From: an uncultured Thermoguttaceae bacterium | Lineage (GTDB): Bacteria; Planctomycetota; Planctomycetia; Pirellulales; Thermoguttaceae | Length of the DNA stretch: 64,000 nt | Reading direction: 5' to 3' | NCBI GenBank assembly: GCA_937951625.1 | Contig: CALFBP010000001.1 | Location: forward strand, 1-64,000 | Shown: positions 1 through 64,000 of the stretch, piece by piece | Layout of the letters: each line of letters begins with the position of its first letter | Numbering within the stretch: the stretch's first letter is position 1 | The notes under the pieces: model-generated | What the model saw: the letters and a program-made list of their open reading frames with translations, nothing else | The model's database searches: none | What the model was told of the DNA's origin: nothing | Program-made: the position numbers and the translations under genes

Positions 1-395
1 AAAACCCGCCCAGTTCGGCGACCGATTCTGCCATCCAAAAAAACCGGCTGCTCAGCGTGACCGGCCAGCCACGCCAATCCAAGAGACAGCCTCGTTCCTT
101 CCCCGGGGCAATATACCGGTCCTTCATGCCCTTTCACAAGCCACTTAAGCGCGTACTCCGCCTGACTTAACCTGAAGTTGCAGTCGCCCGGTTTTCGCCG
201 GGAGTGGTCGAGCTTTAGGTCGCTTCGTTCGACGGCGCCGTTCCAGTAGCTCCGCAACGAACGTTTGGGGGGCTACTTCCGCGAGGAGACCCGGGAACCT
301 ACAATCCGGCCAACGATGGATCTCCAGCCACTGTGGATTTCCAGCCACGTGCGGGGATCGAGAGCCGTGATTGCTACGTTTGCATGTGAACAGTC
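1..395. other. Left-edge stretch with no supported gene
   Basis: I see no convincing gene here. The only open frame is a minus-strand frame over 145-348 that is rich in Arg and Pro and has no recognisable motif, so it looks like a chance frame. The last part is the leader of purD. No clear Shine-Dalgarno sequence precedes its ATG. Confidence 0.4.
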
Positions 396-1673
396 ATGAA
401 TGTCCTTGTCATCGGCAATGGCGGCCGCGAGCACGCCCTGGTGTGGAAAATTGCTCGAAGTCGGCGGGTCAAGCGGGTCTTTTGTGCCCCGGGCAACGCC
501 GGCACGGCGGCCGACGGCGAAAACGTGCCGATCGCCGCCGACGACATCGCTTCACTAGTCCAGTTCGCCAAGCAGAATCAAGTACAACTCACCGTGGTCG
601 GGCCCGAGGCCCCCTTGGCAGCCGGAATCGTCGACGCCTTCGAGCGGGAAAAACTTCGCATCTTTGGGCCGACCAAGGCCGCCGCCGAACTGGAGTCGAG
701 CAAGGCCTTCTGCAAAGAGGTGCTCCGCAGCGCTTCGGTGCCCACGGCCGAGCACCATGTTTTCCGCAGCGCGGAAAGCGCGATTCGTTTCCTCCAGGAA
801 CGCGAGGACATGCCCATCGTCGTCAAGGCCGACGGGCTAGCGGCGGGCAAGGGCGTGTTCGTGTGCGAGCGTCGCCAAGAGGCAATCGATGCCGTGCGGC
901 AAATCGGCCAAGACAAGATCTTCGGGCCCGCCGGCGACCGGATTGTGATCGAGGAGCGGCTGCATGGCCAGGAAGCCAGCGTGTTGGCCATCACCGATGG
1001 GCGGACGCTCGTGACGCTGCCGCCCGCCCAAGACCACAAGCGGGCGTATGACGGCGACACCGGCCCCAACACCGGCGGCATGGGCGCTTACTCGCCCACC
1101 CCGCTCGTCGACGAGAAGCAACTTGGTTGGATCGAGGAACACATCCTCGTGCCCACGATCCACGCCATGAAACGCATCCGACGGCCGTTTCGCGGCGTCT
1201 TGTATGCCGGATTGATGCTCACCCATCAGGGCCCTAAAGTTCTGGAATATAATGTCCGCTTCGGCGATCCCGAGTGTCAGCCGATCCTCATGCGGCTCCA
1301 AAGCGACCTGCTCGACGTGCTCGAGGCCGCGGCTTCGGGCGATCTCGACCGGATCGAACCGCTGGAATGGGACCCCCGGCCGGCCGTGTGCGTGGTCATG
1401 GCCAGCGAAGGCTATCCGGGCAATTACACGAAAGGCCACCCGATCCGTGGTCTGGCCGAAGCGGCCCAAGTGCCCGACGTCAAGGTCTTCCACGCAGGCA
1501 CCACGCTCAAGGATGGCCAGGTGGTCACCAGCGGTGGCCGGGTACTCGGCGTGACCGCCTTAGGAAGCAACATCCCCTTGGCAAAGCTCCAAGCTTACAC
1601 GGCCGTGAAGTGCATCCGCTGGGACGGGGCATGGTGCCGCAAAGACATTTCCGATAAGGCGGCGAGCCTTTGA
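396..1673 (+). CDS. purD: Phosphoribosylamine--glycine ligase (GAR synthetase)
   Basis: This cytosolic ATP-grasp enzyme joins phosphoribosylamine and glycine to form GAR, the second step of purine synthesis. The 425 aa length is normal for PurD. The N-terminus reads VLVIGNGGREHAL, the family signature. VVKADGLAAGKGV near residue 145 is the ATP-grasp nucleotide loop. The QDHKRAYDGDTGPNTGGMG stretch near residue 210 and the VRFGDPECQ stretch near 287 are the conserved glycine and Mg-ATP regions. No other purine gene lies nearby. The ATG start has no obvious ribosome site, but it places the Rossmann glycine loop at the correct distance from the terminus. Confidence 0.97.
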   Translation: MNVLVIGNGGREHALVWKIARSRRVKRVFCAPGNAGTAADGENVPIAADDIASLVQFAKQNQVQLTVVGPEAPLAAGIVDAFEREKLRIFGPTKAAAELESSKAFCKEVLRSASVPTAEHHVFRSAESAIRFLQEREDMPIVVKADGLAAGKGVFVCERRQEAIDAVRQIGQDKIFGPAGDRIVIEERLHGQEASVLAITDGRTLVTLPPAQDHKRAYDGDTGPNTGGMGAYSPTPLVDEKQLGWIEEHILVPTIHAMKRIRRPFRGVLYAGLMLTHQGPKVLEYNVRFGDPECQPILMRLQSDLLDVLEAAASGDLDRIEPLEWDPRPAVCVVMASEGYPGNYTKGHPIRGLAEAAQVPDVKVFHAGTTLKDGQVVTSGGRVLGVTALGSNIPLAKLQAYTAVKCIRWDGAWCRKDISDKAASL

Positions 1674-1723
1674 TGAATCGCATCGCGCTTGCGGTTTGCA
1701 TCAAGCCGCGAGCCGGAGAAGCT

Positions 1724-2017
1724 CTACTTCGGACGGCGAGTTCGCGACCGGAGGCCCTTCGATTTCGGTGCGCACCACTCCTTGGTGAGCGTCTCGAAGA
1801 CCTCGGGCGACTCGTAGCGGATGATGTTCGACCCTTCGGGCATGGGACCAATCAGGCCGCGGAAAACGGGTAGACCGCGCAGGCCCAAATCCGTGCTACA
1901 GTCATCCACCCCGATTTGGTAATGCCGTTTGAGCAGGTCTTCCTGCGAGTCGTAATCGCGGATGCGGATTTCGCCATCTGCTCCGCGGGTCACGACACGA
2001 AAGGTACTCTTCTTCAT
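1724..2017 (-). CDS. Small conserved-looking hypothetical protein
   Basis: This 97 aa protein has no motif I can name. It begins MKKSTFRVVTRGADGEIRIRDY. It has a balanced composition with charged and aromatic residues, unlike the Arg/Pro-rich shadow frames around it, and a basic C-terminus. It converges on purD with 50 bp between their stop codons. It could be a short beta-rich binding protein, but no function can be assigned. It is called real on codon-like composition only. Confidence 0.5.
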   Translation of the reverse strand: MKKSTFRVVTRGADGEIRIRDYDSQEDLLKRHYQIGVDDCSTDLGLRGLPVFRGLIGPMPEGSNIIRYESPEVFETLTKEWCAPKSKGLRSRTRRPK

Positions 2018-2293
2018 AACGTAACTCGCACCGATGGCATGGCAGAACGTTGGACAGCCTGTGTGACTATCGGTCTATCGGCGCGCCGTTCCGTGGACCG
2101 AAAAACCAACTTCGCGCTCCGCCACCAAGCGCACGACCGCAAGAATCGGCACCTTGATCCCAAAAACTACTCCCGGTACGAACGGACCCGCTCCGTGCCG
2201 ATTTTGCGGCCGGCAACGAAGACAACGAGAGAATCAGTGCTGTTGAGAAGTCCGAAGATGCCGAACGGCGCGTGTTGGCCGGACCGATCTCGC

Positions 2294-3007
2294 TCAGGAC
2301 CGGACGGGGACTGAGGTTTGATAGCGAACCGGATCGGGCAATCCCAATTCCGCGAAGCCGCGGAGCCGCAGCAGGCAGGCGTCGCAACGGCCACAGGCCG
2401 CGCCGTCGGGCGAGGGATCGTAGCAGGTGCTGGTCAGGGCATAATCCACCCCCAGCGCCAGGCCCGTGCGAATGATCTGGGCCTTCGACATCGCGATCAA
2501 GGGCGTGTGAATCCGCAGCTTCCGGCCCCCCTCGACAGCCGCTTTGGTGGCGAGATTGGCCATGCGTTCGAAGGCCTCGATAAACTCGGGGCGACAGTCG
2601 GGATAGCCGCTATAGTCCACCGCATTGACCCCTACGAAAAGATCGCACGCCCCCAACACCTCTGCCCAACCGAGCGCAAAGGCCAAGAAAATCGTGTTCC
2701 TGGCCGGCACGTAGGTCACTGGAATGCCCTCTGAAATCTTCTCCAACGGCCGGTCTTTGGGCACGGCCAGGTCGCTGGTCAGGGCCGATCCCCCGAAACA
2801 GCGGAGGTCGATCTCCACAATTCGATGTTCCGCCACCTGGAACCGCTGAGCAATCTGGCGCGCAGCGCGGATCTCCACTTCATGCCGCTGCCCATAACGA
2901 AAGGTCATCGCGTAGGTGTCGAATCCTTGCGATTTAGCCACGGCGAGGGTGGTCGTGGAGTCCAACCCCCCGCTCAAAAGACACACGGCACGTGGTTTTT
3001 CCGACAT
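2294..3007 (-). CDS. queC: 7-cyano-7-deazaguanine synthase
   Basis: QueC converts 7-carboxy-7-deazaguanine to preQ0 using ATP and ammonia, on the way to queuosine in tRNA. The N-terminus [18 protein letters not shown] carries the PP-loop SGGLDS motif that binds ATP. The C-terminus has the zinc site [17 protein letters not shown]. The internal ATG at 3007 is chosen: it places the PP-loop about 10 residues in and gives 237 aa, close to family length. The longer frame back to 3085 adds 26 unrelated residues. No queD, queE or queF is nearby. Confidence 0.95.
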
Positions 3008-3316
3008 GAGGGAGTTCCCAACTGGCGAAGCATTGTAGGGCGAGCCGCGATGCATCCGCGACTTTGCGGGAGTCCTCCGCCGCAAAGGCCTTCTGGAATA
3101 GCCCGTTGTGGCGATCCAGCCGTTTCAACCCGCGCGGCGTCCGAGGGGCAACGCGGACTGTTGTGCTTTGGCAAAGGACTCGAACTGGAACGTCGTAACT
3201 TGACCTGAGGAGACACGTTGACCTAAGGGCTCCTCATTTTTTGCGATCGACTCAGGCTTGGAAGACGCTTATCTTGGTTGTGAACCATTTGCTTCGGGGT
3301 GTCAAGTCGCACACGC

Positions 3317-3375
3317 AAAGGGGTCAGAACTCTTTTACCTTACCCACCTCGCCAGAAAATAGTTCTGACCCGTTT
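3317..3375. repeat. Inverted repeat with GGGTCAGAACT arms (REP/MITE-like)
   Basis: Arms at 3317-3336 and 3356-3375 are 20 bases each and pair with two mismatches around a 19-base loop. The core GGGTCAGAACT appears on both strands. It sits 28 bases past the cusA stop codon, where its RNA hairpin could act as a terminator. Its form resembles dispersed palindromes seen in planctomycete genomes. That link is from memory and was not searched. Confidence 0.75.
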
Positions 3376-3402
3376 TCGTCTTCCCGAGTTAGCGCTGTAG
3401 TA

Positions 3403-6400
3403 TTAGATGAGAGGCTGTCGGCGGCTCCGCCAGCGCAGCTTCCACTCCTCGACCAGGCAATAGACGCAAGGGGTGATGAACATGGTGATCACTTGGATCG
3501 CCATGCCGCCCACGGAGGGGATGGCCATAGGCTGCATCACGTCCGAGCCGCGGCCTTCGGTGAGGAACACCGGCAACAGCCCGATCACCGTGGTGGCGGT
3601 GGTCATCAGGCAGGGGCGGATACGTTTTACGGCCGCCTCGATCACCGTGTCGCGGACCTCCTGGATCGTTTTCGGCTGCCGCTCATCGAACAGTTGCGAG
3701 CAGTAACTGGCCATCACCACGGCGTCGTCCTCCGCGACGCCGAACAGGGCAATGAACCCCACCCATACGGCGACGCTCAAGTTGAAGCCGTAGAACAAGA
3801 GCATGAGGAAGCCGCCCGACGCCGAGACGAACACCGCTGAAAAGCACAGCAAGGCGATCCACCAGCGGTTGAAACCCAGGTACAATAGGACGAAGTCGAC
3901 CAAGAGGCAGATCGGCACGAGCCATTTCAGCCGGTTCATGGCTCGGACCTGGTTCTCGAACTGGCCGCCCCATTGGTAATGATAACCGGCGGGGAAGAGC
4001 CGCTGGTGGTCGGGGCGGTTGAGCCGTTCGTCTTCCTCGATCCGGGCCCGGATCGCCTTGTCGGCGTCCTCGACCACGCTCACTTCATCGCGGTCGCGGG
4101 TGTTCAAGGTGACGTAGCCCACCAGCCGGGTGTTTTCGCTTTTGATTTCTTGCGGGCCGAGCGTGTACGCTATGCTGACGACCTCGGAGATGGGAATGTT
4201 CGTTCCGTTGCCCGCCGGCACGAGAATCCGCTGAAGCTCTTCGAGGTTGTCGCGGAACTCACGGAGGTAACGCACACGGATGGGATAACGCTCGCGTCCT
4301 TCGACTGACGTGGTCAGATTGTCGCCGCCGATGGCGATCTCGATCACGTCTTGCACGTCGCGGATGTTGATTCCGTAGCGGGCGATCTTCTCGCGGTCGA
4401 TGCGAAACTCGATATAGGGTTTGCCCACGATGCGGTCGGCCACCACGTCGGCGGCGCCGGGCACGTCTTTGAGGATCTTCTCCAGTTCCAGGCCAATCTG
4501 CTCGATCCGCTTCAGGTCGTCGCCGAAAATCTTCACTCCCATCATCGCCCGGAAGCCCGTCTGGAGCATCACGATCCGCGTCTGGATCGGCTGGAGCCAG
4601 GTGGGAAGCACGCCGGGGATGTCAACTTTTTTGGAAAGCTCGTCGAGCAGTTCCTGTTTGTCCATCGGGCGCTCTTCTGGAAAGAAGTAGCGGAGCGGAC
4701 CTTTGGTCCAGTCGGGCCAGTGGCGGTAGAAGCGCTCGACGCGGACCTTGCGCCACTGGTCGCGAGGCTTGAGCATCACGACCGTTTCGATCATCCCAAT
4801 GGGAGCGGGATCGAGGGCCGATTCCAAACGCCCGGCCTTGCCGACGACATGTTCCACCTCGGGAACCGAGGCGATCGCCATATTCTGCCTGGCAATCACT
4901 TCCTGGACCGCGGTGAGCGAGCCGGCCGGCACCAGCGACGGCATGTAGAGCAGCGAGCCTTCGTCTAGGGCGGGCATGAACTCGCGTCCCAGGCCCGGCA
5001 GCTTGTGCTTCAGCCAGCTCCAGGCTGGCCACTGGTTGACGTTCACCCCCGCCGCGGCGAGTCCTGTTTCGATCGGGCGTGTCACGGCGCCCCACCCAAA
5101 CCAGACCACCAGGCCCATCACCACCAGCGCCGCGGGAATACTTAGAAATGCGAGCTTGTGGGTAATGACCCAGCGAAGCATGGGAACGTAGGTCCCGAGA
5201 ATCGCCCGAGAGACCACATTCTCCTCCAGGGGAATCAGCCGTTCCCGGGCAATGCGCTGAAAGACCAGCATGGTGATCACGCCCACCGCGACGGCGAGGA
5301 ACCAACCTTGGCCTGCCGGGGCTGATTCCGGCAGGAAATAGCGGCGGAAGATCGTTCCGGCCAGCAGCGTCATCACCGTGCCCGACGCGATCCCCACCGC
5401 CCAACTCCGCCGCCGGCTCCACTGCATGGGTTTAAGCAGGTAGTAGCTCAGCGTGGGGACGACCGTCACCGCGAGGATCGCCGAGGCGGTGATCGCAAAC
5501 GTCTTGGTGTACGCCAGCGGCCCGAAGAGCTTGCCTTCCTGGTCGGTCAGGGCGAAGACGGGGATGAACGAGACGACGGTGTTGGAGACCGCAGTGACGA
5601 TGGCCGTGCCGACCTCCGTGGCCCCTTCTTCCACGCATTGGCGATAGCTTTTCGAGCCGTCGTTCTGGGCGACATGGCGGTAGATGTTCTCCGTCATGAT
5701 GATTCCCATGTCGCAGACGTCGCCGATGGCGATCGCCAGGCCGGCCAGCGACATGATGTTCGTGTCCACGCCCAGGAGGTACATGACGATGAAGGAAAAC
5801 GCGATCGACGTGGGGAGCGTGGCGGCGATGACCGCGATCGAGCTCCGCAAGTGCAGCAGGAACACGACCACCACCAGCCCGGCCACGAGCGCCTCTTCAG
5901 TGAGGGTCTGTTTAAGGGTGTCCATCGTCTCGTGGATGATGTCGGTGCGGTCGTAATAGGCGACGATCTGGACCTTGGAGACGCGGCCGTCGGGGAGGGT
6001 TTTCTGGGGAAGGCCGGGGGCAATCTCTTGGATCTTCTTTTTGACCCGGTCGATCACCCGCCGCGGGTTCTCGCCGTAGCGCATGGTCACCACGCCGCCG
6101 ACCGCTTCGACGCCCGCCTTATTCAGGAGACCTCGGCGAAACTCGGGCCCGAGGCTCACCGTGGCCACGTTTTTCACGTACAGCGGCGTGCCCCCCTCCG
6201 CGCGGATCACCACGTTCTCGAGATCCTGCGTGCTCTTGATGAAGCCCACGCCGCGGATGAAGAACTCGACCTGATTGATCTCGATCACCTTGGCGCCCAC
6301 GTCGATGTTCGCCTTGCGAACCGCTTCGGTGACCTCGTCGAGGGTGACGCGGTGGGCCCGCAGCTTCACTGGGTCCACGTCGATCTGATACTGCTTGACG

Positions 6401-6942
6401 TGGCCGCCGATCGAAGCGACCTCTGCGACGCCCTCGACGGCGTTGAGCTGGTAGCGGACGTACCAGTCCTGGATGGTCCGCAGCTCGGCCAGGTCGAACC
6501 CTTCGCCCTCCAGCGTGTACCAGTAGATCCAGCCCAACGAAGTGGCGTCCGGCCCGAGCACCGGTCGCACCCCGGCCGGCAGCTTGGCCTCGGCCACATT
6601 CATCCGTTCCAGTACGCGGCTGCGGGCCCAATAGTAGTCCACGTTGTCCTGGAAAATCACGAACACCATCGAGAAGCCGAATCCCGAGGCCGAGCGGATC
6701 ACCTTCACGCCGGGCGTCCCTTCCAGCGCGACGGTGAGGGGATAGGTGACTTGGTCATCCACGTCCTGCGGGCTTCGGCCGGGCCATTCGGCGACCACAA
6801 TCACCTGCTTCTCGCCAATGTCGGGGATCGCGTCGACTGGTGTGTTCTGCATCGCATACCAGCCGCCCCCGATGACGGTCAGCATGGCCAGCAGCACGAG
6901 CAGAGTGTTGTTCAAGCACCAACGGATAAGCGCGTTAATCAT
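3403..6942 (-). CDS. cusA: Heavy-metal RND efflux pump, CusA type
   Basis: This inner-membrane proton-driven pump exports monovalent copper or silver through a CusCBA-type tripartite complex. The 1179 aa protein has the RND layout: an N-terminal helix (ALIRWCLNNTLLVLLAML), a large periplasmic loop starting NTPVDAIPDIGEKQVIV, and two groups of membrane helices. Helix 4 reads AIAIGDVCDMGIIMTEN. This aligns better with the CusA pattern (AIAVGAMVDAAIVMIEN) than with the CzcA pattern DFGxxVD, which argues for Cu/Ag. The ATG at 6942 follows AAGGAGG and overlaps the end of the adaptor gene by 8 bases, so the two are translationally coupled. No TolC-like partner lies in this operon. Confidence 0.93.
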   Translation of the reverse strand: MINALIRWCLNNTLLVLLAMLTVIGGGWYAMQNTPVDAIPDIGEKQVIVVAEWPGRSPQDVDDQVTYPLTVALEGTPGVKVIRSASGFGFSMVFVIFQDNVDYYWARSRVLERMNVAEAKLPAGVRPVLGPDATSLGWIYWYTLEGEGFDLAELRTIQDWYVRYQLNAVEGVAEVASIGGHVKQYQIDVDPVKLRAHRVTLDEVTEAVRKANIDVGAKVIEINQVEFFIRGVGFIKSTQDLENVVIRAEGGTPLYVKNVATVSLGPEFRRGLLNKAGVEAVGGVVTMRYGENPRRVIDRVKKKIQEIAPGLPQKTLPDGRVSKVQIVAYYDRTDIIHETMDTLKQTLTEEALVAGLVVVVFLLHLRSSIAVIAATLPTSIAFSFIVMYLLGVDTNIMSLAGLAIAIGDVCDMGIIMTENIYRHVAQNDGSKSYRQCVEEGATEVGTAIVTAVSNTVVSFIPVFALTDQEGKLFGPLAYTKTFAITASAILAVTVVPTLSYYLLKPMQWSRRRSWAVGIASGTVMTLLAGTIFRRYFLPESAPAGQGWFLAVAVGVITMLVFQRIARERLIPLEENVVSRAILGTYVPMLRWVITHKLAFLSIPAALVVMGLVVWFGWGAVTRPIETGLAAAGVNVNQWPAWSWLKHKLPGLGREFMPALDEGSLLYMPSLVPAGSLTAVQEVIARQNMAIASVPEVEHVVGKAGRLESALDPAPIGMIETVVMLKPRDQWRKVRVERFYRHWPDWTKGPLRYFFPEERPMDKQELLDELSKKVDIPGVLPTWLQPIQTRIVMLQTGFRAMMGVKIFGDDLKRIEQIGLELEKILKDVPGAADVVADRIVGKPYIEFRIDREKIARYGINIRDVQDVIEIAIGGDNLTTSVEGRERYPIRVRYLREFRDNLEELQRILVPAGNGTNIPISEVVSIAYTLGPQEIKSENTRLVGYVTLNTRDRDEVSVVEDADKAIRARIEEDERLNRPDHQRLFPAGYHYQWGGQFENQVRAMNRLKWLVPICLLVDFVLLYLGFNRWWIALLCFSAVFVSASGGFLMLLFYGFNLSVAVWVGFIALFGVAEDDAVVMASYCSQLFDERQPKTIQEVRDTVIEAAVKRIRPCLMTTATTVIGLLPVFLTEGRGSDVMQPMAIPSVGGMAIQVITMFITPCVYCLVEEWKLRWRSRRQPLI

Positions 6943-8725
6943 GGTTTCCTCCTTGCGGCAGCACGCTGCCGGACGAACTCTGCCGGTTCCCGCTCGTAGG
7001 TTCAAGCTTCTTGAGCGTGGCTGCGGGATCGGCCTCCACTGCGGCTTCGCAGCCTTCACAGCAGAGGAAGACGATCCGGCCTTCGACGACCATTTTGTAA
7101 GGCTTGCCCATCGAGCCAAGGTTCATGCCAGACACAGGGCAGACCTTCTGCCTGGCGGCCAGCGCGCGATCGTCCTCGGCCAGTTGGTCGAGGTTGGCCT
7201 GCTCTTGCGGCGTGAAACCCGTCGCAGGATCAGGCCTGGCATGGGCGCCGGTCGATCCCTCGGGATAAAGCAGGCTGACCCGACCGGTAATTTGGAACTG
7301 GGAGTCGAGCAGAAAGTTGCCTCGGGTGACCACGCGGTCGCCCTGCTTCAGTCCGCTGATCACCGGGTAATAGTCGCCGGCGCGCGGCCCGAGTTGAGGT
7401 TCGACGAGCTGGTACTTGCCCGGTTCCTTTTCCACGTACACCAACTGACGTCGGCCCGTGGTCAGGACGGCGTCCGCGGGAACCGCCAAGACCTTGGGAT
7501 GTTCGCTCGTCGCGGTCGAAGGACTGGCGGCGGCATTTGCCGGTAAGCCAGGCTCCATTTCGGTTTTGCCGCCGGGCGCCACGTCAGGCCGCGGCGGAAC
7601 CAGTTCCAGCGGCATGTTGCACTGCTTGCACAGCCCGGGCCGCTCGGAGACCTCATAAGGGTGCATGGGGCACACGTATTTGCCCTCCAGGCCGGTGGGC
7701 GCCGGTTTGCCGTCCGGAAGGATCGGCACGCGGAGCTCGGCCTGGGCATACATGCCCGGCTTGAGCCGCAAGTCCTGGTTCTCCACGATTACCCGCACAC
7801 GCACCGTCCGCGAGGCATTCGTCACCACAGGCTCGATGAACCCCACAACGCCGGTCATCGGCCGGAGAGGATCGCTTTCCAGAGTCACCTCGACCGGCTG
7901 GCCGGGCTGGACCCACGACAACTCGGATTCATAGACCTCCAACACGAGCCAGACGCGGGTCAAGTCGGCGATCGTGTAGAGCAGATCGCCCTCCTTGACA
8001 TACTGGCCGGGACGAATGTTCTTTTCGATGATGGTTCCCCCCAGCGGCGCGTACACGGTGACGTAGTCCTGCGCCTGGCCCGACTTCTCCAGCTCGTCGA
8101 TCTGCTGTTCGGTGATTCCCCAGAGCAGCATGCGACGCCGCGCGGCGGCGGCGAAACCTTCGCCTAGAGCGGCACCGGTCGATCGCCCGCCTCGGACCGC
8201 ATGGAGGAATTCTTGCTGGGTAACGAGAAGCTCGGGGCTGTAGAGTTTCACCAGGTGCTCGCCGCGCCGCACGTTGGCCCCAGGAAAATCGGCATACACG
8301 TGTTCCACGCGGCCGGCGAGGCGAGCCGCAATGTGCGCCACGCGGGTCTCGTCGAGTTCCACCCGGCCCACCGTGCGCAGGTCTTTAAACAGCTCGCGCG
8401 GTTGCACTTCCATCGTTTCCACGCGGGCCATGCGCTTAGCCTGCTCGCTGAGCACGAGGCGGGTGCCTGGATCGTCCGCCTCCCAGGGATCTTGCCTCGC
8501 ATCCACGGGGATCAGGTCCATGCCGCAAAGCGGACAGATGTCCTTATGATCCATGCGGACCTGCGGGTGCATCGAACAGGTCCAGACGTTAGACGGCGGA
8601 GAATCGCTGGGAACGGCAGCCGCGACAGGCGATTTTTCAACCGGACCGACGAACCAACGCCACGCCACAAAGGTTACGGCCGCGCCCAGGGTAAACGGAA
8701 TCAGGATTCGGATCAGTCGTCTCAT
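6935..8725 (-). CDS. cusB: CusB-like RND periplasmic adaptor with three metal-binding modules
   Basis: This membrane-fusion adaptor links the RND pump to the outer membrane and hands over metal. It has 596 aa. An N-terminal membrane anchor (residues 5-22) is followed by a first heavy-metal-binding module, residues 47-74, with TCSMHP and CPLCGM. The lipoyl/barrel adaptor core includes LAGRVEHVYADFPG and APLGGTIIEKNI. A second metal module near 345-375 has VCPMHP and CKQCNM. A C-terminal YHS-like domain near 527-590 has CPVSGMNLG and LCCEGCE. Most CusB homologues carry one module at most, so three is unusual. It overlaps cusA by 8 bases. Confidence 0.9.
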   Translation of the reverse strand: MRRLIRILIPFTLGAAVTFVAWRWFVGPVEKSPVAAAVPSDSPPSNVWTCSMHPQVRMDHKDICPLCGMDLIPVDARQDPWEADDPGTRLVLSEQAKRMARVETMEVQPRELFKDLRTVGRVELDETRVAHIAARLAGRVEHVYADFPGANVRRGEHLVKLYSPELLVTQQEFLHAVRGGRSTGAALGEGFAAAARRRMLLWGITEQQIDELEKSGQAQDYVTVYAPLGGTIIEKNIRPGQYVKEGDLLYTIADLTRVWLVLEVYESELSWVQPGQPVEVTLESDPLRPMTGVVGFIEPVVTNASRTVRVRVIVENQDLRLKPGMYAQAELRVPILPDGKPAPTGLEGKYVCPMHPYEVSERPGLCKQCNMPLELVPPRPDVAPGGKTEMEPGLPANAAASPSTATSEHPKVLAVPADAVLTTGRRQLVYVEKEPGKYQLVEPQLGPRAGDYYPVISGLKQGDRVVTRGNFLLDSQFQITGRVSLLYPEGSTGAHARPDPATGFTPQEQANLDQLAEDDRALAARQKVCPVSGMNLGSMGKPYKMVVEGRIVFLCCEGCEAAVEADPAATLKKLEPTSGNRQSSSGSVLPQGGNHD

Positions 8726-8799
8726 GGTTATGCCCTACTTTTCCTTCCTCGTTCCCACGCGGAGCGCCGGAACGAGACTTAATGTCTCTCCCAAAAGTC

Positions 8800-8917
8800 C
8801 CCTCTCCCCATGGGAGAGGGTCGGGGTGAGGGCCCAAGATCTTTGCAGACGACGGGAAAAAACGCCTGCCTTGCAGTTGGCCTCACCCCAACCGCTCTCC
8901 CGCGAGCGGGAGACGGG
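8800..8917. repeat. Paired REP-like elements in opposite orientation
   Basis: The first element is a perfect 9-bp hairpin (8800-8808 with 8812-8820, loop CAT) followed by TCGGGGTGAGGG. The second, at 8881-8917, begins CCTCACCCCAACC and ends in a GC-rich hairpin. The two face each other, so 8812-8835 pairs imperfectly with 8879-8901. A third copy of the family is at 23427-23460. The pair lies between the Cys-rich gene and cusB and may act as an mRNA stabiliser or attenuator. Confidence 0.75.
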
Positions 8918-9064
8918 AAGTTGTGGAATAAGCTCTTTTTGCAAAAAGCCCGAAAAACGCAGGGAGCAACGAAGATCGGGTACGCGGTTGAAGACGCGAG
9001 CTACCAGACCGCGAACATTGCACGCAAAACCAAGCGCGCAGTGCTCCCTTGGGAGAGAGTCCGA

Positions 9065-9586
9065 CTAGATAACGAGTCGGCAGAGCATGCTCAAACGCTC
9101 AGGGGCGCCCAAGGCGCGAACAGGGAGTCGGTGATCAGTGGCACGGGACGAGGGGGGACCAATTGCCGCCGTCGCTAGCCCCTGATCCGGCGGCGCCGCA
9201 AACGACTTGGACTGCTCGCTCCGCGACGGGTTCGCAGGCGGAACGGGCGACGGTGTGGAACGCCCCGCCGAACACTGGCACGAACTCGGTCCCGGACACG
9301 CACCACGCTGACAGCACGAGCACGAGCCCTGGACCGGGCAGCAGCTCCGCTTCACCGACTGTGAGACGCCGCGGTCGCCACAACAGGGCCGTGGAGCCGA
9401 TCTTGTGGGAGAACAGCAAGATGGCGATGGGGCCGGGCGAACGGGCACCGCAACCGATTTCGCTTCGGTACGTTTCTGGGAGGCGATTCCGCAAGCACAG
9501 GCCGTCAGGGGACCCGCCTGGATCGGCACCAGCAGGGCGGCCACCCACACCACAAGTCGAACGGAAACGAGATCGCAAAAACGCAC
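9065..9586 (-). CDS. Exported cysteine-rich protein of a copper operon
   Basis: This 173 aa protein has a signal-like N-terminus (VVWVAALLVPIQAGPLTACACG) and then many cysteines in pairs (SCCSP, RPCCG, SCCPV, SCCQ). The pattern suggests a periplasmic or surface copper/silver chelator. This is inference from composition, as I recognise no named family. It is the first gene after the MerR-type promoter at 9677-9712 and is followed by the CusBA genes on the same strand. The start is a GTG preceded by GGGGTGAG. The C-terminal third is low-complexity and less certain. Confidence 0.55.
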   Translation of the reverse strand: MRFCDLVSVRLVVWVAALLVPIQAGPLTACACGIASQKRTEAKSVAVPVRPAPSPSCCSPTRSAPRPCCGDRGVSQSVKRSCCPVQGSCSCCQRGACPGPSSCQCSAGRSTPSPVPPANPSRSEQSKSFAAPPDQGLATAAIGPPSSRATDHRLPVRALGAPERLSMLCRLVI

Positions 9587-9676
9587 GGGGAACTCACCCC
9601 AGCTTCAAAGGCGACGGCTAGTCCGATGCCCACCTCATCCGAGCGAGTACGGACCATTCCATCGCCACCTTGTCCC

Positions 9677-9712
9677 TGCATAAGGTTACCCTTTCGGTGC
9701 CTAAAAAGTCAA
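9677..9712 (-). promoter_or_regulatory. MerR/CueR-type promoter of the Cus operon
   Basis: Read on the minus strand, TTGACT (9712-9707) is followed after 18 bases by TAACCT (9688-9683) and TATGCA (9682-9677). The spacer contains a partial dyad, ACTTTTT...GAAAGGGT. The layout closely parallels the E. coli copA promoter controlled by CueR, where TTGACC and TAACCT are 19 bases apart. It lies about 90 bases upstream of the Cys-rich gene. No MerR-family regulator is encoded in this window. Confidence 0.6.
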
Positions 9713-10351
9713 TCCAACAAAAGACCGAAAGTCCAAACCTCCAACCAGCAAGTGGGGGGCTGGGCACGGGTTTGTCATAACTCATCTCCGAGAGGGGAAA
9801 AAACCCATTGAGCGGTGAACTTGGGAAGGCAGATCGCTGTCGGCTAAAGTCGGCGTTCAAGCGCAAAAATCGCGGCCAGATTTCCCGGCTTGCTTCCGGC
9901 GGCTCCATGATTTGGAGACAGGGACGCTCGGAACCTTCGTGACCGGGATATGCCTAATTTTGTCGAATCTAGCCTAACCTTTTAGGGGACGCGAAACCTT
10001 TTCCAATGGGCGTGGTTAGATTATTGACAAGGTGTGGAATGCTCGGTTAACCTGGAGGGCGTAGGCCCCCTAGCCACGGGGCCTAAGGCACCGAGCCAAC
10101 CCACCACGCCGCGAAAGGCGATTTTGCCCGCCTGAAACCTGCCCGCGGCCATCCAGGCAATCGTTTTTGTTCGGACACAAGACGCGACCAGGCTTTTGTT
10201 TTTACGTTGCCTCGACCTTTCTATCCCCGCGAGACCTTCCGTGTTGCCGCTTGGCCGGTGTTGAGGAGAGCCGCTAGGAACAGTTCGCGATACGCTTGGA
10301 TCGGGTAGTGCCGCGAGACCCAGATCGTCTTGCCTGAAGGAGGCTAGCTCG
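9713..10351. other. Intergenic stretch without a supported gene
   Basis: This is the divergent region between the copper operon and the RidA-like gene. Open frames here are short and Arg-rich with no motif. TTGACA at 10024-10029 could be a -35 box for the rightward gene, but no convincing -10 box follows. A good ribosome site, GAAGGAGG, lies just before 10352. Confidence 0.4.
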
Positions 10352-11659
10352 ATGGTTGACGACCGAAGCAAGGCTGGAGTAGAGTGTATTGCAGACCGCG
10401 TTAGGCGAACTCGTGCTGGTTATCTGCGAAGAGAAACGCTGCCGGGGGAACGCATGATTTGTCGCCAGTCGATTTCAGGGGTGGGCTGCTCGGTAGTCGA
10501 ACTCAACGGCGTCAGGCACGTTTTCGCCTCCGCGATTCCTCGGCGGGAGGGCTCGTTTGAGGAGCAAGTCGACGAGGCTCTGCGGATGATCCAAAGCGTG
10601 ACGGAGAGCGAAGGAGCACCCCGCTCCGTCGTCACGCAGACGGTCTTTCTCGCCGACGAGCAACTGCTGGGTCCTTGCCGCCAGATGCTGCGTGATTTCT
10701 ACGGCGAGCACCTGCCAGTTGTCACTTACGTTCCGCAGCACCCATGCGAAGGAACCCTGGTGGCGATGGAGGCGATGTGCGTGGGGGGTGGACCCGGCGA
10801 AGTCGAAATCCAACGCCACGGCGAGCAGGTGGTGATCACGCGGCACAGCGGCATCACTTGGACCCACGTTGGCCAGATCCTGCCGCGGACTCTAGAACAA
10901 GGCGTTTACGCCCGCTCAATCGACGGCTTCAATCAGATGCGCCAAATGCTGGCCCAAGTCAACGTGCGATTCGATCAGATCATCCGTACCTGGCTGTACC
11001 TGGGCGACATTGTCGGGCCGGAGGGGAATACCCAGCGCTATATGGAAATGAACCGGGCTCGCAGTGACTATTATGAGAACGTCCGTTTCCTCGCCCAGCA
11101 CGTTCCCTCGGGAGTGACCGAAAGGGTGTATCCGGCCAGCACCGGCATTGGTACGGACAGCCGCGACGTGCTTATGAGCTGCCTGGCGCTGAGCACGAAG
11201 CGCGAGGACATCGTGGCCTGCCCGTTGGAGAACCCCTTGCAAACATCGGCCTTCGACTACATGGCATGTTATGGGCCGAAGAGCCCGAAGTTTTCGCGGG
11301 CAATGGCCTTGACCACGGGCGGCTGCACGACGCTGCTCATTTCGGGGACGGCGAGCATCATCCAGTCCGAGAGCCAGCACATCGAGGACATCGAGGGCCA
11401 GACGCATCAAACGCTGGACAACATCGCGGCATTGATTTCCGATTCGAATCTGGCGCGGCACGGACTTCCCGGCCGCGGCGCCACACTCCGCGAGCTGGCC
11501 TCGGCCCGCGTCTACATCAAGCGCCAAGCTGATTTCGAGAAGACCCGCAAAGTCTGCGAAGAGCGCTTGGGCGACTTGCCGATCATCTACACCGTGGCCG
11601 ACGTCTGCCGTCCCGAACTCCTCGTTGAAATCGAGGGGATCGCCTTCGCGCAAAGCTGA
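10352..11659 (+). CDS. Tandem RidA-fold protein related to FkbO/Hyg5 chorismatases
   Basis: This 435 aa protein appears to hold two RidA (YjgF/YER057c) units. The middle, with VRFDQIIRTWLYLGDIVG and MEMNRARSDYY, and the segment LENPLQTSAFDYMACYGP, resemble the chorismatase/3-hydroxybenzoate synthase family (FkbO, Hyg5, XanB2), as does the C-terminal LLVEIEGIAFA. Such enzymes hydrolyse or rearrange chorismate to hydroxybenzoates or dihydrodienes. Whether this one keeps chorismatase activity cannot be judged by eye. The alternative is a RidA-like enamine/imine deaminase relative. The ATG at 10352 follows GAAGGAGG by 8 bases, which fixes the start. It stands alone, with no aromatic pathway gene next to it. 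Confidence 0.6.
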   Translation: MVDDRSKAGVECIADRVRRTRAGYLRRETLPGERMICRQSISGVGCSVVELNGVRHVFASAIPRREGSFEEQVDEALRMIQSVTESEGAPRSVVTQTVFLADEQLLGPCRQMLRDFYGEHLPVVTYVPQHPCEGTLVAMEAMCVGGGPGEVEIQRHGEQVVITRHSGITWTHVGQILPRTLEQGVYARSIDGFNQMRQMLAQVNVRFDQIIRTWLYLGDIVGPEGNTQRYMEMNRARSDYYENVRFLAQHVPSGVTERVYPASTGIGTDSRDVLMSCLALSTKREDIVACPLENPLQTSAFDYMACYGPKSPKFSRAMALTTGGCTTLLISGTASIIQSESQHIEDIEGQTHQTLDNIAALISDSNLARHGLPGRGATLRELASARVYIKRQADFEKTRKVCEERLGDLPIIYTVADVCRPELLVEIEGIAFAQS

Positions 11660-12479
11660 GACGGCGTCCAGGCGGGGCGACCAGGCGCGGATCCGGGAAA
11701 AACAGTTGGCCGCGATGCGACTGCTCGACTGTCGTCCTCCAGGGAACACGCTGGCGAGGAATCGCCGCATGCCCGCTGAAACGCGAGTTGAGACACCAGG
11801 GGCGGTTCCTCAGTCCATGCCCAGGATCGAATGGTGTTGTAACCCTGGGTAAAGACCAGTCAGACCCGTTTCGAGCACTGAACTCAAACAGCTTGCTGAT
11901 CCCGGTGCCTTGTCACCCGACGGCTTAGTTTGGTGCGAAGGAATGGCCCCACGGATGCCTGTCCGGCGCTTCAAAGGTCTGTTTGACCACGATGCTGCGT
12001 CGGTCGAGGGAGCCCCAAGGAGTCGGTATTGGGCAGTCCCCCGGTTTGAAAAAGGATTGGGCAGGGTCCCGCTTTCCAACCAAAACAGATCCGGAAGACC
12101 GCCCTCGCTCGCGACCAGCGAGCTGCAAACATTTCAGCGGGCGAGAGAAGAGCAGACTATCCCCGGTGGCTTGCGCGCGGAAAGCACGGCTGTCGTTTTT
12201 GTAAATGTTCACAGGCGGTGAGTGCGAAAGTGGACAAACCCATTGCGCACCCTTTGCCGCCAAAATCAGTACAATCTCCGGGAAGGCAATCCGTTTTTTC
12301 TCTTTCAAGTCGCAAAACCTGGAATTCTGGGCGCGTCTGTGGTAACTTCATAAGTAGCGTCAGGCAGGCGTTTGCGGGGCGGGCGACCGCGGGGAGGCGG
12401 CCCACTTCACGCCGTGGCTCCTTGGATGCTTGTCTCAGTTTCGCCACGGCGTCCCTGGATTTCAGCGAGGTGCGGCGGC
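11660..12479. other. 820-base intergenic stretch, nothing recognised
   Basis: Frames on both strands are short, Arg-rich and without motifs. The last part is the leader of the kinase gene. I see no RNA gene or clear terminator. Confidence 0.4.
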
Positions 12480-14090
12480 ATGGTCATGGCCAGAGTGAAG
12501 GCCGATCATTTCCTGGACCTTGCGCGGAAGAGCGGGTTGGTCGATCCTGACCAACTCGACCGATTCCTGGCCGGACTTCGCGACCAGCGCGGCGGCGAAA
12601 CTTTCGACGACGCGGAGCAGATCGCCTCGGGATTGGTCGCGTCGGGCCTGATGACGCGGTGGCAAGCCGACCAGATCCTGCTTGGGCGCTACAAAGGCTT
12701 TTTTCTGGGCAAGTACAAGCTGCTAAGCCATTTGGGCAGCGGCGGCATGAGCCACGTCTACCTCGCCGAGCATCCGCTTTTGCAGCGGCGCGTGGCCATC
12801 AAAGTGCTTCCCAAGAGCCGGGTGAACGATTCTTCCTACCTGGCCCGATTCCGCCGCGAGGCCCAGGCGATCGCCGCCCTGGACCACCGCAACATCGTCC
12901 GGGCGTACGATATCGACAACGTCAACGACATCCATTACCTGGTGATGGAATACGTCGAAGGCTGCGACCTCCAGACGCTCGTAAGCAAGGAGGGGGTTCT
13001 CGACTACGCCCGGGCCGCGGACTATATCCGCCAGGCGGCCGAGGGCTTGGAGCACGCCCATCAGGCGGGCCTGATCCATCGCGACGTCAAGCCCGCCAAT
13101 CTCCTCCTGGACCAACACGACGTAGTCAAGGTCTTGGACCTGGGATTGGCCCGATTCACCGGAGAGGATCGCGCCTCGCTCACCTTGGCTTACGACGAGA
13201 ATGTGCTGGGAACGGCCGATTATCTGGCCCCGGAACAGGCGATCGACAGCCACGGGGTGGACGCGCGGGCGGACATCTACAGTTTGGGGTGCTCGCTGTA
13301 CTTTCTGCTGACCGCCCGCCCGCCTTTCCCTGAGGGCACGCTGCCCCAGCGGCTGATGATGCATCAGAAAAGCCCGCCCCCCGACATTCGCAAGTGGCGA
13401 CCCGACGCGCCAGAAGACCTCCTCGAAATCTGCTTGAAAATGATGGCGAAAAAACCCTCCGCTCGATATCAGTCGGCCCAGGAGGTTGCTGACGCCTTGG
13501 CGGATTGGCTTCGGGCGCACGGGCATAGTTTCGATTCGTCGATCCTCGGGGGAGGCTCGTCGGGCCGCTTGCCACGGATCACGCCCGAAACGAGTTCGCA
13601 GAAGGGAGACACGTCGGCGGGTCGTCAAAGGTCGTCGAGCCTTCGCGCGGCGTTGGCGGCGGCCACGAGCGAAAGCGGCGTGCTCCGCGCGGAGCCTCTT
13701 GAAGAACCCCAACCCACCGCCAATCGGACGCCCCCCCCTTCAGGCAGCGGGACCCCTAAGGTTCCCCCAGACAGTAAAAAGTCGAAGTCGCCCTCTGGCA
13801 GTGGCCAACAGAAGGCGCTTCCGCGGGCGGCGCCGCTCGAACCGCATAAGGAAAAGCCTCCCCTTCCCACCGCCATGCCCTTGGACCAGCCGAGCGATCC
13901 CTTGGCGGAATTGATAGGCCAAATCGCGGCGCCAACCGCCATAGGGCCGAAAAGCAGCCTAGCAGCTTCGAGCACCACGAGCGTTGGCCGGCGACGATCC
14001 GGCACCCCCTGGTGGCTTTGGGCCGTGATTGCCGCGGGGGGTTTGTTGGCCGTCGTGCTGATCCTCCTGGGGGTGCTACTATCGCTGTAA
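12480..14090 (+). CDS. Membrane-anchored Ser/Thr protein kinase (planctomycete type)
   Basis: This 536 aa protein kinase has a short N-terminal region ([19 protein letters not shown]), as is common in planctomycete kinases. The catalytic domain covers about residues 80-345: glycine loop [13 protein letters not shown] lysine in VAIKVLPKS, catalytic [14 protein letters not shown] in place of DFG, and the activation segment end [11 protein letters not shown] long Pro/Ser-rich linker leads to one C-terminal membrane helix ([20 protein letters not shown]), so the kinase domain should face the cytoplasm. No PASTA or WD sensor domain follows. The start ATG GTC ATG at 12480 is chosen over upstream codons because the extra residues are Arg/Pro-rich. 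The target is unknown. Confidence 0.93.
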
Positions 14091-14108
14091 CGGCCGTGCC
14101 GCGGGGGA

Positions 14109-15395
14109 TCAGGCCATCTCCGTCCATCGATAGCGGACTTCCCCGCCCACAATCACCGCCCAGGCCCGGCCCTTCAGCTCCATGCCCGCGAACGGCGTAT
14201 TGCGGCTCTTGGACCGGAATTTGCTTGGATCCACCCGCCAAATTCGATCGGGATCGATAATCGTGATGTCGGCCTCGGCGCCGATGGCGAGGGTCCCCTT
14301 GGGGATGCCGAGAATTCTTGCTGGGTTGATGGTCATGGCGGCCAAGGCAGTGTTCCAGTCCAGGCGGCCCGGTTCGATCAGCTTGGTGATCACCAACCCC
14401 AACGCGGTTTCCAGACCGACCACGCCGAAGGGGGCGCGGTCCAACTCCTGCATTTTCTTTTCTTCGGCGTGGGGGGCGTGATCGGTGGCGATGACGTCGA
14501 TCGTACCGTCGGCGAGGCCGGCAATGATCGCCTCCACGTGATCGCGGCTGCGCAACGGCGGATTCATCTTGAAGTTCGAATTGAACGATCGCAGGCACTC
14601 GTCGGTGAGGGTGAAATGGTGGGGAGTGGCCTCGGCGGTGACGCGCACCCCACGTCGCTTCGCCCGACGGAGGATCTCCACCGAGCCCGCCGTGGAGACG
14701 TGCATCACGTGCAGCCGCCCGCCCGTCGCCTCGGCCAGGGCGATGTCGCGGCTGACCATCACGTCTTCGGCGGCAGTGGGGAGACCGGGGAGTCCGAGGA
14801 CCAACGAGACCAGGCCTTCGTGCATGACTCCCCGCTGGGTCAATTCGCGGATCTCGGCGTGGCTGAGCACCGGCTTATCGAACATGCGGCAGTACTCGAA
14901 CGCGCGGCGCATCAATTCCGGGTCGAACACTGGGGCGCCGTCATCGGAAAAGGCCACGGCGCCAGCGGCGACGAGCTGACCGATTTCGGCCAACTCCTTA
15001 CCCTCCCGATTGCGGCTCACACAGCCCACCACGACCACATGGCAGTGGTTGGCCCGAGCCGCCTGATGGAGGACGAACTCGACGGCGCTTTGGCTGTCGA
15101 TTGGGGGATCGGTATTGGGCATGCAGGCGACGGTGGTGAACCCGCCCGCCAAGGCGGCCGCCGTGCCGGTCTCGATCGTCTCGTCCTCTTCCCGGCCCGG
15201 CTGCCGCAGATGGACGTGCATGTCGATCAGCCCTGGCGCCACGATCTTGCCCGAGGCGTCTAACACCACCTCGTCGCCCCGGGGAATGGCGTCGTAAGCG
15301 GCGATGCGGCCGTTTTCCACCAGAATGCTGGCCACACGATCCATCGATTGGCTAGGATCGATGACGCGGCCGTTTTGGATCAAGAGTCTAGGCAT
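14109..15395 (-). CDS. pyrC: Dihydroorotase, class I
   Basis: This enzyme closes carbamoyl aspartate to dihydroorotate, the third step of pyrimidine synthesis. It has 428 aa with the amidohydrolase metal motif DMHVHLRQPG near residue 60. Other metal and substrate residues appear in LSHAE, MHVSTAG, EATPHHF and ATDHAPHAEEEK-like segments (IATDHAPHAEEKK). FSDDGAPV offers the bridging aspartate of the subtype in which Asp replaces carboxylated lysine. The gene converges on the kinase with only 18 bases between stop codons. No pyrB is adjacent, although class I enzymes often pair with it. Confidence 0.96.
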   Translation of the reverse strand: MPRLLIQNGRVIDPSQSMDRVASILVENGRIAAYDAIPRGDEVVLDASGKIVAPGLIDMHVHLRQPGREEDETIETGTAAALAGGFTTVACMPNTDPPIDSQSAVEFVLHQAARANHCHVVVVGCVSRNREGKELAEIGQLVAAGAVAFSDDGAPVFDPELMRRAFEYCRMFDKPVLSHAEIRELTQRGVMHEGLVSLVLGLPGLPTAAEDVMVSRDIALAEATGGRLHVMHVSTAGSVEILRRAKRRGVRVTAEATPHHFTLTDECLRSFNSNFKMNPPLRSRDHVEAIIAGLADGTIDVIATDHAPHAEEKKMQELDRAPFGVVGLETALGLVITKLIEPGRLDWNTALAAMTINPARILGIPKGTLAIGAEADITIIDPDRIWRVDPSKFRSKSRNTPFAGMELKGRAWAVIVGGEVRYRWTEMA

Positions 15396-15703
15396 CGCGC
15401 GCTCCCAAAACGGTCCTCCCTATCCCCGACCTGTGCCAGGGCCGTAACCAAAACAGATGCCAAGATTCACCCTCCGCCGCGGCTGCAAGGCGCCTCTTGC
15501 CAAGGGTCAGTCTTTCGGGTGTTTTCCCCTGATTAGCAGTGACCACGCAACGGATCGCCCAACAGCTTAACACGGTAAGAAGCCATTACCAAGCCGGGGG
15601 CGCATCCCTGCCTGTTGAAACGTGCGCACAAATCGCGCAGATCATTCAAACAGGCAGCCTCGAGTGCTTTGTCCCAGCTTAACTTCGGGACAGAAACAGA
15701 AAA
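15396..15703. other. Intergenic stretch between rpoD and pyrC
   Basis: I see no gene. A small hairpin pairs TGTCCC (15670-15675) with GGGACA (15687-15692), just before the larger palindrome at 15704. Both lie downstream of rpoD on its strand and upstream of pyrC. Confidence 0.4.
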
Positions 15704-15770
15704 GGGGGGACAAACACCTTTTGCGGAGCTCGCCCTGAGGGCGCTTCGCACCAAAGGCGTCTGTCCTCCC
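15704..15770. repeat. Long imperfect palindrome (REP-like)
   Basis: The left arm 15704-15729 pairs with the right arm 15743-15770 with a few mismatches and small bulges. The centre CGCCCTGAGGGCG (15731-15743) is itself nearly palindromic, giving a hairpin of about 67 bases. It lies 76 bases past the rpoD stop codon. It may be a dispersed palindromic repeat and may also act as a transcription end. Confidence 0.7.
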
Positions 15771-15845
15771 ACCTGAGAGCAATGTTACATGTTAGCTGTC
15801 ACCCAACGGCAATCCGCCTCCGCGGCGGTTGCGGGACACGAATCG

Positions 15846-17411
15846 TCAATCGAGGAACCCGACCAGTTCTTGGCTCCGGCAGGGCTGTTGGAGCTTACGC
15901 ACGGCCTTGGCTTCGATCTGGCGAATCCGCTCGCGCGTGACCTTGAAGATGTGGCCCACCTCTTCCAAGGTGTAGCTGTAGCCGTCGCCCAAGCCGTAAC
16001 GCAGCTTAATAATCTCCCGCTCGCGGTAGCTCAACGTCTTGAGCACTTTATTGATGCGGCGGCGGAGCATCTCTTGGGTAGCGCCGGCGGCGGGGTTTTC
16101 AGCGGAGCCATCGGGCAAGAGATCGCCAAAGTGACTGTCCTCGCTGTTCCCCACCGGGCGGTCGAGGCTGATCGGGTAACGACTCATGGCCATCACGCGG
16201 CGGGCCTCGTCGAGGCAGGTGTCGCTGGCTCGGGCGGTTTCCTCCAGCGTGGGTTCGCGGCCCAGGTCTTGGAGCAGCTTGCGCGACACGTTCCGCACGC
16301 GGGACATGGTCTCGACCATGTGGACGGGGATGCGAATCGTGCGGCTCTGGTCGGCCACTGCCCGGGTGATCGCCTGGCGAATCCACCACGTGGCGTAAGT
16401 GCAGAACTTGAACCCCCGGCGGTACTCGAATTTGTCCACCGCGCGCATCAGACCGGCGTTGCCCTCCTGAATCAAATCCAGGAAGCTCAAGCCTCGATTG
16501 CGGTACTTTTTGGCGATCGAGACGACCAAGCGCAGGTTGCCTTCCGACAATCCCCGCTTGGCCTCTTGATATTGGGCATAAATCTCCTTCAAATACCGCA
16601 CCCGATTGCGGAGGCTGGTGGGCGTCTCTTGGGTGGCGCGGAGGATTTTTCGGAACTCGGCGACCAAGGGCTCGCGGTCCTTGGCCGGGAGCCCGGCATT
16701 CTTGTGTTCCTGGATGCGGGCCTTGAGTTCATCGACGCGCTGACTGAACTCTTCGAGCATCTTGATCATCGGTTCGAGGCGTTGGGTTCGCAGCCCCAAT
16801 TCCTCGACCAGAAGCACGGCGCGGCGTCGTCCGCGTCCTAGCCGCCGCCACGCCGCCCGCCGCTCGCCCCACGGCCGCGATTTACTCGTGGCGATGTTAT
16901 AGTCCCGGCGGTTCCGCCTCAACAGCACGGCCAACGTGGCCAAATTGTGCGGCAAACGCCCTAGGATCTGTTCCTTCTCCAGGTGGTCGGTCACGGAGAC
17001 TTGGACCGTGCGGTCGAAGGGCAATTCGCCCTCGTGGACCCGCCGCAACGTGCGGACAATCTGCTGGATCACGTAATCGCATTCCACCAGCTTGCGGCGA
17101 AACTTCGCCCGCGTCACTTCGATCTGCTTGGCCAGGGCGATCTCCTGCTGCCGGGTGAGGAGCGGGATTTCGCCCATCTGCGTCAAATACATGCGGACCG
17201 GATCATCCGACCAAGAGTCCAGGTCCTCACTCAAAAGATCGTCCAGCCCCGCATCGACCTCAAAATCCTCAGTCTCCAGGTCCTCGACCGCGTCGTCCAA
17301 ATCGGTGTCGATATCCAAGACCTCCTCAGCCTTTTCATCGAGATCGATTTCGTCTTCGGGTTGGACCGCAATCTCCTCCAAATCATCGATCAAAGCGTCA
17401 GCGTCGAACAA
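15846..17411 (-). CDS. rpoD: RNA polymerase primary sigma factor (sigma-70/SigA)
   Basis: This housekeeping sigma factor directs RNA polymerase to promoters. In 521 aa it has a very acidic N-terminus, region 1.2 ([22 protein letters not shown]), region 2 ([27 protein letters not shown], then the [15 protein letters not shown] segment), region 3 and region 4 ([34 protein letters not shown]). The region 2 and 4 signatures are typical of group 1. The start codon is TTG at 17411, preceded by GGGAGGGAG with 7 bases between. The first in-frame ATG would delete the acidic region and enter region 1.2, so TTG is favoured. Confidence 0.95.
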
Positions 17412-18092
17412 AGCAACACTCCCTCCCTCAGAGACTTGATGCGTCCAGACGGCCCTTCAACAATCAGGCGGTAATGGGTAAACCCAAAAATTGTACCACC
17501 GATTCCTCGCCCCAACGGGCTAACCCAACATTTGGCAAGAAATTCGTTCTAAGCAGAGTTCACTGAGGCCAGCCCCAAACTCCACCAACCCGGCTCCTGG
17601 TTCCGCGAATTGACACGCCCCTGTCGTCGCCAAAGCAAGATCTTCAATCAACGCGCGCACTCTCTCAACCTCTCGGGAACAAAGTCCCTTCAACAAATCA
17701 ATCCACCACGGCGGAACTTCACGGCACGGAGCGGTTGGCAGACTCGCTCGCCCTCGGTGCTTTAATAAGGCGGGAAGCACCACGCTTTCTCACCCGTGTG
17801 CCTCATTGGCCGAGGCTCGATTATCGAGGACGCAGCAATTAATTTTAATCAAACAATTCGCCAAGTCCAGCGGCCGCTTTATCTTCTCGCAATCCTTTTT
17901 CGCTCCACGCAAACCAGTTTCCCACTTCTTGCGTAGAACTAACTAAGCGATAAGGGTACGATATATCTGGTAATATGGGAGCTTTGGGGTATTTGGGTTC
18001 ACACCCCTTTTCACGCATGGTGAGTTGCTCTTTCAATTGAGACGGGCGACGGTATCCGGTGGTTCATCAGTTTTTCGATTTCGGAGCCGCTT
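17412..18092. other. Intergenic stretch with two weak small frames
   Basis: Two minus-strand frames could be small genes but are not supported. One is 17520-17783 (87 aa, GTG start, contains PPWWIDLLKG). The other is 17845-18036 (63 aa, TTG start or ATG at 18018, contains ISYPYRLVSSTQEVGNWFAW). The second has a protein-like composition and lies in an AT-richer patch. Neither has a clear ribosome site. The start of the stretch holds the rpoD leader. Confidence 0.35.
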
Positions 18093-18605
18093 GTGAGTTC
18101 GCAATACTTACTCCCCTGTTCGTGTGGACGGCGACTCCCCGTCGACCTCTCCCAGGCTGGAAATCTTATTCGATGTGAGTGCGGAGAACAGCAGGAAGTC
18201 CCGACGCTCCTCCGTTTGAAGCAGCTTGAGCCTGCCGGCAGCAACCAGGCGTCGCGGATCGGATCGCAGGAGTCGAGTTGGGGCACGCGGCATCGCATTG
18301 CTTTCGTCGGGGCCTTGGCCTGCCTGGCGGGGCTTATTTTGGCCATCGGATCCTTTGCCACGCGCCCCCGGATCATCGACGTCGCCGAATACCCGCCCAT
18401 AGCCACGTTGCAGCTTTGGGAATCGCTCAAGCAGGGCATCGACCTGCCGCCTGCGCCCTTGGAAGTCGCGCTCTTCTCGCGGATCCACTGGCATCACCGC
18501 TGGACCCTCGCCGGCTTGGTGGTTGCGGTCGTGGGGGCGGCGGCAATGATTGTTTCGCTTGCCCTGGGACATCGCTCTCTTGCCCGACGACCCCCGTCGG
18601 TTTAG
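18093..18605 (+). CDS. Zinc-ribbon membrane protein, function unknown
   Basis: This 170 aa protein begins with a short zinc-ribbon-like unit (LPCSCGRRLPVDLSQAGNLIRCECGEQ gives CxC...CxC spacing) and then has two membrane helices (RIAFVGALACLAGLILAIGSF and LAGLVVAVVGAAAMIVSLAL) with a loop of about 50 residues. The unit resembles the CxCG...CxCG heads found on many planctomycete proteins. I do not recognise the family. The start is a GTG, placing the cysteines close to the terminus. It may precede chrA in one transcript, 216 bases away. Confidence 0.65.
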   Translation: MSSQYLLPCSCGRRLPVDLSQAGNLIRCECGEQQEVPTLLRLKQLEPAGSNQASRIGSQESSWGTRHRIAFVGALACLAGLILAIGSFATRPRIIDVAEYPPIATLQLWESLKQGIDLPPAPLEVALFSRIHWHHRWTLAGLVVAVVGAAAMIVSLALGHRSLARRPPSV

Positions 18606-18821
18606 AGTGTTGCGAACGTGCTCTGACGGTTTCATCACGCCGTGCCAACTCAGCAGTAAGCCTTCTCCGCGCGAGGGTGGCGGACCTTATTTCTGGCAAT
18701 TTTTTTCGACCCCCAATCTCCCGAGTCAAATGTTGAGCAGGCGTGGAATCCTTCTTGAACGCGAGTTGGGTTAGCTCGGCGCAGGCATCTACCTGCCCGC
18801 CTCGTTGACTGGGAACCGACG

Positions 18822-19979
18822 ATGCCCCAGCGGCTCAAGGAATTGGCCTGGTTGTTTCTCAAGTTGGGGACCGTCAGTTTCGGTGGCCCGGCGGCGCACC
18901 TTGCCGTGATGGAGGACGAAGTCGTTCACCGCCGGGCGTGGCTCCCACGCGAGCAATTCCTCGACCTGATGGCGGCCACGCAGTTGATCCCAGGGCCAAA
19001 CTCTCTGGAAATGACCGCGTACGTGGGGTTCCGCAGGGCGGGTCTCCTTGGGGCGGTGGTGGCGACCGCATCTTTCGTGCTGCCAGCGGCGATGCTGACG
19101 GCTTTGTTGGCCTGGATCTACCAGCGCTACGGCGCGTTGCCCGATGTCGAGCCGTTCTTGCGCGGAGTGAAGCCGGCGGTCTTGGCGATCATTGTGGCGG
19201 CCGTCACACGCCTCGGCAGGACCGCGATCAAGAACTGGCGGACCGGGTTGATCGCTTTGACGGTAGTCGCCGCGGCCGCGCTGGGCCAGAACGAAATTGT
19301 CGTTTTAACGGTGGCGGGAGTGGCGGGAGCGATTTTTTTGGGCATCGCCCAGGGCCACGCCAAGCCGCCTTCCCCGGTCGCGCCCCCAGCGTGCGGCACG
19401 GGCATTTTCACCGCAAGCACGTCGGCAATGGCCGGGGCGTCGGTCGCCGCAGGTGCGGGCGCAAGCATCTCCGCTTGGCAGGTTGGCCTGTATTTTCTCA
19501 AAGTGGGCGCAGTGCTTTATGGCACGGGCTACATCCTGGCCGCGTATCTCCGCGGGGGACTCGTGGGGCAAGGCTGGTTGACCGAGCAGCAACTTCTCGA
19601 CGCGCTGGCCGCCGGTCAGGTGACGCCGGGACCGCTGATCACCACGGCCACGTTCGTCGGCTTCCTGCTCGCCGGACCCGGCGGCGCGGCCGCCGCCACC
19701 GTGGGCATCATCCTACCCGGTTTCCTCGTGGTCCTTCTGACCCAGTCTTGGATCGCTCGGTTGCGTCAATGGCCGTGGTCATCGCGGTTTTTGGACGCGG
19801 TCAACGCCGCCTCCATCGGCCTGACCGCCGTGGTGGTCGTTTCCCTGGCCCGCTCCACGCTAGTGGATTGGCAGACCTGGCTCATCGCCGCCTTGGCCGC
19901 CTGGGCCGTATTCCGCTGGCAGGCCCCCGTGGCCCTATTGGTTTTTGGCGGCGGTCTGGTCGGGTTCCTGATCGCGTGA
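18822..19979 (+). CDS. chrA: Chromate transporter, ChrA family (two-domain)
   Basis: ChrA exports chromate from the cytoplasm using the proton gradient. The 385 aa protein has two homologous CHR halves. Each starts with a KLG-type motif (FLKLGTVSFGGPAAHLAVME and FLKVGAVLYGTGYILAAYL) and contains a PGP signature (TQLIPGPNSLEMTAYVG and GQVTPGPLITTATFVG). About ten membrane helices are visible. An Ala/Ser-rich linker joins the halves near residues 185-215. No ChrB regulator is adjacent. A weak hairpin follows the stop codon. Confidence 0.94.
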   Translation: MPQRLKELAWLFLKLGTVSFGGPAAHLAVMEDEVVHRRAWLPREQFLDLMAATQLIPGPNSLEMTAYVGFRRAGLLGAVVATASFVLPAAMLTALLAWIYQRYGALPDVEPFLRGVKPAVLAIIVAAVTRLGRTAIKNWRTGLIALTVVAAAALGQNEIVVLTVAGVAGAIFLGIAQGHAKPPSPVAPPACGTGIFTASTSAMAGASVAAGAGASISAWQVGLYFLKVGAVLYGTGYILAAYLRGGLVGQGWLTEQQLLDALAAGQVTPGPLITTATFVGFLLAGPGGAAAATVGIILPGFLVVLLTQSWIARLRQWPWSSRFLDAVNAASIGLTAVVVVSLARSTLVDWQTWLIAALAAWAVFRWQAPVALLVFGGGLVGFLIA

Positions 19980-19991
19980 ACTGCCCAGGTC

Positions 19992-20015
19992 ATGAGTCCC
20001 CGCGGCTTGACTCAT
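19992..20015 (+). terminator. Possible weak terminator after chrA
   Basis: ATGAGTC (19992-19998) pairs with GACTCAT (20009-20015) around a 10-base loop, 12 bases after the chrA stop. No clear T-run follows, so intrinsic termination is uncertain. Confidence 0.35.
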
Positions 20016-20131
20016 CTTGTAGTTCCCGTGGCCGATTGATGGAGCGGTGAATCGAGATTAGAATATCGCTTCTTTCCTAAGGACGCCTGGCCCACCTGGA
20101 AGGGCTGGTCAGGAGGGGGTGGCCGCGCTTC

Positions 20132-21004
20132 ATGTTGGACTTTCCAAGGAAACACGATTTTCTCGTCGGCGTGGACTCGGACGGTTGCGCGTTCGACACG
20201 ATGGAGTTGAAGCATAAGGAGTGCTTCATCCCGAACACGATTTTTTACTACGAATTGCAGGGGGTGAGCAAATACGCGCGGGAAGCGGCCGAATTTGTCA
20301 ACCTCTACTCGAAAAGCCGGGGAATCAATCGTTTCCCATCGTTGGTCGAGACGTTGAAGTGGCTCAGGCGGCGGCCTGAGGTCAAGGGCCGAGGGGTCGA
20401 GATTTCCATCCCTCAGGGGTTGGTCGCCTGGATGCAGCGGGAGAACAAACTCGGCAACCCAGCTTTGAAAAAAGCGGTCGACGAGACCGGCGACCCCGAT
20501 CTGAAAAAGGCCCTGGCGTGGTCCGAGGCGGTGAACCAGTCGATCGAATGGATGGTGCGGGGTGTTCCCCCGTTCCCTTATGTGCGGGAAAGCCTGGCGA
20601 AACTCGCTCCCATCGCGGACATTCTCGTGGTCTCCGCCACGCCGCAAGAGGCCCTGCGCCGCGAATGGCAAGAGCACGACCTGACGCAGTACGTGGGACT
20701 GATTTGCGGTCAGGAGTCGGGCACGAAGAAGGAGTTTCTCAAGGTCGCGTCGAACTATGCCCCGGGCCACGCCCTGATGATCGGCGACGCCCCCGGCGAT
20801 TACGCAGCAGCCAGGGCCAACAGCGCCTTGTTCTTCCCCATTAATCCGGGCGCGGAAGAAAACAGTTGGAGACGTTTTTTCGAGGAAGGCATCGACCGCT
20901 TCCTCCGCGGTACCTTCGCGGGCCAGTATGAAGCGGAGCTGTTAGCCGCCTTCGACTCGTGCTTACCGGCGAACCCGCCGTGGCCGGTGGACGATGAAGT
21001 TTGA
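20132..21004 (+). CDS. HAD-superfamily hydrolase
   Basis: This 290 aa protein is probably a cytosolic phosphatase. It carries all HAD motifs: [11 protein letters not shown] (motif I, nucleophile and acid Asp), [10 protein letters not shown] (motif II), lysine in GTKKEFLK, and [13 protein letters not shown] (motif III). A helical cap of about 120 residues lies between motifs I and II, so this is a C1-cap type. It is 25 bases upstream of gnd on the same strand, which suggests a sugar-phosphate or sugar-acid phosphate substrate. That is inference from context. Confidence 0.82.
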
Positions 21005-21029
21005 CAATCAAGGGAGGGAGGAAACGACG

Positions 21030-22466
21030 ATGACTCAACAGTGCGATTTCGGTCTGATCGGTTTGGCGGTGATGGGCGAGAACCTGGCCCTGAACATCGA
21101 GAGCCGGGGGTTCAGCGTGGCGGTGTTCAACCGGACCACGAGCAAGGTGGACGATTTCCTCGCTGGCCGGGCCAAGGGCAAGCGGTTCGTGGGCTGCCAC
21201 TCGATCCAGGAGTTGGTGGCCAGTCTCGCCCCGCCGCGCAAGGTCATGCTCATGGTCAAGGCCGGCCCGGCGGTCGATGAGTTCATCGAGCAGTTGATCC
21301 CCTTGCTCTCGCCCGGCGACGTGATCATCGACGGCGGCAACACCCACTTCGCCGACACCGAGCGGCGGACCAAGTACGTCGAGTCGAAAGGCTTGCTGTA
21401 CATCGGCACCGGCGTCTCCGGCGGCGAAGAAGGGGCGCTCAAAGGCCCCAGCATGATGCCCGGCGGCAGCGAAAAGGCCTGGCCGCTGGTCAAGCCGATC
21501 TTCCAGGCCATCGCGGCCAAGGTCGGGCCGAAAGGCGACATCCCCTGCTGTGATTGGGTTGGGCCGCGCGGGGCGGGCCACTACGTCAAAATGGTCCACA
21601 ATGGCATCGAGTACGGCGACATGCAGTTGATCTGCGAGGCCTACTGGATGCTCAAACAGGCCCTCGGCTTCTCCAACGAGCAACTCTACCAAGTCTTCGC
21701 CCAGTGGTACGAGGGCGAATTGAACAGCTACCTCATCGAAATCACCCGCGACATCTTCACCGTCAAGGACGAAGAGACCGGCCAATACCTGGTCGATCTG
21801 ATTCTGGACACGGCGGGGGCCAAAGGGACCGGCAAGTGGATGAGCCAACTGGCCTTGGACCTCGGCGTTCCCAGCACGCTGGTGACCGAGGCCGTGTATG
21901 CCCGATCGCTCTCGGCGATGAAGGACGCCCGGGTGCGTGCCAGCAAGGTGCTCTCGGGCCCGTCAGGCCGCTACGCGGGCAACCAAGAGGAATTCGTCGA
22001 ACAGGTCCGCCAGGCCCTCTACGCCTCGAAGATTTGCAGCTACGCCCAGGGCTTCGTGCAACTCCGCGCCGCGGCGGCCGAGCACCAATGGCCGCTGGAT
22101 TTCGGCTCCATCGCCTTGTTGTGGCGGGGCGGATGCATCATTCGCGCCGTGTTCCTGGAACGCATCAAAGAAGCCTTCGACGCCGATCCCAAACTGGAGA
22201 ACTTGCTCTTGGCCCCCTACTTCTGCAAGGCAGTTCAAGAGGCCCAACCGGCCTGGCGCCACGTGGTGGCCACGGCCGTTCACCTCGGTGTTCCGGTACC
22301 CGCCTTCTCCTCCGCGTTGGCGTACTACGACGGCTATCGCTCGGAGCGTCTGCCGGCCAACCTGCTTCAAGCCCAGCGCGATTACTTCGGCGCCCACACC
22401 TACCAGCGGGTCGATAAGGAAGGCGTGTTCCACACCGATTGGATTCGGGCCAAGAAGACACCGTAG
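21030..22466 (+). CDS. gnd: 6-phosphogluconate dehydrogenase, decarboxylating
   Basis: This enzyme oxidises and decarboxylates 6-phosphogluconate to ribulose 5-phosphate in the pentose phosphate pathway. The 478 aa length fits the long dimeric form. The Rossmann motif is [13 protein letters not shown], followed by FNRTTSKVD, whose Arg suggests NADP. The substrate loop is [21 protein letters not shown], split by the catalytic region [16 protein letters not shown], which carries the catalytic lysine. The ATG at 21030 follows AGGGAGGGAGGAAA, so the longer frame from 20994 is rejected. Confidence 0.96.
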
Positions 22467-22541
22467 CTCGTCCCGCTGCTTCGGGGCGATCGAGGCCAGC
22501 GCGTCTTCAAACGTCAACTGGAAAAAAAGGACCCCACGACG

Positions 22542-23324
22542 ATGTCCAAGGAATATCTCAACGAACTATTTGGATTGGATGGGCAGGTGGCCGTGGTCAT
22601 CGGCGGCGCCGGTGTGTTGGGCGGCGCGCTGTGCGAGGGAATCCTCCGCGCCGGGGCCCACGTGGTCGTTGCCGATCTGACCGAAGAAGGCTGCCAGCGC
22701 CGCGTCGAGGAGCTGAAGCGATTCGGACCGCAGGCCAGCTATTGCACCGTGAACGTCACGTCCCGGGAGTCGATCGAGCATTTGCTGGCCGAGGCCCTCA
22801 AGGTGAAAGGCAGGGTCGAGATCCTCGTCAACTGCGCTGGGGTGAACGCCGGCAGCACGTTCCTCGAGGCTACCGACGCCGATTGGGACCGGGTGATGAC
22901 CATCAATCTGAAGGCCGTATTTCAGGCCTCCCAGATTTTCGCCCGGCACATGGTCGAGGCCGGTGGAGGCGCGATCCTCAACATTGGCAGCGTGACCAGC
23001 CATTTGCCTCTGTCGCGGGTATTCGCCTACAGTGCGTCGAAAGCGGGAGTGGTGAACCTGACGAAGAACATCGCCCGGGAGTTCGGCAAGCAAGGCGTCC
23101 GCTGCAACGCCATCTGCCCAGGCTTCTTCCCCGCCGAACAGAACCGCAGACTGCTCGACCAGGAGCGGATCGACAACATCATGCGGCACACGCCCATGGC
23201 CCGCTTCGGTGAACCGGAAGAACTCATCGGCGCGGCGCTGCTGCTGCTATCGCCCAAGGCCGGCAGGTTCATCACCGGGGCGACGGTGAACGTGGACGGT
23301 GGCTTCACCGCGGCCTGGTTCTAG
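22542..23324 (+). CDS. SDR-family oxidoreductase, D-mannonate oxidoreductase-like
   Basis: This 260 aa classical short-chain dehydrogenase has the nucleotide loop IGGAGVLGGALCEG, NCAGVNAG, catalytic Ser in NIGSVTSH, and YSASKAGV with the Tyr-x3-Lys pair. The N-terminal LFGLDGQVAVVIGGAGVLG and C-terminal FITGATVNVDGGF resemble the fructuronate/mannonate reductase-like (YjmF) group, but other sugar-acid substrates such as gluconate are possible. It follows gnd by 75 bases with AAGGA before the ATG, so the HAD-gnd-SDR run probably works on sugar acids. Confidence 0.85.
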   Translation: MSKEYLNELFGLDGQVAVVIGGAGVLGGALCEGILRAGAHVVVADLTEEGCQRRVEELKRFGPQASYCTVNVTSRESIEHLLAEALKVKGRVEILVNCAGVNAGSTFLEATDADWDRVMTINLKAVFQASQIFARHMVEAGGGAILNIGSVTSHLPLSRVFAYSASKAGVVNLTKNIAREFGKQGVRCNAICPGFFPAEQNRRLLDQERIDNIMRHTPMARFGEPEELIGAALLLLSPKAGRFITGATVNVDGGFTAAWF

Positions 23325-23352
23325 GAAATTACATCCCATAACCCTCCCTAGC

Positions 23353-23372
23353 CCGCTGGAAGGCGGTTTTTT
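23353..23372 (+). terminator. Rho-independent terminator after the SDR gene
   Basis: CCGC (23353-23356) pairs with GCGG (23363-23366) and is followed at once by six T residues. It is 28 bases past the SDR stop. The stem is short, so strength may be modest. Confidence 0.45.
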
Positions 23373-23426
23373 CGGGGGGAACGTAGCTGCTGCAGCGTTT
23401 TTTCCCGTAGTCTGTAGAGAGCTTAG

Positions 23427-23460
23427 CCCCTCACCCCTACCCTCTCCCAGGGGGAGAGGG
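23427..23460. repeat. REP-like element, third copy of the CCCTCACCCC family
   Basis: It begins CCCCTCACCCCTACC and ends in a perfect 9-bp hairpin, 23440-23448 with 23452-23460, loop AGG. It matches the element at 8800-8833 on the opposite strand almost base for base. Just to the right, 23517-23536 and 23540-23559 hold two near-identical 20-base copies around the core CCTGCCA(G/A)ACACGCTGG. Confidence 0.7.
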
Positions 23461-23608
23461 TGGTTTTGAGATAGGCTTTAAGCCACGGCCCCACGCTGGC
23501 CGTCAAGCTCTCGGGCACCTGCCAGACACGCTGGCTCTCCCACCTGCCAAACACGCTGGCAGGCGCGAGAGGTGTTTGTTTCCGTGGTATTCGAGCGAAA
23601 GACGGCGG

Positions 23609-24538
23609 TTACTTGTCCACGACGATGTTCTCGTGGCGCAGGGAGTGTTTGACGAGCAGGCCGCAGTTTTTCTGGAAGAAGACCGGGGGCAGGATCGGGG
23701 CCTTGGCGTGGATTTCGTTGCCCAGCTCCTCGGCGAGTTGGCGCACGGCCGCGCCAGCACGAACCCTCTCGCAGATTTGCTGGTGGTAGGCCGCCGTGGC
23801 CGCGAGACAATCGCGGAAATAGGCCGCCACGGCGTCCCGCCCACGGATCACCGCGTTGTGGCTCAGGCAGAGCACTTCGGCCCCAAGCTCGGCCAAACGC
23901 CGGATCGAGCCAAGATACTTGCCGTAGTCCCCGAAATAGCACGGCCACCAGGAGTGGTCACCGGGCATGTAGAAGCCCGTGGCGTCGGAGACGATCAGGA
24001 CACCTAGGGAAGGCTCGTGGAAACTCAGGCTACAGTCGCTGTGACCGGGCGTTTCCAGGACCTGAAAGGATAGGCTTCCCACGGTCACCGCATCGCCTTC
24101 CTTGAGCACGCGATCCACGGCGATTTTCTTCTCTTCTAAAGGTTCGGGGCGGTGTTCTTCGTGGATCGAGCCGGCCTGGAGGAGAAACCCGGTCAAGGCT
24201 TGGTCGATGTCGCAGAACGCGGCGATGGCTTTTTCCGTGGCCAGGGTCTGGGCCGCCACGCTGGAGGCCGCCACGCAAACGCCTGGGAACATGGCACGAA
24301 ACCGGGGAATGGCCATGACGTGGTCGGGATGGGCATGGGTGACCACGACCTGTTTCACCGCCTCGTTGGCCACGCCTAAGTCAGCCAATTGCTGCTCGAG
24401 CAGTTTGCCCACGGCCCCCACCCCGCCCTCGAAGAGGGCCGCCTCCGGGCCGTCTTTGGCCAAAAAGAGCGGGTATTCGTTGGTTCCCAGCATCCAAAAG
24501 TTTTCGAGAATCGCCACCGGGGGATTCTGGATCAGCAT
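23609..24538 (-). CDS. Metallo-beta-lactamase-fold hydrolase
   Basis: This 309 aa protein has the binuclear metal motif THAHPDH near residue 75, a later ligand His in ETPGHSDCSL, the bridging Asp in VSDATGF, and SHNAVI near the end. This is the set expected for glyoxalase II/RNase Z-like hydrolases. The substrate is unknown and may be a thioester, given the reductase genes upstream. The ATG at 24538 follows AAGGAGA, so the longer frame from 24628, which would overlap the activator gene, is rejected. It is the last gene of a minus-strand run that begins with the reductase gene at 26631. Confidence 0.88.
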   Translation of the reverse strand: MLIQNPPVAILENFWMLGTNEYPLFLAKDGPEAALFEGGVGAVGKLLEQQLADLGVANEAVKQVVVTHAHPDHVMAIPRFRAMFPGVCVAASSVAAQTLATEKAIAAFCDIDQALTGFLLQAGSIHEEHRPEPLEEKKIAVDRVLKEGDAVTVGSLSFQVLETPGHSDCSLSFHEPSLGVLIVSDATGFYMPGDHSWWPCYFGDYGKYLGSIRRLAELGAEVLCLSHNAVIRGRDAVAAYFRDCLAATAAYHQQICERVRAGAAVRQLAEELGNEIHAKAPILPPVFFQKNCGLLVKHSLRHENIVVDK

Positions 24539-24587
24539 GAACGTCTCCTTCCAACATTCGGTTTGCCCAGGCGCCGGGAAGCGTGGG

Positions 24588-25364
24588 CTATTTTTCGGCC
24601 GTTTCCAAGGCGAACAGTGCCGCGCCAAAGGCGCCGGCGAATTGCGGGTGGGGGGGGACGAGCGGCTCTTGGCCGAAGACCTCGCCCATCAGCCGCGCGA
24701 GGATCGGGTTATGGGCCACCACGCCGCCGGTCAGCACCAACGCCCCCTGCGGCGAGTCCATCTCCACGATCCGCTTGACCACCGAGCGGAACGCGCCCTT
24801 GGCGATGTCCTCCACTTTTTCGCCGGCGCGAATCCGCTCGAGGATTTCCGTTGCCGTGAAGACCGTGCAAAAGCTGCCCAGCGTCACTTCCTTGGTGGAC
24901 CGCTCGGCCAAGCCGTTGAGGTCGCCGACCGGCACGTCCAGACGGTGGGCGATTTCCTCCAGAAACGCGCCCGTGCCCGCCGCGCACTTGCGGTTCATCT
25001 TGAAACCGGTCCGCCGGCCCGCGGCGTCGAGGTGGATCACCTTGCTGTCTTGAGCGCCGATGTCGATCACGGTCATGGGGCGGCGGAAATGATGGAACGC
25101 CCCCTTGGCGTGGCAAGCGATTTCGGTCATCGTGGCCTGGGTCCAGGGCACGTTGTCGCGGCCGTAGCCGGTCGAGACCGTGCGCGCCACGTCGCCGCGC
25201 GAGAGGCCTGCCATCTCCAGGGCCTCGGCCAAACAGCGCTCGGCCGTGGCCAGATAGTCCACGCCCGAGTTCCGCATCGCTCTCGCCACGACCTCGGCGC
25301 GGCCGTCGATCACGACCAGCTTCGCCCGGCTCGCCCCGATGTCGATCCCGACGTAAAAGCTCAT
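24588..25364 (-). CDS. ATP-dependent activator of a 2-hydroxyacyl-CoA dehydratase/double-cubane reductase (BadF/HgdC family)
   Basis: This 258 aa ASKHA-fold ATPase holds one [4Fe-4S] cluster between two subunits and, on ATP hydrolysis, drives a low-potential electron into its partner. The phosphate loop is VGIDIGASRAKLVVID and the second phosphate loop is VIDIGAQDSKVI. NRKCAAGTGAFLE supplies one cluster cysteine and GSFCTVFTATEI the second. ALVLTGGVVAHN is the adenosine motif. Its partner gene starts immediately upstream (34 bases apart), so the two form a unit. Oxygen-sensitive chemistry is expected of this family. Confidence 0.92.
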   Translation of the reverse strand: MSFYVGIDIGASRAKLVVIDGRAEVVARAMRNSGVDYLATAERCLAEALEMAGLSRGDVARTVSTGYGRDNVPWTQATMTEIACHAKGAFHHFRRPMTVIDIGAQDSKVIHLDAAGRRTGFKMNRKCAAGTGAFLEEIAHRLDVPVGDLNGLAERSTKEVTLGSFCTVFTATEILERIRAGEKVEDIAKGAFRSVVKRIVEMDSPQGALVLTGGVVAHNPILARLMGEVFGQEPLVPPHPQFAGAFGAALFALETAEK

Positions 25365-25398
25365 CCGCGATTTCCTTGTTTTCGTTGTCGGGCGAGCG

Positions 25399-26631
25399 TT
25401 ACCCCTGCGCCAACTGTTCGATGAAGGCCTCGATATTCGTTCGGCTTTGCTCTTCGGAAAACAGGCGCAAGTCGTTCAGATCGCCGTGGAGGATCAAGAA
25501 CGGCTTGCCCGTCTTCTTATGGATCCGCTGGGGCAACTCGTAGCGGCAGTTGGAGTTGTTCGGACAAGTCTTGGCGTCGTGATACAAAATCCCGTCGACG
25601 CGGTACTTGGCGGACATTTCCTCGATGTAGGCTTCCTTCCGGTCGTCGGAGCGGCAGATGAAGATGCTGCTGTAGGCTCGGGCCATGCTGCGGAAGGGAT
25701 CGGCCGGATCGAGGTCCTCGAAGATCCAACTGTTGCAGTAGGTCGAGGCGACCACGCAGGTCGCCAGCTCGGCGAATTGCGTGGACAGGCTCTTCAGCTT
25801 GCCCCAGATAGGCATCCCTTCCCAATAGATGCGGAATCGCTCGCCGGGCACGGCCGCCACGCCCTGGGCAATCCGCTCCTTGAGTTCGGCCAGGAGCAGG
25901 CGGTAGTAGTCGATCGCCTCCTGCGTCCCACGGAGCACCACGGCCGGGCCCATCTGGATCGTGCCGTCGAAGAACGTGATCGGCGAGGGGACGTGGGCCG
26001 CGGTTTCCAGCACTTCCTTCCAAAGCACGGTGCATTGCCGCGACAAGCCGATGACCTCGCTCAGCCGGTCGCGATCGAGCTTCGTTCCGGCCACGTGCTC
26101 CAAAGGCTCGACGAGGGCCTCGATCTGGCCGGCCACGTAGTTCACCATGGCCTCGTCCACCTCGCCGATCGCACGCGGCGTATGGATGCCGATGCAGGGC
26201 ACGTTCCACTCCCGGGCGTAGAATTGGAACCAATCCTTCACGTCGCGGCACTGGTTCGTGTTGAACACCAGCACATCGGCCTTGGGTGGGCCGGGCAGCT
26301 TCATCTTCTGGATTGGGCTTTCTCCCTTCAGGTAGGAACCAATGTCGCTGGTCAAATAGGAGCAGATGTCGGGCGAGAAACCCCGGGCGTTGGCCAAAGG
26401 GATGAGGTCCGTGGCCATGCGCGACGCCCCCAGCATGGCCCCATGGTTTTCCGGAAAGTACACGTTGAATCCCAAGGCGCGAAGCAATTCGGCCGGGCCC
26501 ACGCTCGTACACCAGGCGGTCTTCTTGCCCTGCGCCGGGCCGTGGCAGAGTTCGGTAAAATACTTACCCATCACCGCTTTCATGGTGTTGGTGGACTCGA
26601 AATCTTTCCGCTCCTGAACGGTGGACGACAT
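25399..26631 (-). CDS. HgdB/BcrB-family Fe-S reductase, candidate double-cubane cluster protein
   Basis: This 410 aa protein belongs to the 2-hydroxyglutaryl-CoA dehydratase D-component/benzoyl-CoA reductase family. Cysteines that could ligate clusters lie in KKTAWCTSVGPAE, NTNQCRDV, STYCNSWIF and DAKTCPNNSNCRYELP. Classical dehydratases need two different subunits, but only one is encoded here, beside its activator. That one-subunit arrangement is typical of YjiM-like double-cubane proteins, which reduce small molecules. The substrate cannot be read from sequence. The ATG at 26631 follows AGGAG. The longer frame to 26700 adds residues without family character. Confidence 0.85.
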   Translation of the reverse strand: MSSTVQERKDFESTNTMKAVMGKYFTELCHGPAQGKKTAWCTSVGPAELLRALGFNVYFPENHGAMLGASRMATDLIPLANARGFSPDICSYLTSDIGSYLKGESPIQKMKLPGPPKADVLVFNTNQCRDVKDWFQFYAREWNVPCIGIHTPRAIGEVDEAMVNYVAGQIEALVEPLEHVAGTKLDRDRLSEVIGLSRQCTVLWKEVLETAAHVPSPITFFDGTIQMGPAVVLRGTQEAIDYYRLLLAELKERIAQGVAAVPGERFRIYWEGMPIWGKLKSLSTQFAELATCVVASTYCNSWIFEDLDPADPFRSMARAYSSIFICRSDDRKEAYIEEMSAKYRVDGILYHDAKTCPNNSNCRYELPQRIHKKTGKPFLILHGDLNDLRLFSEEQSRTNIEAFIEQLAQG

Positions 26632-26740
26632 GGTCTGCTCCTGAATCGGTTTGTAGGGGGCAAGCCAAGGCATCACGGCTGGCATGGCGCTGCGCGTCAT
26701 CGCCGCTGGCCAAGGATGACTGAGGGGTTCAACGCGCGTC

Positions 26741-26780
26741 GGCGACCTTCGTCGCCCGACGCCCTAGCGGCCGCAGGGCG
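26741..26780. other. Two tandem hairpins in the leader of the reductase gene
   Basis: GGCGAC (26741-26746) pairs with GTCGCC (26751-26756) around a CTTC tetraloop. CGCCCT (26760-26765) pairs with AGGGCG (26775-26780). They lie in the 393-base gap between the dehydrogenase stop and the reductase start. They could terminate upstream transcription or form a structured leader. No other feature is seen in the gap. Confidence 0.35.
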
Positions 26781-27024
26781 GATGGCAGGAATACCGCGGC
26801 CCAGAGGCCAAACTTCCCTAGTAAACAGAACTCTTTTGTAACCCGACACGGCCCCTCGAAGCAATGCCCACTGAAGCGGGGACCCCGCCACCCAGCCCTT
26901 TGGCTTTCGCCGAAGACCGTGCTTCCGGCCGGTCGCACGCGTCTGGGACAGGGACCGAAGCAGTGGCCCCCCACAGATGGCCGTAGCCAAGCTTAGCACT
27001 CCAAATCGACGTGATTTGCAGCAA

Positions 27025-27993
27025 TTAGAACACCAGCGTAATTTTCAGCGAGTCCACGGACTGATCGGGATGGGCGTACATTTCGAAGGCCTCAGGGGCC
27101 TTGTCCCAGGGCAAGCGGGGCGTGACCATCGAGCCCAAATCCACGTGGCCCCGCGTGATCATGTCCACGGCGGTCTGAAAATACTCCATGCACTCCGGCC
27201 CGTTGGACGTGAGGATTTCTAATTCTCGCATCACGGCCTGAAACCAGGGAAACTCTTGCATCTCGTAGTGCGGGATGCCGAACACGTAGAGACGGCCGAG
27301 CCGCCGCGCCAGGTGGACCGCAGCGCAAACCGTTTCCGGCTGCCCCACCGCTTCGACCACGAAATCGGCCATGGCGCCGCCGGTCAATCGCCGGACGGCC
27401 TCGGCGGGGTCTTCCTGGGAGGCGTCCACGACGTCGGTCGCCCCAAAGCGGAGCGCCCAACGCAGGCGCCAGCCGACCTTGTCGATGGCGATGATCTGCC
27501 GGGCTCCCATCCGTCCCAGCACTTGGGAGAAAATCAATCCCATCGGTCCCTGGCCCAAAATCGCGCAGCGCTGATTGATCACCGGCCCGGTCCGGGCCAA
27601 GGCACGCAACACAGTGGCCAGGGGCTGCGCCGTGATGAGCGCTGGCAAATCGGGCGGATTGTCGGGCAATCGGGCCAAGCCTTGGGCGCGGGAACGGATG
27701 AACTCGGCGAAACCGTTATAATCCTCGGGATGGGCCAGCACGCGCGTGCCCGGCTCCCAGCCGGGGGCCCGCGATTCCACGATCACGCCGATATTCTCAT
27801 GTCCCAGCCATCCGGGCGGGCTATTCTCGACCAGTCCAGCCCAGCGGCCCTCGCCGAGATACGGCCCCATGTTCGTTCCACACAGGGCCACGTAGTGGCA
27901 TTGCACCAGGACCTCGCCCTCATTCGGGACGGGCTTCGGCGCGTCGTCCACGAGGACCACTTTTCGCGGCCCGAGGAACTTTACCGCTCGCAT
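27025..27993 (-). CDS. Zinc-dependent medium-chain dehydrogenase
   Basis: This 322 aa MDR-family enzyme should oxidise an alcohol or polyol with NAD(P). Catalytic zinc residues appear in HYVALCGTNMG (Cys) and GWLGHENIGV (His-Glu). The Rossmann motif is AILGQGPMGLIFSQVL, followed by IIAIDKVGWR, whose Asp suggests NAD. The four-cysteine structural-zinc lobe is absent, as the chain goes straight from GTRVLAHPEDYNGFAEF. It lies upstream of the Fe-S reductase on the same strand, 393 bases away, so shared transcription is possible but not shown. Confidence 0.86.
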   Translation of the reverse strand: MRAVKFLGPRKVVLVDDAPKPVPNEGEVLVQCHYVALCGTNMGPYLGEGRWAGLVENSPPGWLGHENIGVIVESRAPGWEPGTRVLAHPEDYNGFAEFIRSRAQGLARLPDNPPDLPALITAQPLATVLRALARTGPVINQRCAILGQGPMGLIFSQVLGRMGARQIIAIDKVGWRLRWALRFGATDVVDASQEDPAEAVRRLTGGAMADFVVEAVGQPETVCAAVHLARRLGRLYVFGIPHYEMQEFPWFQAVMRELEILTSNGPECMEYFQTAVDMITRGHVDLGSMVTPRLPWDKAPEAFEMYAHPDQSVDSLKITLVF

Positions 27994-28095
27994 GAGATTT
28001 CCCCACTGATTTCCACACGACGCCCCTTGCCAGAAGGATGGCTATTTTCGGTTGCGGCCCATGCCGCGTCAAGGCGACGGCGTTTCCATGATGAA

Positions 28096-30366
28096 TCAAA
28101 GGTGAAATCGGAAGGTCTGCGACACAGCCCGAAGCAGCCTCGCCCCAAGAGACTGCGGCGCGACAAGGATCTTGGCCTGGCCGCGGGCGCCGGGAAGCAG
28201 GCCCGTGGGCGCTTCTTCAAGGGCCACGCGAACCTGATAGGCCGGGGCTGTCGGGCGCGGCGAACCCGAGCGATCCCGGCGGATCGGCAGATCGCCTGAA
28301 TTGGCCAGCTCTCGCGGCACGAGCTTCATGTCCGTACTGGCCACCTCGACCACCGTTCCACGAAGTAGTAGGCCCGGTTGGGAATCGAGTTTTACCCGCA
28401 CCCGCTGTCCTTGTCGCAAGAACGCCACATCAGCCTGATCCACCACCAAGGCGGCCTCGAAACCCCGAGGCGCGGCCACCTGACAGACCAAAGTTCCGCG
28501 TTCCAGAAACACCCCTCGATTCCTGAGCTCCAACAGTCCGCCGTGCCAGCCGGTCAACGCGCCCCGTTCGAAAGGAGACTGCGGCACGCGCGGCGCGGCA
28601 ATCACCGTTCCAGCAACCGGCGCGCGGAGCACCAAGCGCTGCTGGTCCAACTTCCGTTGACGAAACCGCGTCTCCAGATCGGCCAAGGCTTCCTCGGCGG
28701 CTGGGATTTGCGGGGCCAAGCTGGGGTCGGCCAAAAGACGCAGGCGAAGGTGTTCCAAACGCAATCGCTGTTGTTCCTTTCGGCCCTGCAATTCAGCGAG
28801 TTCGCGGTCGATCTCGGCGTTGGCAAGTCGGGCCAACACGTCTCCCGCGGCGACTTGGGCTCCAGGCGCGACGGCCTCGATCAACCGGCCGGGAACCGAG
28901 ACGTACACCGAGTGCCCCTCCCGAGGTTGAACCACCAGCGGCGCACGAACCCGCATCGGCAACGGAACGACCAAGGCGAGCACCGCCAGGGTCAAGGTTG
29001 CGGCCACTCCCAACGCTGCCCGGCCGGTGCGAATAGGCTGGAGGCTGGTCGGGCGTGACAGCCAGACGCCGAAGCGGACGAGGGGCGCGGCAATCATGCT
29101 CCCGAGAACCACGACAGCCAGCAACGCAGCTAGGACCTGCAAGCCGTGCGGTTTGAGAAAGTGGTGAACGGTCCACAGGATCGCCGCCACGAGCAACCAA
29201 CGGTAGGTGGCCGACGCCAGCCCATAAGCGAACACAAGGCCCCGACGGCGCGGTAGATAGCGGTCTTCCGGCAGCTCGATGCCCAGGAGCCAATAACCCA
29301 GCCAGCGATGCAGCAAGGCCCGGCCGTGCTGGCTCAAGTTGGGAATCTCCAAAGCGTCGGCGAGCACGAAGTAGCCGTCGTAGCGGAGCAGCGGATTACC
29401 GTTGAGAAACACCGTGTTCACCGAGCAGATCACGACGATATTGAGGAACAGCGTGTTCCAAAATCCAGGCTCGCTGAACCACCAGAAAAATAGGGCCACC
29501 GCGGCCAAGAACAGCTCGACCAGAATGCCCGCGGCCGAAATGGCGACGCGATGCCATTTGTTCGGCAACAGCCAGGCGTCGGAGACATCGCAGTACAGGC
29601 AGGGCGTGCCTACCAACAAGAGGAGTCCGATTTCGTGGCACTCGCCGCCGAAGTGCTTGCAGGTCAAGGCGTGGCCGAGTTCGTGGAGGCATTTGACCAA
29701 GGCCAGGGCGACGGCCATCCACAGCAGATTGCCTGCCGTCCAAAAGGCCGAGGCTTGGCCCAACCGCATGGCAAGGACCTCGTATTGCACGCCCGCCAAA
29801 AGCACGGCCGCGATCACGACCAGCGCGCCGGTCGCCAGGAACCAGCCGGAGAAGAGCCAGCCGCAGCGGGGATAGAGCCAGGCGAGCATCGGCTCGGGAT
29901 CGATTCCGCGGAAGCGGATGGCGAGCACATTCAACAGGGCTTCGACCCAAGCCCTGCGCCGCCGCTGCTGGCGGCGGTGGTGCAACGTCTGGCCTTGGCC
30001 GACTGCCTCTGCGACGATCAGTCCCAGATGGTGCAAATGTCCCAAGAAGGCGTGAAGCTGCTCCAGGCCGATCTGTTGGGGCGCGAAGCGTTCCTGGAAT
30101 CGTTTCTGGAGATCGCGGAGACTCGCTTGGCCGTCGAGCCACGTCAAGATGGCGTGTTCCTCTTCGCCCAAATGGAAGTATTTGAGCGACAAAGGGTCTT
30201 TGACCAACCAATACGGAACCGACCCGTAGCACTGGGGAACCATCACCAAGTCGGGCCGAGCACGAAGTCCCAGCGGCCGGTCCGCGGCGGACGAGAACCA
30301 GTCGCGCGGAGCGGGTTTGTGCCGAGACGGCGCTCTTGCGTTCTCCTGTTCCACGGATGGGGCCAT
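28096..30366 (-). CDS. PqqD-like/M50 metallopeptidase/HlyD fusion protein
   Basis: This 756 aa membrane protein belongs to an export locus. Residues about 70-120 resemble a PqqD-type peptide-binding fold (LKYFHLGEEEHAILTWLDGQ, LHHLGLIV). Membrane helices follow, with the M50 zinc motif HELGH at 228-232 and the distal ligand region NPLLRYDGYF (Asp330). Helices continue to about 500. The C-terminal 250 residues form an HlyD adaptor with lipoyl halves (VSVPGRLIEAVAPG, LRAPVAGTVIAAP), a coiled coil and a barrel. Related M50-HlyD proteins (YydH group) are linked with peptide export. The ATG at 30366 overlaps the upstream stop as TGATG and follows GAAGGAAAG. Confidence 0.86.
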   Translation of the reverse strand: MAPSVEQENARAPSRHKPAPRDWFSSAADRPLGLRARPDLVMVPQCYGSVPYWLVKDPLSLKYFHLGEEEHAILTWLDGQASLRDLQKRFQERFAPQQIGLEQLHAFLGHLHHLGLIVAEAVGQGQTLHHRRQQRRRRAWVEALLNVLAIRFRGIDPEPMLAWLYPRCGWLFSGWFLATGALVVIAAVLLAGVQYEVLAMRLGQASAFWTAGNLLWMAVALALVKCLHELGHALTCKHFGGECHEIGLLLLVGTPCLYCDVSDAWLLPNKWHRVAISAAGILVELFLAAVALFFWWFSEPGFWNTLFLNIVVICSVNTVFLNGNPLLRYDGYFVLADALEIPNLSQHGRALLHRWLGYWLLGIELPEDRYLPRRRGLVFAYGLASATYRWLLVAAILWTVHHFLKPHGLQVLAALLAVVVLGSMIAAPLVRFGVWLSRPTSLQPIRTGRAALGVAATLTLAVLALVVPLPMRVRAPLVVQPREGHSVYVSVPGRLIEAVAPGAQVAAGDVLARLANAEIDRELAELQGRKEQQRLRLEHLRLRLLADPSLAPQIPAAEEALADLETRFRQRKLDQQRLVLRAPVAGTVIAAPRVPQSPFERGALTGWHGGLLELRNRGVFLERGTLVCQVAAPRGFEAALVVDQADVAFLRQGQRVRVKLDSQPGLLLRGTVVEVASTDMKLVPRELANSGDLPIRRDRSGSPRPTAPAYQVRVALEEAPTGLLPGARGQAKILVAPQSLGARLLRAVSQTFRFHL

Positions 30367-31268
30367 CACGGCTTTCCTTCGATGACCATGGTTGCCCTCA
30401 TGCCAGGCCGGAGCCGCAACTGGCGGTTCTCGACCTCCGCCCAAATCCGCACTTGGTTATTGACCGGGTCGATTTCAGGGTCCACGAACACGATTTTGCC
30501 TGGCAGTTCCATGTCTGGTCCGTCGAAAAGATTGACGACGAGGCGGACCGGCCTGCCTTGCAAGTCCTCGCGGAGCAGCTCGGTCTTCACGAAGCCCTCG
30601 GCGCGGAGGCGGTCCAGGCGAAGGATTCGCACCACGACTTCGCCCGGCTTGACCCATTCCCCGCGGTGCCGATAAACCTGGACCACCAGGCCCGACAACG
30701 GGGCGACGATCTTGTGCTGGCTCAGCTTCTGTTGGGCCGCCCGCTGCTCGTTTTCCTTCACCTGACGCGTCAAGGCGGCGATCCGCGATTCGTGTTCGGC
30801 CTGCTCGATTTCCAGCCGACCCTTCTCCACCAGCAAGCGAAGGCGGTCGAGTTCCGTCTGCGAGACGCTCTTGGGGTACCGCTGGTTGGTCTCCAGCGAC
30901 CGTTGCAACTCGGCCTCGGCGACCTCCACCGATTTCTTGGCGAAGCGGACATTGACCGTGTTTTCCGCGTTGGCTCGGGCGATCTCGTATTCCAATGTGG
31001 CGCGTTCGACGGCGATCCGCGCCTCGGCATCGTCGATCTCGGCGATCGTCGCGTCCTGCTCCACCATCTGGCCCTCGCCTACGTGGACGGCGGCCAACAC
31101 GCCGGATTCTCGGGCAGGCACGTCAACCTGCTCCACCAGGCGGAGGAGCATGGCGGGGACCTCGATCCGACCCTTTGGGGCCTGGGCCGCCGCGCCCCCC
31201 ACCCAAACGAGAAGACCCGCCGCCATCGCCGCCCGCCCAAAGTTCCTCCGAAAAGAATTTCGCGCCAT
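30366..31268 (-). CDS. HlyD-family periplasmic adaptor subunit
   Basis: This 300 aa exported adaptor has a signal-like N-terminus (FGRAAMAAGLLVWVGGAAAQA). The two lipoyl half-motifs are ESGVLAAVHVGEGQMVE and KIVAPLSGLVVQVYRHRGEWV. They are separated by a coiled-coil hairpin of about 120 residues (VEVAEAELQRSLETNQRYP to KENEQRAAQQKL), followed by a beta-barrel region. It probably bridges inner-membrane components and the outer-membrane channel. The ATG at 31268 follows AAGGA and lies 11 bases after the upstream stop. A TTG at 31283 is less likely. It is the middle gene of a tightly packed three-gene run. Confidence 0.88.
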   Translation of the reverse strand: MARNSFRRNFGRAAMAAGLLVWVGGAAAQAPKGRIEVPAMLLRLVEQVDVPARESGVLAAVHVGEGQMVEQDATIAEIDDAEARIAVERATLEYEIARANAENTVNVRFAKKSVEVAEAELQRSLETNQRYPKSVSQTELDRLRLLVEKGRLEIEQAEHESRIAALTRQVKENEQRAAQQKLSQHKIVAPLSGLVVQVYRHRGEWVKPGEVVVRILRLDRLRAEGFVKTELLREDLQGRPVRLVVNLFDGPDMELPGKIVFVDPEIDPVNNQVRIWAEVENRQLRLRPGMRATMVIEGKP

Positions 31269-31279
31269 CAAGTGGTCCT

Positions 31280-33259
31280 TCAAAATAAGATCCAGGTCCG
31301 CAAGGCATCGATCAGATCATGAAACCAGACGTAGCCGAGCGAGCGGGTCCCGCAATGGATGCGGGCCACGACCGTGGCGCCTGGAACGCGTTCGGGAATC
31401 TCGTCGGCGTCGACGGCCGCCGTGGCCAGGACCACCGCGCCGTCGAGTTCGCTCATTTCGGTCCGTTCGGCCAGTCGGTCCAATTTCGCCCGCAGCACCC
31501 GGCCAGGATTAGTGGCCAAAGCGAAGGACACGTCCAAGGGGCCGTCGCCGCGGGCCTGGGCCTCGGCGAGGTGGCGAATCCGCCGTTCCGGGATGCGAAG
31601 CTCCAAACACCAAGGTCCGGAAAGATCGGCGACCGTCACGAGCGCTTGTCCGCGGCTCACGGGCCGCGCAGCCAACAATTGCTCGGCGTCCCAGGTGAGC
31701 AGTTCGCCGTCGATCGGGCTGCGGAGGAGAAGCTCCGACTCCTGATGCTTGAGGATTTCGTGCTGCGTCTGGAGACTCGCCACGAGGGCACGGAGCTCCT
31801 CCTGCTGGGCCGTCAGTTCGGTGTAGCGCTTGCGCTGAGTCTCGTCCTCGCGCCGATTCAAGAGTTGTTCCGATTCCACCGAGGCCAACCGCTTTCGCGC
31901 GGTTTGAAGCTCTCCCCAGACCCGTTTCAACTCCAACTCCAAAGACGGTTTGCGAAGCACGAGCACAATCTGCTGGGCTGCTACTCGGCTCCCCGTTTGA
32001 GCCCGCAATTCACTCACCACGGCATCGTCCGGGGCGAAAAGATCGCGCATCACCACGGGTTGCAGCTCGCCTCGGGCCTCGACGCTGAAATCGGCCGGCG
32101 TCCAGGCGAGGACTGCCATCAAGGCCGCCAACGCCGCCCAGCCGGCCGCCCAGCCCAGCAGACGCCGCCCCTGACATGCCACTGCGGCCGCCGCCAGGCG
32201 GCGCTGGAACTGCCCGAAAGGCAAACGTTCCAACGTCAAGGCGTTTTGAATCGCCACGGCGCTCTGGGCCGTCAGGGCGGCTGTCATGTTGCGGAGTGCT
32301 TCGTCGGCCGGGCCGAAGAATCGCTCCACCACCAGGCCACCCACGATCTTCCGTTCGCCCGGCTCACCGTCGGAGCGCTCGATGCACAAGGGGAGGATCC
32401 CCAGCCCCCGGGCGTGCGATTCGTCGAGGTATTCTTGGAGTGGGGACTCGAGTTGGGGTGCGAGTTCTCGGTCCGTGGGATACCAAAGCGGTTCGCCAAC
32501 CGCCAATGCTGCCTCGGCGAGTCGTTCCAAAAGGCGGACTGTGTTGGATCGGCGACTGAAGCTCTCGCTGCCGCTGATCGCCACGACCTGGTGCCGTCTT
32601 CGCCGCCGGACAAGCACGCTCACGCGGTCGCAAGAAAGTATGCGCAGCCCTTCGTTGGCGATTGCGTAAGCAACCGATTCCAGATCCAAACTGGCATGAA
32701 TCCGGCGGGAGAAGTCGTCGAGTCGGCTCCAGTGCCGCTGGACAAGCCGCAGCTCGCCAAGCAACGCGCGGCGCTCGTAGTCGGCTATGATTTCGCACAC
32801 GGCCTCCATGAAACGGAGGTAGCCGTTCTGAAGATCGGCAGATGCCCCGGGCCGCGCGGCAAGCTCGAACACTCCGCCCGTTGATTCGTCCACGGTCCAA
32901 GGAACGTAGAGGAGGAGCCAGTTTGTAGGATTCGGAGAGGAGAGATCGGAAGCAACGGGCACACCCGGTCCCATCGCCCTGGCCGATTGGCGGTCCAGTA
33001 CCCACGCCGCGGACATGCGACGCCACCCAGCCACTCGGGGGTCTGCCATCTCCCCCTGCGCACAGCAGCCCACCACGGCCTCGGGCTTCAAATCAGCCAG
33101 GCCCCGTCGTCGCCAACAGGCAGCCCCTCCAGAAGTTGTAGAGGATACCAGGCGCTCAAGGAGGCAACGATAAAACGTTTCGCGGTCTGGCTCTTCCTTT
33201 ACGAGGTTCGCCAGTGCGTCCAGCAACGTGTCGATCTGTTGGAGCACTGCATCGGCCAT
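31280..33259 (-). CDS. GAF-domain/HlyD adaptor fusion
   Basis: This 659 aa protein is predicted to have a cytoplasmic sensory half and a periplasmic adaptor half. Residues about 1-340 read as one or two GAF-like domains (HASLDLESVAYAIANEGLRILSCDRVSVLV, then SAVAIQNALTLERL). One membrane helix is at about 366-386 (LLGWAAGWAALAALMAVLAW). The rest is HlyD-like: a first lipoyl half (LFAPDDAVVSELRAQTG), a coiled coil, a second half (LLLRSPIDGELLTWDAEQL) and a barrel. The layout suggests export gated by a cytoplasmic signal. It is the first gene of the run and divergent from the TolC-like gene. Confidence 0.85.
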   Translation of the reverse strand: MADAVLQQIDTLLDALANLVKEEPDRETFYRCLLERLVSSTTSGGAACWRRRGLADLKPEAVVGCCAQGEMADPRVAGWRRMSAAWVLDRQSARAMGPGVPVASDLSSPNPTNWLLLYVPWTVDESTGGVFELAARPGASADLQNGYLRFMEAVCEIIADYERRALLGELRLVQRHWSRLDDFSRRIHASLDLESVAYAIANEGLRILSCDRVSVLVRRRRRHQVVAISGSESFSRRSNTVRLLERLAEAALAVGEPLWYPTDRELAPQLESPLQEYLDESHARGLGILPLCIERSDGEPGERKIVGGLVVERFFGPADEALRNMTAALTAQSAVAIQNALTLERLPFGQFQRRLAAAAVACQGRRLLGWAAGWAALAALMAVLAWTPADFSVEARGELQPVVMRDLFAPDDAVVSELRAQTGSRVAAQQIVLVLRKPSLELELKRVWGELQTARKRLASVESEQLLNRREDETQRKRYTELTAQQEELRALVASLQTQHEILKHQESELLLRSPIDGELLTWDAEQLLAARPVSRGQALVTVADLSGPWCLELRIPERRIRHLAEAQARGDGPLDVSFALATNPGRVLRAKLDRLAERTEMSELDGAVVLATAAVDADEIPERVPGATVVARIHCGTRSLGYVWFHDLIDALRTWILF

Positions 33260-33559
33260 AAAAGGGCGTTGGTCTGAACCACAAGGGTCCGGTGTACTCC
33301 AGATTAGTGGTTTTTGCTTTTCTTATGAACGGTGGGTCGAAGGTTTGTCATTGTTTGGCCAGGAAATTGCGGCGTTTGAGGATGATGGGAAAGATTAGGG
33401 CTTTACGTGACTTCGGAAGAACTTGGAAGCGTGATCAAGGAGTCTCGTTTCAACTGTCGATTATGACGAAAAAGCCGTATTTGTCGGGAGTTTTGGGCCG
33501 ACGGAATGTAAGGGCCACGAGGCTTTGACCGCGCCCTTCGCCAATATTGCAGGTTGATG
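33260..33559. other. Divergent leader between the GAF-HlyD and TolC-like genes
   Basis: This 300-base stretch is AT-richer than its surroundings. It holds no supported gene and probably carries the two divergent promoters. I could not pick a convincing -35/-10 pair by eye. Confidence 0.4.
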
Positions 33560-35929
33560 ATGGCCAAACGGCTCGGGTGGGCGTTGTTGCTCGCGGGGAC
33601 CGTGGTCCTGATGTTTTCAGGCTGCTTGGTCCGCCGCGAAACTGCGCGCGTGCCGCCTCACACCACCTTGGATTTCAGCCAGAGAGCCTTGGAGACAGAA
33701 TATCCGGACGTCGAGTCGGCGCCGAGCGATCAGGTGGGGGGGCCAGGAAATCCTCGCTCGCTGGAGGACCACGACAAACTCAAATACCAGGACATCACGC
33801 TTCAGGAGGCGATCCAGCTTGCGCTCGAGCACTCTCAGGTCATGGCCGACTTAGGTGGGACAGTGCTGCGTTCGCCCGACACGATGCGAACGACCTACGA
33901 TCCCGCCGTGCAGGAGACCGACCCACAGTTCGGCGTCGAAGGCGCCCTCAGCGCGTTCGACGCCCAATTTGCCTCCAGCTTGCTATTTGAACACAACGAC
34001 CGGCGATACAACAACCGTTTCGTGGGGAATTTGGGGTTCTTCGACCAGGAGTTCAATATCTTTAAGGCGGAAGTCACGAAGCGAGCCGTGACCGGCAGCC
34101 AGTTCACGGTACGCAAGACCGTGGACTTCGACCGCAACAACAACCTTGGCAATCAATTTCGCCAGGGCGCGTGGGATGCGCTGGTCGAAGGCGAGGTCCG
34201 CCATTCGTTTCTGCGTGGCGGTGGCGTGGAATTCAATCGCATTGCGGGCACCAGCGGCCAGAACGGTGTATACAACGGGGTGTTGATCGCCCGCGTAAGG
34301 AGCGACATTTCGCTGGCCGATTTCCAAATGGGCGTGCGCGACCTTTTGGCCAACGTAGAAAACGCCTACTGGGACTTGTATTTCGCTTACCGCGATCTGG
34401 ACACCAAGATCCGTGCCCGCGACTCTGCCCTGGAAACCTGGAGAAGGGTTCACGCCTTGTACAAGACGGGACGCCGAGGCGGCGAGGCCGAGAAAGAGGC
34501 CCAGGCCCGAGAGCAATACTTCCGCTTCGAGTCGGAGGTGCAGAACGCCCTCTCGGGACGCCCACTCGATGCCACCCGAACAAACAACGGCACCAGCCCG
34601 GGCACGTTTCGCGCCGTCCCCGGAGTCTACCTGGCCGAGCGCCGGTTGCGGTTGATCATGGGGCTGCCGCCGAACGGAGATTTCCTCTTTCGTCCTGCCG
34701 ACGAGCCGCCGGTGGCACGTGTTCGCTTTGACTGGCCAGTGGTGATCGACGAAGCCCTCGTCCAGCGTGAAGAACTCCGCCGCCAACGCTGGGAGGTCAA
34801 GCGCCGCGAGCTGGAATTGATCGCCAGCAAGAACAGTCTCTTGCCGTCGTTGGACTTCGTGGGACGCTATCGGTGGCGAGGCTTCGGCGAACACTTGCTC
34901 GACAGCGAACGCGACGGACGGCCCCCGTTTGACAATGCCTTCATGGACCTCACCAGCGGCAAGTTCCAGGAATGGCAGATGGGCCTGGAGTTTTCGATGC
35001 CCTTCGGGTTCCGCCAGGGGCATGCCGCGGTTCGCAACGCCGAACTGCGTTTGGCCCAGGCCCGAGCCCTGCTTCGCGAGCAGGAACTTCAAATCGCCCA
35101 TGACCTGAGCACCGCGGTCAGCGAGCTGGACCGTGCCTATTGGCTGTTGCAGACGGAAACGAACCGTGCCATCGCGGCCCACCAGCAGCTCGAGGCGCTT
35201 TGGACCGCCTATGAGAACGATAAAGCGGAATTCTATGTGGTGCTCGACGCCCAGCGCCGCGCGGCGGACGCCGAGAGCCGCTACCACCAGGCGCGGGTCG
35301 AGTACATCGTGGCGTTGCGCAACGTCCACTTCGAGAAGGGGTCGCTGCTGGCGTACTGCGGCGTGATGCTTGCTGAGGGGCCTTGGCCGCTAAAGGCCTA
35401 TGTGGATGCCGAGCGACTGGAGAGGCGACGTTGGAAGGGGCAACTCAGCACGGATTATCGGCTTGCACTCCCGAACTGGCTGACTCGGGACGATGTTCCG
35501 CGGCCTGACGGAAGCGCCCCGGTGGTGCCCTGGGAGGCCGAGCCACCGCCCGACCCGGGAAAAACCCCACCCGAACCTACCGCCAGCGAGGCCGACGGGC
35601 CCCTCCCGGCTGAGCCTGCCGTGCAAGGAAAGCTGGGCGACTCGCAACCGAAAAACCAAATTGGCCGATCGTCCGATTTGATGCACGAAGCGGTCCCGCC
35701 AAGCCAGCCGGGTCACAAGCCGATCACGCCCGTGCTGCTCGAACAGCCAGCTTCGGCTAAGGAACCAGACCTTGCGGATCGTTTTCTCCGACAGATTGGC
35801 TTTTGGTCTTCGGAGCCCTGTCCCCCGCGGTTGCAACAACCTGAATCGGCGTTGCAAAGCGATCGGCGGCCTGCCCTGCCTTCGCTCGGCGGTCAGCCAC
35901 CGACAGCGCCGCACCCCCTTGGCATGTGA
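33560..35929 (+). CDS. TolC-like outer-membrane efflux lipoprotein
   Basis: This is the outer-membrane channel candidate for the adjacent export genes. It has 789 aa. The signal peptide (LGWALLLAGTVVLMFSGC) ends in a lipobox-like SGC. The body shows outer-membrane efflux repeats: ITLQEAIQLALEHS, a long coiled segment near VENAYWDLYFAYRDLDTK, and a second repeat LRLAQARALLREQELQIAHDLS. The C-terminal 150 residues form a Pro-rich tail unlike typical TolC. TTG, ATG and ATG follow one another at 33554-33560. The last is chosen because AGG then lies 6 bases upstream. It is transcribed away from the adaptor genes, across a 300-base gap. Confidence 0.85.
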   Translation: MAKRLGWALLLAGTVVLMFSGCLVRRETARVPPHTTLDFSQRALETEYPDVESAPSDQVGGPGNPRSLEDHDKLKYQDITLQEAIQLALEHSQVMADLGGTVLRSPDTMRTTYDPAVQETDPQFGVEGALSAFDAQFASSLLFEHNDRRYNNRFVGNLGFFDQEFNIFKAEVTKRAVTGSQFTVRKTVDFDRNNNLGNQFRQGAWDALVEGEVRHSFLRGGGVEFNRIAGTSGQNGVYNGVLIARVRSDISLADFQMGVRDLLANVENAYWDLYFAYRDLDTKIRARDSALETWRRVHALYKTGRRGGEAEKEAQAREQYFRFESEVQNALSGRPLDATRTNNGTSPGTFRAVPGVYLAERRLRLIMGLPPNGDFLFRPADEPPVARVRFDWPVVIDEALVQREELRRQRWEVKRRELELIASKNSLLPSLDFVGRYRWRGFGEHLLDSERDGRPPFDNAFMDLTSGKFQEWQMGLEFSMPFGFRQGHAAVRNAELRLAQARALLREQELQIAHDLSTAVSELDRAYWLLQTETNRAIAAHQQLEALWTAYENDKAEFYVVLDAQRRAADAESRYHQARVEYIVALRNVHFEKGSLLAYCGVMLAEGPWPLKAYVDAERLERRRWKGQLSTDYRLALPNWLTRDDVPRPDGSAPVVPWEAEPPPDPGKTPPEPTASEADGPLPAEPAVQGKLGDSQPKNQIGRSSDLMHEAVPPSQPGHKPITPVLLEQPASAKEPDLADRFLRQIGFWSSEPCPPRLQQPESALQSDRRPALPSLGGQPPTAPHPLGM

Positions 35930-36168
35930 CAATTAGGCCACACCTCAATGGCGCGCGGCGATGCCCGCAGCAAACCCTTAGCCGCGTGAACCTGCCGGCC
36001 GCGAAGTCTTCGTTCCGCGTGCAAGGAAAGCCGCGGGGATGGGCTTCGCGCCACGCATCAAGCGATTTCCCAAAAACGCATGAGCGTCCTTCTCTCGGGT
36101 GCTTTTTGGCACGGGTTCCAGCCCTACTGAAGGCCTCTTGTGCCCAAGCGTTGCCCTCGGCAAGCGAT

Positions 36169-36633
36169 TCACTTTGGGCGGCGCAAGCGCCGAATGAATC
36201 GGCAGCCTACAAGGTACATGGGCACACCCTGTTCGCCGTGCGAACCGAGGGGGTCGGCTGGGGTTTCGACGCTGTTGACGGGTTTGAGTTCTCCCAACGG
36301 AAGCCGGAGCACCGGCACCGCCCGAACAATCTGTGCGGCGACGTACAGGGCGTGCGGAGGGACGCCGAATTCCACCACCAGACTGCTGAAACGCGGTTCC
36401 CCTGAGAACAAAAAGGAGAAGCCTTTCCTTGTCAGGTCGCGGCATTCGACAGGAATGAACTGATCGTCGCTGGGAAATTGCGATCCGTCCCAACGGGCAA
36501 TCCGCTGGGCCGCCTGGAACGGAAGGCGTTTTTCGGTACGTCGATCGAGGATGCTGCCCCCGCGCTGGGTCTCCAGCATCTGATGGATCAAGCAATAGAA
36601 ATTGGCATCCACTTCGCTGCCAACATGGGGCAT
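36169..36633 (-). CDS. PilZ-domain-like protein
   Basis: This 154 aa protein has a PilZ-type pattern: RRTEKRLPFQ (Rx3-4R), VECRDLTRKGFSFLFS (the D-x-S/T-x-x-G strand), and GCRFIRRL at the end of the barrel. PilZ proteins bind cyclic di-GMP to control motility, secretion or polysaccharide. The first arginine motif is present, but the second motif has Thr for Ser, so binding needs testing. It is divergent from trpB, with a perfect palindrome at 36739-36752 between them. The 239-base gap to the TolC-like gene holds nothing I recognise. Confidence 0.7.
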   Translation of the reverse strand: MPHVGSEVDANFYCLIHQMLETQRGGSILDRRTEKRLPFQAAQRIARWDGSQFPSDDQFIPVECRDLTRKGFSFLFSGEPRFSSLVVEFGVPPHALYVAAQIVRAVPVLRLPLGELKPVNSVETPADPLGSHGEQGVPMYLVGCRFIRRLRRPK

Positions 36634-36738
36634 GGCTGACGTGCTCGCAATCCTTAGAAGCTAGGCCCTAGGCTCCGGTGGGCGGGACACCTTGGAATCC
36701 AAGGGCTCTTTTGATGCGTACCATATAAATATGCTCGA

Positions 36739-36752
36739 GGCAAATTTGCCTT
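36739..36752. promoter_or_regulatory. Perfect 14-base palindrome, possible operator
   Basis: AGGCAAATTTGCCT reads the same on both strands. It lies 71 bases before trpB and 106 bases before the divergent PilZ gene, in an AT-rich patch (ATATAAATATG just upstream). The symmetric form suggests a dimeric regulator, but no known site is matched. Confidence 0.4.
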
Positions 36753-36822
36753 GACCCAAGTCGAAAGCCGCCCCACAATCAGTGGGTGATACTCGCCGGA
36801 AATCCAGCACAATGAGGGGCTT

Positions 36823-38028
36823 ATGTCCGCCACGATGATTGTGCCCGACGCCCTCGGTCGCTTCGGTCCATTCGGGGGCCGTTATGTGCCCGAGACTTTG
36901 GTGCATGCCCTGGATCAGCTTGCGGCGGCCTACGATGCGGCAGTCGCCGATCCTCAATTTCATGCCGAACTGGAGCGACTTTTCAAGTTTTACGTGGGCA
37001 GGCCGTCGCCTTTGTACCATGCCGAACGCTTGAGCTTACAAGCAGGCGGGGCCCAAATCTATCTGAAGCGGGAGGATTTGAACCACACTGGAGCGCATAA
37101 GATCAACAACACGCTCGGCCAAGCCCTGTTGACCTTGCGGATGGGCAAACGCCGGGTGATCGCGGAAACGGGCGCCGGCCAGCACGGCGTGGCCACGGCG
37201 ACCGCTTGCGCCCGCTTCGGACTGGAATGCGTGGTCTACATGGGCGAAGAGGACATTCGCCGACAGCGCCCCAACGTGTTCAGCATGAAACTCCTGGGAG
37301 CGGAGGTTCGGGCGGTCAAGAGCGGGTCGCGGACCCTTCGCGACGCCATCAACGAGGCCTTCCGCGACTGGATGACAACTGTCGAGACCACGCACTATTG
37401 TTTAGGCTCCGTGGTCGGACCGCACCCCTTCCCGCGACTGGTCCGGGATTTCCAGTCGGTCATCGGCCGCGAAACGCGCCAGCAGTGTCTGGAGCAACTT
37501 GGCCGATTGCCGGACATGGTGGTTGCCTGCGTCGGCGGGGGCAGCAACGCAGCGGGCATGTTTTATCCCTTTGTCGAGGATCCCGGCGTGAGGCTGATCG
37601 GAGTCGAAGCTGGCGGCCGCTCCAGCCAACCGGGGGACCACGCCGCCACCCTCGGCTTCGGCCGTCCCGGCGTGCTGCACGGCATGCATACCTACGTGCT
37701 CCAAGACGACGACGGCCAGACGGCCGACGTGCATTCCGTCTCGGCGGGCCTGGATTATCCAGGCGTCGGACCAGAACACAGCTATTGGAAAGAAAGTGGC
37801 CGCGTCGAGTACACGTATGCCACGGACTCCGAGGCCCTCGCGGCCTTCGACACCCTCGCCCGGGCCGAAGGCATCCTGCCAGCCCTGGAAAGCTCCCACG
37901 CCGTGGCCAAGGCGATCCAGGCGGCACGCTCCATGTCTCGCGATGCAGCGATTGTCGTTTGCCTCTCAGGTCGCGGCGACAAGGACGCCGCCGAGGTCGC
38001 CCGACTACGGGGCGAATCGGTGGGATGA
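36823..38028 (+). CDS. trpB: Tryptophan synthase beta chain
   Basis: TrpB condenses indole and serine to tryptophan with PLP. The 401 aa protein is full length. It begins with the conserved [15 protein letters not shown], the PLP lysine is in HTGAHKINN near residue 92, and the phosphate loop is [10 protein letters not shown]. The N-terminus fits the TrpB1 type that normally pairs with TrpA. No trpA follows: the next gene encodes an unrelated membrane protein. The catalytic Glu is in AETGAGQHG. Confidence 0.97.
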
Positions 38029-38190
38029 ATCCTCGGGCCGCGGCGACCGCGAGGAATCGAGTGGGGGTGAGGACGCGGCATCGCTCCCCTCGGAAGGGAA
38101 AGATCGAGCAGGCAGGGTTCGCCTCGGCTTCGCGAAGTCGCGGGGGCCGACCGTGCCACCAGAGCCACCAAACCGGGACGCCGCCCCTCC

Positions 38191-38706
38191 ATGATGCACC
38201 ACGATATGATCCTCCTCGGTCTGACGTTGGGTACCACGGTGTGGGCCGCCTTGGCTGCCGCGGTGTTGTTGTTTAGCGCCAACGCGATCGTGGTCTATCT
38301 GGTTGTGCGCCTGCCGGAAAACTATTTTTGTGAACCGCCCGGCCGCTCGCGGCTACGACAGCAACACAAGATCCTGTACTTCGCGCTTCGCATCGCCAAG
38401 AACGTTCTCGGCGCCGTGATGGTCTTGCTTGGCGGCCTGCTCACGCTGCCTGGCGTGCCCGGGCCCGGCCTGGTGCTCATCGTTCTCGGCCTCACGCTGG
38501 TGGAATTCCCCGGCAAGCGACGCCTGGCAAGAAACCTGGTGCGGCGCAAGAGCATCCACGGCACGATGAATTGGCTTCGGGCCCGATTCGGCAAGCCGCC
38601 GCTGGTGATTCCGCCCCCGCCCGTCCGACGCCGTGGTAAAATCCGAGCCGCGCCTGCTGTCTCTCCGCCCGAGCAAACGCCTCCCCGCGAAAAAGACCAT
38701 GCTTGA
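38191..38706 (+). CDS. PGPGW-family small membrane protein
   Basis: This 171 aa protein has two or three membrane helices (TVWAALAAAVLLFSANAIVVYLVV, then VLGAVMVLLGGLLTLPGVPGPGLVLIVLGL) and the family signature LPGVPGPG followed by EFPGKRR. The C-terminus is basic and proline-rich and cytosolic. Its role is unknown. Its end overlaps the start of the terpene cyclase gene by 8 bases, implying coupled translation. Confidence 0.78.
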   Translation: MMHHDMILLGLTLGTTVWAALAAAVLLFSANAIVVYLVVRLPENYFCEPPGRSRLRQQHKILYFALRIAKNVLGAVMVLLGGLLTLPGVPGPGLVLIVLGLTLVEFPGKRRLARNLVRRKSIHGTMNWLRARFGKPPLVIPPPPVRRRGKIRAAPAVSPPEQTPPREKDHA

Positions 38707-40621
38707 CCACGAACGATTACGAGCGGCGTACCGCATCGTCCGCGACGAGCTGGTGCGGGAACTCGCGCCCTCGGGACATTGGGTGGGACGACTGGCCTCG
38801 TCTGCCCTCTCCACGGCCACGGCCGCCAGCGCCATGTCCATCGCGGTGCAAGCCGCGGATTTCCCGCCGCAACGACGTGAGCCGATCCAACAGCAGATTC
38901 ACGCCGCGCTCCAATGGCTGGCCGCCTCGCAAAACCCCGACGGCGGTTGGGGCGATACGGACAAGAGCTTCTCCAATATCGCCACCACGATGCTCGCCTG
39001 TGCAGCATTCCGATTGGGAAGAGCCGAAGACCAATACCCGGCCGTGGTCGACCGCGGAATGAAATACGTGGATCGGGCCGGCGGGGTGTCGGGCATCCGC
39101 CAACGTTATGGCAAAGACAAGACGTTTTCCGTTCCCATCCTGACCAACGCTGCGTTGGCGGGGATGGTCGGTTGGCGCGACGTGACGCCGCTGCCTTTTG
39201 AATTGGCGTGTCTGCCGCAAGCGATTTGGGGAATGCTCCACATGCCGGTGGTCAGCTATGCCGTGCCAGCACTGGTGGCCATTGGCCAGGCCAAGTTCCA
39301 TCATGACCCACCGGCCAATCCGCTCCTTCGTTGGTTGCGGCAGCAAGCCATTCCGCCTTCGCTCGCCATTCTGGAACGTATGCAACCCGCCAGCGGAGGC
39401 TTCCTCGAAGCCACACCGCTGACGGCGTTTGTCGTGATGAGTCTGGCGGGCAGCGGCCAAGCTTGTCATCCAGTGGCCCAACGGGGACTCGAGTTTTTGA
39501 TCCGCTCCGCGCGGGAAGACGGTTCCTGGCCGATCGACACCAATCTGGCCACATGGACCACGACGCTGGCCATCAATGCCTTGGATGGCGCGGGCGAGGA
39601 GATTTCGGACCGAATTTCCTTGGATTGGCTCCTGGCTTGCCAACACCAAAAACGGCATCCGATGACCGGCTCGGCGGCTGGCGGTTGGGGATGGACCGAC
39701 CTGAGCGGCGCTGTCCCGGATGCTGACGACACCTCGGGGGCCTTGCTCGCCTTGGCGGTGTTGCGCCGCCGAAGTTCAGTCGAGCAAGTGCGGCAAATCG
39801 ATCGGGCCGCGACCGCGGGGCTCCGCTGGCTTCTCGACTTGCAAAACTCCGACGGCGGCTGGCCCACCTTCTGCCGCGGTTGGGGAACGCTTCCCTTTGA
39901 CCGCAGCGGCGTCGACCTCACCGCCCATGCCATCCGTGCCCTCCATGCTTGGCTTGGCGAAGCATGTCATGTTCGTCATGCCGAGACGCCCAGCCCAATA
40001 GGGACGGCGGCACACACTCTTGCTCCGCCATGCAGCCACAACGACAAAGCAAACTCCCTGCTGCAAAATCCAGCGCTCAGGGACCGCGCCGCCGGAGCGA
40101 TTCGTCGCGGCTTTCGATACCTCGAACGTCATCAGCGGGCCGACGGGAGTTGGATTCCCCTGTGGTTTGGCAACCAGCATCATCCGGACGAAGAAAATCC
40201 CGTGTACGGCACGGCCCGGGTGCTTCTGGCCTATCGCGATCTGGGGATGATGTCCGCGCCGGCCGCCCGACGAGCATCGGACTGGTTGGCTGCGCGATGC
40301 GACGCCGAGGGCGGTTGGCCAGCCCGCTGGGATTCAGCCGCTGAACCCAAGGTGGCCAGCGTGGAGGAGACCGCGTTGGCAATCGAGGCCCTGCTCGACG
40401 CGCCCCAGGGGACGAAGCAGCGGGACGCAGTCCTAGCGCGGGGCATCGACTGGCTTGTTCGAGCGGTAGAGTCCGGCCAGCATCGCAATGCCACACCCAT
40501 TGGTTTATACTTCGCCAGACTATGGTATTATGAAGAGTTGTACCCCCTGATTTTTACGGCAGCGGCTTTGGGCCGCGCGGTTCGCTGTTGGTCGGCCACA
40601 GCGACTCGCTGCTTGGAATAG
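38699..40621 (+). CDS. Class II terpene cyclase of the squalene-hopene cyclase type
   Basis: This 640 aa protein should protonate and cyclise a polyprene at the membrane surface. The class II acid motif is D341-A-D-D344, followed by TSGALLAL. Several QW-type repeats are visible: QNPDGGWGD, LQNSDGGWPTF, QRADGSWIPLW and DAEGGWPARWD, plus ENPVYGTARVLLAY near the C-terminus. The length is close to hopene cyclases (about 630-720 aa). The substrate may be squalene or a shorter diphosphate, as the next gene is a prenyl diphosphate synthase. The ATG at 38699 is chosen: the frame from 38633 runs inside the previous gene. Confidence 0.85.
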   Translation: MLDHERLRAAYRIVRDELVRELAPSGHWVGRLASSALSTATAASAMSIAVQAADFPPQRREPIQQQIHAALQWLAASQNPDGGWGDTDKSFSNIATTMLACAAFRLGRAEDQYPAVVDRGMKYVDRAGGVSGIRQRYGKDKTFSVPILTNAALAGMVGWRDVTPLPFELACLPQAIWGMLHMPVVSYAVPALVAIGQAKFHHDPPANPLLRWLRQQAIPPSLAILERMQPASGGFLEATPLTAFVVMSLAGSGQACHPVAQRGLEFLIRSAREDGSWPIDTNLATWTTTLAINALDGAGEEISDRISLDWLLACQHQKRHPMTGSAAGGWGWTDLSGAVPDADDTSGALLALAVLRRRSSVEQVRQIDRAATAGLRWLLDLQNSDGGWPTFCRGWGTLPFDRSGVDLTAHAIRALHAWLGEACHVRHAETPSPIGTAAHTLAPPCSHNDKANSLLQNPALRDRAAGAIRRGFRYLERHQRADGSWIPLWFGNQHHPDEENPVYGTARVLLAYRDLGMMSAPAARRASDWLAARCDAEGGWPARWDSAAEPKVASVEETALAIEALLDAPQGTKQRDAVLARGIDWLVRAVESGQHRNATPIGLYFARLWYYEELYPLIFTAAALGRAVRCWSATATRCLE

Positions 40622-40720
40622 GTTCCAGGCCCCTTGCGCGTAGGCAGCGGTTAGGAGAATCCTGCCCGCCTCGGCTGACATCTTCGCCAGCATTTCGTCT
40701 TGCCCCTTGCCCCAGTCGCC

Positions 40721-42448
40721 ATGCCCAGGAAAGATCAAAACCCCTCGTCGAGCGAGCAGCTCAAGGTGGTTCCCCAGGGGCGTTGGGAACGGGAACAAAT
40801 CCGACGGCGGGCTTTCGAATTGGTGTCCCAAGGCGACCGTACTCGGCCAGTGGTCCGGCCGTGGCTCGAGGCTCGCGGTCGGGAAATCCTCGGCGAGCTG
40901 CGGCTGCCCGAGAGTTACCTGGGTTGGGCCATGGTGGCGGTAGCCAGCGCCTATTGGCGCGAGCAGGTCGAAGCAGTTCCTTTTCATCGCCGCCTGTTGC
41001 TGCTGCCCCATTGCCTCCGCAATAGCGCCACTTGTCCGGCGGATTACGACCGCCAGGGGCTGGCCTGCCAGGACTGCGGCGCGTGCCGCCTGAGCGATTT
41101 TCGCGCGTTGGCGAAGCAGAAAGGCTATCAAGTTTTGATCGCCGAGGGTTCGCCGGCCGTCATCGACATCATCCTTCGCGGCCAGGCCGACGCGATTTTG
41201 GGGGCCGCCTGCCTCGATTCGCTGGAGAAGGCGTTGAGCAAAATCGTCTTGTCGGGCATTCCCTGCATGGCCGTGCCGCTGTTGCACAATTCGTGTCGCG
41301 ACACGGCCACGGACGAGGATTGGGTCCGCGAAATGATCGACACCCCGTACCGGCCGAAATCCTCGCCGGCACCCAGCTACATGCACTTGCTCCGCCTAGC
41401 GAGGCAAATGTTCGAGCCGGACGAAATCGACCGGTTGTTGCCGAAACGCGGTGTCCTCGGCGCGAGCGGGAACGAGGTGGCCATGTCGCATCCGGCGGCC
41501 CTTACTGACACCTTGGCCCGCGAGTTTCTGGGCCGCGGCGGCAAGCACCTCCGACCGTTCATCACCTTGGCCGCCTACGACGCGATGCGTGGGGCTCCCG
41601 CGATCGGCGAACACGGTGAGTTCTGGGCCAATCGCATCCCCGATCCGGTGCGACGCATCGCCTTGGCGATCGAGGTGTTTCACAAGGCCTCGCTGGTCCA
41701 CGACGACATCGAGGACGACGATGCGTTCCGTTATGGCCTGCCCGCCTTGCACCGCGAACATGGCGTGCCGATGGCGATCAACGTGGGCGACTATCTGATT
41801 GGGGTGGGCTATCGCTTGGTGGCGGAACAGCGGGCGTGGTTACCCAGCGAGGCCGTGGCCGACGTGCTCCTCCGCCTTTCCGAGGCCCATACGCGGCTCT
41901 GCGAAGGACAAGGCGCGGAATTGGCTTGGCGCGATGGGAAGCATCGCCGCCTGCCACCGGAAGAAACCTTGCGGATTTATGCCCTGAAGACCGCCCCGGC
42001 GTTCGAGGCAGCCCTGTTCGCTGGAATGCGGCTCGCGGGGCCGGTCGAAGCGCCGCGGGAAACCACGGCGCGGCTTGCCCGGCACATCGGCGTGGCTTTT
42101 CAGATCCTCAACGACCTGGACGATTGGTCCGAGCATCAGCCCAACAAGCGGAACAGTGGCGGCGACACGCTGGGGCATCGCCCCACCGTACTCTGGGCGT
42201 TCGCCTTGGAAAACCTCGATCCGGGTGGTCGCCGGGAATTGGAGATGCTCACATCCCAGGCGGCGGAGCAGCCCGCCGAGGTGGTCGAGGCCGTGCGGGC
42301 CCTTTACCAGCGTGCTGGCGTTTTTGAACAAGCGCGGAGTTTGGTCGCCAAACATCGCCAAAGGGCCCGTGAAATCTCCGACTCACTCCGGCCGGCCTCG
42401 CTGACCCAACTGCTTCACTATATCGCCGACACCGCCCTGGAGGGTTGA
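40721..42448 (+). CDS. DUF116-polyprenyl diphosphate synthase fusion
   Basis: This is a two-domain protein of 575 aa. Residues about 80-215 form a DUF116-like domain with a cysteine cluster (CLRNSATCPADY, CQDCGACRLSDF) that may bind Fe-S or zinc. The C-terminal 320 residues are a trans-isoprenyl diphosphate synthase with LGRGGKHLRPF, first Asp motif D328-D-I-E-D-D and second motif NDLDDW (465-468). The first Asp of the usual DDxxD is Asn. Chain length cannot be read. The ATG at 40721 is preferred over a TTG at 40700. It probably supplies the substrate for the cyclase upstream, or for quinones. Confidence 0.88.
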   Translation: MPRKDQNPSSSEQLKVVPQGRWEREQIRRRAFELVSQGDRTRPVVRPWLEARGREILGELRLPESYLGWAMVAVASAYWREQVEAVPFHRRLLLLPHCLRNSATCPADYDRQGLACQDCGACRLSDFRALAKQKGYQVLIAEGSPAVIDIILRGQADAILGAACLDSLEKALSKIVLSGIPCMAVPLLHNSCRDTATDEDWVREMIDTPYRPKSSPAPSYMHLLRLARQMFEPDEIDRLLPKRGVLGASGNEVAMSHPAALTDTLAREFLGRGGKHLRPFITLAAYDAMRGAPAIGEHGEFWANRIPDPVRRIALAIEVFHKASLVHDDIEDDDAFRYGLPALHREHGVPMAINVGDYLIGVGYRLVAEQRAWLPSEAVADVLLRLSEAHTRLCEGQGAELAWRDGKHRRLPPEETLRIYALKTAPAFEAALFAGMRLAGPVEAPRETTARLARHIGVAFQILNDLDDWSEHQPNKRNSGGDTLGHRPTVLWAFALENLDPGGRRELEMLTSQAAEQPAEVVEAVRALYQRAGVFEQARSLVAKHRQRAREISDSLRPASLTQLLHYIADTALEG

Positions 42449-42562
42449 AACCAGCGCGTCGAGGAGTCGCAAACCATTTCGATAGTGTATCCAACGCGTT
42501 GAGGAAAAAGGCGAAAAATGGCTAGATTTGGCTCCCTCCGAAAACTCCAGTACGCTCCCGTG

Positions 42563-42611
42563 CCCCATCTCCCACCCCCCATCTCCCATCTCCAATCTCC
42601 CACCTCCCATT
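42563..42611. repeat. Degenerate pyrimidine-rich tandem tract (CCCATCTCC units)
   Basis: About 49 bases consist of variants of CCCATCTCC/CCCACCTCC, ending 8 bases before the glycosyltransferase ATG. The tract occupies the place of a Shine-Dalgarno sequence and could change length by slippage. Confidence 0.6.
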
Positions 42612-42618
42612 CTTAGCC

Positions 42619-44031
42619 ATGCGGATCATCTCCATCGTTGCCGGCGCCGGAGGGATGTATTGTGGGGCGTGCCTGCATTCCAGCACTTTGGTGGCGGCAT
42701 TGCGTCGGGCGGGGGAGGATGCGATCCTCGTGCCGGCCTACACCCCCGTGCGCATGGAAACGGATGAGGAGGGTTTGACTTCGCGGCGGATCGCCTTTGG
42801 GGGTCTGAACGTCTACTTGCAACAGCGGTTCGCCTGGGCCCGACGTGCGCCAAGGTTTCTCGACCGCCTCCTAGATCATCCCGCCTTGCTCCGCTGGCTC
42901 GGGCGTTGGAGCGGCAGTACGCGGCCGGAACGCCTTGGTCCGTTGTGCGTCTCGATGCTCCAAGGCGAAGAAGGCCGCCAACGTAGGGAGTTGCACAAAC
43001 TGATCGAGTGGTTGCAACACGACCTGAGGCCCGACGTAGTTCACCTTTCGACCGCGCTGTTGGCCGGGATGGCGGGCGCGATTACACGATCGCTGGGCGT
43101 GCCTGTCGTGGCAACGCTTGCGGGGGAAGACAGCTTCATCGAGCGGCTTGCCGAACCTTATGCTTCCCAGGCCCGCGCCGCTTTGGCTCGCGGGTGCCAG
43201 CAAATGGCGGCTCTCGTGGCTTTGAACCGTTATTACGCCGACTTCATGGCTTCCTATTTGGGCGTGGGACGCCAGCACATTCATGTCATCGAGCCTGGGA
43301 TTGATCTGGCTGGGCTGGAAACGCCCCCCGTGTCGACGCTGCCCTGCCGAGGCAGGCGCACGGCAGAGCCGACCATCGGTTTTTTTTCGCGAATCTGCCC
43401 GGACAAAGGCCTCCACCTACTCGCCGAGGCCTTCACGCTGCTTTATCAAACGGCGTTCAAGGAGGGGGTCGCAGGCTCCCCGACCCACCCCCCTGATGCA
43501 CAGCACGGCTTGGCTTGCGGCGAGGAAACTCAAGTGGCATGGCGAGGAAAGCCTCGTTTGGTCGCCGCCGGTTACTTGGCCGACGCGGATCGACCGTACC
43601 TTGCCGAGGTGGTAAGGTACTTAAAGGCTCGGGGACTCGGATCGCGGTTCGAATACCGCGGGTCTTTGACTCGCGAAGAGAAGTTTGCTTTTCTCGCGTC
43701 GCTCGATGTGCTTTGTCTGCCGTCGCTTTTGCCTGAAAGCAAAGGCTTGCCGGTGCTCGAGGCCTGGGCGTGCGGCGTGCCGGTAATTGTGTCGGATCAC
43801 GGGGCCCTCGCGGAGCTGGTTCGGGAGACCGGCGCGGGGCTGTGCTTCGAGCCTCGTCAAGCGGCGTCGTTGGCCTCGGCGCTGGGCCGCATGCTTGCCG
43901 ATTCAGCCGAAGCGGCCCAGCTCGGCGATTTGGGGCAGGCAGCGGTCCGCTCCCGCTTCACCGCCGAACGCATGGCCAGCGCGATGATCGCCCTCTTTCG
44001 ACGCGTCGCTGGAACCAACCGTCAGAACTGA
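42619..44031 (+). CDS. Glycosyltransferase family 4 protein
   Basis: This 470 aa GT-B enzyme transfers a sugar from a nucleotide donor. The N-terminal domain starts IVAGAGGMYCGACLHSSTLVAAL, with the glycine loop in an unusual GAGGMYCGAC form. The C-terminal domain has TIGFFSRICPDKGLHLLAEA and the retaining motif ESKGLPVLEAWACG (E-x7-E). It follows the cyclase and prenyl synthase genes on the same strand, so a lipid acceptor is plausible but not shown. Its end overlaps the convergent porin gene by 10 bases. No ribosome site is visible. Confidence 0.88.
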   Translation: MRIISIVAGAGGMYCGACLHSSTLVAALRRAGEDAILVPAYTPVRMETDEEGLTSRRIAFGGLNVYLQQRFAWARRAPRFLDRLLDHPALLRWLGRWSGSTRPERLGPLCVSMLQGEEGRQRRELHKLIEWLQHDLRPDVVHLSTALLAGMAGAITRSLGVPVVATLAGEDSFIERLAEPYASQARAALARGCQQMAALVALNRYYADFMASYLGVGRQHIHVIEPGIDLAGLETPPVSTLPCRGRRTAEPTIGFFSRICPDKGLHLLAEAFTLLYQTAFKEGVAGSPTHPPDAQHGLACGEETQVAWRGKPRLVAAGYLADADRPYLAEVVRYLKARGLGSRFEYRGSLTREEKFAFLASLDVLCLPSLLPESKGLPVLEAWACGVPVIVSDHGALAELVRETGAGLCFEPRQAASLASALGRMLADSAEAAQLGDLGQAAVRSRFTAERMASAMIALFRRVAGTNRQN

Positions 44032-45686
44032 ATGATCAAGTCTGTCGAGAAGAGGAACTGATTGCGGCGGGTCTGGTCCGTGAAGGGATAGATACTGCTC
44101 GTGCCGATCGGGTCCGCCCAGTCCCATCGCCCCTCCGTTCGCAAGGTCACGTTGCGATGCGGCTTGTAGTGAATCCCCACCGAGATCTCGTTCCAATACG
44201 CCGGAAAGAGCTGACCGGTTGGCGGGAAGTCGAAGCCGCGCGGGGCTCCCAGCCCCACGACCCTCGCACCGTCGTTGTCGGCAAACCATTCGTAGCGGAG
44301 TCCGAAGCTCCACCGCGGGTTCAAATCGAAGAAAAGGTAATTGGTGACGCCGAACCACTCCGCACCCGCCACCGAACCGTCGGGCAGCAAGGCGTTGGTT
44401 TCGTAAGCGCCGACATGCTCCAGAACGTAGCGGAGGCGTTCGGCCAACCGCTGCTGCAACACCACGCTGTAGGTAGTGCGCGAGCTGGACCAGCCGACCT
44501 GCTCGTTGCTGGCCGTGAGACCGAAGGCGATCGTCGTGCCCGATTCCGCGTTGTCCCAAGCCACGCCACCCAAAAACCCCAACCGGTCGTTATTGTCTTC
44601 CCATTGATCCCAACCGCGGTGGAAACCCGCGCTCAACGAAAGCCGATCATTGAATTGCCATTTGACCAACATGCCGGTGTGCGTGAACGGCTCCCCGTAT
44701 TGGAAACTGTAGGAACGGGAATAAAAGAAGGTGTCCAAGGCAGGGACGGTCTCGTAGCCCACGATCGAGTAGAAATGCCCCAACCGAATCGTCCAGTCGT
44801 TGAGGGCGAAATCGGCATACAACTGGGGCATGGAGAGTCCGTAGAACCGCTGGTTGCTCCAATCGTCATCCAGGCCGTTGGCCAGGGTGAATCGCGAGTC
44901 GGTCCCGTAGAGCAGGTCCACGCGCCCGCCCACGTCGAACCCCCGGCCTTCCGTGTCCGTCACGCGTTCCGCGATCAGATACAACTGGTTCATCTGGTAT
45001 TCGTCGGCCCGATCGTTGAACGTCACGGGGCCGTTGAAACGGTCAAAAGGAAATTCGGCAGGAATGGTCACGCCCTGATCCACCCAACCGCGGATGCTGA
45101 AACCCCTACTGGTAAGCGCCGGCCAACCGAATAGTCGCCACGGCTCGTCGCCGGAGGATTCGCCAGCATTTGCCGCCCGAGCTGCCCGAATACGGGACGC
45201 CGCGGCGCAGTTTCCGAGGCAGGTTGGATCGCCGCACCAATCGCAGGGTGTGCGATCGCAGGCCGGCACGGAAGCAGGCGAGGGCGTGTTTGCATGTTGC
45301 AAGCCGTTGGCAGGAGGTGCGACGGCTTCGGCTGGCAGGGCCGACGGCGCCGCCACAGACTTGGGCGAGCGATAGCCGGGATCATCGGGGAGCTGGCTGG
45401 GCGGAGAGGATCCCTTGGCCGCGGCCTCTTTGCCCGCCACATTCGCCGAGCGTTTCGCAGCTTCGTCCTCACCGCGCCGACGCCACTCGGTGGCCGTGGG
45501 ATTCGGCGATTCAGCCGGTGTAGGCTCGGCGTGCTTGGCCTTTTCACCACTCGGGGCCGCCGTCCCCGATTCTGCTGGTGCGGAAACCCAAAGGAATCCC
45601 GACTCGTCGCGGGCCTCCGCCTTGGCGACCACAACTAAAATCACCCCCAACCCGAGGCCGCAGAGATACTGCTTCCAGACGTTCAT
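44022..45686 (-). CDS. Outer-membrane beta-barrel porin, BBP2/OmpL-like
   Basis: This 554 aa exported protein has a signal peptide (YLCGLGLGVILVVVAKAEA), then a low-complexity Ala/Pro linker with a small Cys cluster (CDRTPCDWCGDPTCLGNC). From about residue 190 it is a beta-barrel of alternating strands (SFSIRGWVDQG-like start, VDLLYGTDSRF, IRLGHFYSIVGYETV). The last residue is Phe, as in outer-membrane proteins. The pattern fits the planctomycete BBP2 porin group. The substrate is unknown. The ATG at 45686 follows GGAG by 8 bases. Confidence 0.83.
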   Translation of the reverse strand: MNVWKQYLCGLGLGVILVVVAKAEARDESGFLWVSAPAESGTAAPSGEKAKHAEPTPAESPNPTATEWRRRGEDEAAKRSANVAGKEAAAKGSSPPSQLPDDPGYRSPKSVAAPSALPAEAVAPPANGLQHANTPSPASVPACDRTPCDWCGDPTCLGNCAAASRIRAARAANAGESSGDEPWRLFGWPALTSRGFSIRGWVDQGVTIPAEFPFDRFNGPVTFNDRADEYQMNQLYLIAERVTDTEGRGFDVGGRVDLLYGTDSRFTLANGLDDDWSNQRFYGLSMPQLYADFALNDWTIRLGHFYSIVGYETVPALDTFFYSRSYSFQYGEPFTHTGMLVKWQFNDRLSLSAGFHRGWDQWEDNNDRLGFLGGVAWDNAESGTTIAFGLTASNEQVGWSSSRTTYSVVLQQRLAERLRYVLEHVGAYETNALLPDGSVAGAEWFGVTNYLFFDLNPRWSFGLRYEWFADNDGARVVGLGAPRGFDFPPTGQLFPAYWNEISVGIHYKPHRNVTLRTEGRWDWADPIGTSSIYPFTDQTRRNQFLFSTDLIIQF

Positions 45687-46034
45687 CGCCAAATCTCCAT
45701 CCAGGCATCTCGACCATCAATATCGTTATCGACGGAAAATCCCAGAAAGCCCGCATATTTTGTTCGAGAACCTCCCGCTCGATGCATCCCCCCTAAGAGG
45801 CAGGGAACTGCCGGAGCACTAAAGAGGTTGTCCTATGGCGGATGCGGCCCGTTCCTCGCTTGGCAAAGGAGTCGCGGTTCGCCTCACGGCTACCTGAACC
45901 AACTCACAGATCGCCAAGGACGTTCTCGGGAGGTATAATGGCGTGCTCGGTCGGCGTGGCTGACAATTGGCGGGGGTGAAAAGGTTTTTTGCCAACCTCA
46001 CGTTTGCATTCCACTCCGTTCAGGACTATCTTTT

Positions 46035-46068
46035 TTGACCTAACACATTTTCGTAAACATATTTAGGT
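46035..46068 (+). promoter_or_regulatory. Promoter with dyad upstream of leuC
   Basis: TTGACC (46035-46040) is a good -35 box. The -10 may be CATATT (46058-46063, 17-base spacer) or TATTTA (46060-46065). ACCTAA (46038-46043) and TTAGGT (46063-46068) form a 6-base dyad covering both boxes, as a repressor site would. It ends 14 bases before the leuC ATG. The rest of 45693-46081 holds no supported gene. Confidence 0.45.
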
Positions 46069-46081
46069 TGCTTGAACGCTC

Positions 46082-47497
<1,416 letters not shown>

Positions 47498-47499
47498 TC

Positions 47500-48093
47500 A
47501 TGCGACCCTTCACCACGCATACCGGGTTGGTCCTCCCTTTGGATCGCTCCAACGTGGACACGGATCAGATCATTCCCAAGCAGTTCCTCAAACGCATCGA
47601 ACGCACGGGCTTTGGGCAGTTCCTGTTCTTCGACTGGCGGTATCTGGACGATGGTTCACCCAATCCCGAGTTCATCCTCAATCGGCCCGAATACCAAGGC
47701 GCAAGCGTGCTGCTGACGCGGCGCAACTTCGGCTGCGGTTCCAGCCGCGAGCACGCCCCGTGGGCCTTGGAAGATTACGGCTTCCGCGTTTTGATCGCCC
47801 CCAGCTTCGCCGACATCTTCTACAACAATTGCTTCAAGAATGGGATGCTGCCCATCCGCTTTCCCGAGGAGACTGTCGACGATCTTTTCGCCCGAGCGTT
47901 CCAGCACCGAGGCTACCAGCTCACCGTAGACCTGGAGAGCTGCTCGGTGACCGACGATTTTGGACTGCGGTTGGAGTTCGAAGTCGACCCCTTCCGTCGC
48001 GAATGCCTCCTCGGCGGATTGGACGACATCGCCTTAACCCTGCAACACGAGCACAAGATCGCGGCCTACGAGCGATTTCACGGGATCGCGTAA
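47500..48093 (+). CDS. leuD: 3-isopropylmalate dehydratase small subunit
   Basis: LeuD is the swivel-domain subunit that completes the LeuC active site. The 197 aa protein has [18 protein letters not shown] at the N-terminus, the substrate loop [17 protein letters not shown] and [18 protein letters not shown]. The ATG at 47500 directly follows the leuC stop. A longer frame back to 47293 lies inside leuC and is rejected. Two strong arms of a hairpin follow the gene at 48284-48317. Confidence 0.97.
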
Positions 48094-48283
48094 AACTGGG
48101 TTCGCGGGACACGGGCGCGCTCATCGTCCCGGCGATCTGCTTAATTGTCGGCGTTCCATCGTTCGCTCGAAGGCAGATAGACACTTCCGCCAAGAAAGAA
48201 AAGTTTTTTCGCGGATTTTTCCGTCCCGAGGAGAACCGGCCTCGCGGAGCGACGAAGCCAACCCCGGCGCCAAGAAAGTCGAA

Positions 48284-48317
48284 GGCCGCGCCCCGACGAT
48301 CCGCTTGGGGCGCGGCC
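48284..48317. terminator. Strong hairpin between convergent leuD and the YHS-like gene
   Basis: Perfect 11-base arms, 48284-48294 and 48307-48317 (GGCCGCGCCCC and its complement), enclose a 12-base loop. There is no T-run. It lies 190 bases past leuD and 84 bases past the stop of the gene on the other strand, so it could stop transcription from both sides or mark a palindromic element. The rest of 48094-48401 holds no supported gene. Confidence 0.5.
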
Positions 48318-48401
48318 CCTACCGGGAGGAACACGAGGATCGATCCAAAACCGGGATCGATTGACGAGGGAAAGCTAAACTTCGTGTTACCGCCGAGTAC
48401 C

Positions 48402-48914
48402 TTATTTCTTTTCTTTGCTCACTTTGGCTAAGGCGAAAGCCTTTTCGAAGCCTTCGCCAAACACTAGTTTGCATTGTTCCGCAGCGTCGACCTTAGCCAC
48501 CTTGGCTTGACAATTCTTGCAGCAAAAGGCGACTCCCACGTCGCCAACTTTGATCTTCACGCCTGGGTTGAACTTCGCGCCAGTCAAGGGGCAAGCAATT
48601 TGCTCGTACTCGCCGCTCAACACAAGCTGCTGGTTGGCCTTCAAGCGATACTTCTCCGTGTTTTCCTTGAAGGCTGGAATGCAATCGGAGCAGCAAAAAT
48701 AGACCTGAGCGTTCTTATATTTAGCAGCCGCCTCTCGGTTCGCAGGATGACCGGACACCGGGCACTTCAGCACCATTGCCTCCGACTTCGCCGCACACGC
48801 CGACTGCACAGCCTCGTCAGGGCAGCTTGCACCTTCAGTTTCGTCGCCCACGACTCGCCCTGCGCTGAGCAGGAAGATCGCGGCGCCTCCAAGCACTGCC
48901 ACAAGACTTTTCAT
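48402..48914 (-). CDS. Exported protein with two YHS-like metal-binding units
   Basis: This 170 aa periplasmic protein has a signal peptide (SLVAVLGGAAIFLLSAGRVVG). Two units follow. The first has KCPVSGHPANREAA with VYFCCSDC; the second has ACPLTGAKFNPG with VAFCCKNC. Each unit has the CPx-G and FCC-x2-C pattern of YHS/TRASH domains, which bind copper or other soft metals. It could bind copper that enters the periplasm, alongside the Cus pump elsewhere. The ATG at 48914 gives a standard signal peptide. Confidence 0.7.
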   Translation of the reverse strand: MKSLVAVLGGAAIFLLSAGRVVGDETEGASCPDEAVQSACAAKSEAMVLKCPVSGHPANREAAAKYKNAQVYFCCSDCIPAFKENTEKYRLKANQQLVLSGEYEQIACPLTGAKFNPGVKIKVGDVGVAFCCKNCQAKVAKVDAAEQCKLVFGEGFEKAFALAKVSKEKK

Positions 48915-49340
48915 GGTCTTACCTCTACACAAGTTTGAAGGTGAGCTCGGACGGGCACCAAACGCTTTACCGAGTCATAAAACTATTTTCATCTACCGAA
49001 ATTGTCTATACGATCCCATGCTTGTCAAGCGCGACTATTTTACTAATCAATTAATCAATTTATGGGTTGGAGTTTTTCTTGTGGCTTGTTGGTTCGATCG
49101 GTGGGTTTGCCTGCGGCGCGGACGATTAGCCCGACGATGGCCACGCTACTCAAAAGTAGTGTCGCGGTCGCCTGTTCAACGCGGCGGGCGGGTTCTTTGG
49201 CTCCCACTACCCCCAGCAGGGCAAAGTATTCCCGCGGAACGCGCGAGGTATCAAGCAGTTCCTGAGTGCGATTCGCCTGAGGAAAAGCAAGAGACTTCGT
49301 AAGAATGGGTTGCGGCGTTCGAGCGATCGGCAGGGCGTAT
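48915..49340. other. Intergenic stretch with a possible minus-strand promoter
   Basis: I see no supported gene. On the minus strand TTGACA (49028-49023) is followed after 17 bases by ACAATT, a usable sigma-70 pair for the YHS-like gene about 90 bases away. AT-rich sequence with TAATCAATTAATCAATT lies at 49044-49060. Confidence 0.35.
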
Positions 49341-50651
49341 TCAGCGATCCCCCCGCAAGCCCGGGATGGGAAATTGAGCGCAGAGATCCGCGATTTCGCC
49401 CCGGATGCGGCCGGCGGTTTCGTCCAGATCGTCCAGGTGGCGGCAAACTTCGTCGATCCATTGGGCGATCAAGTCCATTTCCGCTTCCCGCATTCCCATC
49501 GAGGTCAACGCGGGCGTGCCCAACCGAACGCCGCTGGTGACCGACGGTTTTCGCGTATCGCCCGGCACCATATTGAAGTTGCAGATGATCCCTGCACGAG
49601 CCAAGGCTTCGGCCACGTCTTTGCCGGTAAAGGGCCGGTCGCGGAAATCGAGAACGATCAGATGGTTATCGGTCCCACCACTCACAAGACGATAACCCCG
49701 CTCCAAGAGTCGCTCGGCCAAGCGACGGGCATTGCGTTGCACCTGCTGACCGTACGCCCGAAATTCTTCCGTCGCCGCTTCCTTGAAGGCAACCGCCATG
49801 GCGGCGATGACGTTCATGTGAGGCCCCCCTTGGAGCCCAGGGAAGACACTCCGGTCGATTCGCTTGGCTAGGTTTAACTTGTTTTCTGGAAAGTACTTGT
49901 GGTGATAACGGTCCTCGATTTTGGAGAGGATGAAACCTGCCCGCGGTCCGCGCAACATTTTATGGCTGGTGCTCGTCACCACGTCGCAATAGGGCACGGG
50001 ATTGGGATGAACTCCGGCCACGATCAACCCGTTGATATGGGCGATGTCTGCGACGAGATACGCCTCGACCTCGGCGGCGATCTCGGCGAATCGTTGGTAG
50101 TCGAGGATTCGCGGGTAAGAGGTTGCTCCAACCCAGATGATCCGCGGCCGCTCCCGTCGGGCAATCTCGCGGATTTGGTCGTAATTCAACATTCCCGTGG
50201 CGGGGTCCGGTCCGTAAGGCACTTGCACGTAATCCATGCCAGAAAAATTGACCCGCCACCCATGCGTCAGATGGCCCCCAGCCGGAACCGGCATTCCCAT
50301 CACCTTGCAGCCATGTTCCGCCAAAGCCCGATAAGCCGCTTGATTGGCGGGGGAGCCCGAGTAGGGTTGCACGTTGGCGTGCTCGGCACCGAAGAGCGAC
50401 TTGGCCCTTTCGATCGCCAAAAGTTCAATCTCATCGACAATCTCGTTCCCCTCGTAGTAGCGGGCCCTGGGATAACCCTCACAATACTTGTTCGTTAAAA
50501 TCGATCCCGTCGCCTCGAGGACAGCAAATTGGGCAAAATTCTCCGATGGGATCATCTTGAGCGTCGCCGACTCCATGCGAATCTGCTTATGAAGCATGGC
50601 CGCAAGTTCGGGATCCACCTTACTGAGATGGGGATAGCGATCAGCAAACAT
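49341..50651 (-). CDS. glyA: Serine hydroxymethyltransferase
   Basis: GlyA moves a one-carbon unit between serine and tetrahydrofolate with PLP, making glycine. The 436 aa protein is full length: TLKMIPSENFAQFAVLEATGS, YCEGYPRARYYEGNEIVDEIE, QPYSGSPANQAAY and the PLP lysine in STSHKMLRGPRAGF. The ATG at 50651 is chosen because the frame up to 51026 runs through the upstream gene and adds 125 unrelated residues. AAGGA lies upstream. It follows the zinc-ribbon gene by 124 bases. Confidence 0.97.
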   Translation of the reverse strand: MFADRYPHLSKVDPELAAMLHKQIRMESATLKMIPSENFAQFAVLEATGSILTNKYCEGYPRARYYEGNEIVDEIELLAIERAKSLFGAEHANVQPYSGSPANQAAYRALAEHGCKVMGMPVPAGGHLTHGWRVNFSGMDYVQVPYGPDPATGMLNYDQIREIARRERPRIIWVGATSYPRILDYQRFAEIAAEVEAYLVADIAHINGLIVAGVHPNPVPYCDVVTSTSHKMLRGPRAGFILSKIEDRYHHKYFPENKLNLAKRIDRSVFPGLQGGPHMNVIAAMAVAFKEAATEEFRAYGQQVQRNARRLAERLLERGYRLVSGGTDNHLIVLDFRDRPFTGKDVAEALARAGIICNFNMVPGDTRKPSVTSGVRLGTPALTSMGMREAEMDLIAQWIDEVCRHLDDLDETAGRIRGEIADLCAQFPIPGLRGDR

Positions 50652-50775
50652 GAAACAAAGTCCTTGACGCGAAATTCCCGTGCGTTGCTTCAAGATAACC
50701 GTCTGGTCGAGAGGCGACAACCGCTTCAACGATTCATCGGCAAGAGGAGACGGAGTGTAGCGTTGCCGACCCTTG

Positions 50776-51459
50776 TCATCCCCCGACGCCGGGCGAATGG
50801 TAATCGTCGTTGGAAAGGTAATCCAGCACGTCTGCCGCGTTACCCCAGACTTCCCGCATAAACCGCTCCTGGAGATACGCCCGAACCGCGTTCTTTTGCG
50901 GCCGCAGGAGCGAACCCGGGCCAGTGATCGACTTGCATATCGTGTCGTCGCCTCGGGGCAAGCCGTTGAGGGCCCATCGCTTGGCCAACTGATACACCCG
51001 AAGTCCGTGTAGCTGCATTTCCCCACTGGAGTGTTCCATGCGCAATTCGACGAGCTTGAAGTCGCCTTGGCTAGGAATTTTTTCCGGATTCCGCGCAGCG
51101 CTGGCGAACCCGTGTTCCGTGCGAATTCGCCACCCTTGGCCGTTATTTTCCCAAGTGGCGATGACCCGCGATGCGTCGCAAATCAAGTAAAAATTCGTGC
51201 GCAAGAGGCGGATCAGGCCTTCGAACGACGCCGTCGACGCCTCGGCAGGGCTCGGCATCGCCTCGGAACTGCTTGGGGGCGGCTTCTCCGCTACACTCGT
51301 GGGCGAGGTTTTAGCAGGTGTGGCAGACGCGGGAGAGGCGTCCTCGACCGGACGAATGACCACGGGCTTGCCGCAAGCTGGGCAATTCCGTGTTTGCCCG
51401 AGCAACTCAGGTTTGGCATTGAGTTTCGCCGAGCAGTGCGGACATATCACCCGAATCAC
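50776..51459 (-). CDS. Zinc-ribbon hypothetical protein
   Basis: This 227 aa protein has an N-terminal zinc ribbon (VICPHCSAKL, then RNCPACGKPVVI), a Ser/Pro/Ala linker of about 60 residues and a C-terminal region (FEGLIRLLRTNFYLICDASRVIATWENNGQGWRI pattern in parts) of unknown fold. No membrane helix is seen. This head-plus-linker layout is common in planctomycetes. Function unknown. It may share a transcript with glyA. Confidence 0.65.
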   Translation of the reverse strand: MIRVICPHCSAKLNAKPELLGQTRNCPACGKPVVIRPVEDASPASATPAKTSPTSVAEKPPPSSSEAMPSPAEASTASFEGLIRLLRTNFYLICDASRVIATWENNGQGWRIRTEHGFASAARNPEKIPSQGDFKLVELRMEHSSGEMQLHGLRVYQLAKRWALNGLPRGDDTICKSITGPGSLLRPQKNAVRAYLQERFMREVWGNAADVLDYLSNDDYHSPGVGG

Positions 51460-51773
51460 GTTAACAGCTCCTGCGGGCCTCGGGCTGGGTCAACCGACGG
51501 CCTTGCCGCTTCCCCGCTAAAAGGTGCATTCAAAGCAGGACGGTTGAAGAAGCCGATGGAAGGGGAATCCACTACTTCTGGGGGATAATACAAGTCTCAT
51601 AGTGCCACGTCAAGCCCCAAGCTGCTGGTTGCGATGGCTTTAAGGCTATCGTAGGATGTTGAATTTAAGTAGAGACCGTAGGATTTTCTGTTTAACTTAG
51701 ATCGTTTGGTTTTAGGGGCAGTGCATTACCGAAGCGACTTGATGCCCAATAGAACGAAGTACGTACTCGTGAA
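51460..51773. other. Divergent leader before the tri-domain synthase
   Basis: No gene is supported. The part from about 51640 to 51720 is AT-rich and probably holds the promoter of the rightward gene, but I could not define its boxes with confidence. Confidence 0.4.
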
Positions 51774-54700
51774 ATGAGGTGTCTCGCCGTGGCACACATG
51801 GACCGGCTACCGGGTACTTTTTTTGGCCCCCCCACACTTGTTGACCTCGTTCGCCACCGTGCGAGGTATCAAGGCAACGACATCGCTTTTACTTACTTGG
51901 TGGACGGCGAGAACGAACAGGTCCATTTGACGAATAGGGAATTGGATCGACAAGCTCGGGCGATTGGGGCGTGGCTGCAATCGCTGGACCTGGCTGGCGA
52001 ACGGGCGTTGCTTTTGTATCCGGCTGGGCTGGAATTCATCGCGGCGTTTTTCGGGTGTTTGTATGCTGGTGTGGTGGCCGTTCCCGTCTATCCCCCGCGT
52101 CGGAACCGTTCCCTGGCTCGAATTCAAGCGATTGCCGACGACGCTCAGGCCAAGGTGGCCCTCACGACCGATTCCGTCCTGGCCCGCGTCGAGTCGCTGA
52201 TCGACGAAACCCCTCATCTGAAACAACTAACTTGGTTGGCGACCTCACACTTACCTGAAGGGATCGAGGACAAGTGGGACGCGCCCGACATTCACGGGGA
52301 TACGCTAGCGTTTTTACAGTATACGTCAGGCTCGACGGGAACGCCAAAAGGCGTGATGCTCGATCACGCCAATTTGCTGCACAATTCGGCGTTGATTGCG
52401 TATGCGTTTGAGCACACTCGATCTGGACTGGGGGTGTTCTGGCTACCGAGCTACCACGACATGGGCCTGATTGGCGGCATCCTCCAGCCCTTGTACGTAG
52501 GCCGGCCCAACATCCTCATGTCGCCCATGGCCTTTCTTCAAAAACCATTTCGCTGGCTTTCGGCGATCTCGCGGTTTGGCGGGACAACCAGCGGGGGCCC
52601 GAATTTCGCTTACGATCTTTGTGTGCGTAAGATCACGCCGGAGCAGAAGCAGACGTTGGACTTGAGCAGTTGGACCGTGGCGTTCAACGGCGCGGAGCCG
52701 GTGCGGGCCGAGACGATCGAGGCGTTTTGCGAGGCGTTCGGGCCATGCGGGTTCCGCCGCGAGGCGTTTTATCCGTGCTATGGCTTGGCCGAGGCCACGT
52801 TGATCGTTTCCGGCGGTTATGCCAAGAACCCACCCGTCATCCGCTGGTTCGAGACGGCGGCCCTATCGAAGAACCAAGTCGTCGACGCCAGCCCTGAAGA
52901 GGAGGGCGTTCGGGCCCTGGTGGGCTGCGGCGAAAACCTTCCCGACCAGAAAATCGTGATTGCCGACCCAGACACGCTCACCCGGTGCGAGCCCGATCGC
53001 ATTGGCGAAATTTGGGTCAGCGGTCCCAGTGTTGCTGAAGGGTACTGGCAGCAGCCCGAGGCTACCCAGCGAACCTTCCGCGCCTTTCTGAAAGACAGCG
53101 GCGAGGGCCCGTTCCTTCGCACGGGCGACCTGGGGTTCATGAAAGACGGCGAACTGTTTGTCACCGGCCGGATCAAGGACCTGCTGATCCTGCGCGGCGT
53201 GAACGTGTATCCGCAAGATATCGAGATGACCGTCCAGCAGGCCCATCCCCATTTGTTGCCCGATTGTGGTGCCGCCTTCACGGTGGAAATCGACGGTCAG
53301 GAGCGGCTGGTTGTGGTTCAGGAGCTGCACCGCCGCTATCGGGATGACGTGGAGGAGGTGTTTCAAGCGATTCGGCGGGCCGTGGCCGAAGAGCATGATT
53401 TGCCAGTGGAGGTGATCGTGCTGATTCAGGCCGGATCGATTCCCAAGACCTCCAGCGGCAAAATCCAACGTCATGCGTGCCGGGCGGGATTCTTGGAGGG
53501 CACTTTGGAAGTCGTGGCCCAATGGCAAGCGGCGCGTGACACGGCGACTCCTGTCACAGCGCCCGACGAGATCAAGGTTGGCGCCGAGCGGCAAGCAGCA
53601 GGGGGAGCCGCTGCTGTCACGCCCGGCAAAAACGGTTCCCGTGTCACTTTCCCAAAAAAGAAAACGGCCAAAATCGACCTCGGTCGCACCGCGGAGATCG
53701 TGCTCGAGCAAGTGCGGCTGATCGCCCGCGAACGCGCCGACGAGTTGACGCTGGACACCCCGATCACGGAAATCGGACTCGATTCGTTGGAGCGGATGGA
53801 AGTGCTCGCCGGCTTGGAAGAACGCTTCGGCGGTCGGTTTCCCGAAGAAGTCCTCCCGCAACTGGAGACTTGCCGACAGGTGGTCGAGGCGGTCGAGAAG
53901 TACCTGGGCGCCGAACCTCGCACCGCGTCCGCGCGTCCAGCGGATTATCAGACTCCCGAGGAAAATTACACCGTGGCCCTGTTTCCCGAGTTCCTTAAAC
54001 TCCGCGAACGCCTGCAAGTGGCCGAGGCCGCCGGTATTGGCAATCCCTATTTCACGGTTCACGAGGGCCTGACCAACGATCGCACCATCATCAACGGCCG
54101 GGAGTATATCAGCTTCTCCAGCTATAACTACGTGGGAATGTCAGGGGATCCGGTCGTGGTTCGGGCGGTCCAAGAGGCCGCGGCCAAGTACGGCACGAGC
54201 GTTTCGGCCAGCCGTCTGGTCTCGGGCGAAAAGGACCTCCACCGCGAATTCGAGACCACGCTGGCTGAATTCCTGGGCGTCGAGGCGGTGGTCGCCTTTG
54301 TCGGCGGGCACGCTACGAATGAAACGGTGATCGGCCACCTGTTCAAGCCGGGAGACCTGATCCTCCACGATGCCTTGTCGCACAACAGCATCCTCCAGGG
54401 AGCGATTCTTTCCGGCGCACGGCGGCGTATGTTCCCCCACAACGACTGGAAGGCCGCCGATGAGTTGCTCCAGAAATTCCGCCATGAGTACCGCCGCGTG
54501 TTGATCGTGATCGAGGGCGTGTACAGCATGGACGGCGACATCCCCGACCTGCCGCGGTTCATCGAGGTCCGTAATCGCCACAAAGCACTGCTGATGGTCG
54601 ATGAGGCCCATTCCATCGGCACGCTGGGGGCGACGGGCCGAGGGATCGGCGAACACTTCGGCGTGAACCGCCGCGAGGTGGACATTTGGATGGGCACCCT

Positions 54701-55217
54701 CAGCAAATCGTTCGGCAGTTGCGGGGGATACATTGGCGGCTGCCGGGAGCTGATCGAATTGCTCAAATACACGGCTCCAGGTTTTGTGTATAGCGTGGGC
54801 CTTTCCCCGCCCGCCACCGCGGCGGCCTTGGCCTCGTGCCGGCTTTTGCAAGCCCAACCTCAACGCGTCGCCACGTTGCGCCAGCGATCCCGACTCTTCC
54901 TCGAACTGGCTCAAGAGCGGGGTCTGGATACCGGGCTCAGCAAGGATTCGCCTGTGATTCCCATCATTCTCGGCAACTCCCTTCGCAGTTTGCAATTGTC
55001 CAAAGCGCTGTTCTTACGCGGCATCAATGTGCAGCCGATTGTGTATCCGGCCGTCGAAGAGAGCGCCGCGCGCCTGCGCTTCTTCATCACTTCGCTGCAC
55101 ACCGAGGAGCAGATCCGCTATACCGTGGACGCCATCGTGGAAGAATTGGCGAAGATCGACCGATCGAATCAGGACTCGCCGACCTCCCGCCCCGCCGCAG
55201 CCGCGATGCAGACCTGA
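51774..55217 (+). CDS. Fatty acyl-AMP ligase/ACP/alpha-oxoamine synthase fusion
   Basis: This 1147 aa protein has three domains. Residues about 15-600 are a fatty acyl-AMP ligase (QYTSGSTGTPKGVML, YGLAEATL, RTGDLGFMKDGELFVTGRIKD, PKTSSGKIQR). Residues about 640-715 are a carrier protein with Ser671 in GLDSLERM, the phosphopantetheine site. Residues about 735-1130 are a PLP alpha-oxoamine synthase (SYNYVGMSGDP, DEAHSIGTLGATGRG, Lys978 in TLSKSFGSCGGY), the family of serine palmitoyltransferase and KBL. It should activate a fatty acid, load it on its own ACP and condense it with an amino acid, releasing CO2 and a long-chain amino-ketone. The amino acid is unknown. ATG at 51798 is an alternative start. 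Confidence 0.92.
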   Translation: MRCLAVAHMDRLPGTFFGPPTLVDLVRHRARYQGNDIAFTYLVDGENEQVHLTNRELDRQARAIGAWLQSLDLAGERALLLYPAGLEFIAAFFGCLYAGVVAVPVYPPRRNRSLARIQAIADDAQAKVALTTDSVLARVESLIDETPHLKQLTWLATSHLPEGIEDKWDAPDIHGDTLAFLQYTSGSTGTPKGVMLDHANLLHNSALIAYAFEHTRSGLGVFWLPSYHDMGLIGGILQPLYVGRPNILMSPMAFLQKPFRWLSAISRFGGTTSGGPNFAYDLCVRKITPEQKQTLDLSSWTVAFNGAEPVRAETIEAFCEAFGPCGFRREAFYPCYGLAEATLIVSGGYAKNPPVIRWFETAALSKNQVVDASPEEEGVRALVGCGENLPDQKIVIADPDTLTRCEPDRIGEIWVSGPSVAEGYWQQPEATQRTFRAFLKDSGEGPFLRTGDLGFMKDGELFVTGRIKDLLILRGVNVYPQDIEMTVQQAHPHLLPDCGAAFTVEIDGQERLVVVQELHRRYRDDVEEVFQAIRRAVAEEHDLPVEVIVLIQAGSIPKTSSGKIQRHACRAGFLEGTLEVVAQWQAARDTATPVTAPDEIKVGAERQAAGGAAAVTPGKNGSRVTFPKKKTAKIDLGRTAEIVLEQVRLIARERADELTLDTPITEIGLDSLERMEVLAGLEERFGGRFPEEVLPQLETCRQVVEAVEKYLGAEPRTASARPADYQTPEENYTVALFPEFLKLRERLQVAEAAGIGNPYFTVHEGLTNDRTIINGREYISFSSYNYVGMSGDPVVVRAVQEAAAKYGTSVSASRLVSGEKDLHREFETTLAEFLGVEAVVAFVGGHATNETVIGHLFKPGDLILHDALSHNSILQGAILSGARRRMFPHNDWKAADELLQKFRHEYRRVLIVIEGVYSMDGDIPDLPRFIEVRNRHKALLMVDEAHSIGTLGATGRGIGEHFGVNRREVDIWMGTLSKSFGSCGGYIGGCRELIELLKYTAPGFVYSVGLSPPATAAALASCRLLQAQPQRVATLRQRSRLFLELAQERGLDTGLSKDSPVIPIILGNSLRSLQLSKALFLRGINVQPIVYPAVEESAARLRFFITSLHTEEQIRYTVDAIVEELAKIDRSNQDSPTSRPAAAAMQT

Positions 55218-55415
55218 ACGCAGATTCTTAGGGCAGAGCAAAACGCCGAGCTCCAGAAAACAACCTGACCGCGGCTGTTGTTTTGCGCTGCGTCGGCGAA
55301 ATACGGGGTCGCGGGGGACTGTTCGGCAACGAATGACTGCGACGACGCAGTCCGCATTATCCCCTTGTCGTGGCGCGGCGCGTCTCCATAATGGTGGGAA
55401 GCGGAGGGGGCTCGT

Positions 55416-55823
55416 GTGGCGGTTCAATGTCCCCGTTGTGGGGTGGAATACGATGTGACGTTGTTTCAGTTCGGCCGCGTGGTCCGCTGCGATTGCGGCG
55501 CCGTGGTGGATTTGCGCGGTGGACATGTACTTCGGATTTCCCCAACCGGAAAGGAGTGCGGCGCCATGGCAGAGACAGAGATCGGCAAGGTTACCCACTA
55601 CTTCAGCAAGATCGGGGTGGCGGCCATCGAGCTTACCGCCGGATCGCTCTCCGTCGGCGACACGATCCGCATCAAAGGCCACACGAGCGACTTCACGCAG
55701 AAGGTCGACTCGATGCAGGTCGACAATCAAGCCGTCTCGACGGCGGTGCCGGGCAACTCGGTCGGGATCAAGGTCAAGGAACACGCCCGGGAACACGACC
55801 TCGTGTACAAGGTGACGGAGTGA
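55416..55823 (+). CDS. Zinc ribbon fused to an EF-Tu domain 2-like protein
   Basis: This 135 aa frame has a GTG start and a zinc ribbon (CPRCGVEYDVTLFQFGRVVRCDCG), then an 86-residue beta-barrel unit (IGKVTHYFSKIGVAAIEL, LSVGDTIRIKGH, VGIKVKEHAREHDLVYKV) like the small elongation-factor-like proteins that accompany U32 peptidases. An internal ATG at 55566, preceded by AAAGGAG, would give only the barrel unit. Both could be made. The ribbon resembles others in planctomycete proteins, so I favour a real fusion. No U32 peptidase gene is adjacent. Confidence 0.68.
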   Translation: MAVQCPRCGVEYDVTLFQFGRVVRCDCGAVVDLRGGHVLRISPTGKECGAMAETEIGKVTHYFSKIGVAAIELTAGSLSVGDTIRIKGHTSDFTQKVDSMQVDNQAVSTAVPGNSVGIKVKEHAREHDLVYKVTE

Positions 55824-55899
55824 GGCGTCGAGGGCCGGACGATTCGCGGCTGGTTCGCCTCAGCGAAGCGGCTCCATCAGGCGGGCCAGCGTTGACCCG

Positions 55900-56319
55900 C
55901 TACGCCTCGGCCCCTTCGAACAGCAAGCACAGGACCTCGAGCGCTTGGACCGCGATCGAAGGGTTGCGCTGTCCGGTCCGTTGAATGACTTTGTCCCAAC
56001 TTTCCAGGGCGTATCGCAGATACTGTTCCCGAGACTCGGCAACCAGAGGATCGTCCCCCCATTCGTCCCGGACTTGGGGCCAGAAGCCGGCCAGCTCCTC
56101 CAGTGCCTCGCGGCTGCCGGAGATGGCGTCGAACACCAGATCGTCCAAGCGCTCGAGCTTTTCCAAGACGGCGGGATCGGTGGGATCCAAGTCTTTGGAA
56201 GGCGGTCGGGGACGCCATTGTTTCGCGGTATTCGCGGCGGCCTCGGCCCACCATGCTTGGCAGCCATAGGGATATTCCTGGTCGACTCGCGCGTCGAAGC
56301 GAGGGTTTTGCGGTTTCAT
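55900..56319 (-). CDS. Small acidic hypothetical protein
   Basis: This 139 aa soluble protein has Trp-rich and acidic stretches (YGCQAWWAEAAANTAKQW, LEKLERLDDLVFDAISGS, WPQVRDEWGDDPL) and helical character. I do not recognise the family. The ATG at 56319 is preferred to a TTG at 56337. It starts 14 bases after the stop of the coiled-coil gene on the same strand, so they are probably co-expressed. Confidence 0.6.
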   Translation of the reverse strand: MKPQNPRFDARVDQEYPYGCQAWWAEAAANTAKQWRPRPPSKDLDPTDPAVLEKLERLDDLVFDAISGSREALEELAGFWPQVRDEWGDDPLVAESREQYLRYALESWDKVIQRTGQRNPSIAVQALEVLCLLFEGAEA

Positions 56320-56333
56320 CGGCAACTTCAGAA

Positions 56334-56816
56334 TCAAGGGACGTTGGAGTTAACGGCGATTTTGCCTTGGGAGGGCGGGGGCGATTTTTGGGCCGACGGC
56401 GCGATGAAGAATTCGAGAAGCTGACGCATCCGCGTCAATTCCTCGCGCCACTGGGTTCGTTCCTCATCCATCTGCCGTCGTTGTTGGACCATGGCTTCGG
56501 CAATTTGGGCAGTCGCCTCGGCGACCTCGCGGCGGACCTGGTCGCGAACCTGTTGTTGTTGCGTATCGATTTCAGCTCGCTGCTGACGCAACTCCGCCTC
56601 TTGTTGACGCAATTGTTCCTCCAGCCGACGCCGTTCCTCGGCCAGCGCCCGACATCGTTCCTCCAATTGGCAATGCAGGTCCTCCAGCTCGTCGAAGATG
56701 CCCTCCATGAATCGAATCAGCTCCTCCCGGCCGGCAACCAGCTCGGCCAGGGCTTCATGCGCTCGGGCATGGCGAGGCTCAGGCGGTGGTGGTGCAACCG
56801 AAACAGAAGCATTCAT
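56334..56816 (-). CDS. Coiled-coil protein, function unknown
   Basis: This 160 aa protein consists largely of one long coiled coil, residues about 25-140 (heptad-like runs such as LEDLHCQLEERCRALAEE and QQEAELRQQRAEID), with a Pro-rich start and a polar tail. It has no signal peptide or membrane helix. The start is uncertain: ATG at 56816 is used, and an ATG at 56891 would add 25 residues without clear character. It may be structural or an adaptor to the next gene's product. Confidence 0.55.
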   Translation of the reverse strand: MNASVSVAPPPPEPRHARAHEALAELVAGREELIRFMEGIFDELEDLHCQLEERCRALAEERRRLEEQLRQQEAELRQQRAEIDTQQQQVRDQVRREVAEATAQIAEAMVQQRRQMDEERTQWREELTRMRQLLEFFIAPSAQKSPPPSQGKIAVNSNVP

Positions 56817-56977
56817 GAGAAGAGCGACGAGAGGCCGCGCCGGTCCCAAGGGCCACGCCGCCAGAGAACCCGGCGACCCGTAAGCAGGCATGCGACCCAA
56901 TGCAAACTTACTTCAAGGGATGGCTATGGGCAAATCCATGCTAGAAGGACTTTTTGTCGTCGAGTCGTGTTGCCCAT

Positions 56978-58333
56978 CTAAGCCGTACGACGGCGGAACT
57001 TTGCGCGGAATCGGGCCCGATCGTGGAGCGACGGTAAGGGAATGACGTCCGGTTCTGCCAAATTTTCCGGCGAGTCCGATCGCTCGGATTGTGCCACCCC
57101 TTGGTCCGCACTTTTGCTGCTCCGCCACATGGCCGTCACACGGCCATCGTTTCCCACGGCGTAGCGGATTCCTCGCCACCGCACGGTGCGGCCCCCGATC
57201 GAAAGCAGGACGCTCACCCAGTTGACCAAAGAAGCGAGGGGACTGAACCAGACTTCGAACCGTCGTGCCCGACGTAGCTTGGCATACCACTGGGGAAAAT
57301 AGGAAAGCACGAGGTCCTGACGCAACAGCCCCGCGAAAAGACTGAGCATATAAAATGCTGCACAGAACGCCGAAGGGATCCAGGGATTGACAACGTTGGT
57401 CGCCACGGCCGCCAACAACAGGCCTGCGTTGGCCGCGGAAATCGCATTGACGAACGTAGTCATTCCCAGGGCGAAGGTCCAGCCGCCGGGCACGTACCAT
57501 CGGCCGAACAGGTATTGGCGGCGCGTGAATTCGAAGAGTCCGCCCAGGGTGACGTCGGCCGGCGACGGCGTCATGCAAGCCGGTTCGAACAACACGCGGA
57601 GACCCGCCTCGCGCAGCACTCGGCTGGCCACCAGATCGTCGCTCAGCGTTCCCGCCCACGCCTCGCGGATGCCCAAGGCCTCGAACGTGTCGCGCCGTAT
57701 CGACCAGGAGCCTCCCCAAACGATCGTCGGGCAGCGGTTGCCAAACAGCACCGCGATCTTCGCGTTGATGCTATAAAGTAAGCAGTTGCTGAGACGGAAA
57801 GGCGAGGGTACAAACCATCGATAGCCGGTGATCGCGCCGACGCCGGGCCGATCCAACCGCGCCAGCATCGCGCGAAGCCATTGCGGGCGGAGGCGGGCGT
57901 CGGAATCGACAAACACCAGGTAGTCGACGTCGGGGGGTAAGTCCGCCGTCGCGTGCCGGAGGTTATGGACCTTCTGACCCTCCTGAACCGCCTCGCCGGC
58001 AACCAGTAGTTCCGCCGTCATTTGCGGATGTGCGGCCAGCAGTCGCCGGATCACCGGGCAAGCTGGGTCCGCGGCGCTTTCGACCACAAACCGAATCTGG
58101 TAATTCCCATAATCTTGGTGAAACAGGGTGTGAAGGTTGCGTGAAAGCCCCACGTCTTTCCCGCGACAAGGCGCCACGATCAGGGCTTTGCCCTTGCGTG
58201 GGTAGGCTCGCATCTTTGCCAATCGGCTGCGTGCGTAGCGGTGGTGCTCCCAAGTCTGCACGACCACCAACACGGCCTGCACCACGGCAAGTCCGCTCAA
58301 CACCAGATATATGGCCAGCAGCCAGCGTTCCAT
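56978..58333 (-). CDS. GT2/GT21-like membrane glycosyltransferase
   Basis: This 451 aa membrane enzyme has an N-terminal helix (WLLAIYLVLSGLAVVQAVLVV), a GT-A domain with SAADPA, the metal-binding VDSDARL and GTLSDDLVASR, then RRQYLFGRW, and several C-terminal helices. This order resembles ceramide glucosyltransferase (GT21) and HpnI-type enzymes, although the spacing of the RxxRW box is not canonical. It probably puts a sugar on a membrane lipid. The ATG at 58333 places the first helix at the terminus; the longer frame to 58450 adds Arg/Ser-rich residues. It is 1.8 kb from the amino-ketone synthase. Confidence 0.82.
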   Translation of the reverse strand: MERWLLAIYLVLSGLAVVQAVLVVVQTWEHHRYARSRLAKMRAYPRKGKALIVAPCRGKDVGLSRNLHTLFHQDYGNYQIRFVVESAADPACPVIRRLLAAHPQMTAELLVAGEAVQEGQKVHNLRHATADLPPDVDYLVFVDSDARLRPQWLRAMLARLDRPGVGAITGYRWFVPSPFRLSNCLLYSINAKIAVLFGNRCPTIVWGGSWSIRRDTFEALGIREAWAGTLSDDLVASRVLREAGLRVLFEPACMTPSPADVTLGGLFEFTRRQYLFGRWYVPGGWTFALGMTTFVNAISAANAGLLLAAVATNVVNPWIPSAFCAAFYMLSLFAGLLRQDLVLSYFPQWYAKLRRARRFEVWFSPLASLVNWVSVLLSIGGRTVRWRGIRYAVGNDGRVTAMWRSSKSADQGVAQSERSDSPENLAEPDVIPLPSLHDRARFRAKFRRRTA

Positions 58334-58485
58334 GCTTTCGAGGCCGTGTTGGGATAAAAGGCGGGGCTGTCCATCGTCCGCTCGCCGGCAAGAGACGCTG
58401 GCGCATGCCCCCCACGAGGCAACGGTGAGCGGAACATAGCCGGTCGTCAAAAGTCCGTCAAGGCCAATCAGTTAACGCATTTTCC

Positions 58486-58905
58486 CTAGCTTGCGCCCTT
58501 TTTTCCGCAAACAAGCTCGGCCAGCCATTCGGGTGGCCGCACCGGCTTACCAGCAGCGTTCACCACGGCATGGATCGTGTAGCCGCGACAGACGGGCAGC
58601 CCAGTCTCGGCATGGGTGACTTCCACGTCGAAACGCACTTGGGCCCGGCTGGGCATCGTCAGCACGGTGCGCACGCGAAGAAGATCGTCGTACTGCGCCT
58701 TGCCGAGATATTCGACGTGGGCCTCGCGGACCGGCATGAACAGCCCCGAGGCTTCGATCTCGGTATAAGGCCGTCCGATCGCCCGCATCAACTCGCTGCG
58801 GGCGCACTCGAACCATTCCAACGGACGCGAATTGTAGTACGTGCCCATCTGGTCGGTTTCGCTGTAGCGGACGCGGAGGAAGATTTCGTGCGCTGGAGGA
58901 CTCAT
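58486..58905 (-). CDS. Acyl-CoA thioesterase, 4HBT/YbgC type
   Basis: This 139 aa hotdog-fold enzyme hydrolyses acyl-CoA or acyl-ACP thioesters. It begins with RVRYSETDQMGTYYNSRPLEWFECARSELM, the 4HBT signature with catalytic Asp (the usual HVNN appears as TYYN). LRVRTVLTMPSRAQVRFDVEV is the central strand. The ATG at 58905 is chosen because the longer frame to 59001 adds basic residues without fold. It is upstream of the glycosyltransferase gene, 152 bases apart, on the same strand. Confidence 0.84.
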   Translation of the reverse strand: MSPPAHEIFLRVRYSETDQMGTYYNSRPLEWFECARSELMRAIGRPYTEIEASGLFMPVREAHVEYLGKAQYDDLLRVRTVLTMPSRAQVRFDVEVTHAETGLPVCRGYTIHAVVNAAGKPVRPPEWLAELVCGKKGAS

Positions 58906-59047
58906 CGGGGCGAATGGATTCTTCAAACTCGATGCTCTCAGGCCAAGAAAACGTTGAGGCGTTGTTTCCGCCAAGCGCCGCGACTGCCCGTTCCGACCCA
59001 ATTTTTCGCGGCTTCTGCGCGCTAGTTTCCCTGTCTACAATAGTTGC

Positions 59048-61156
59048 ATGACCGAGTCAACGAAACCCGCCACGGAACCACTCATGACGCCGGTCCAATA
59101 CGTCAAGGGGATCGGTCCCCGCGTGGCGGAATTGTTGGAAAAACTTGAAATCCGGCGGGTTTGCGACCTGTTGTTTCTCTTTCCCCGAGATTACGAGGAC
59201 TTGACCGACCGCCGCGAGATCCCTGACTTGGAAGAGGGGGCTTTGCAAACGGTGCTGGGAACGGTCGAAGACGTCGAGCTCCGCAACACCGGCCCTGGTC
59301 GCTGTGTGCTTGGGGTCTTGCTCCGGGGGGCTAACGGACATTTGCGCGGTTTGTGGTTCAACCAGCCGTTCTTCCGAGAGCGTTTCACGATCGGCCAGAG
59401 GTTCCTGTTCTCCGGCAAACCGAAAAAGAACGGTCTGGTGTGGGAAATGATTCATCCCAGGATCACCGCGCTGGCCGACGACGAACCACCGCCGCCTGGG
59501 GAGATTTTGCCGATCTACCCGTTGACCGAGGGCCTGTTGCAGTGGCAAATGCGGCGGATCATGCGCGCTGCTTTGGATGCTTATGCTGGCTTCCTCGAGG
59601 AAGTGTTTCCGGCCGAGTATCTGGAGGCCCACGGGCTATGGCCGATCCAACAAGCCTTGCGGGCGATCCACTTTCCCGATTCGCGCAAGGCCCTCGACTG
59701 CGCCCGGCGGCGATTCATTTATCAGGAACTTTTCATCCTCCAGTTGGCCTTGGCGGTGAAGCGCCACCAGCAACGAACCTACAGCCGCGCGCCGGCGCTG
59801 GTGGCCACGCCCAAGATCGATGCCCGGATACGACGCCTCTTCCCATTCGAACTTACGCCGAGCCAGCGGCAGGCGATTGCGGAAATTGTGGCCGACATGG
59901 GCCGAAGCGAGCCTATGCAGCGGCTCTTGCAGGGGGACGTCGGGTCGGGCAAGACGGTGGTGGCCGTCTACGCCATGTTACTTGCCGTGGCCCACGGTTA
60001 TCAGGCCGCGCTAATGGCCCCGACCGAGGTCCTCGCCCGGCAGCACGCCCAAAACCTTGATCGCCTCCTGGCCCATAGCAAGGTCCGTCGCGCATTGCTC
60101 ACCGGCGGGCTTGTTCCGGCGCTCCGCGAGGCGGTTTTAGCCGGGATCAAGGCAGGCAAAATCGATCTGGTCGTCGGCACGCACGCCGTCATCCAGGAAG
60201 AGGTCCAATTCGCCAAGCTCGGGGTGGTGGTCATCGACGAGCAGCACAAATTCGGGGTGCGACAACGGGCCGCGCTCAAGTCGGCCTCCGCAACGACGCC
60301 CGACGCGCTCCAACCGCACTACCTCGTGATGACCGCCACTCCCATTCCCCGCACCATCGCCATGAGCCTCTTCGGCGACCTGGAACTGTCCACGCTCCGC
60401 GACAGCCCCCCCGGCAGACAAAAGGTCCACACCTATCTGGTCCGCGAAGCGGAAAGGGCTCGGTGGTGGACGTTTTTTGCCAAGAAGCTCCGCGAAGGAC
60501 GGCAAGGCTATGTGGTTGCGCCGTTGGTCGAGGAATCCGATGCCATCGACGCCGCCAGCGTGCAAGCGGTGTACGAATCGCTCGTCAATGGGCCGTTGGA
60601 GGGCTTTCGCCTCGGTCTGCTTCACGGCCGGATGTCGAGCGAGGAAAAGGAGGCCGCGATGCGCGACTTTCGCACGGGGGCGACGCAAGTGCTCGTGTGT
60701 ACTTCGGTGGTCGAGGTGGGCGTGGACGTACCCAATGCCACGTTGATGACCATCGAGGGCGGCGAGCGCTTCGGCTTAGCGCAGTTGCACCAGCTTCGCG
60801 GCCGGATCAGCCGGGGCGCCCATCCCGGGTTTTGCGGCGTCTTCGCCGATCCCCAGACCCCCGAGGCCGAACAGCGTCTCAAGGCCTTCCAATCCACGAC
60901 CGACGGCTTTCGCTTGGCCGAGATCGACTTCGAGTTGCGTGGGCCGGGCGAGCTATTGGGGTGGCGGCAGCACGGCCTCCCGCCCTTCCGCATCGCCGAC
61001 CTGACGCGCGACGCGGCGATCCTCGACGAGGCCCGCCGCCACGCGAAGGAACTGATCGAATTGGATCCCGGCCTGGCCCACCCGGATCATGCTCGGCTCC
61101 GCCGTCAGGTTTTGACGCGATATGGCCGGGCGCTCGATCTGGCCGACGTGGGTTGA
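59048..61156 (+). CDS. recG: ATP-dependent DNA helicase RecG
   Basis: RecG reverses stalled forks and moves Holliday junctions in DNA repair. The 702 aa length is typical. The N-terminal wedge domain begins TPVQYVKGIGPRVAELLEKL. The helicase core has RLLQGDVGSGKTVVA (Walker A), VVVIDEQHKFGVRQR (the DExH box as DEQH), TATPIPRTIAM and VCTSVVEVGVDVPNATLM, with QLRGRISRGAHPG near the end. It is divergent from the thioesterase gene and convergent with ppdK. Confidence 0.97.
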   Translation: MTESTKPATEPLMTPVQYVKGIGPRVAELLEKLEIRRVCDLLFLFPRDYEDLTDRREIPDLEEGALQTVLGTVEDVELRNTGPGRCVLGVLLRGANGHLRGLWFNQPFFRERFTIGQRFLFSGKPKKNGLVWEMIHPRITALADDEPPPPGEILPIYPLTEGLLQWQMRRIMRAALDAYAGFLEEVFPAEYLEAHGLWPIQQALRAIHFPDSRKALDCARRRFIYQELFILQLALAVKRHQQRTYSRAPALVATPKIDARIRRLFPFELTPSQRQAIAEIVADMGRSEPMQRLLQGDVGSGKTVVAVYAMLLAVAHGYQAALMAPTEVLARQHAQNLDRLLAHSKVRRALLTGGLVPALREAVLAGIKAGKIDLVVGTHAVIQEEVQFAKLGVVVIDEQHKFGVRQRAALKSASATTPDALQPHYLVMTATPIPRTIAMSLFGDLELSTLRDSPPGRQKVHTYLVREAERARWWTFFAKKLREGRQGYVVAPLVEESDAIDAASVQAVYESLVNGPLEGFRLGLLHGRMSSEEKEAAMRDFRTGATQVLVCTSVVEVGVDVPNATLMTIEGGERFGLAQLHQLRGRISRGAHPGFCGVFADPQTPEAEQRLKAFQSTTDGFRLAEIDFELRGPGELLGWRQHGLPPFRIADLTRDAAILDEARRHAKELIELDPGLAHPDHARLRRQVLTRYGRALDLADVG

Positions 61157-61275
61157 TTGGCGCCGGCGGAACTCGTCTCCCCGCAGGCTTTCGCTCGCAC
61201 CTCGACTCGCTGCCTGCCTCGTCCCCCGTCACGACCGTCCGGGGCGGTGCGAGATAGCGGGGGCGGAGCCTTGTT

Positions 61276-61314
61276 CTCCGAGTCCCCGAGTCGCGGCGGC
61301 TCGGGAACTCGGAG
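61276..61314. terminator. Hairpin between convergent recG and ppdK
   Basis: Arms 61276-61290 and 61300-61314 are 15 bases each and pair with one mismatch around a 9-base loop. The hairpin lies 120 bases past recG and 16 bases past the ppdK stop, so it can serve both strands. There is no strong T-run. Confidence 0.55.
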
Positions 61315-61329
61315 CGTCGGGCAGGAAGG

Positions 61330-64000
61330 CTACTTCTTCTTCGCTTGGATCGCCGCCTGGGCCGCTGCCAACCGGGCAATCGGCACGCGGAAGGCCGAGC
61401 AGCTCACATAGTTCAGGCCGGTGCGGAAACAGAACTCGACCGAGGCAGGATCACCGCCCTGCTCGCCGCAGATGCCAATCTTCAAGTCGCGACGCGTCTT
61501 GCGGCCTTTCTGCACCGCCATTTCGATCAACTGCCCAACGCCCTCCTGGTCGATCGTCTGGAACGGATCGGCCTTAAGGATGTTTTTGTTCAGGTATTCA
61601 GGCAGGAAACCGGCGATGTCGTCCCGGCTGAAACCGAAGCCCATCTGCGTGAGGTCGTTGGTGCCGAAGGAGAAGAATTGAGCGGTTTTGGCCATTTGGT
61701 CGGCCAAAAGCGCTGCCCGCGGAATCTCGATCATCGTCCCATACAGGTACTCGATCTTCACGCCCAGCTTGGCTTCGACTTCGGCGTGGACACGTTCCAC
61801 GATTTCTAGCGTGACGTTCAGTTCGGCCACATCGCACGTGACGGGAACCATGATTTCCGGATGGGGCTGTTTGCCGGCTTGGATCAGCTCGCCCGCCGCC
61901 TCGAAAATCGCCCGCACCTGCATTTCCGTAATCTCGGGATACGTGATTCCCAGACGGACGCCGCGATGGCCCATCATCGGGTTGGTTTCGTGAAGCTGCT
62001 CGCCGCGGCGTTTGACGTCCTCTAGGCTGATGCCGAGCGCCTTGGCCAATTGCGCTTGCGCTTCTTCCTTCTGCGGCACGAACTCGTGGAGCGGCGGATC
62101 CAGCAAGCGGATGGTCACGGGCAAGCCGTCCATCGCCTCGAGCGTGCTTTTGATGTCGCGTTTGACGAAAGGAAAAAGTTCATCGACGGCGGCCTTACGT
62201 TCCTCCGGCGTCTTGCTGAGGATCATCTTGCGGAGCACAAAGAGGGGCTCGTCCGATCCCTTGCCATAGAACATGTGCTCAGTTCGGAAAAGACCGATGC
62301 CTTCGGCGCCGAAACTGCGGGCAATGCGGGCGTCCTCGGGCGTGTCGGCGTTGGTCCGCACGCCGAGCTTGCGGTACTTATCCACACGCTGCATGAACTC
62401 GGCGAAACGCGGGTTTTCTGAGGCGTCGATCATCTTCAACGCGCCGGCATAGACCAACCCCCGGGTCCCGTTGAGGGTCAACACGTCGCCTTCCTTGAAT
62501 TGCTTGTCGCCCACGCGGAGGACCTTGTTTTCAAGGTCGATCTTCAACTCCCCGGCGCCGACGATGCAACACTTTCCCCAGCCCCGGGCGACCAGGGCCG
62601 CATGGCTGGTCATGCCGCCGCGGGCCGTGAGGATGCCCTGGGCGGCCCGCATCCCGTCCACGTCCTCCGGGTTGGTCTCTTCACGGACCAAAATGACTGT
62701 CTCGCCACGGCCCGTCCACGACACCGCGTCGGCTGAGGTGAACACGATCTTGCCCACCGCTCCGCCCGGTCCAGCAGGCAAGCCCCGCGCAACTGGCTCA
62801 TGCTTCTTTTCGTCCGCGGGGTCGACCACCGGATGGAGGAGTTCGTCCAATTGCCCCGGCTCGACGCGGAGGATGGCCGTCGTCTCGTCGATCAGGCCCT
62901 CGGCCAACATGTCCAAGGCCATGTTCAACGCCGCCGTGCCAGTCCGTTTGCCGTTGCGGCATTGGAGCATGTACAGCTTGCCTTCCTGGATCGTAAACTC
63001 GATGTCCTGCATGTCTTTGTAATGCCGCTCGAGCCTCAAGCGGATCTCGTCGAGCTGCTTGTAGAGCTCGGGCATCTCCGTTTCCAGCGACGGCAAGTGT
63101 TTGTTTTGCTCGTTTTTGGTCGCCTCGTTGAGCGGGTTCGGGGTGCGAATGCCGGCGACGACGTCCTCGCCCTGGGCATTGACGAGCCACTCGCCATAGA
63201 ACTTGGGCTCGCCCGTGGCGGGGTTGCGCGTAAACGCCACGCCGGTGGCCGACGTATTGCCCATGTTGCCAAACACCATGCTCTGCACGTTGCAGGCTGT
63301 GCCCCACTCGTGGGGAATCCCCTCGATCTTTCGATAGGAAACCGCGCGTCGCCCATTCCAACTCTTAAACACGGCGCCGATCCCGCCCCAAAGCTGCTCC
63401 ATGGGGTCGTCGGGGAACTCGCGGCCCAACACCTCCTTCACTTTGGCGCGGAACTGTTCACAGAGCGATTGCAAGTCCTCGGCCGTCAGGTCTGTGTCGG
63501 ACTTATAGCCCTTCGACTCTTTCAAGTGATGCATGATCCGCTCGAGTTGAACGCGGATGCCCTGGCCTTCGGCTGGCTCGATGTCCTCGGCCTTTTCCAT
63601 CACCACGTCGGAATACATCATGATCAGACGCCGATAGGCGTCGTACACGAATCGCGGATTGTTTGTCTTTTTGATCAGGCCGGGAATGGTGGAGGAGCAC
63701 AAGCCGACGTTCAGGACGGTTTCCATCATTCCCGGCATGGAGCGACGCGCACCCGAACGACAGGAGACGAGCAGCGGGTTCTCCGGGTCTCCATACTTCA
63801 TGCCCATGGCGGCCTCAACCCTTTTGAGGGCCTTGCTGACCTCTTTTTTCAGCGAATCCGTAAATTTGCGTCCCCCCTCGAGATAGACTTGACAGTATGC
63901 CGTGCTGATGGTGAATCCGGCGGGTACGGGAAGTCCCAATTTCGCCATTTCAGCCAGATTAGCCCCCTTGCCTCCCAAGAGGTCTCTCATCGAGGCATCG
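61330..64000 (-). CDS. ppdK: Pyruvate, phosphate dikinase (5' end outside the window)
   Basis: PpdK interconverts pyruvate, ATP and phosphate with PEP, AMP and PPi. About 889 residues are visible. They include the N-terminal GGKGANLAEMAKLGLPVPAGF, the phosphohistidine in TARGGMTSHAALVARG, and the C-terminal FGTNDLTQMGFGFSRDD and GICGEQGGDP. The apparent ATG at 63990 is internal: the preceding in-frame codons read Asp-Ala-Ser, matching the usual GDASMRDLLGGKG run. The true start therefore lies about 15-20 codons beyond the right edge. The enzyme may serve gluconeogenesis or PPi-linked glycolysis. Confidence 0.97.
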   Translation of the reverse strand, partial: DASMRDLLGGKGANLAEMAKLGLPVPAGFTISTAYCQVYLEGGRKFTDSLKKEVSKALKRVEAAMGMKYGDPENPLLVSCRSGARRSMPGMMETVLNVGLCSSTIPGLIKKTNNPRFVYDAYRRLIMMYSDVVMEKAEDIEPAEGQGIRVQLERIMHHLKESKGYKSDTDLTAEDLQSLCEQFRAKVKEVLGREFPDDPMEQLWGGIGAVFKSWNGRRAVSYRKIEGIPHEWGTACNVQSMVFGNMGNTSATGVAFTRNPATGEPKFYGEWLVNAQGEDVVAGIRTPNPLNEATKNEQNKHLPSLETEMPELYKQLDEIRLRLERHYKDMQDIEFTIQEGKLYMLQCRNGKRTGTAALNMALDMLAEGLIDETTAILRVEPGQLDELLHPVVDPADEKKHEPVARGLPAGPGGAVGKIVFTSADAVSWTGRGETVILVREETNPEDVDGMRAAQGILTARGGMTSHAALVARGWGKCCIVGAGELKIDLENKVLRVGDKQFKEGDVLTLNGTRGLVYAGALKMIDASENPRFAEFMQRVDKYRKLGVRTNADTPEDARIARSFGAEGIGLFRTEHMFYGKGSDEPLFVLRKMILSKTPEERKAAVDELFPFVKRDIKSTLEAMDGLPVTIRLLDPPLHEFVPQKEEAQAQLAKALGISLEDVKRRGEQLHETNPMMGHRGVRLGITYPEITEMQVRAIFEAAGELIQAGKQPHPEIMVPVTCDVAELNVTLEIVERVHAEVEAKLGVKIEYLYGTMIEIPRAALLADQMAKTAQFFSFGTNDLTQMGFGFSRDDIAGFLPEYLNKNILKADPFQTIDQEGVGQLIEMAVQKGRKTRRDLKIGICGEQGGDPASVEFCFRTGLNYVSCSAFRVPIARLAAAQAAIQAKKK

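Follow-up and report, generated by a model that had tools for sequence, protein, structure and literature searches.

HlyD-type adaptors and TolC-like channels normally work with ABC, RND or MFS pumps, and RiPP recognition element (RRE) domains have so far been familiar from peptide natural-product pathways. In 2015, Kamneva, Poudel and Ward described a locus that resembles type I secretion and is associated with a secondary SecA ATPase, for which M50, HlyD, GAF-HlyD and OEP proteins were reported as partners and the ABC gene was absent (PMC4452313). The secondary SecA was considered a possible motor, some of the SecA genes were found elsewhere in the genome, and no biological role was assigned to the module (PMC4452313). 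One further paper in the literature searched cites this work. The locus analyzed here, from a stretch of 64,000 nucleotides of an uncultured Thermoguttaceae bacterium (the window), is a split-motor member of this secondary-SecA/HlyD module. An initial sequence-only reading had proposed an undescribed system; since the module was published in 2015 and a SecA of the same kind is encoded on contig C11 of this genome, that proposal does not stand. A candidate cargo for the module and a recognition element appear to be new. The RRE domain and the LEPR cargo are proposals of the present analysis, and neither a LEPR cargo for the module nor an RRE in a protein exporter was found in the literature searched (preprints, most subscription papers and the NCBIfam notes on LEPR-XLL were outside the scope of this search).

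Four open reading frames were confirmed in the locus. Three are on the minus strand and encode an M50-HlyD fusion (28096-30366), recognized by its reading frame, Pfam and alignment, an HlyD-type periplasmic adaptor (30366-31283) and a GAF-HlyD fusion (31280-33259); the fourth, on the plus strand and divergent from this triad, encodes a TolC-like outer-membrane channel with a lipobox-like FSGC near its start (33554-35929). The packed minus-strand run and the divergent TolC-like gene of the sequence-only reading are therefore supported by both reading frames and Pfam. For M50-HlyD, the ATG at 30366, which abuts the HlyD stop, is a better start than the listed upstream TTG at 30444; with this ATG, on sequence grounds the most likely translation start, the three minus-strand genes would lie nearly end to end. 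HlyD domains were matched in all three minus-strand proteins, and the separate adaptor, at 109 bits, scored above the RND_mfp cut-off, with further matches to HlyD_3 and HlyD_D23. The fusion M50-HlyD consists of an RRE/PqqD-like domain, an M50 membrane domain and an HlyD adaptor part; its Peptidase_M50 match, at 27.2 bits, is exactly at the cut-off. The GAF match in GAF-HlyD (residues 192-336; 32252-32686, minus strand) is weak, with a Pfam E of 7e-4 that is slightly under the curated cut-off, and the TolC-like protein matched OEP with 72.9 bits.

The absence of a linked pump was confirmed, as no ABC, RND or MFS pump gene was found in the window cluster. Among 147 loci, some of them overlapping, pump-like neighbours within 8 kb were only sporadic (3 with ABC motifs, 5 RND-like and 10 MFS-like), and two of the three ABC-motif neighbours look by sequence like UvrA and SMC. 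A pump consistently adjoining the locus in relatives, which had been named as evidence against the sequence-only reading, was not seen, and a hidden pump was rejected on the same grounds. Like classical type I secretion (HlyB-HlyD-TolC), the locus has HlyD-type adaptors and a TolC-like channel, and one-step export of large proteins is proposed for it; unlike that system, it has no ABC transporter, it has three different adaptors, two of which are fused to M50/RRE and GAF parts, and the proposed tag is N-terminal. As there is no ABC gene at the locus and none consistently in relatives, we do not class it as type I.

A SecA-like gene of about 650 amino acids adjoins the triad in 22 of the same 147, partly overlapping, loci. 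The genome of the window encodes its secondary SecA on another contig (C11:47500-49416), separately from a longer SecA on contig C45. The C11 protein matched SecA_DEAD, SecA_PP_bind and P-loop_SecA and retains the preprotein cross-linking domain; a wing-scaffold domain was not found in it by Pfam. As in the 2015 module, M50-HlyD, HlyD and GAF-HlyD proteins, there sometimes with an OEP protein, are encoded in one locus that has no ABC gene, and a secondary SecA without the wing-scaffold domain is present in the genome. In contrast to that module, SecA is not in the same locus, and the TolC-like gene lies divergently beside the triad. Unlinked SecA genes were also among the cases of 2015 (PMC4452313), and the unlinked position is therefore no bar to membership. 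The spare SecA copy probably serves the export module as motor where an ABC pump would be usual.

Each species was represented by one genome in a scan from which the best 80 related loci were kept; by title, nearly all were planctomycete loci, mainly from Pirellulales, with a few other titles. Where contigs were long enough, the order GAF-HlyD, HlyD, M50-HlyD was found almost without exception across these approximately 80 loci, which is far beyond chance and answers the earlier suggestion that the gene order be sought across planctomycetes. M50-HlyD was found in 67 of 294 genomes of the phylum, and only one genome sampled from the class of the window genome was without it; a TolC homologue close to that of the window adjoins eight of the best 80 loci (L006-L010, L019, L071 and L084). 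The HELGH motif of M50-HlyD (residues 228-232; 29671-29685, minus strand) was identified by sequence and alignment, and its loss in most homologues had been named as evidence against the sequence-only reading; HExxH is kept in 82/82 proteins of the first planctomycete set and in 17/17 proteobacterial homologues. An NGNPLLRYDG motif (residues 322-331; 29374-29403, minus strand) has conserved counterparts in the planctomycete alignments and, judged from these conserved columns, likely represents the second part of the M50 active site. Planctomycete proteins also share conserved cysteines after HExxH (CKHFGGEC and TPCLYC, at about residues 236-259 of M50-HlyD), which could form a metal or disulfide site. 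The same genome carries a second GAF-HlyD/HlyD/M50-HlyD triad on contig C6 (L086, G000:C6, 12151-18116), which has no neighbouring TolC and represents the majority type among relatives; its M50-HlyD is 44% identical to that of the window. Long neighbours that recur beside this second type (clusters 23, 27 and 41) probably reflect lineage synteny, by visual judgement, and were not counted as parts of the module.

The N-terminal part of M50-HlyD (residues 25-146) was modelled well, with a mean pLDDT of 88. The seven best PDB matches in Foldseek, with a best E of 1.7e-3 and TM values of 0.63-0.73 by target length, were leader-bound TbiB1, a leader-bound lasso-peptide B1 protein and PqqD. Because these are all RRE or PqqD proteins, an RRE is the best reading of the modelled fold (residues ~34-119; 30010-30267, minus strand). 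The domain may bind LEPR tags. The PqqD-like domain suspected from the sequence thus finds support in the predicted fold; PqqD was not called in M50-HlyD by the Pfam sequence search. The full-length model matched only adaptors among the 50 PDB matches listed and, therefore, is no test of the M50 active site.

In the neighbourhood of distant loci, large proteins were found to have an N-terminal basic stretch and an LExLExRxLLxA-like motif, which is LEPR-XLL in NCBIfam (NF012209). As an independent test, the 294 phylum genomes of the M50-HlyD search were also searched with NF012209; 40 genomes were over the cut-off by count, 39 of them among the sites listed. Among these, LEPR-XLL sites were present in 35/67 M50-positive versus 4/227 M50-negative genomes, an odds ratio of 61 that is inflated by relatedness, and a within-family test was therefore made. 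In families with both M50-positive and M50-negative members, 22 LEPR co-occurrences were observed versus 15.2 expected (P 1.2e-5; M50-negative genomes not named in the results were left out of this table), and 8 LEPR sites were located at most 10 kb from an M50 gene versus 0.98 expected (P 7e-6), both P values being approximate since the genomes are related. The other 32 of the 67 M50-positive genomes had no LEPR site over the cut-off among the sites listed, which suggests either a tag with more variation than the NF012209 model covers or the existence of other cargo. Genome G165 had a clear LEPR site and no M50 detected.

A LEPR motif profile of our own, partly seeded with locus neighbours and thus not independent, matched 13/20 M50-positive versus 1/20 M50-negative genomes, the single M50-negative match being a 191-aa frame with an E of 0.0498. 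A pattern search found no LEPR-like motif or LEPR gene in the 64-kb window; in the whole genome, the profile gave 14 matches, 8 with E<0.05, and about 10 LEPR-like N-termini, versus one match (E 0.94) for a column-permuted control. In resolved frames of this genome, the motif is at most about 75 residues from the first possible start, and the LEPR N-termini that were read have no obvious hydrophobic core. The motif is N-terminal on the proposed cargo in this genome, as it is near homologous loci. A protein of 1183 amino acids with SdrD_B/SpaA-like repeats (L092:192-3743; G000:C11), whose gene lies about 6 kb away from that of the secondary SecA, has the N-terminal LEPR-like motif FEEMEPRQYLSA. 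The term LEPR-XLL occurs in two papers of the literature searched, one on Vibrio and one on Lake Baikal. The passage on a giant LEPR-XLL protein in the former names no exporter for it, and an assigned exporter for LEPR-XLL proteins was not found in the literature searched. The peptide cargo favoured by the sequence-only reading gives way here to large proteins that carry a LEPR-type motif at the N-terminus and that, from motif and linkage, are the likely cargo.

Homologous clusters were also found on proteobacterial plasmids, and giant genes with LEPR-like N-termini head the cluster in 8 of 10 judgeable cases; other loci were left unjudged, either because the gene start was outside the stretch or because the gene was a fragment. 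The clusters of Thalassospira, Pseudosulfitobacter and Pontibrevibacter begin with a gene of 12 to 39 kb that is annotated LEPR-XLL and is followed by a GAF-HlyD homologue, M50-HlyD and then HlyD, with a SecA-like gene between M50-HlyD and HlyD in the latter two genera and DUF3467 between the LEPR-XLL gene and GAF-HlyD in two of the three. The Methylosinus cluster is arranged likewise, and the product of its 26.5-kb gene has the N-terminus FDTLEPRVLLNA. The giants of two Azospirillum species, Cupriavidus and E. coli begin with LEPRFMFDAA, LEPRLLYDAA or LESRQLFDGA; the second adaptor in these clusters, at about 450 amino acids, is too short for a GAF part, and no linked SecA was found in the loci read. 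In the Phyllobacterium cluster, the large neighbour lacks a LEPR motif, and a LEPR neighbour was not found for the Indioceanicola cluster. SecA was linked in 7/8 loci with a long GAF-type adaptor versus 0/9 with a short one (P 4e-4), and because several of these 17 loci are close relatives, this is only a hint that SecA linkage goes with the GAF-type adaptor. The small DUF3467 gene is located between giant gene and adaptors at L178:12690-12986, L183:12839-13120, L189:12639-12959 and L191:7641-7985, and is also found beside some planctomycete triads. The E. coli and Citrobacter plasmids (L181 and L193) carry a version without SecA and GAF, with a 13-kb Ig-like gene; both clusters adjoin IS elements, and that of Citrobacter also lies next to tellurium-resistance genes.

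Building on gene content, conservation, the modelled RRE fold, the SecA paralogue and the genomic linkage to LEPR proteins, which have direct support, we consider it fairly probable that the module carries out SecA-driven export of LEPR-tagged proteins through the HlyD and TolC parts, with the RRE reading the tag and the M50 domain perhaps cutting it. The motor, tag binding, cleavage, conduit and gating are steps that we infer. The cargo would be a large protein with an N-terminal basic segment ending in a LEPR-type motif (~LExLExRxLLxA) and without an obvious hydrophobic signal peptide. This tag would be bound by the RRE domain of M50-HlyD, the truncated SecA ATPase from contig C11 would drive the cargo chain, and the M50 membrane part, which may also clip the tag, would form or join an inner-membrane site. 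From there, the periplasmic conduit to the TolC-like channel would be provided by the three HlyD parts, and the GAF domain could act as a gate or as the place where SecA docks. That these parts constitute a distinct route for giant proteins, in which a truncated SecA and an M50-based inner-membrane unit feed a three-HlyD/TolC conduit after the RRE has read the LEPR tag, cleaved or not, is a more tentative proposal, plausible but short of probable.

Some of the same features would suit the export of small peptides that carry a leader and resemble daptides or epipeptides, in which case the RRE and M50 domains would serve their maturation: the modelled RRE fold, a weak match of the M50 domain to the YydH/LiaK model and a match to the daptide metalloprotease model (NF041824). 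The latter reached 173 bits, however, far under the cut-off of 300. A small precursor gene, which the sequence-only reading had advised looking for among conserved neighbours, was rejected after clustering of ORFs of at least 60 amino acids gave only DUF3467, in some loci, and the recurrent linked candidates are large LEPR proteins, so this explanation seems very unlikely. The M50 domain resembles DapM and the YydH/LiaK metalloproteases as an M50-type HExxH membrane protease related by sequence, yet differs in being well below their family cut-offs, fused to HlyD and accompanied by no precursor peptide that could be found. An ordinary small-molecule efflux set with an unlinked ABC, RND or MFS pump, the LEPR linkage being a lineage effect, would agree with the usual partners of HlyD and TolC parts and with the RND_mfp score of the window HlyD. 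It is just as improbable, since no consistent pump is nearby in the 147 loci, the membrane M50 domain and RRE fused to an adaptor are left unexplained, and the LEPR linkage holds within families and in a second phylum.

Somewhat less remote, but still unlikely, is that the secondary SecA works with ordinary SecYEG and that the HlyD, M50 and TolC parts serve only a later step from periplasm to outside. The preprotein cross-linking domain of the SecA paralogue is consistent with this, as is the report that accessory SecA2 proteins of other organisms export their own distinct set of substrates (PMC7503281). The lack of a wing-scaffold part in the paralogue, the LEPR N-termini without an obvious hydrophobic core and the membrane domain that M50-HlyD itself contributes argue against it, though not decisively.

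The module of 2015 has so far been without a known cargo, and some LEPR-XLL proteins reach lengths of thousands of residues; once module and proteins are connected, the questions of cargo and exporter become testable together. If the proposal is true, leader-reading RRE domains would extend from small peptides to the secretion of very large proteins, which would suggest how planctomycetes and some proteobacteria place giant adhesin-like proteins on their surface.
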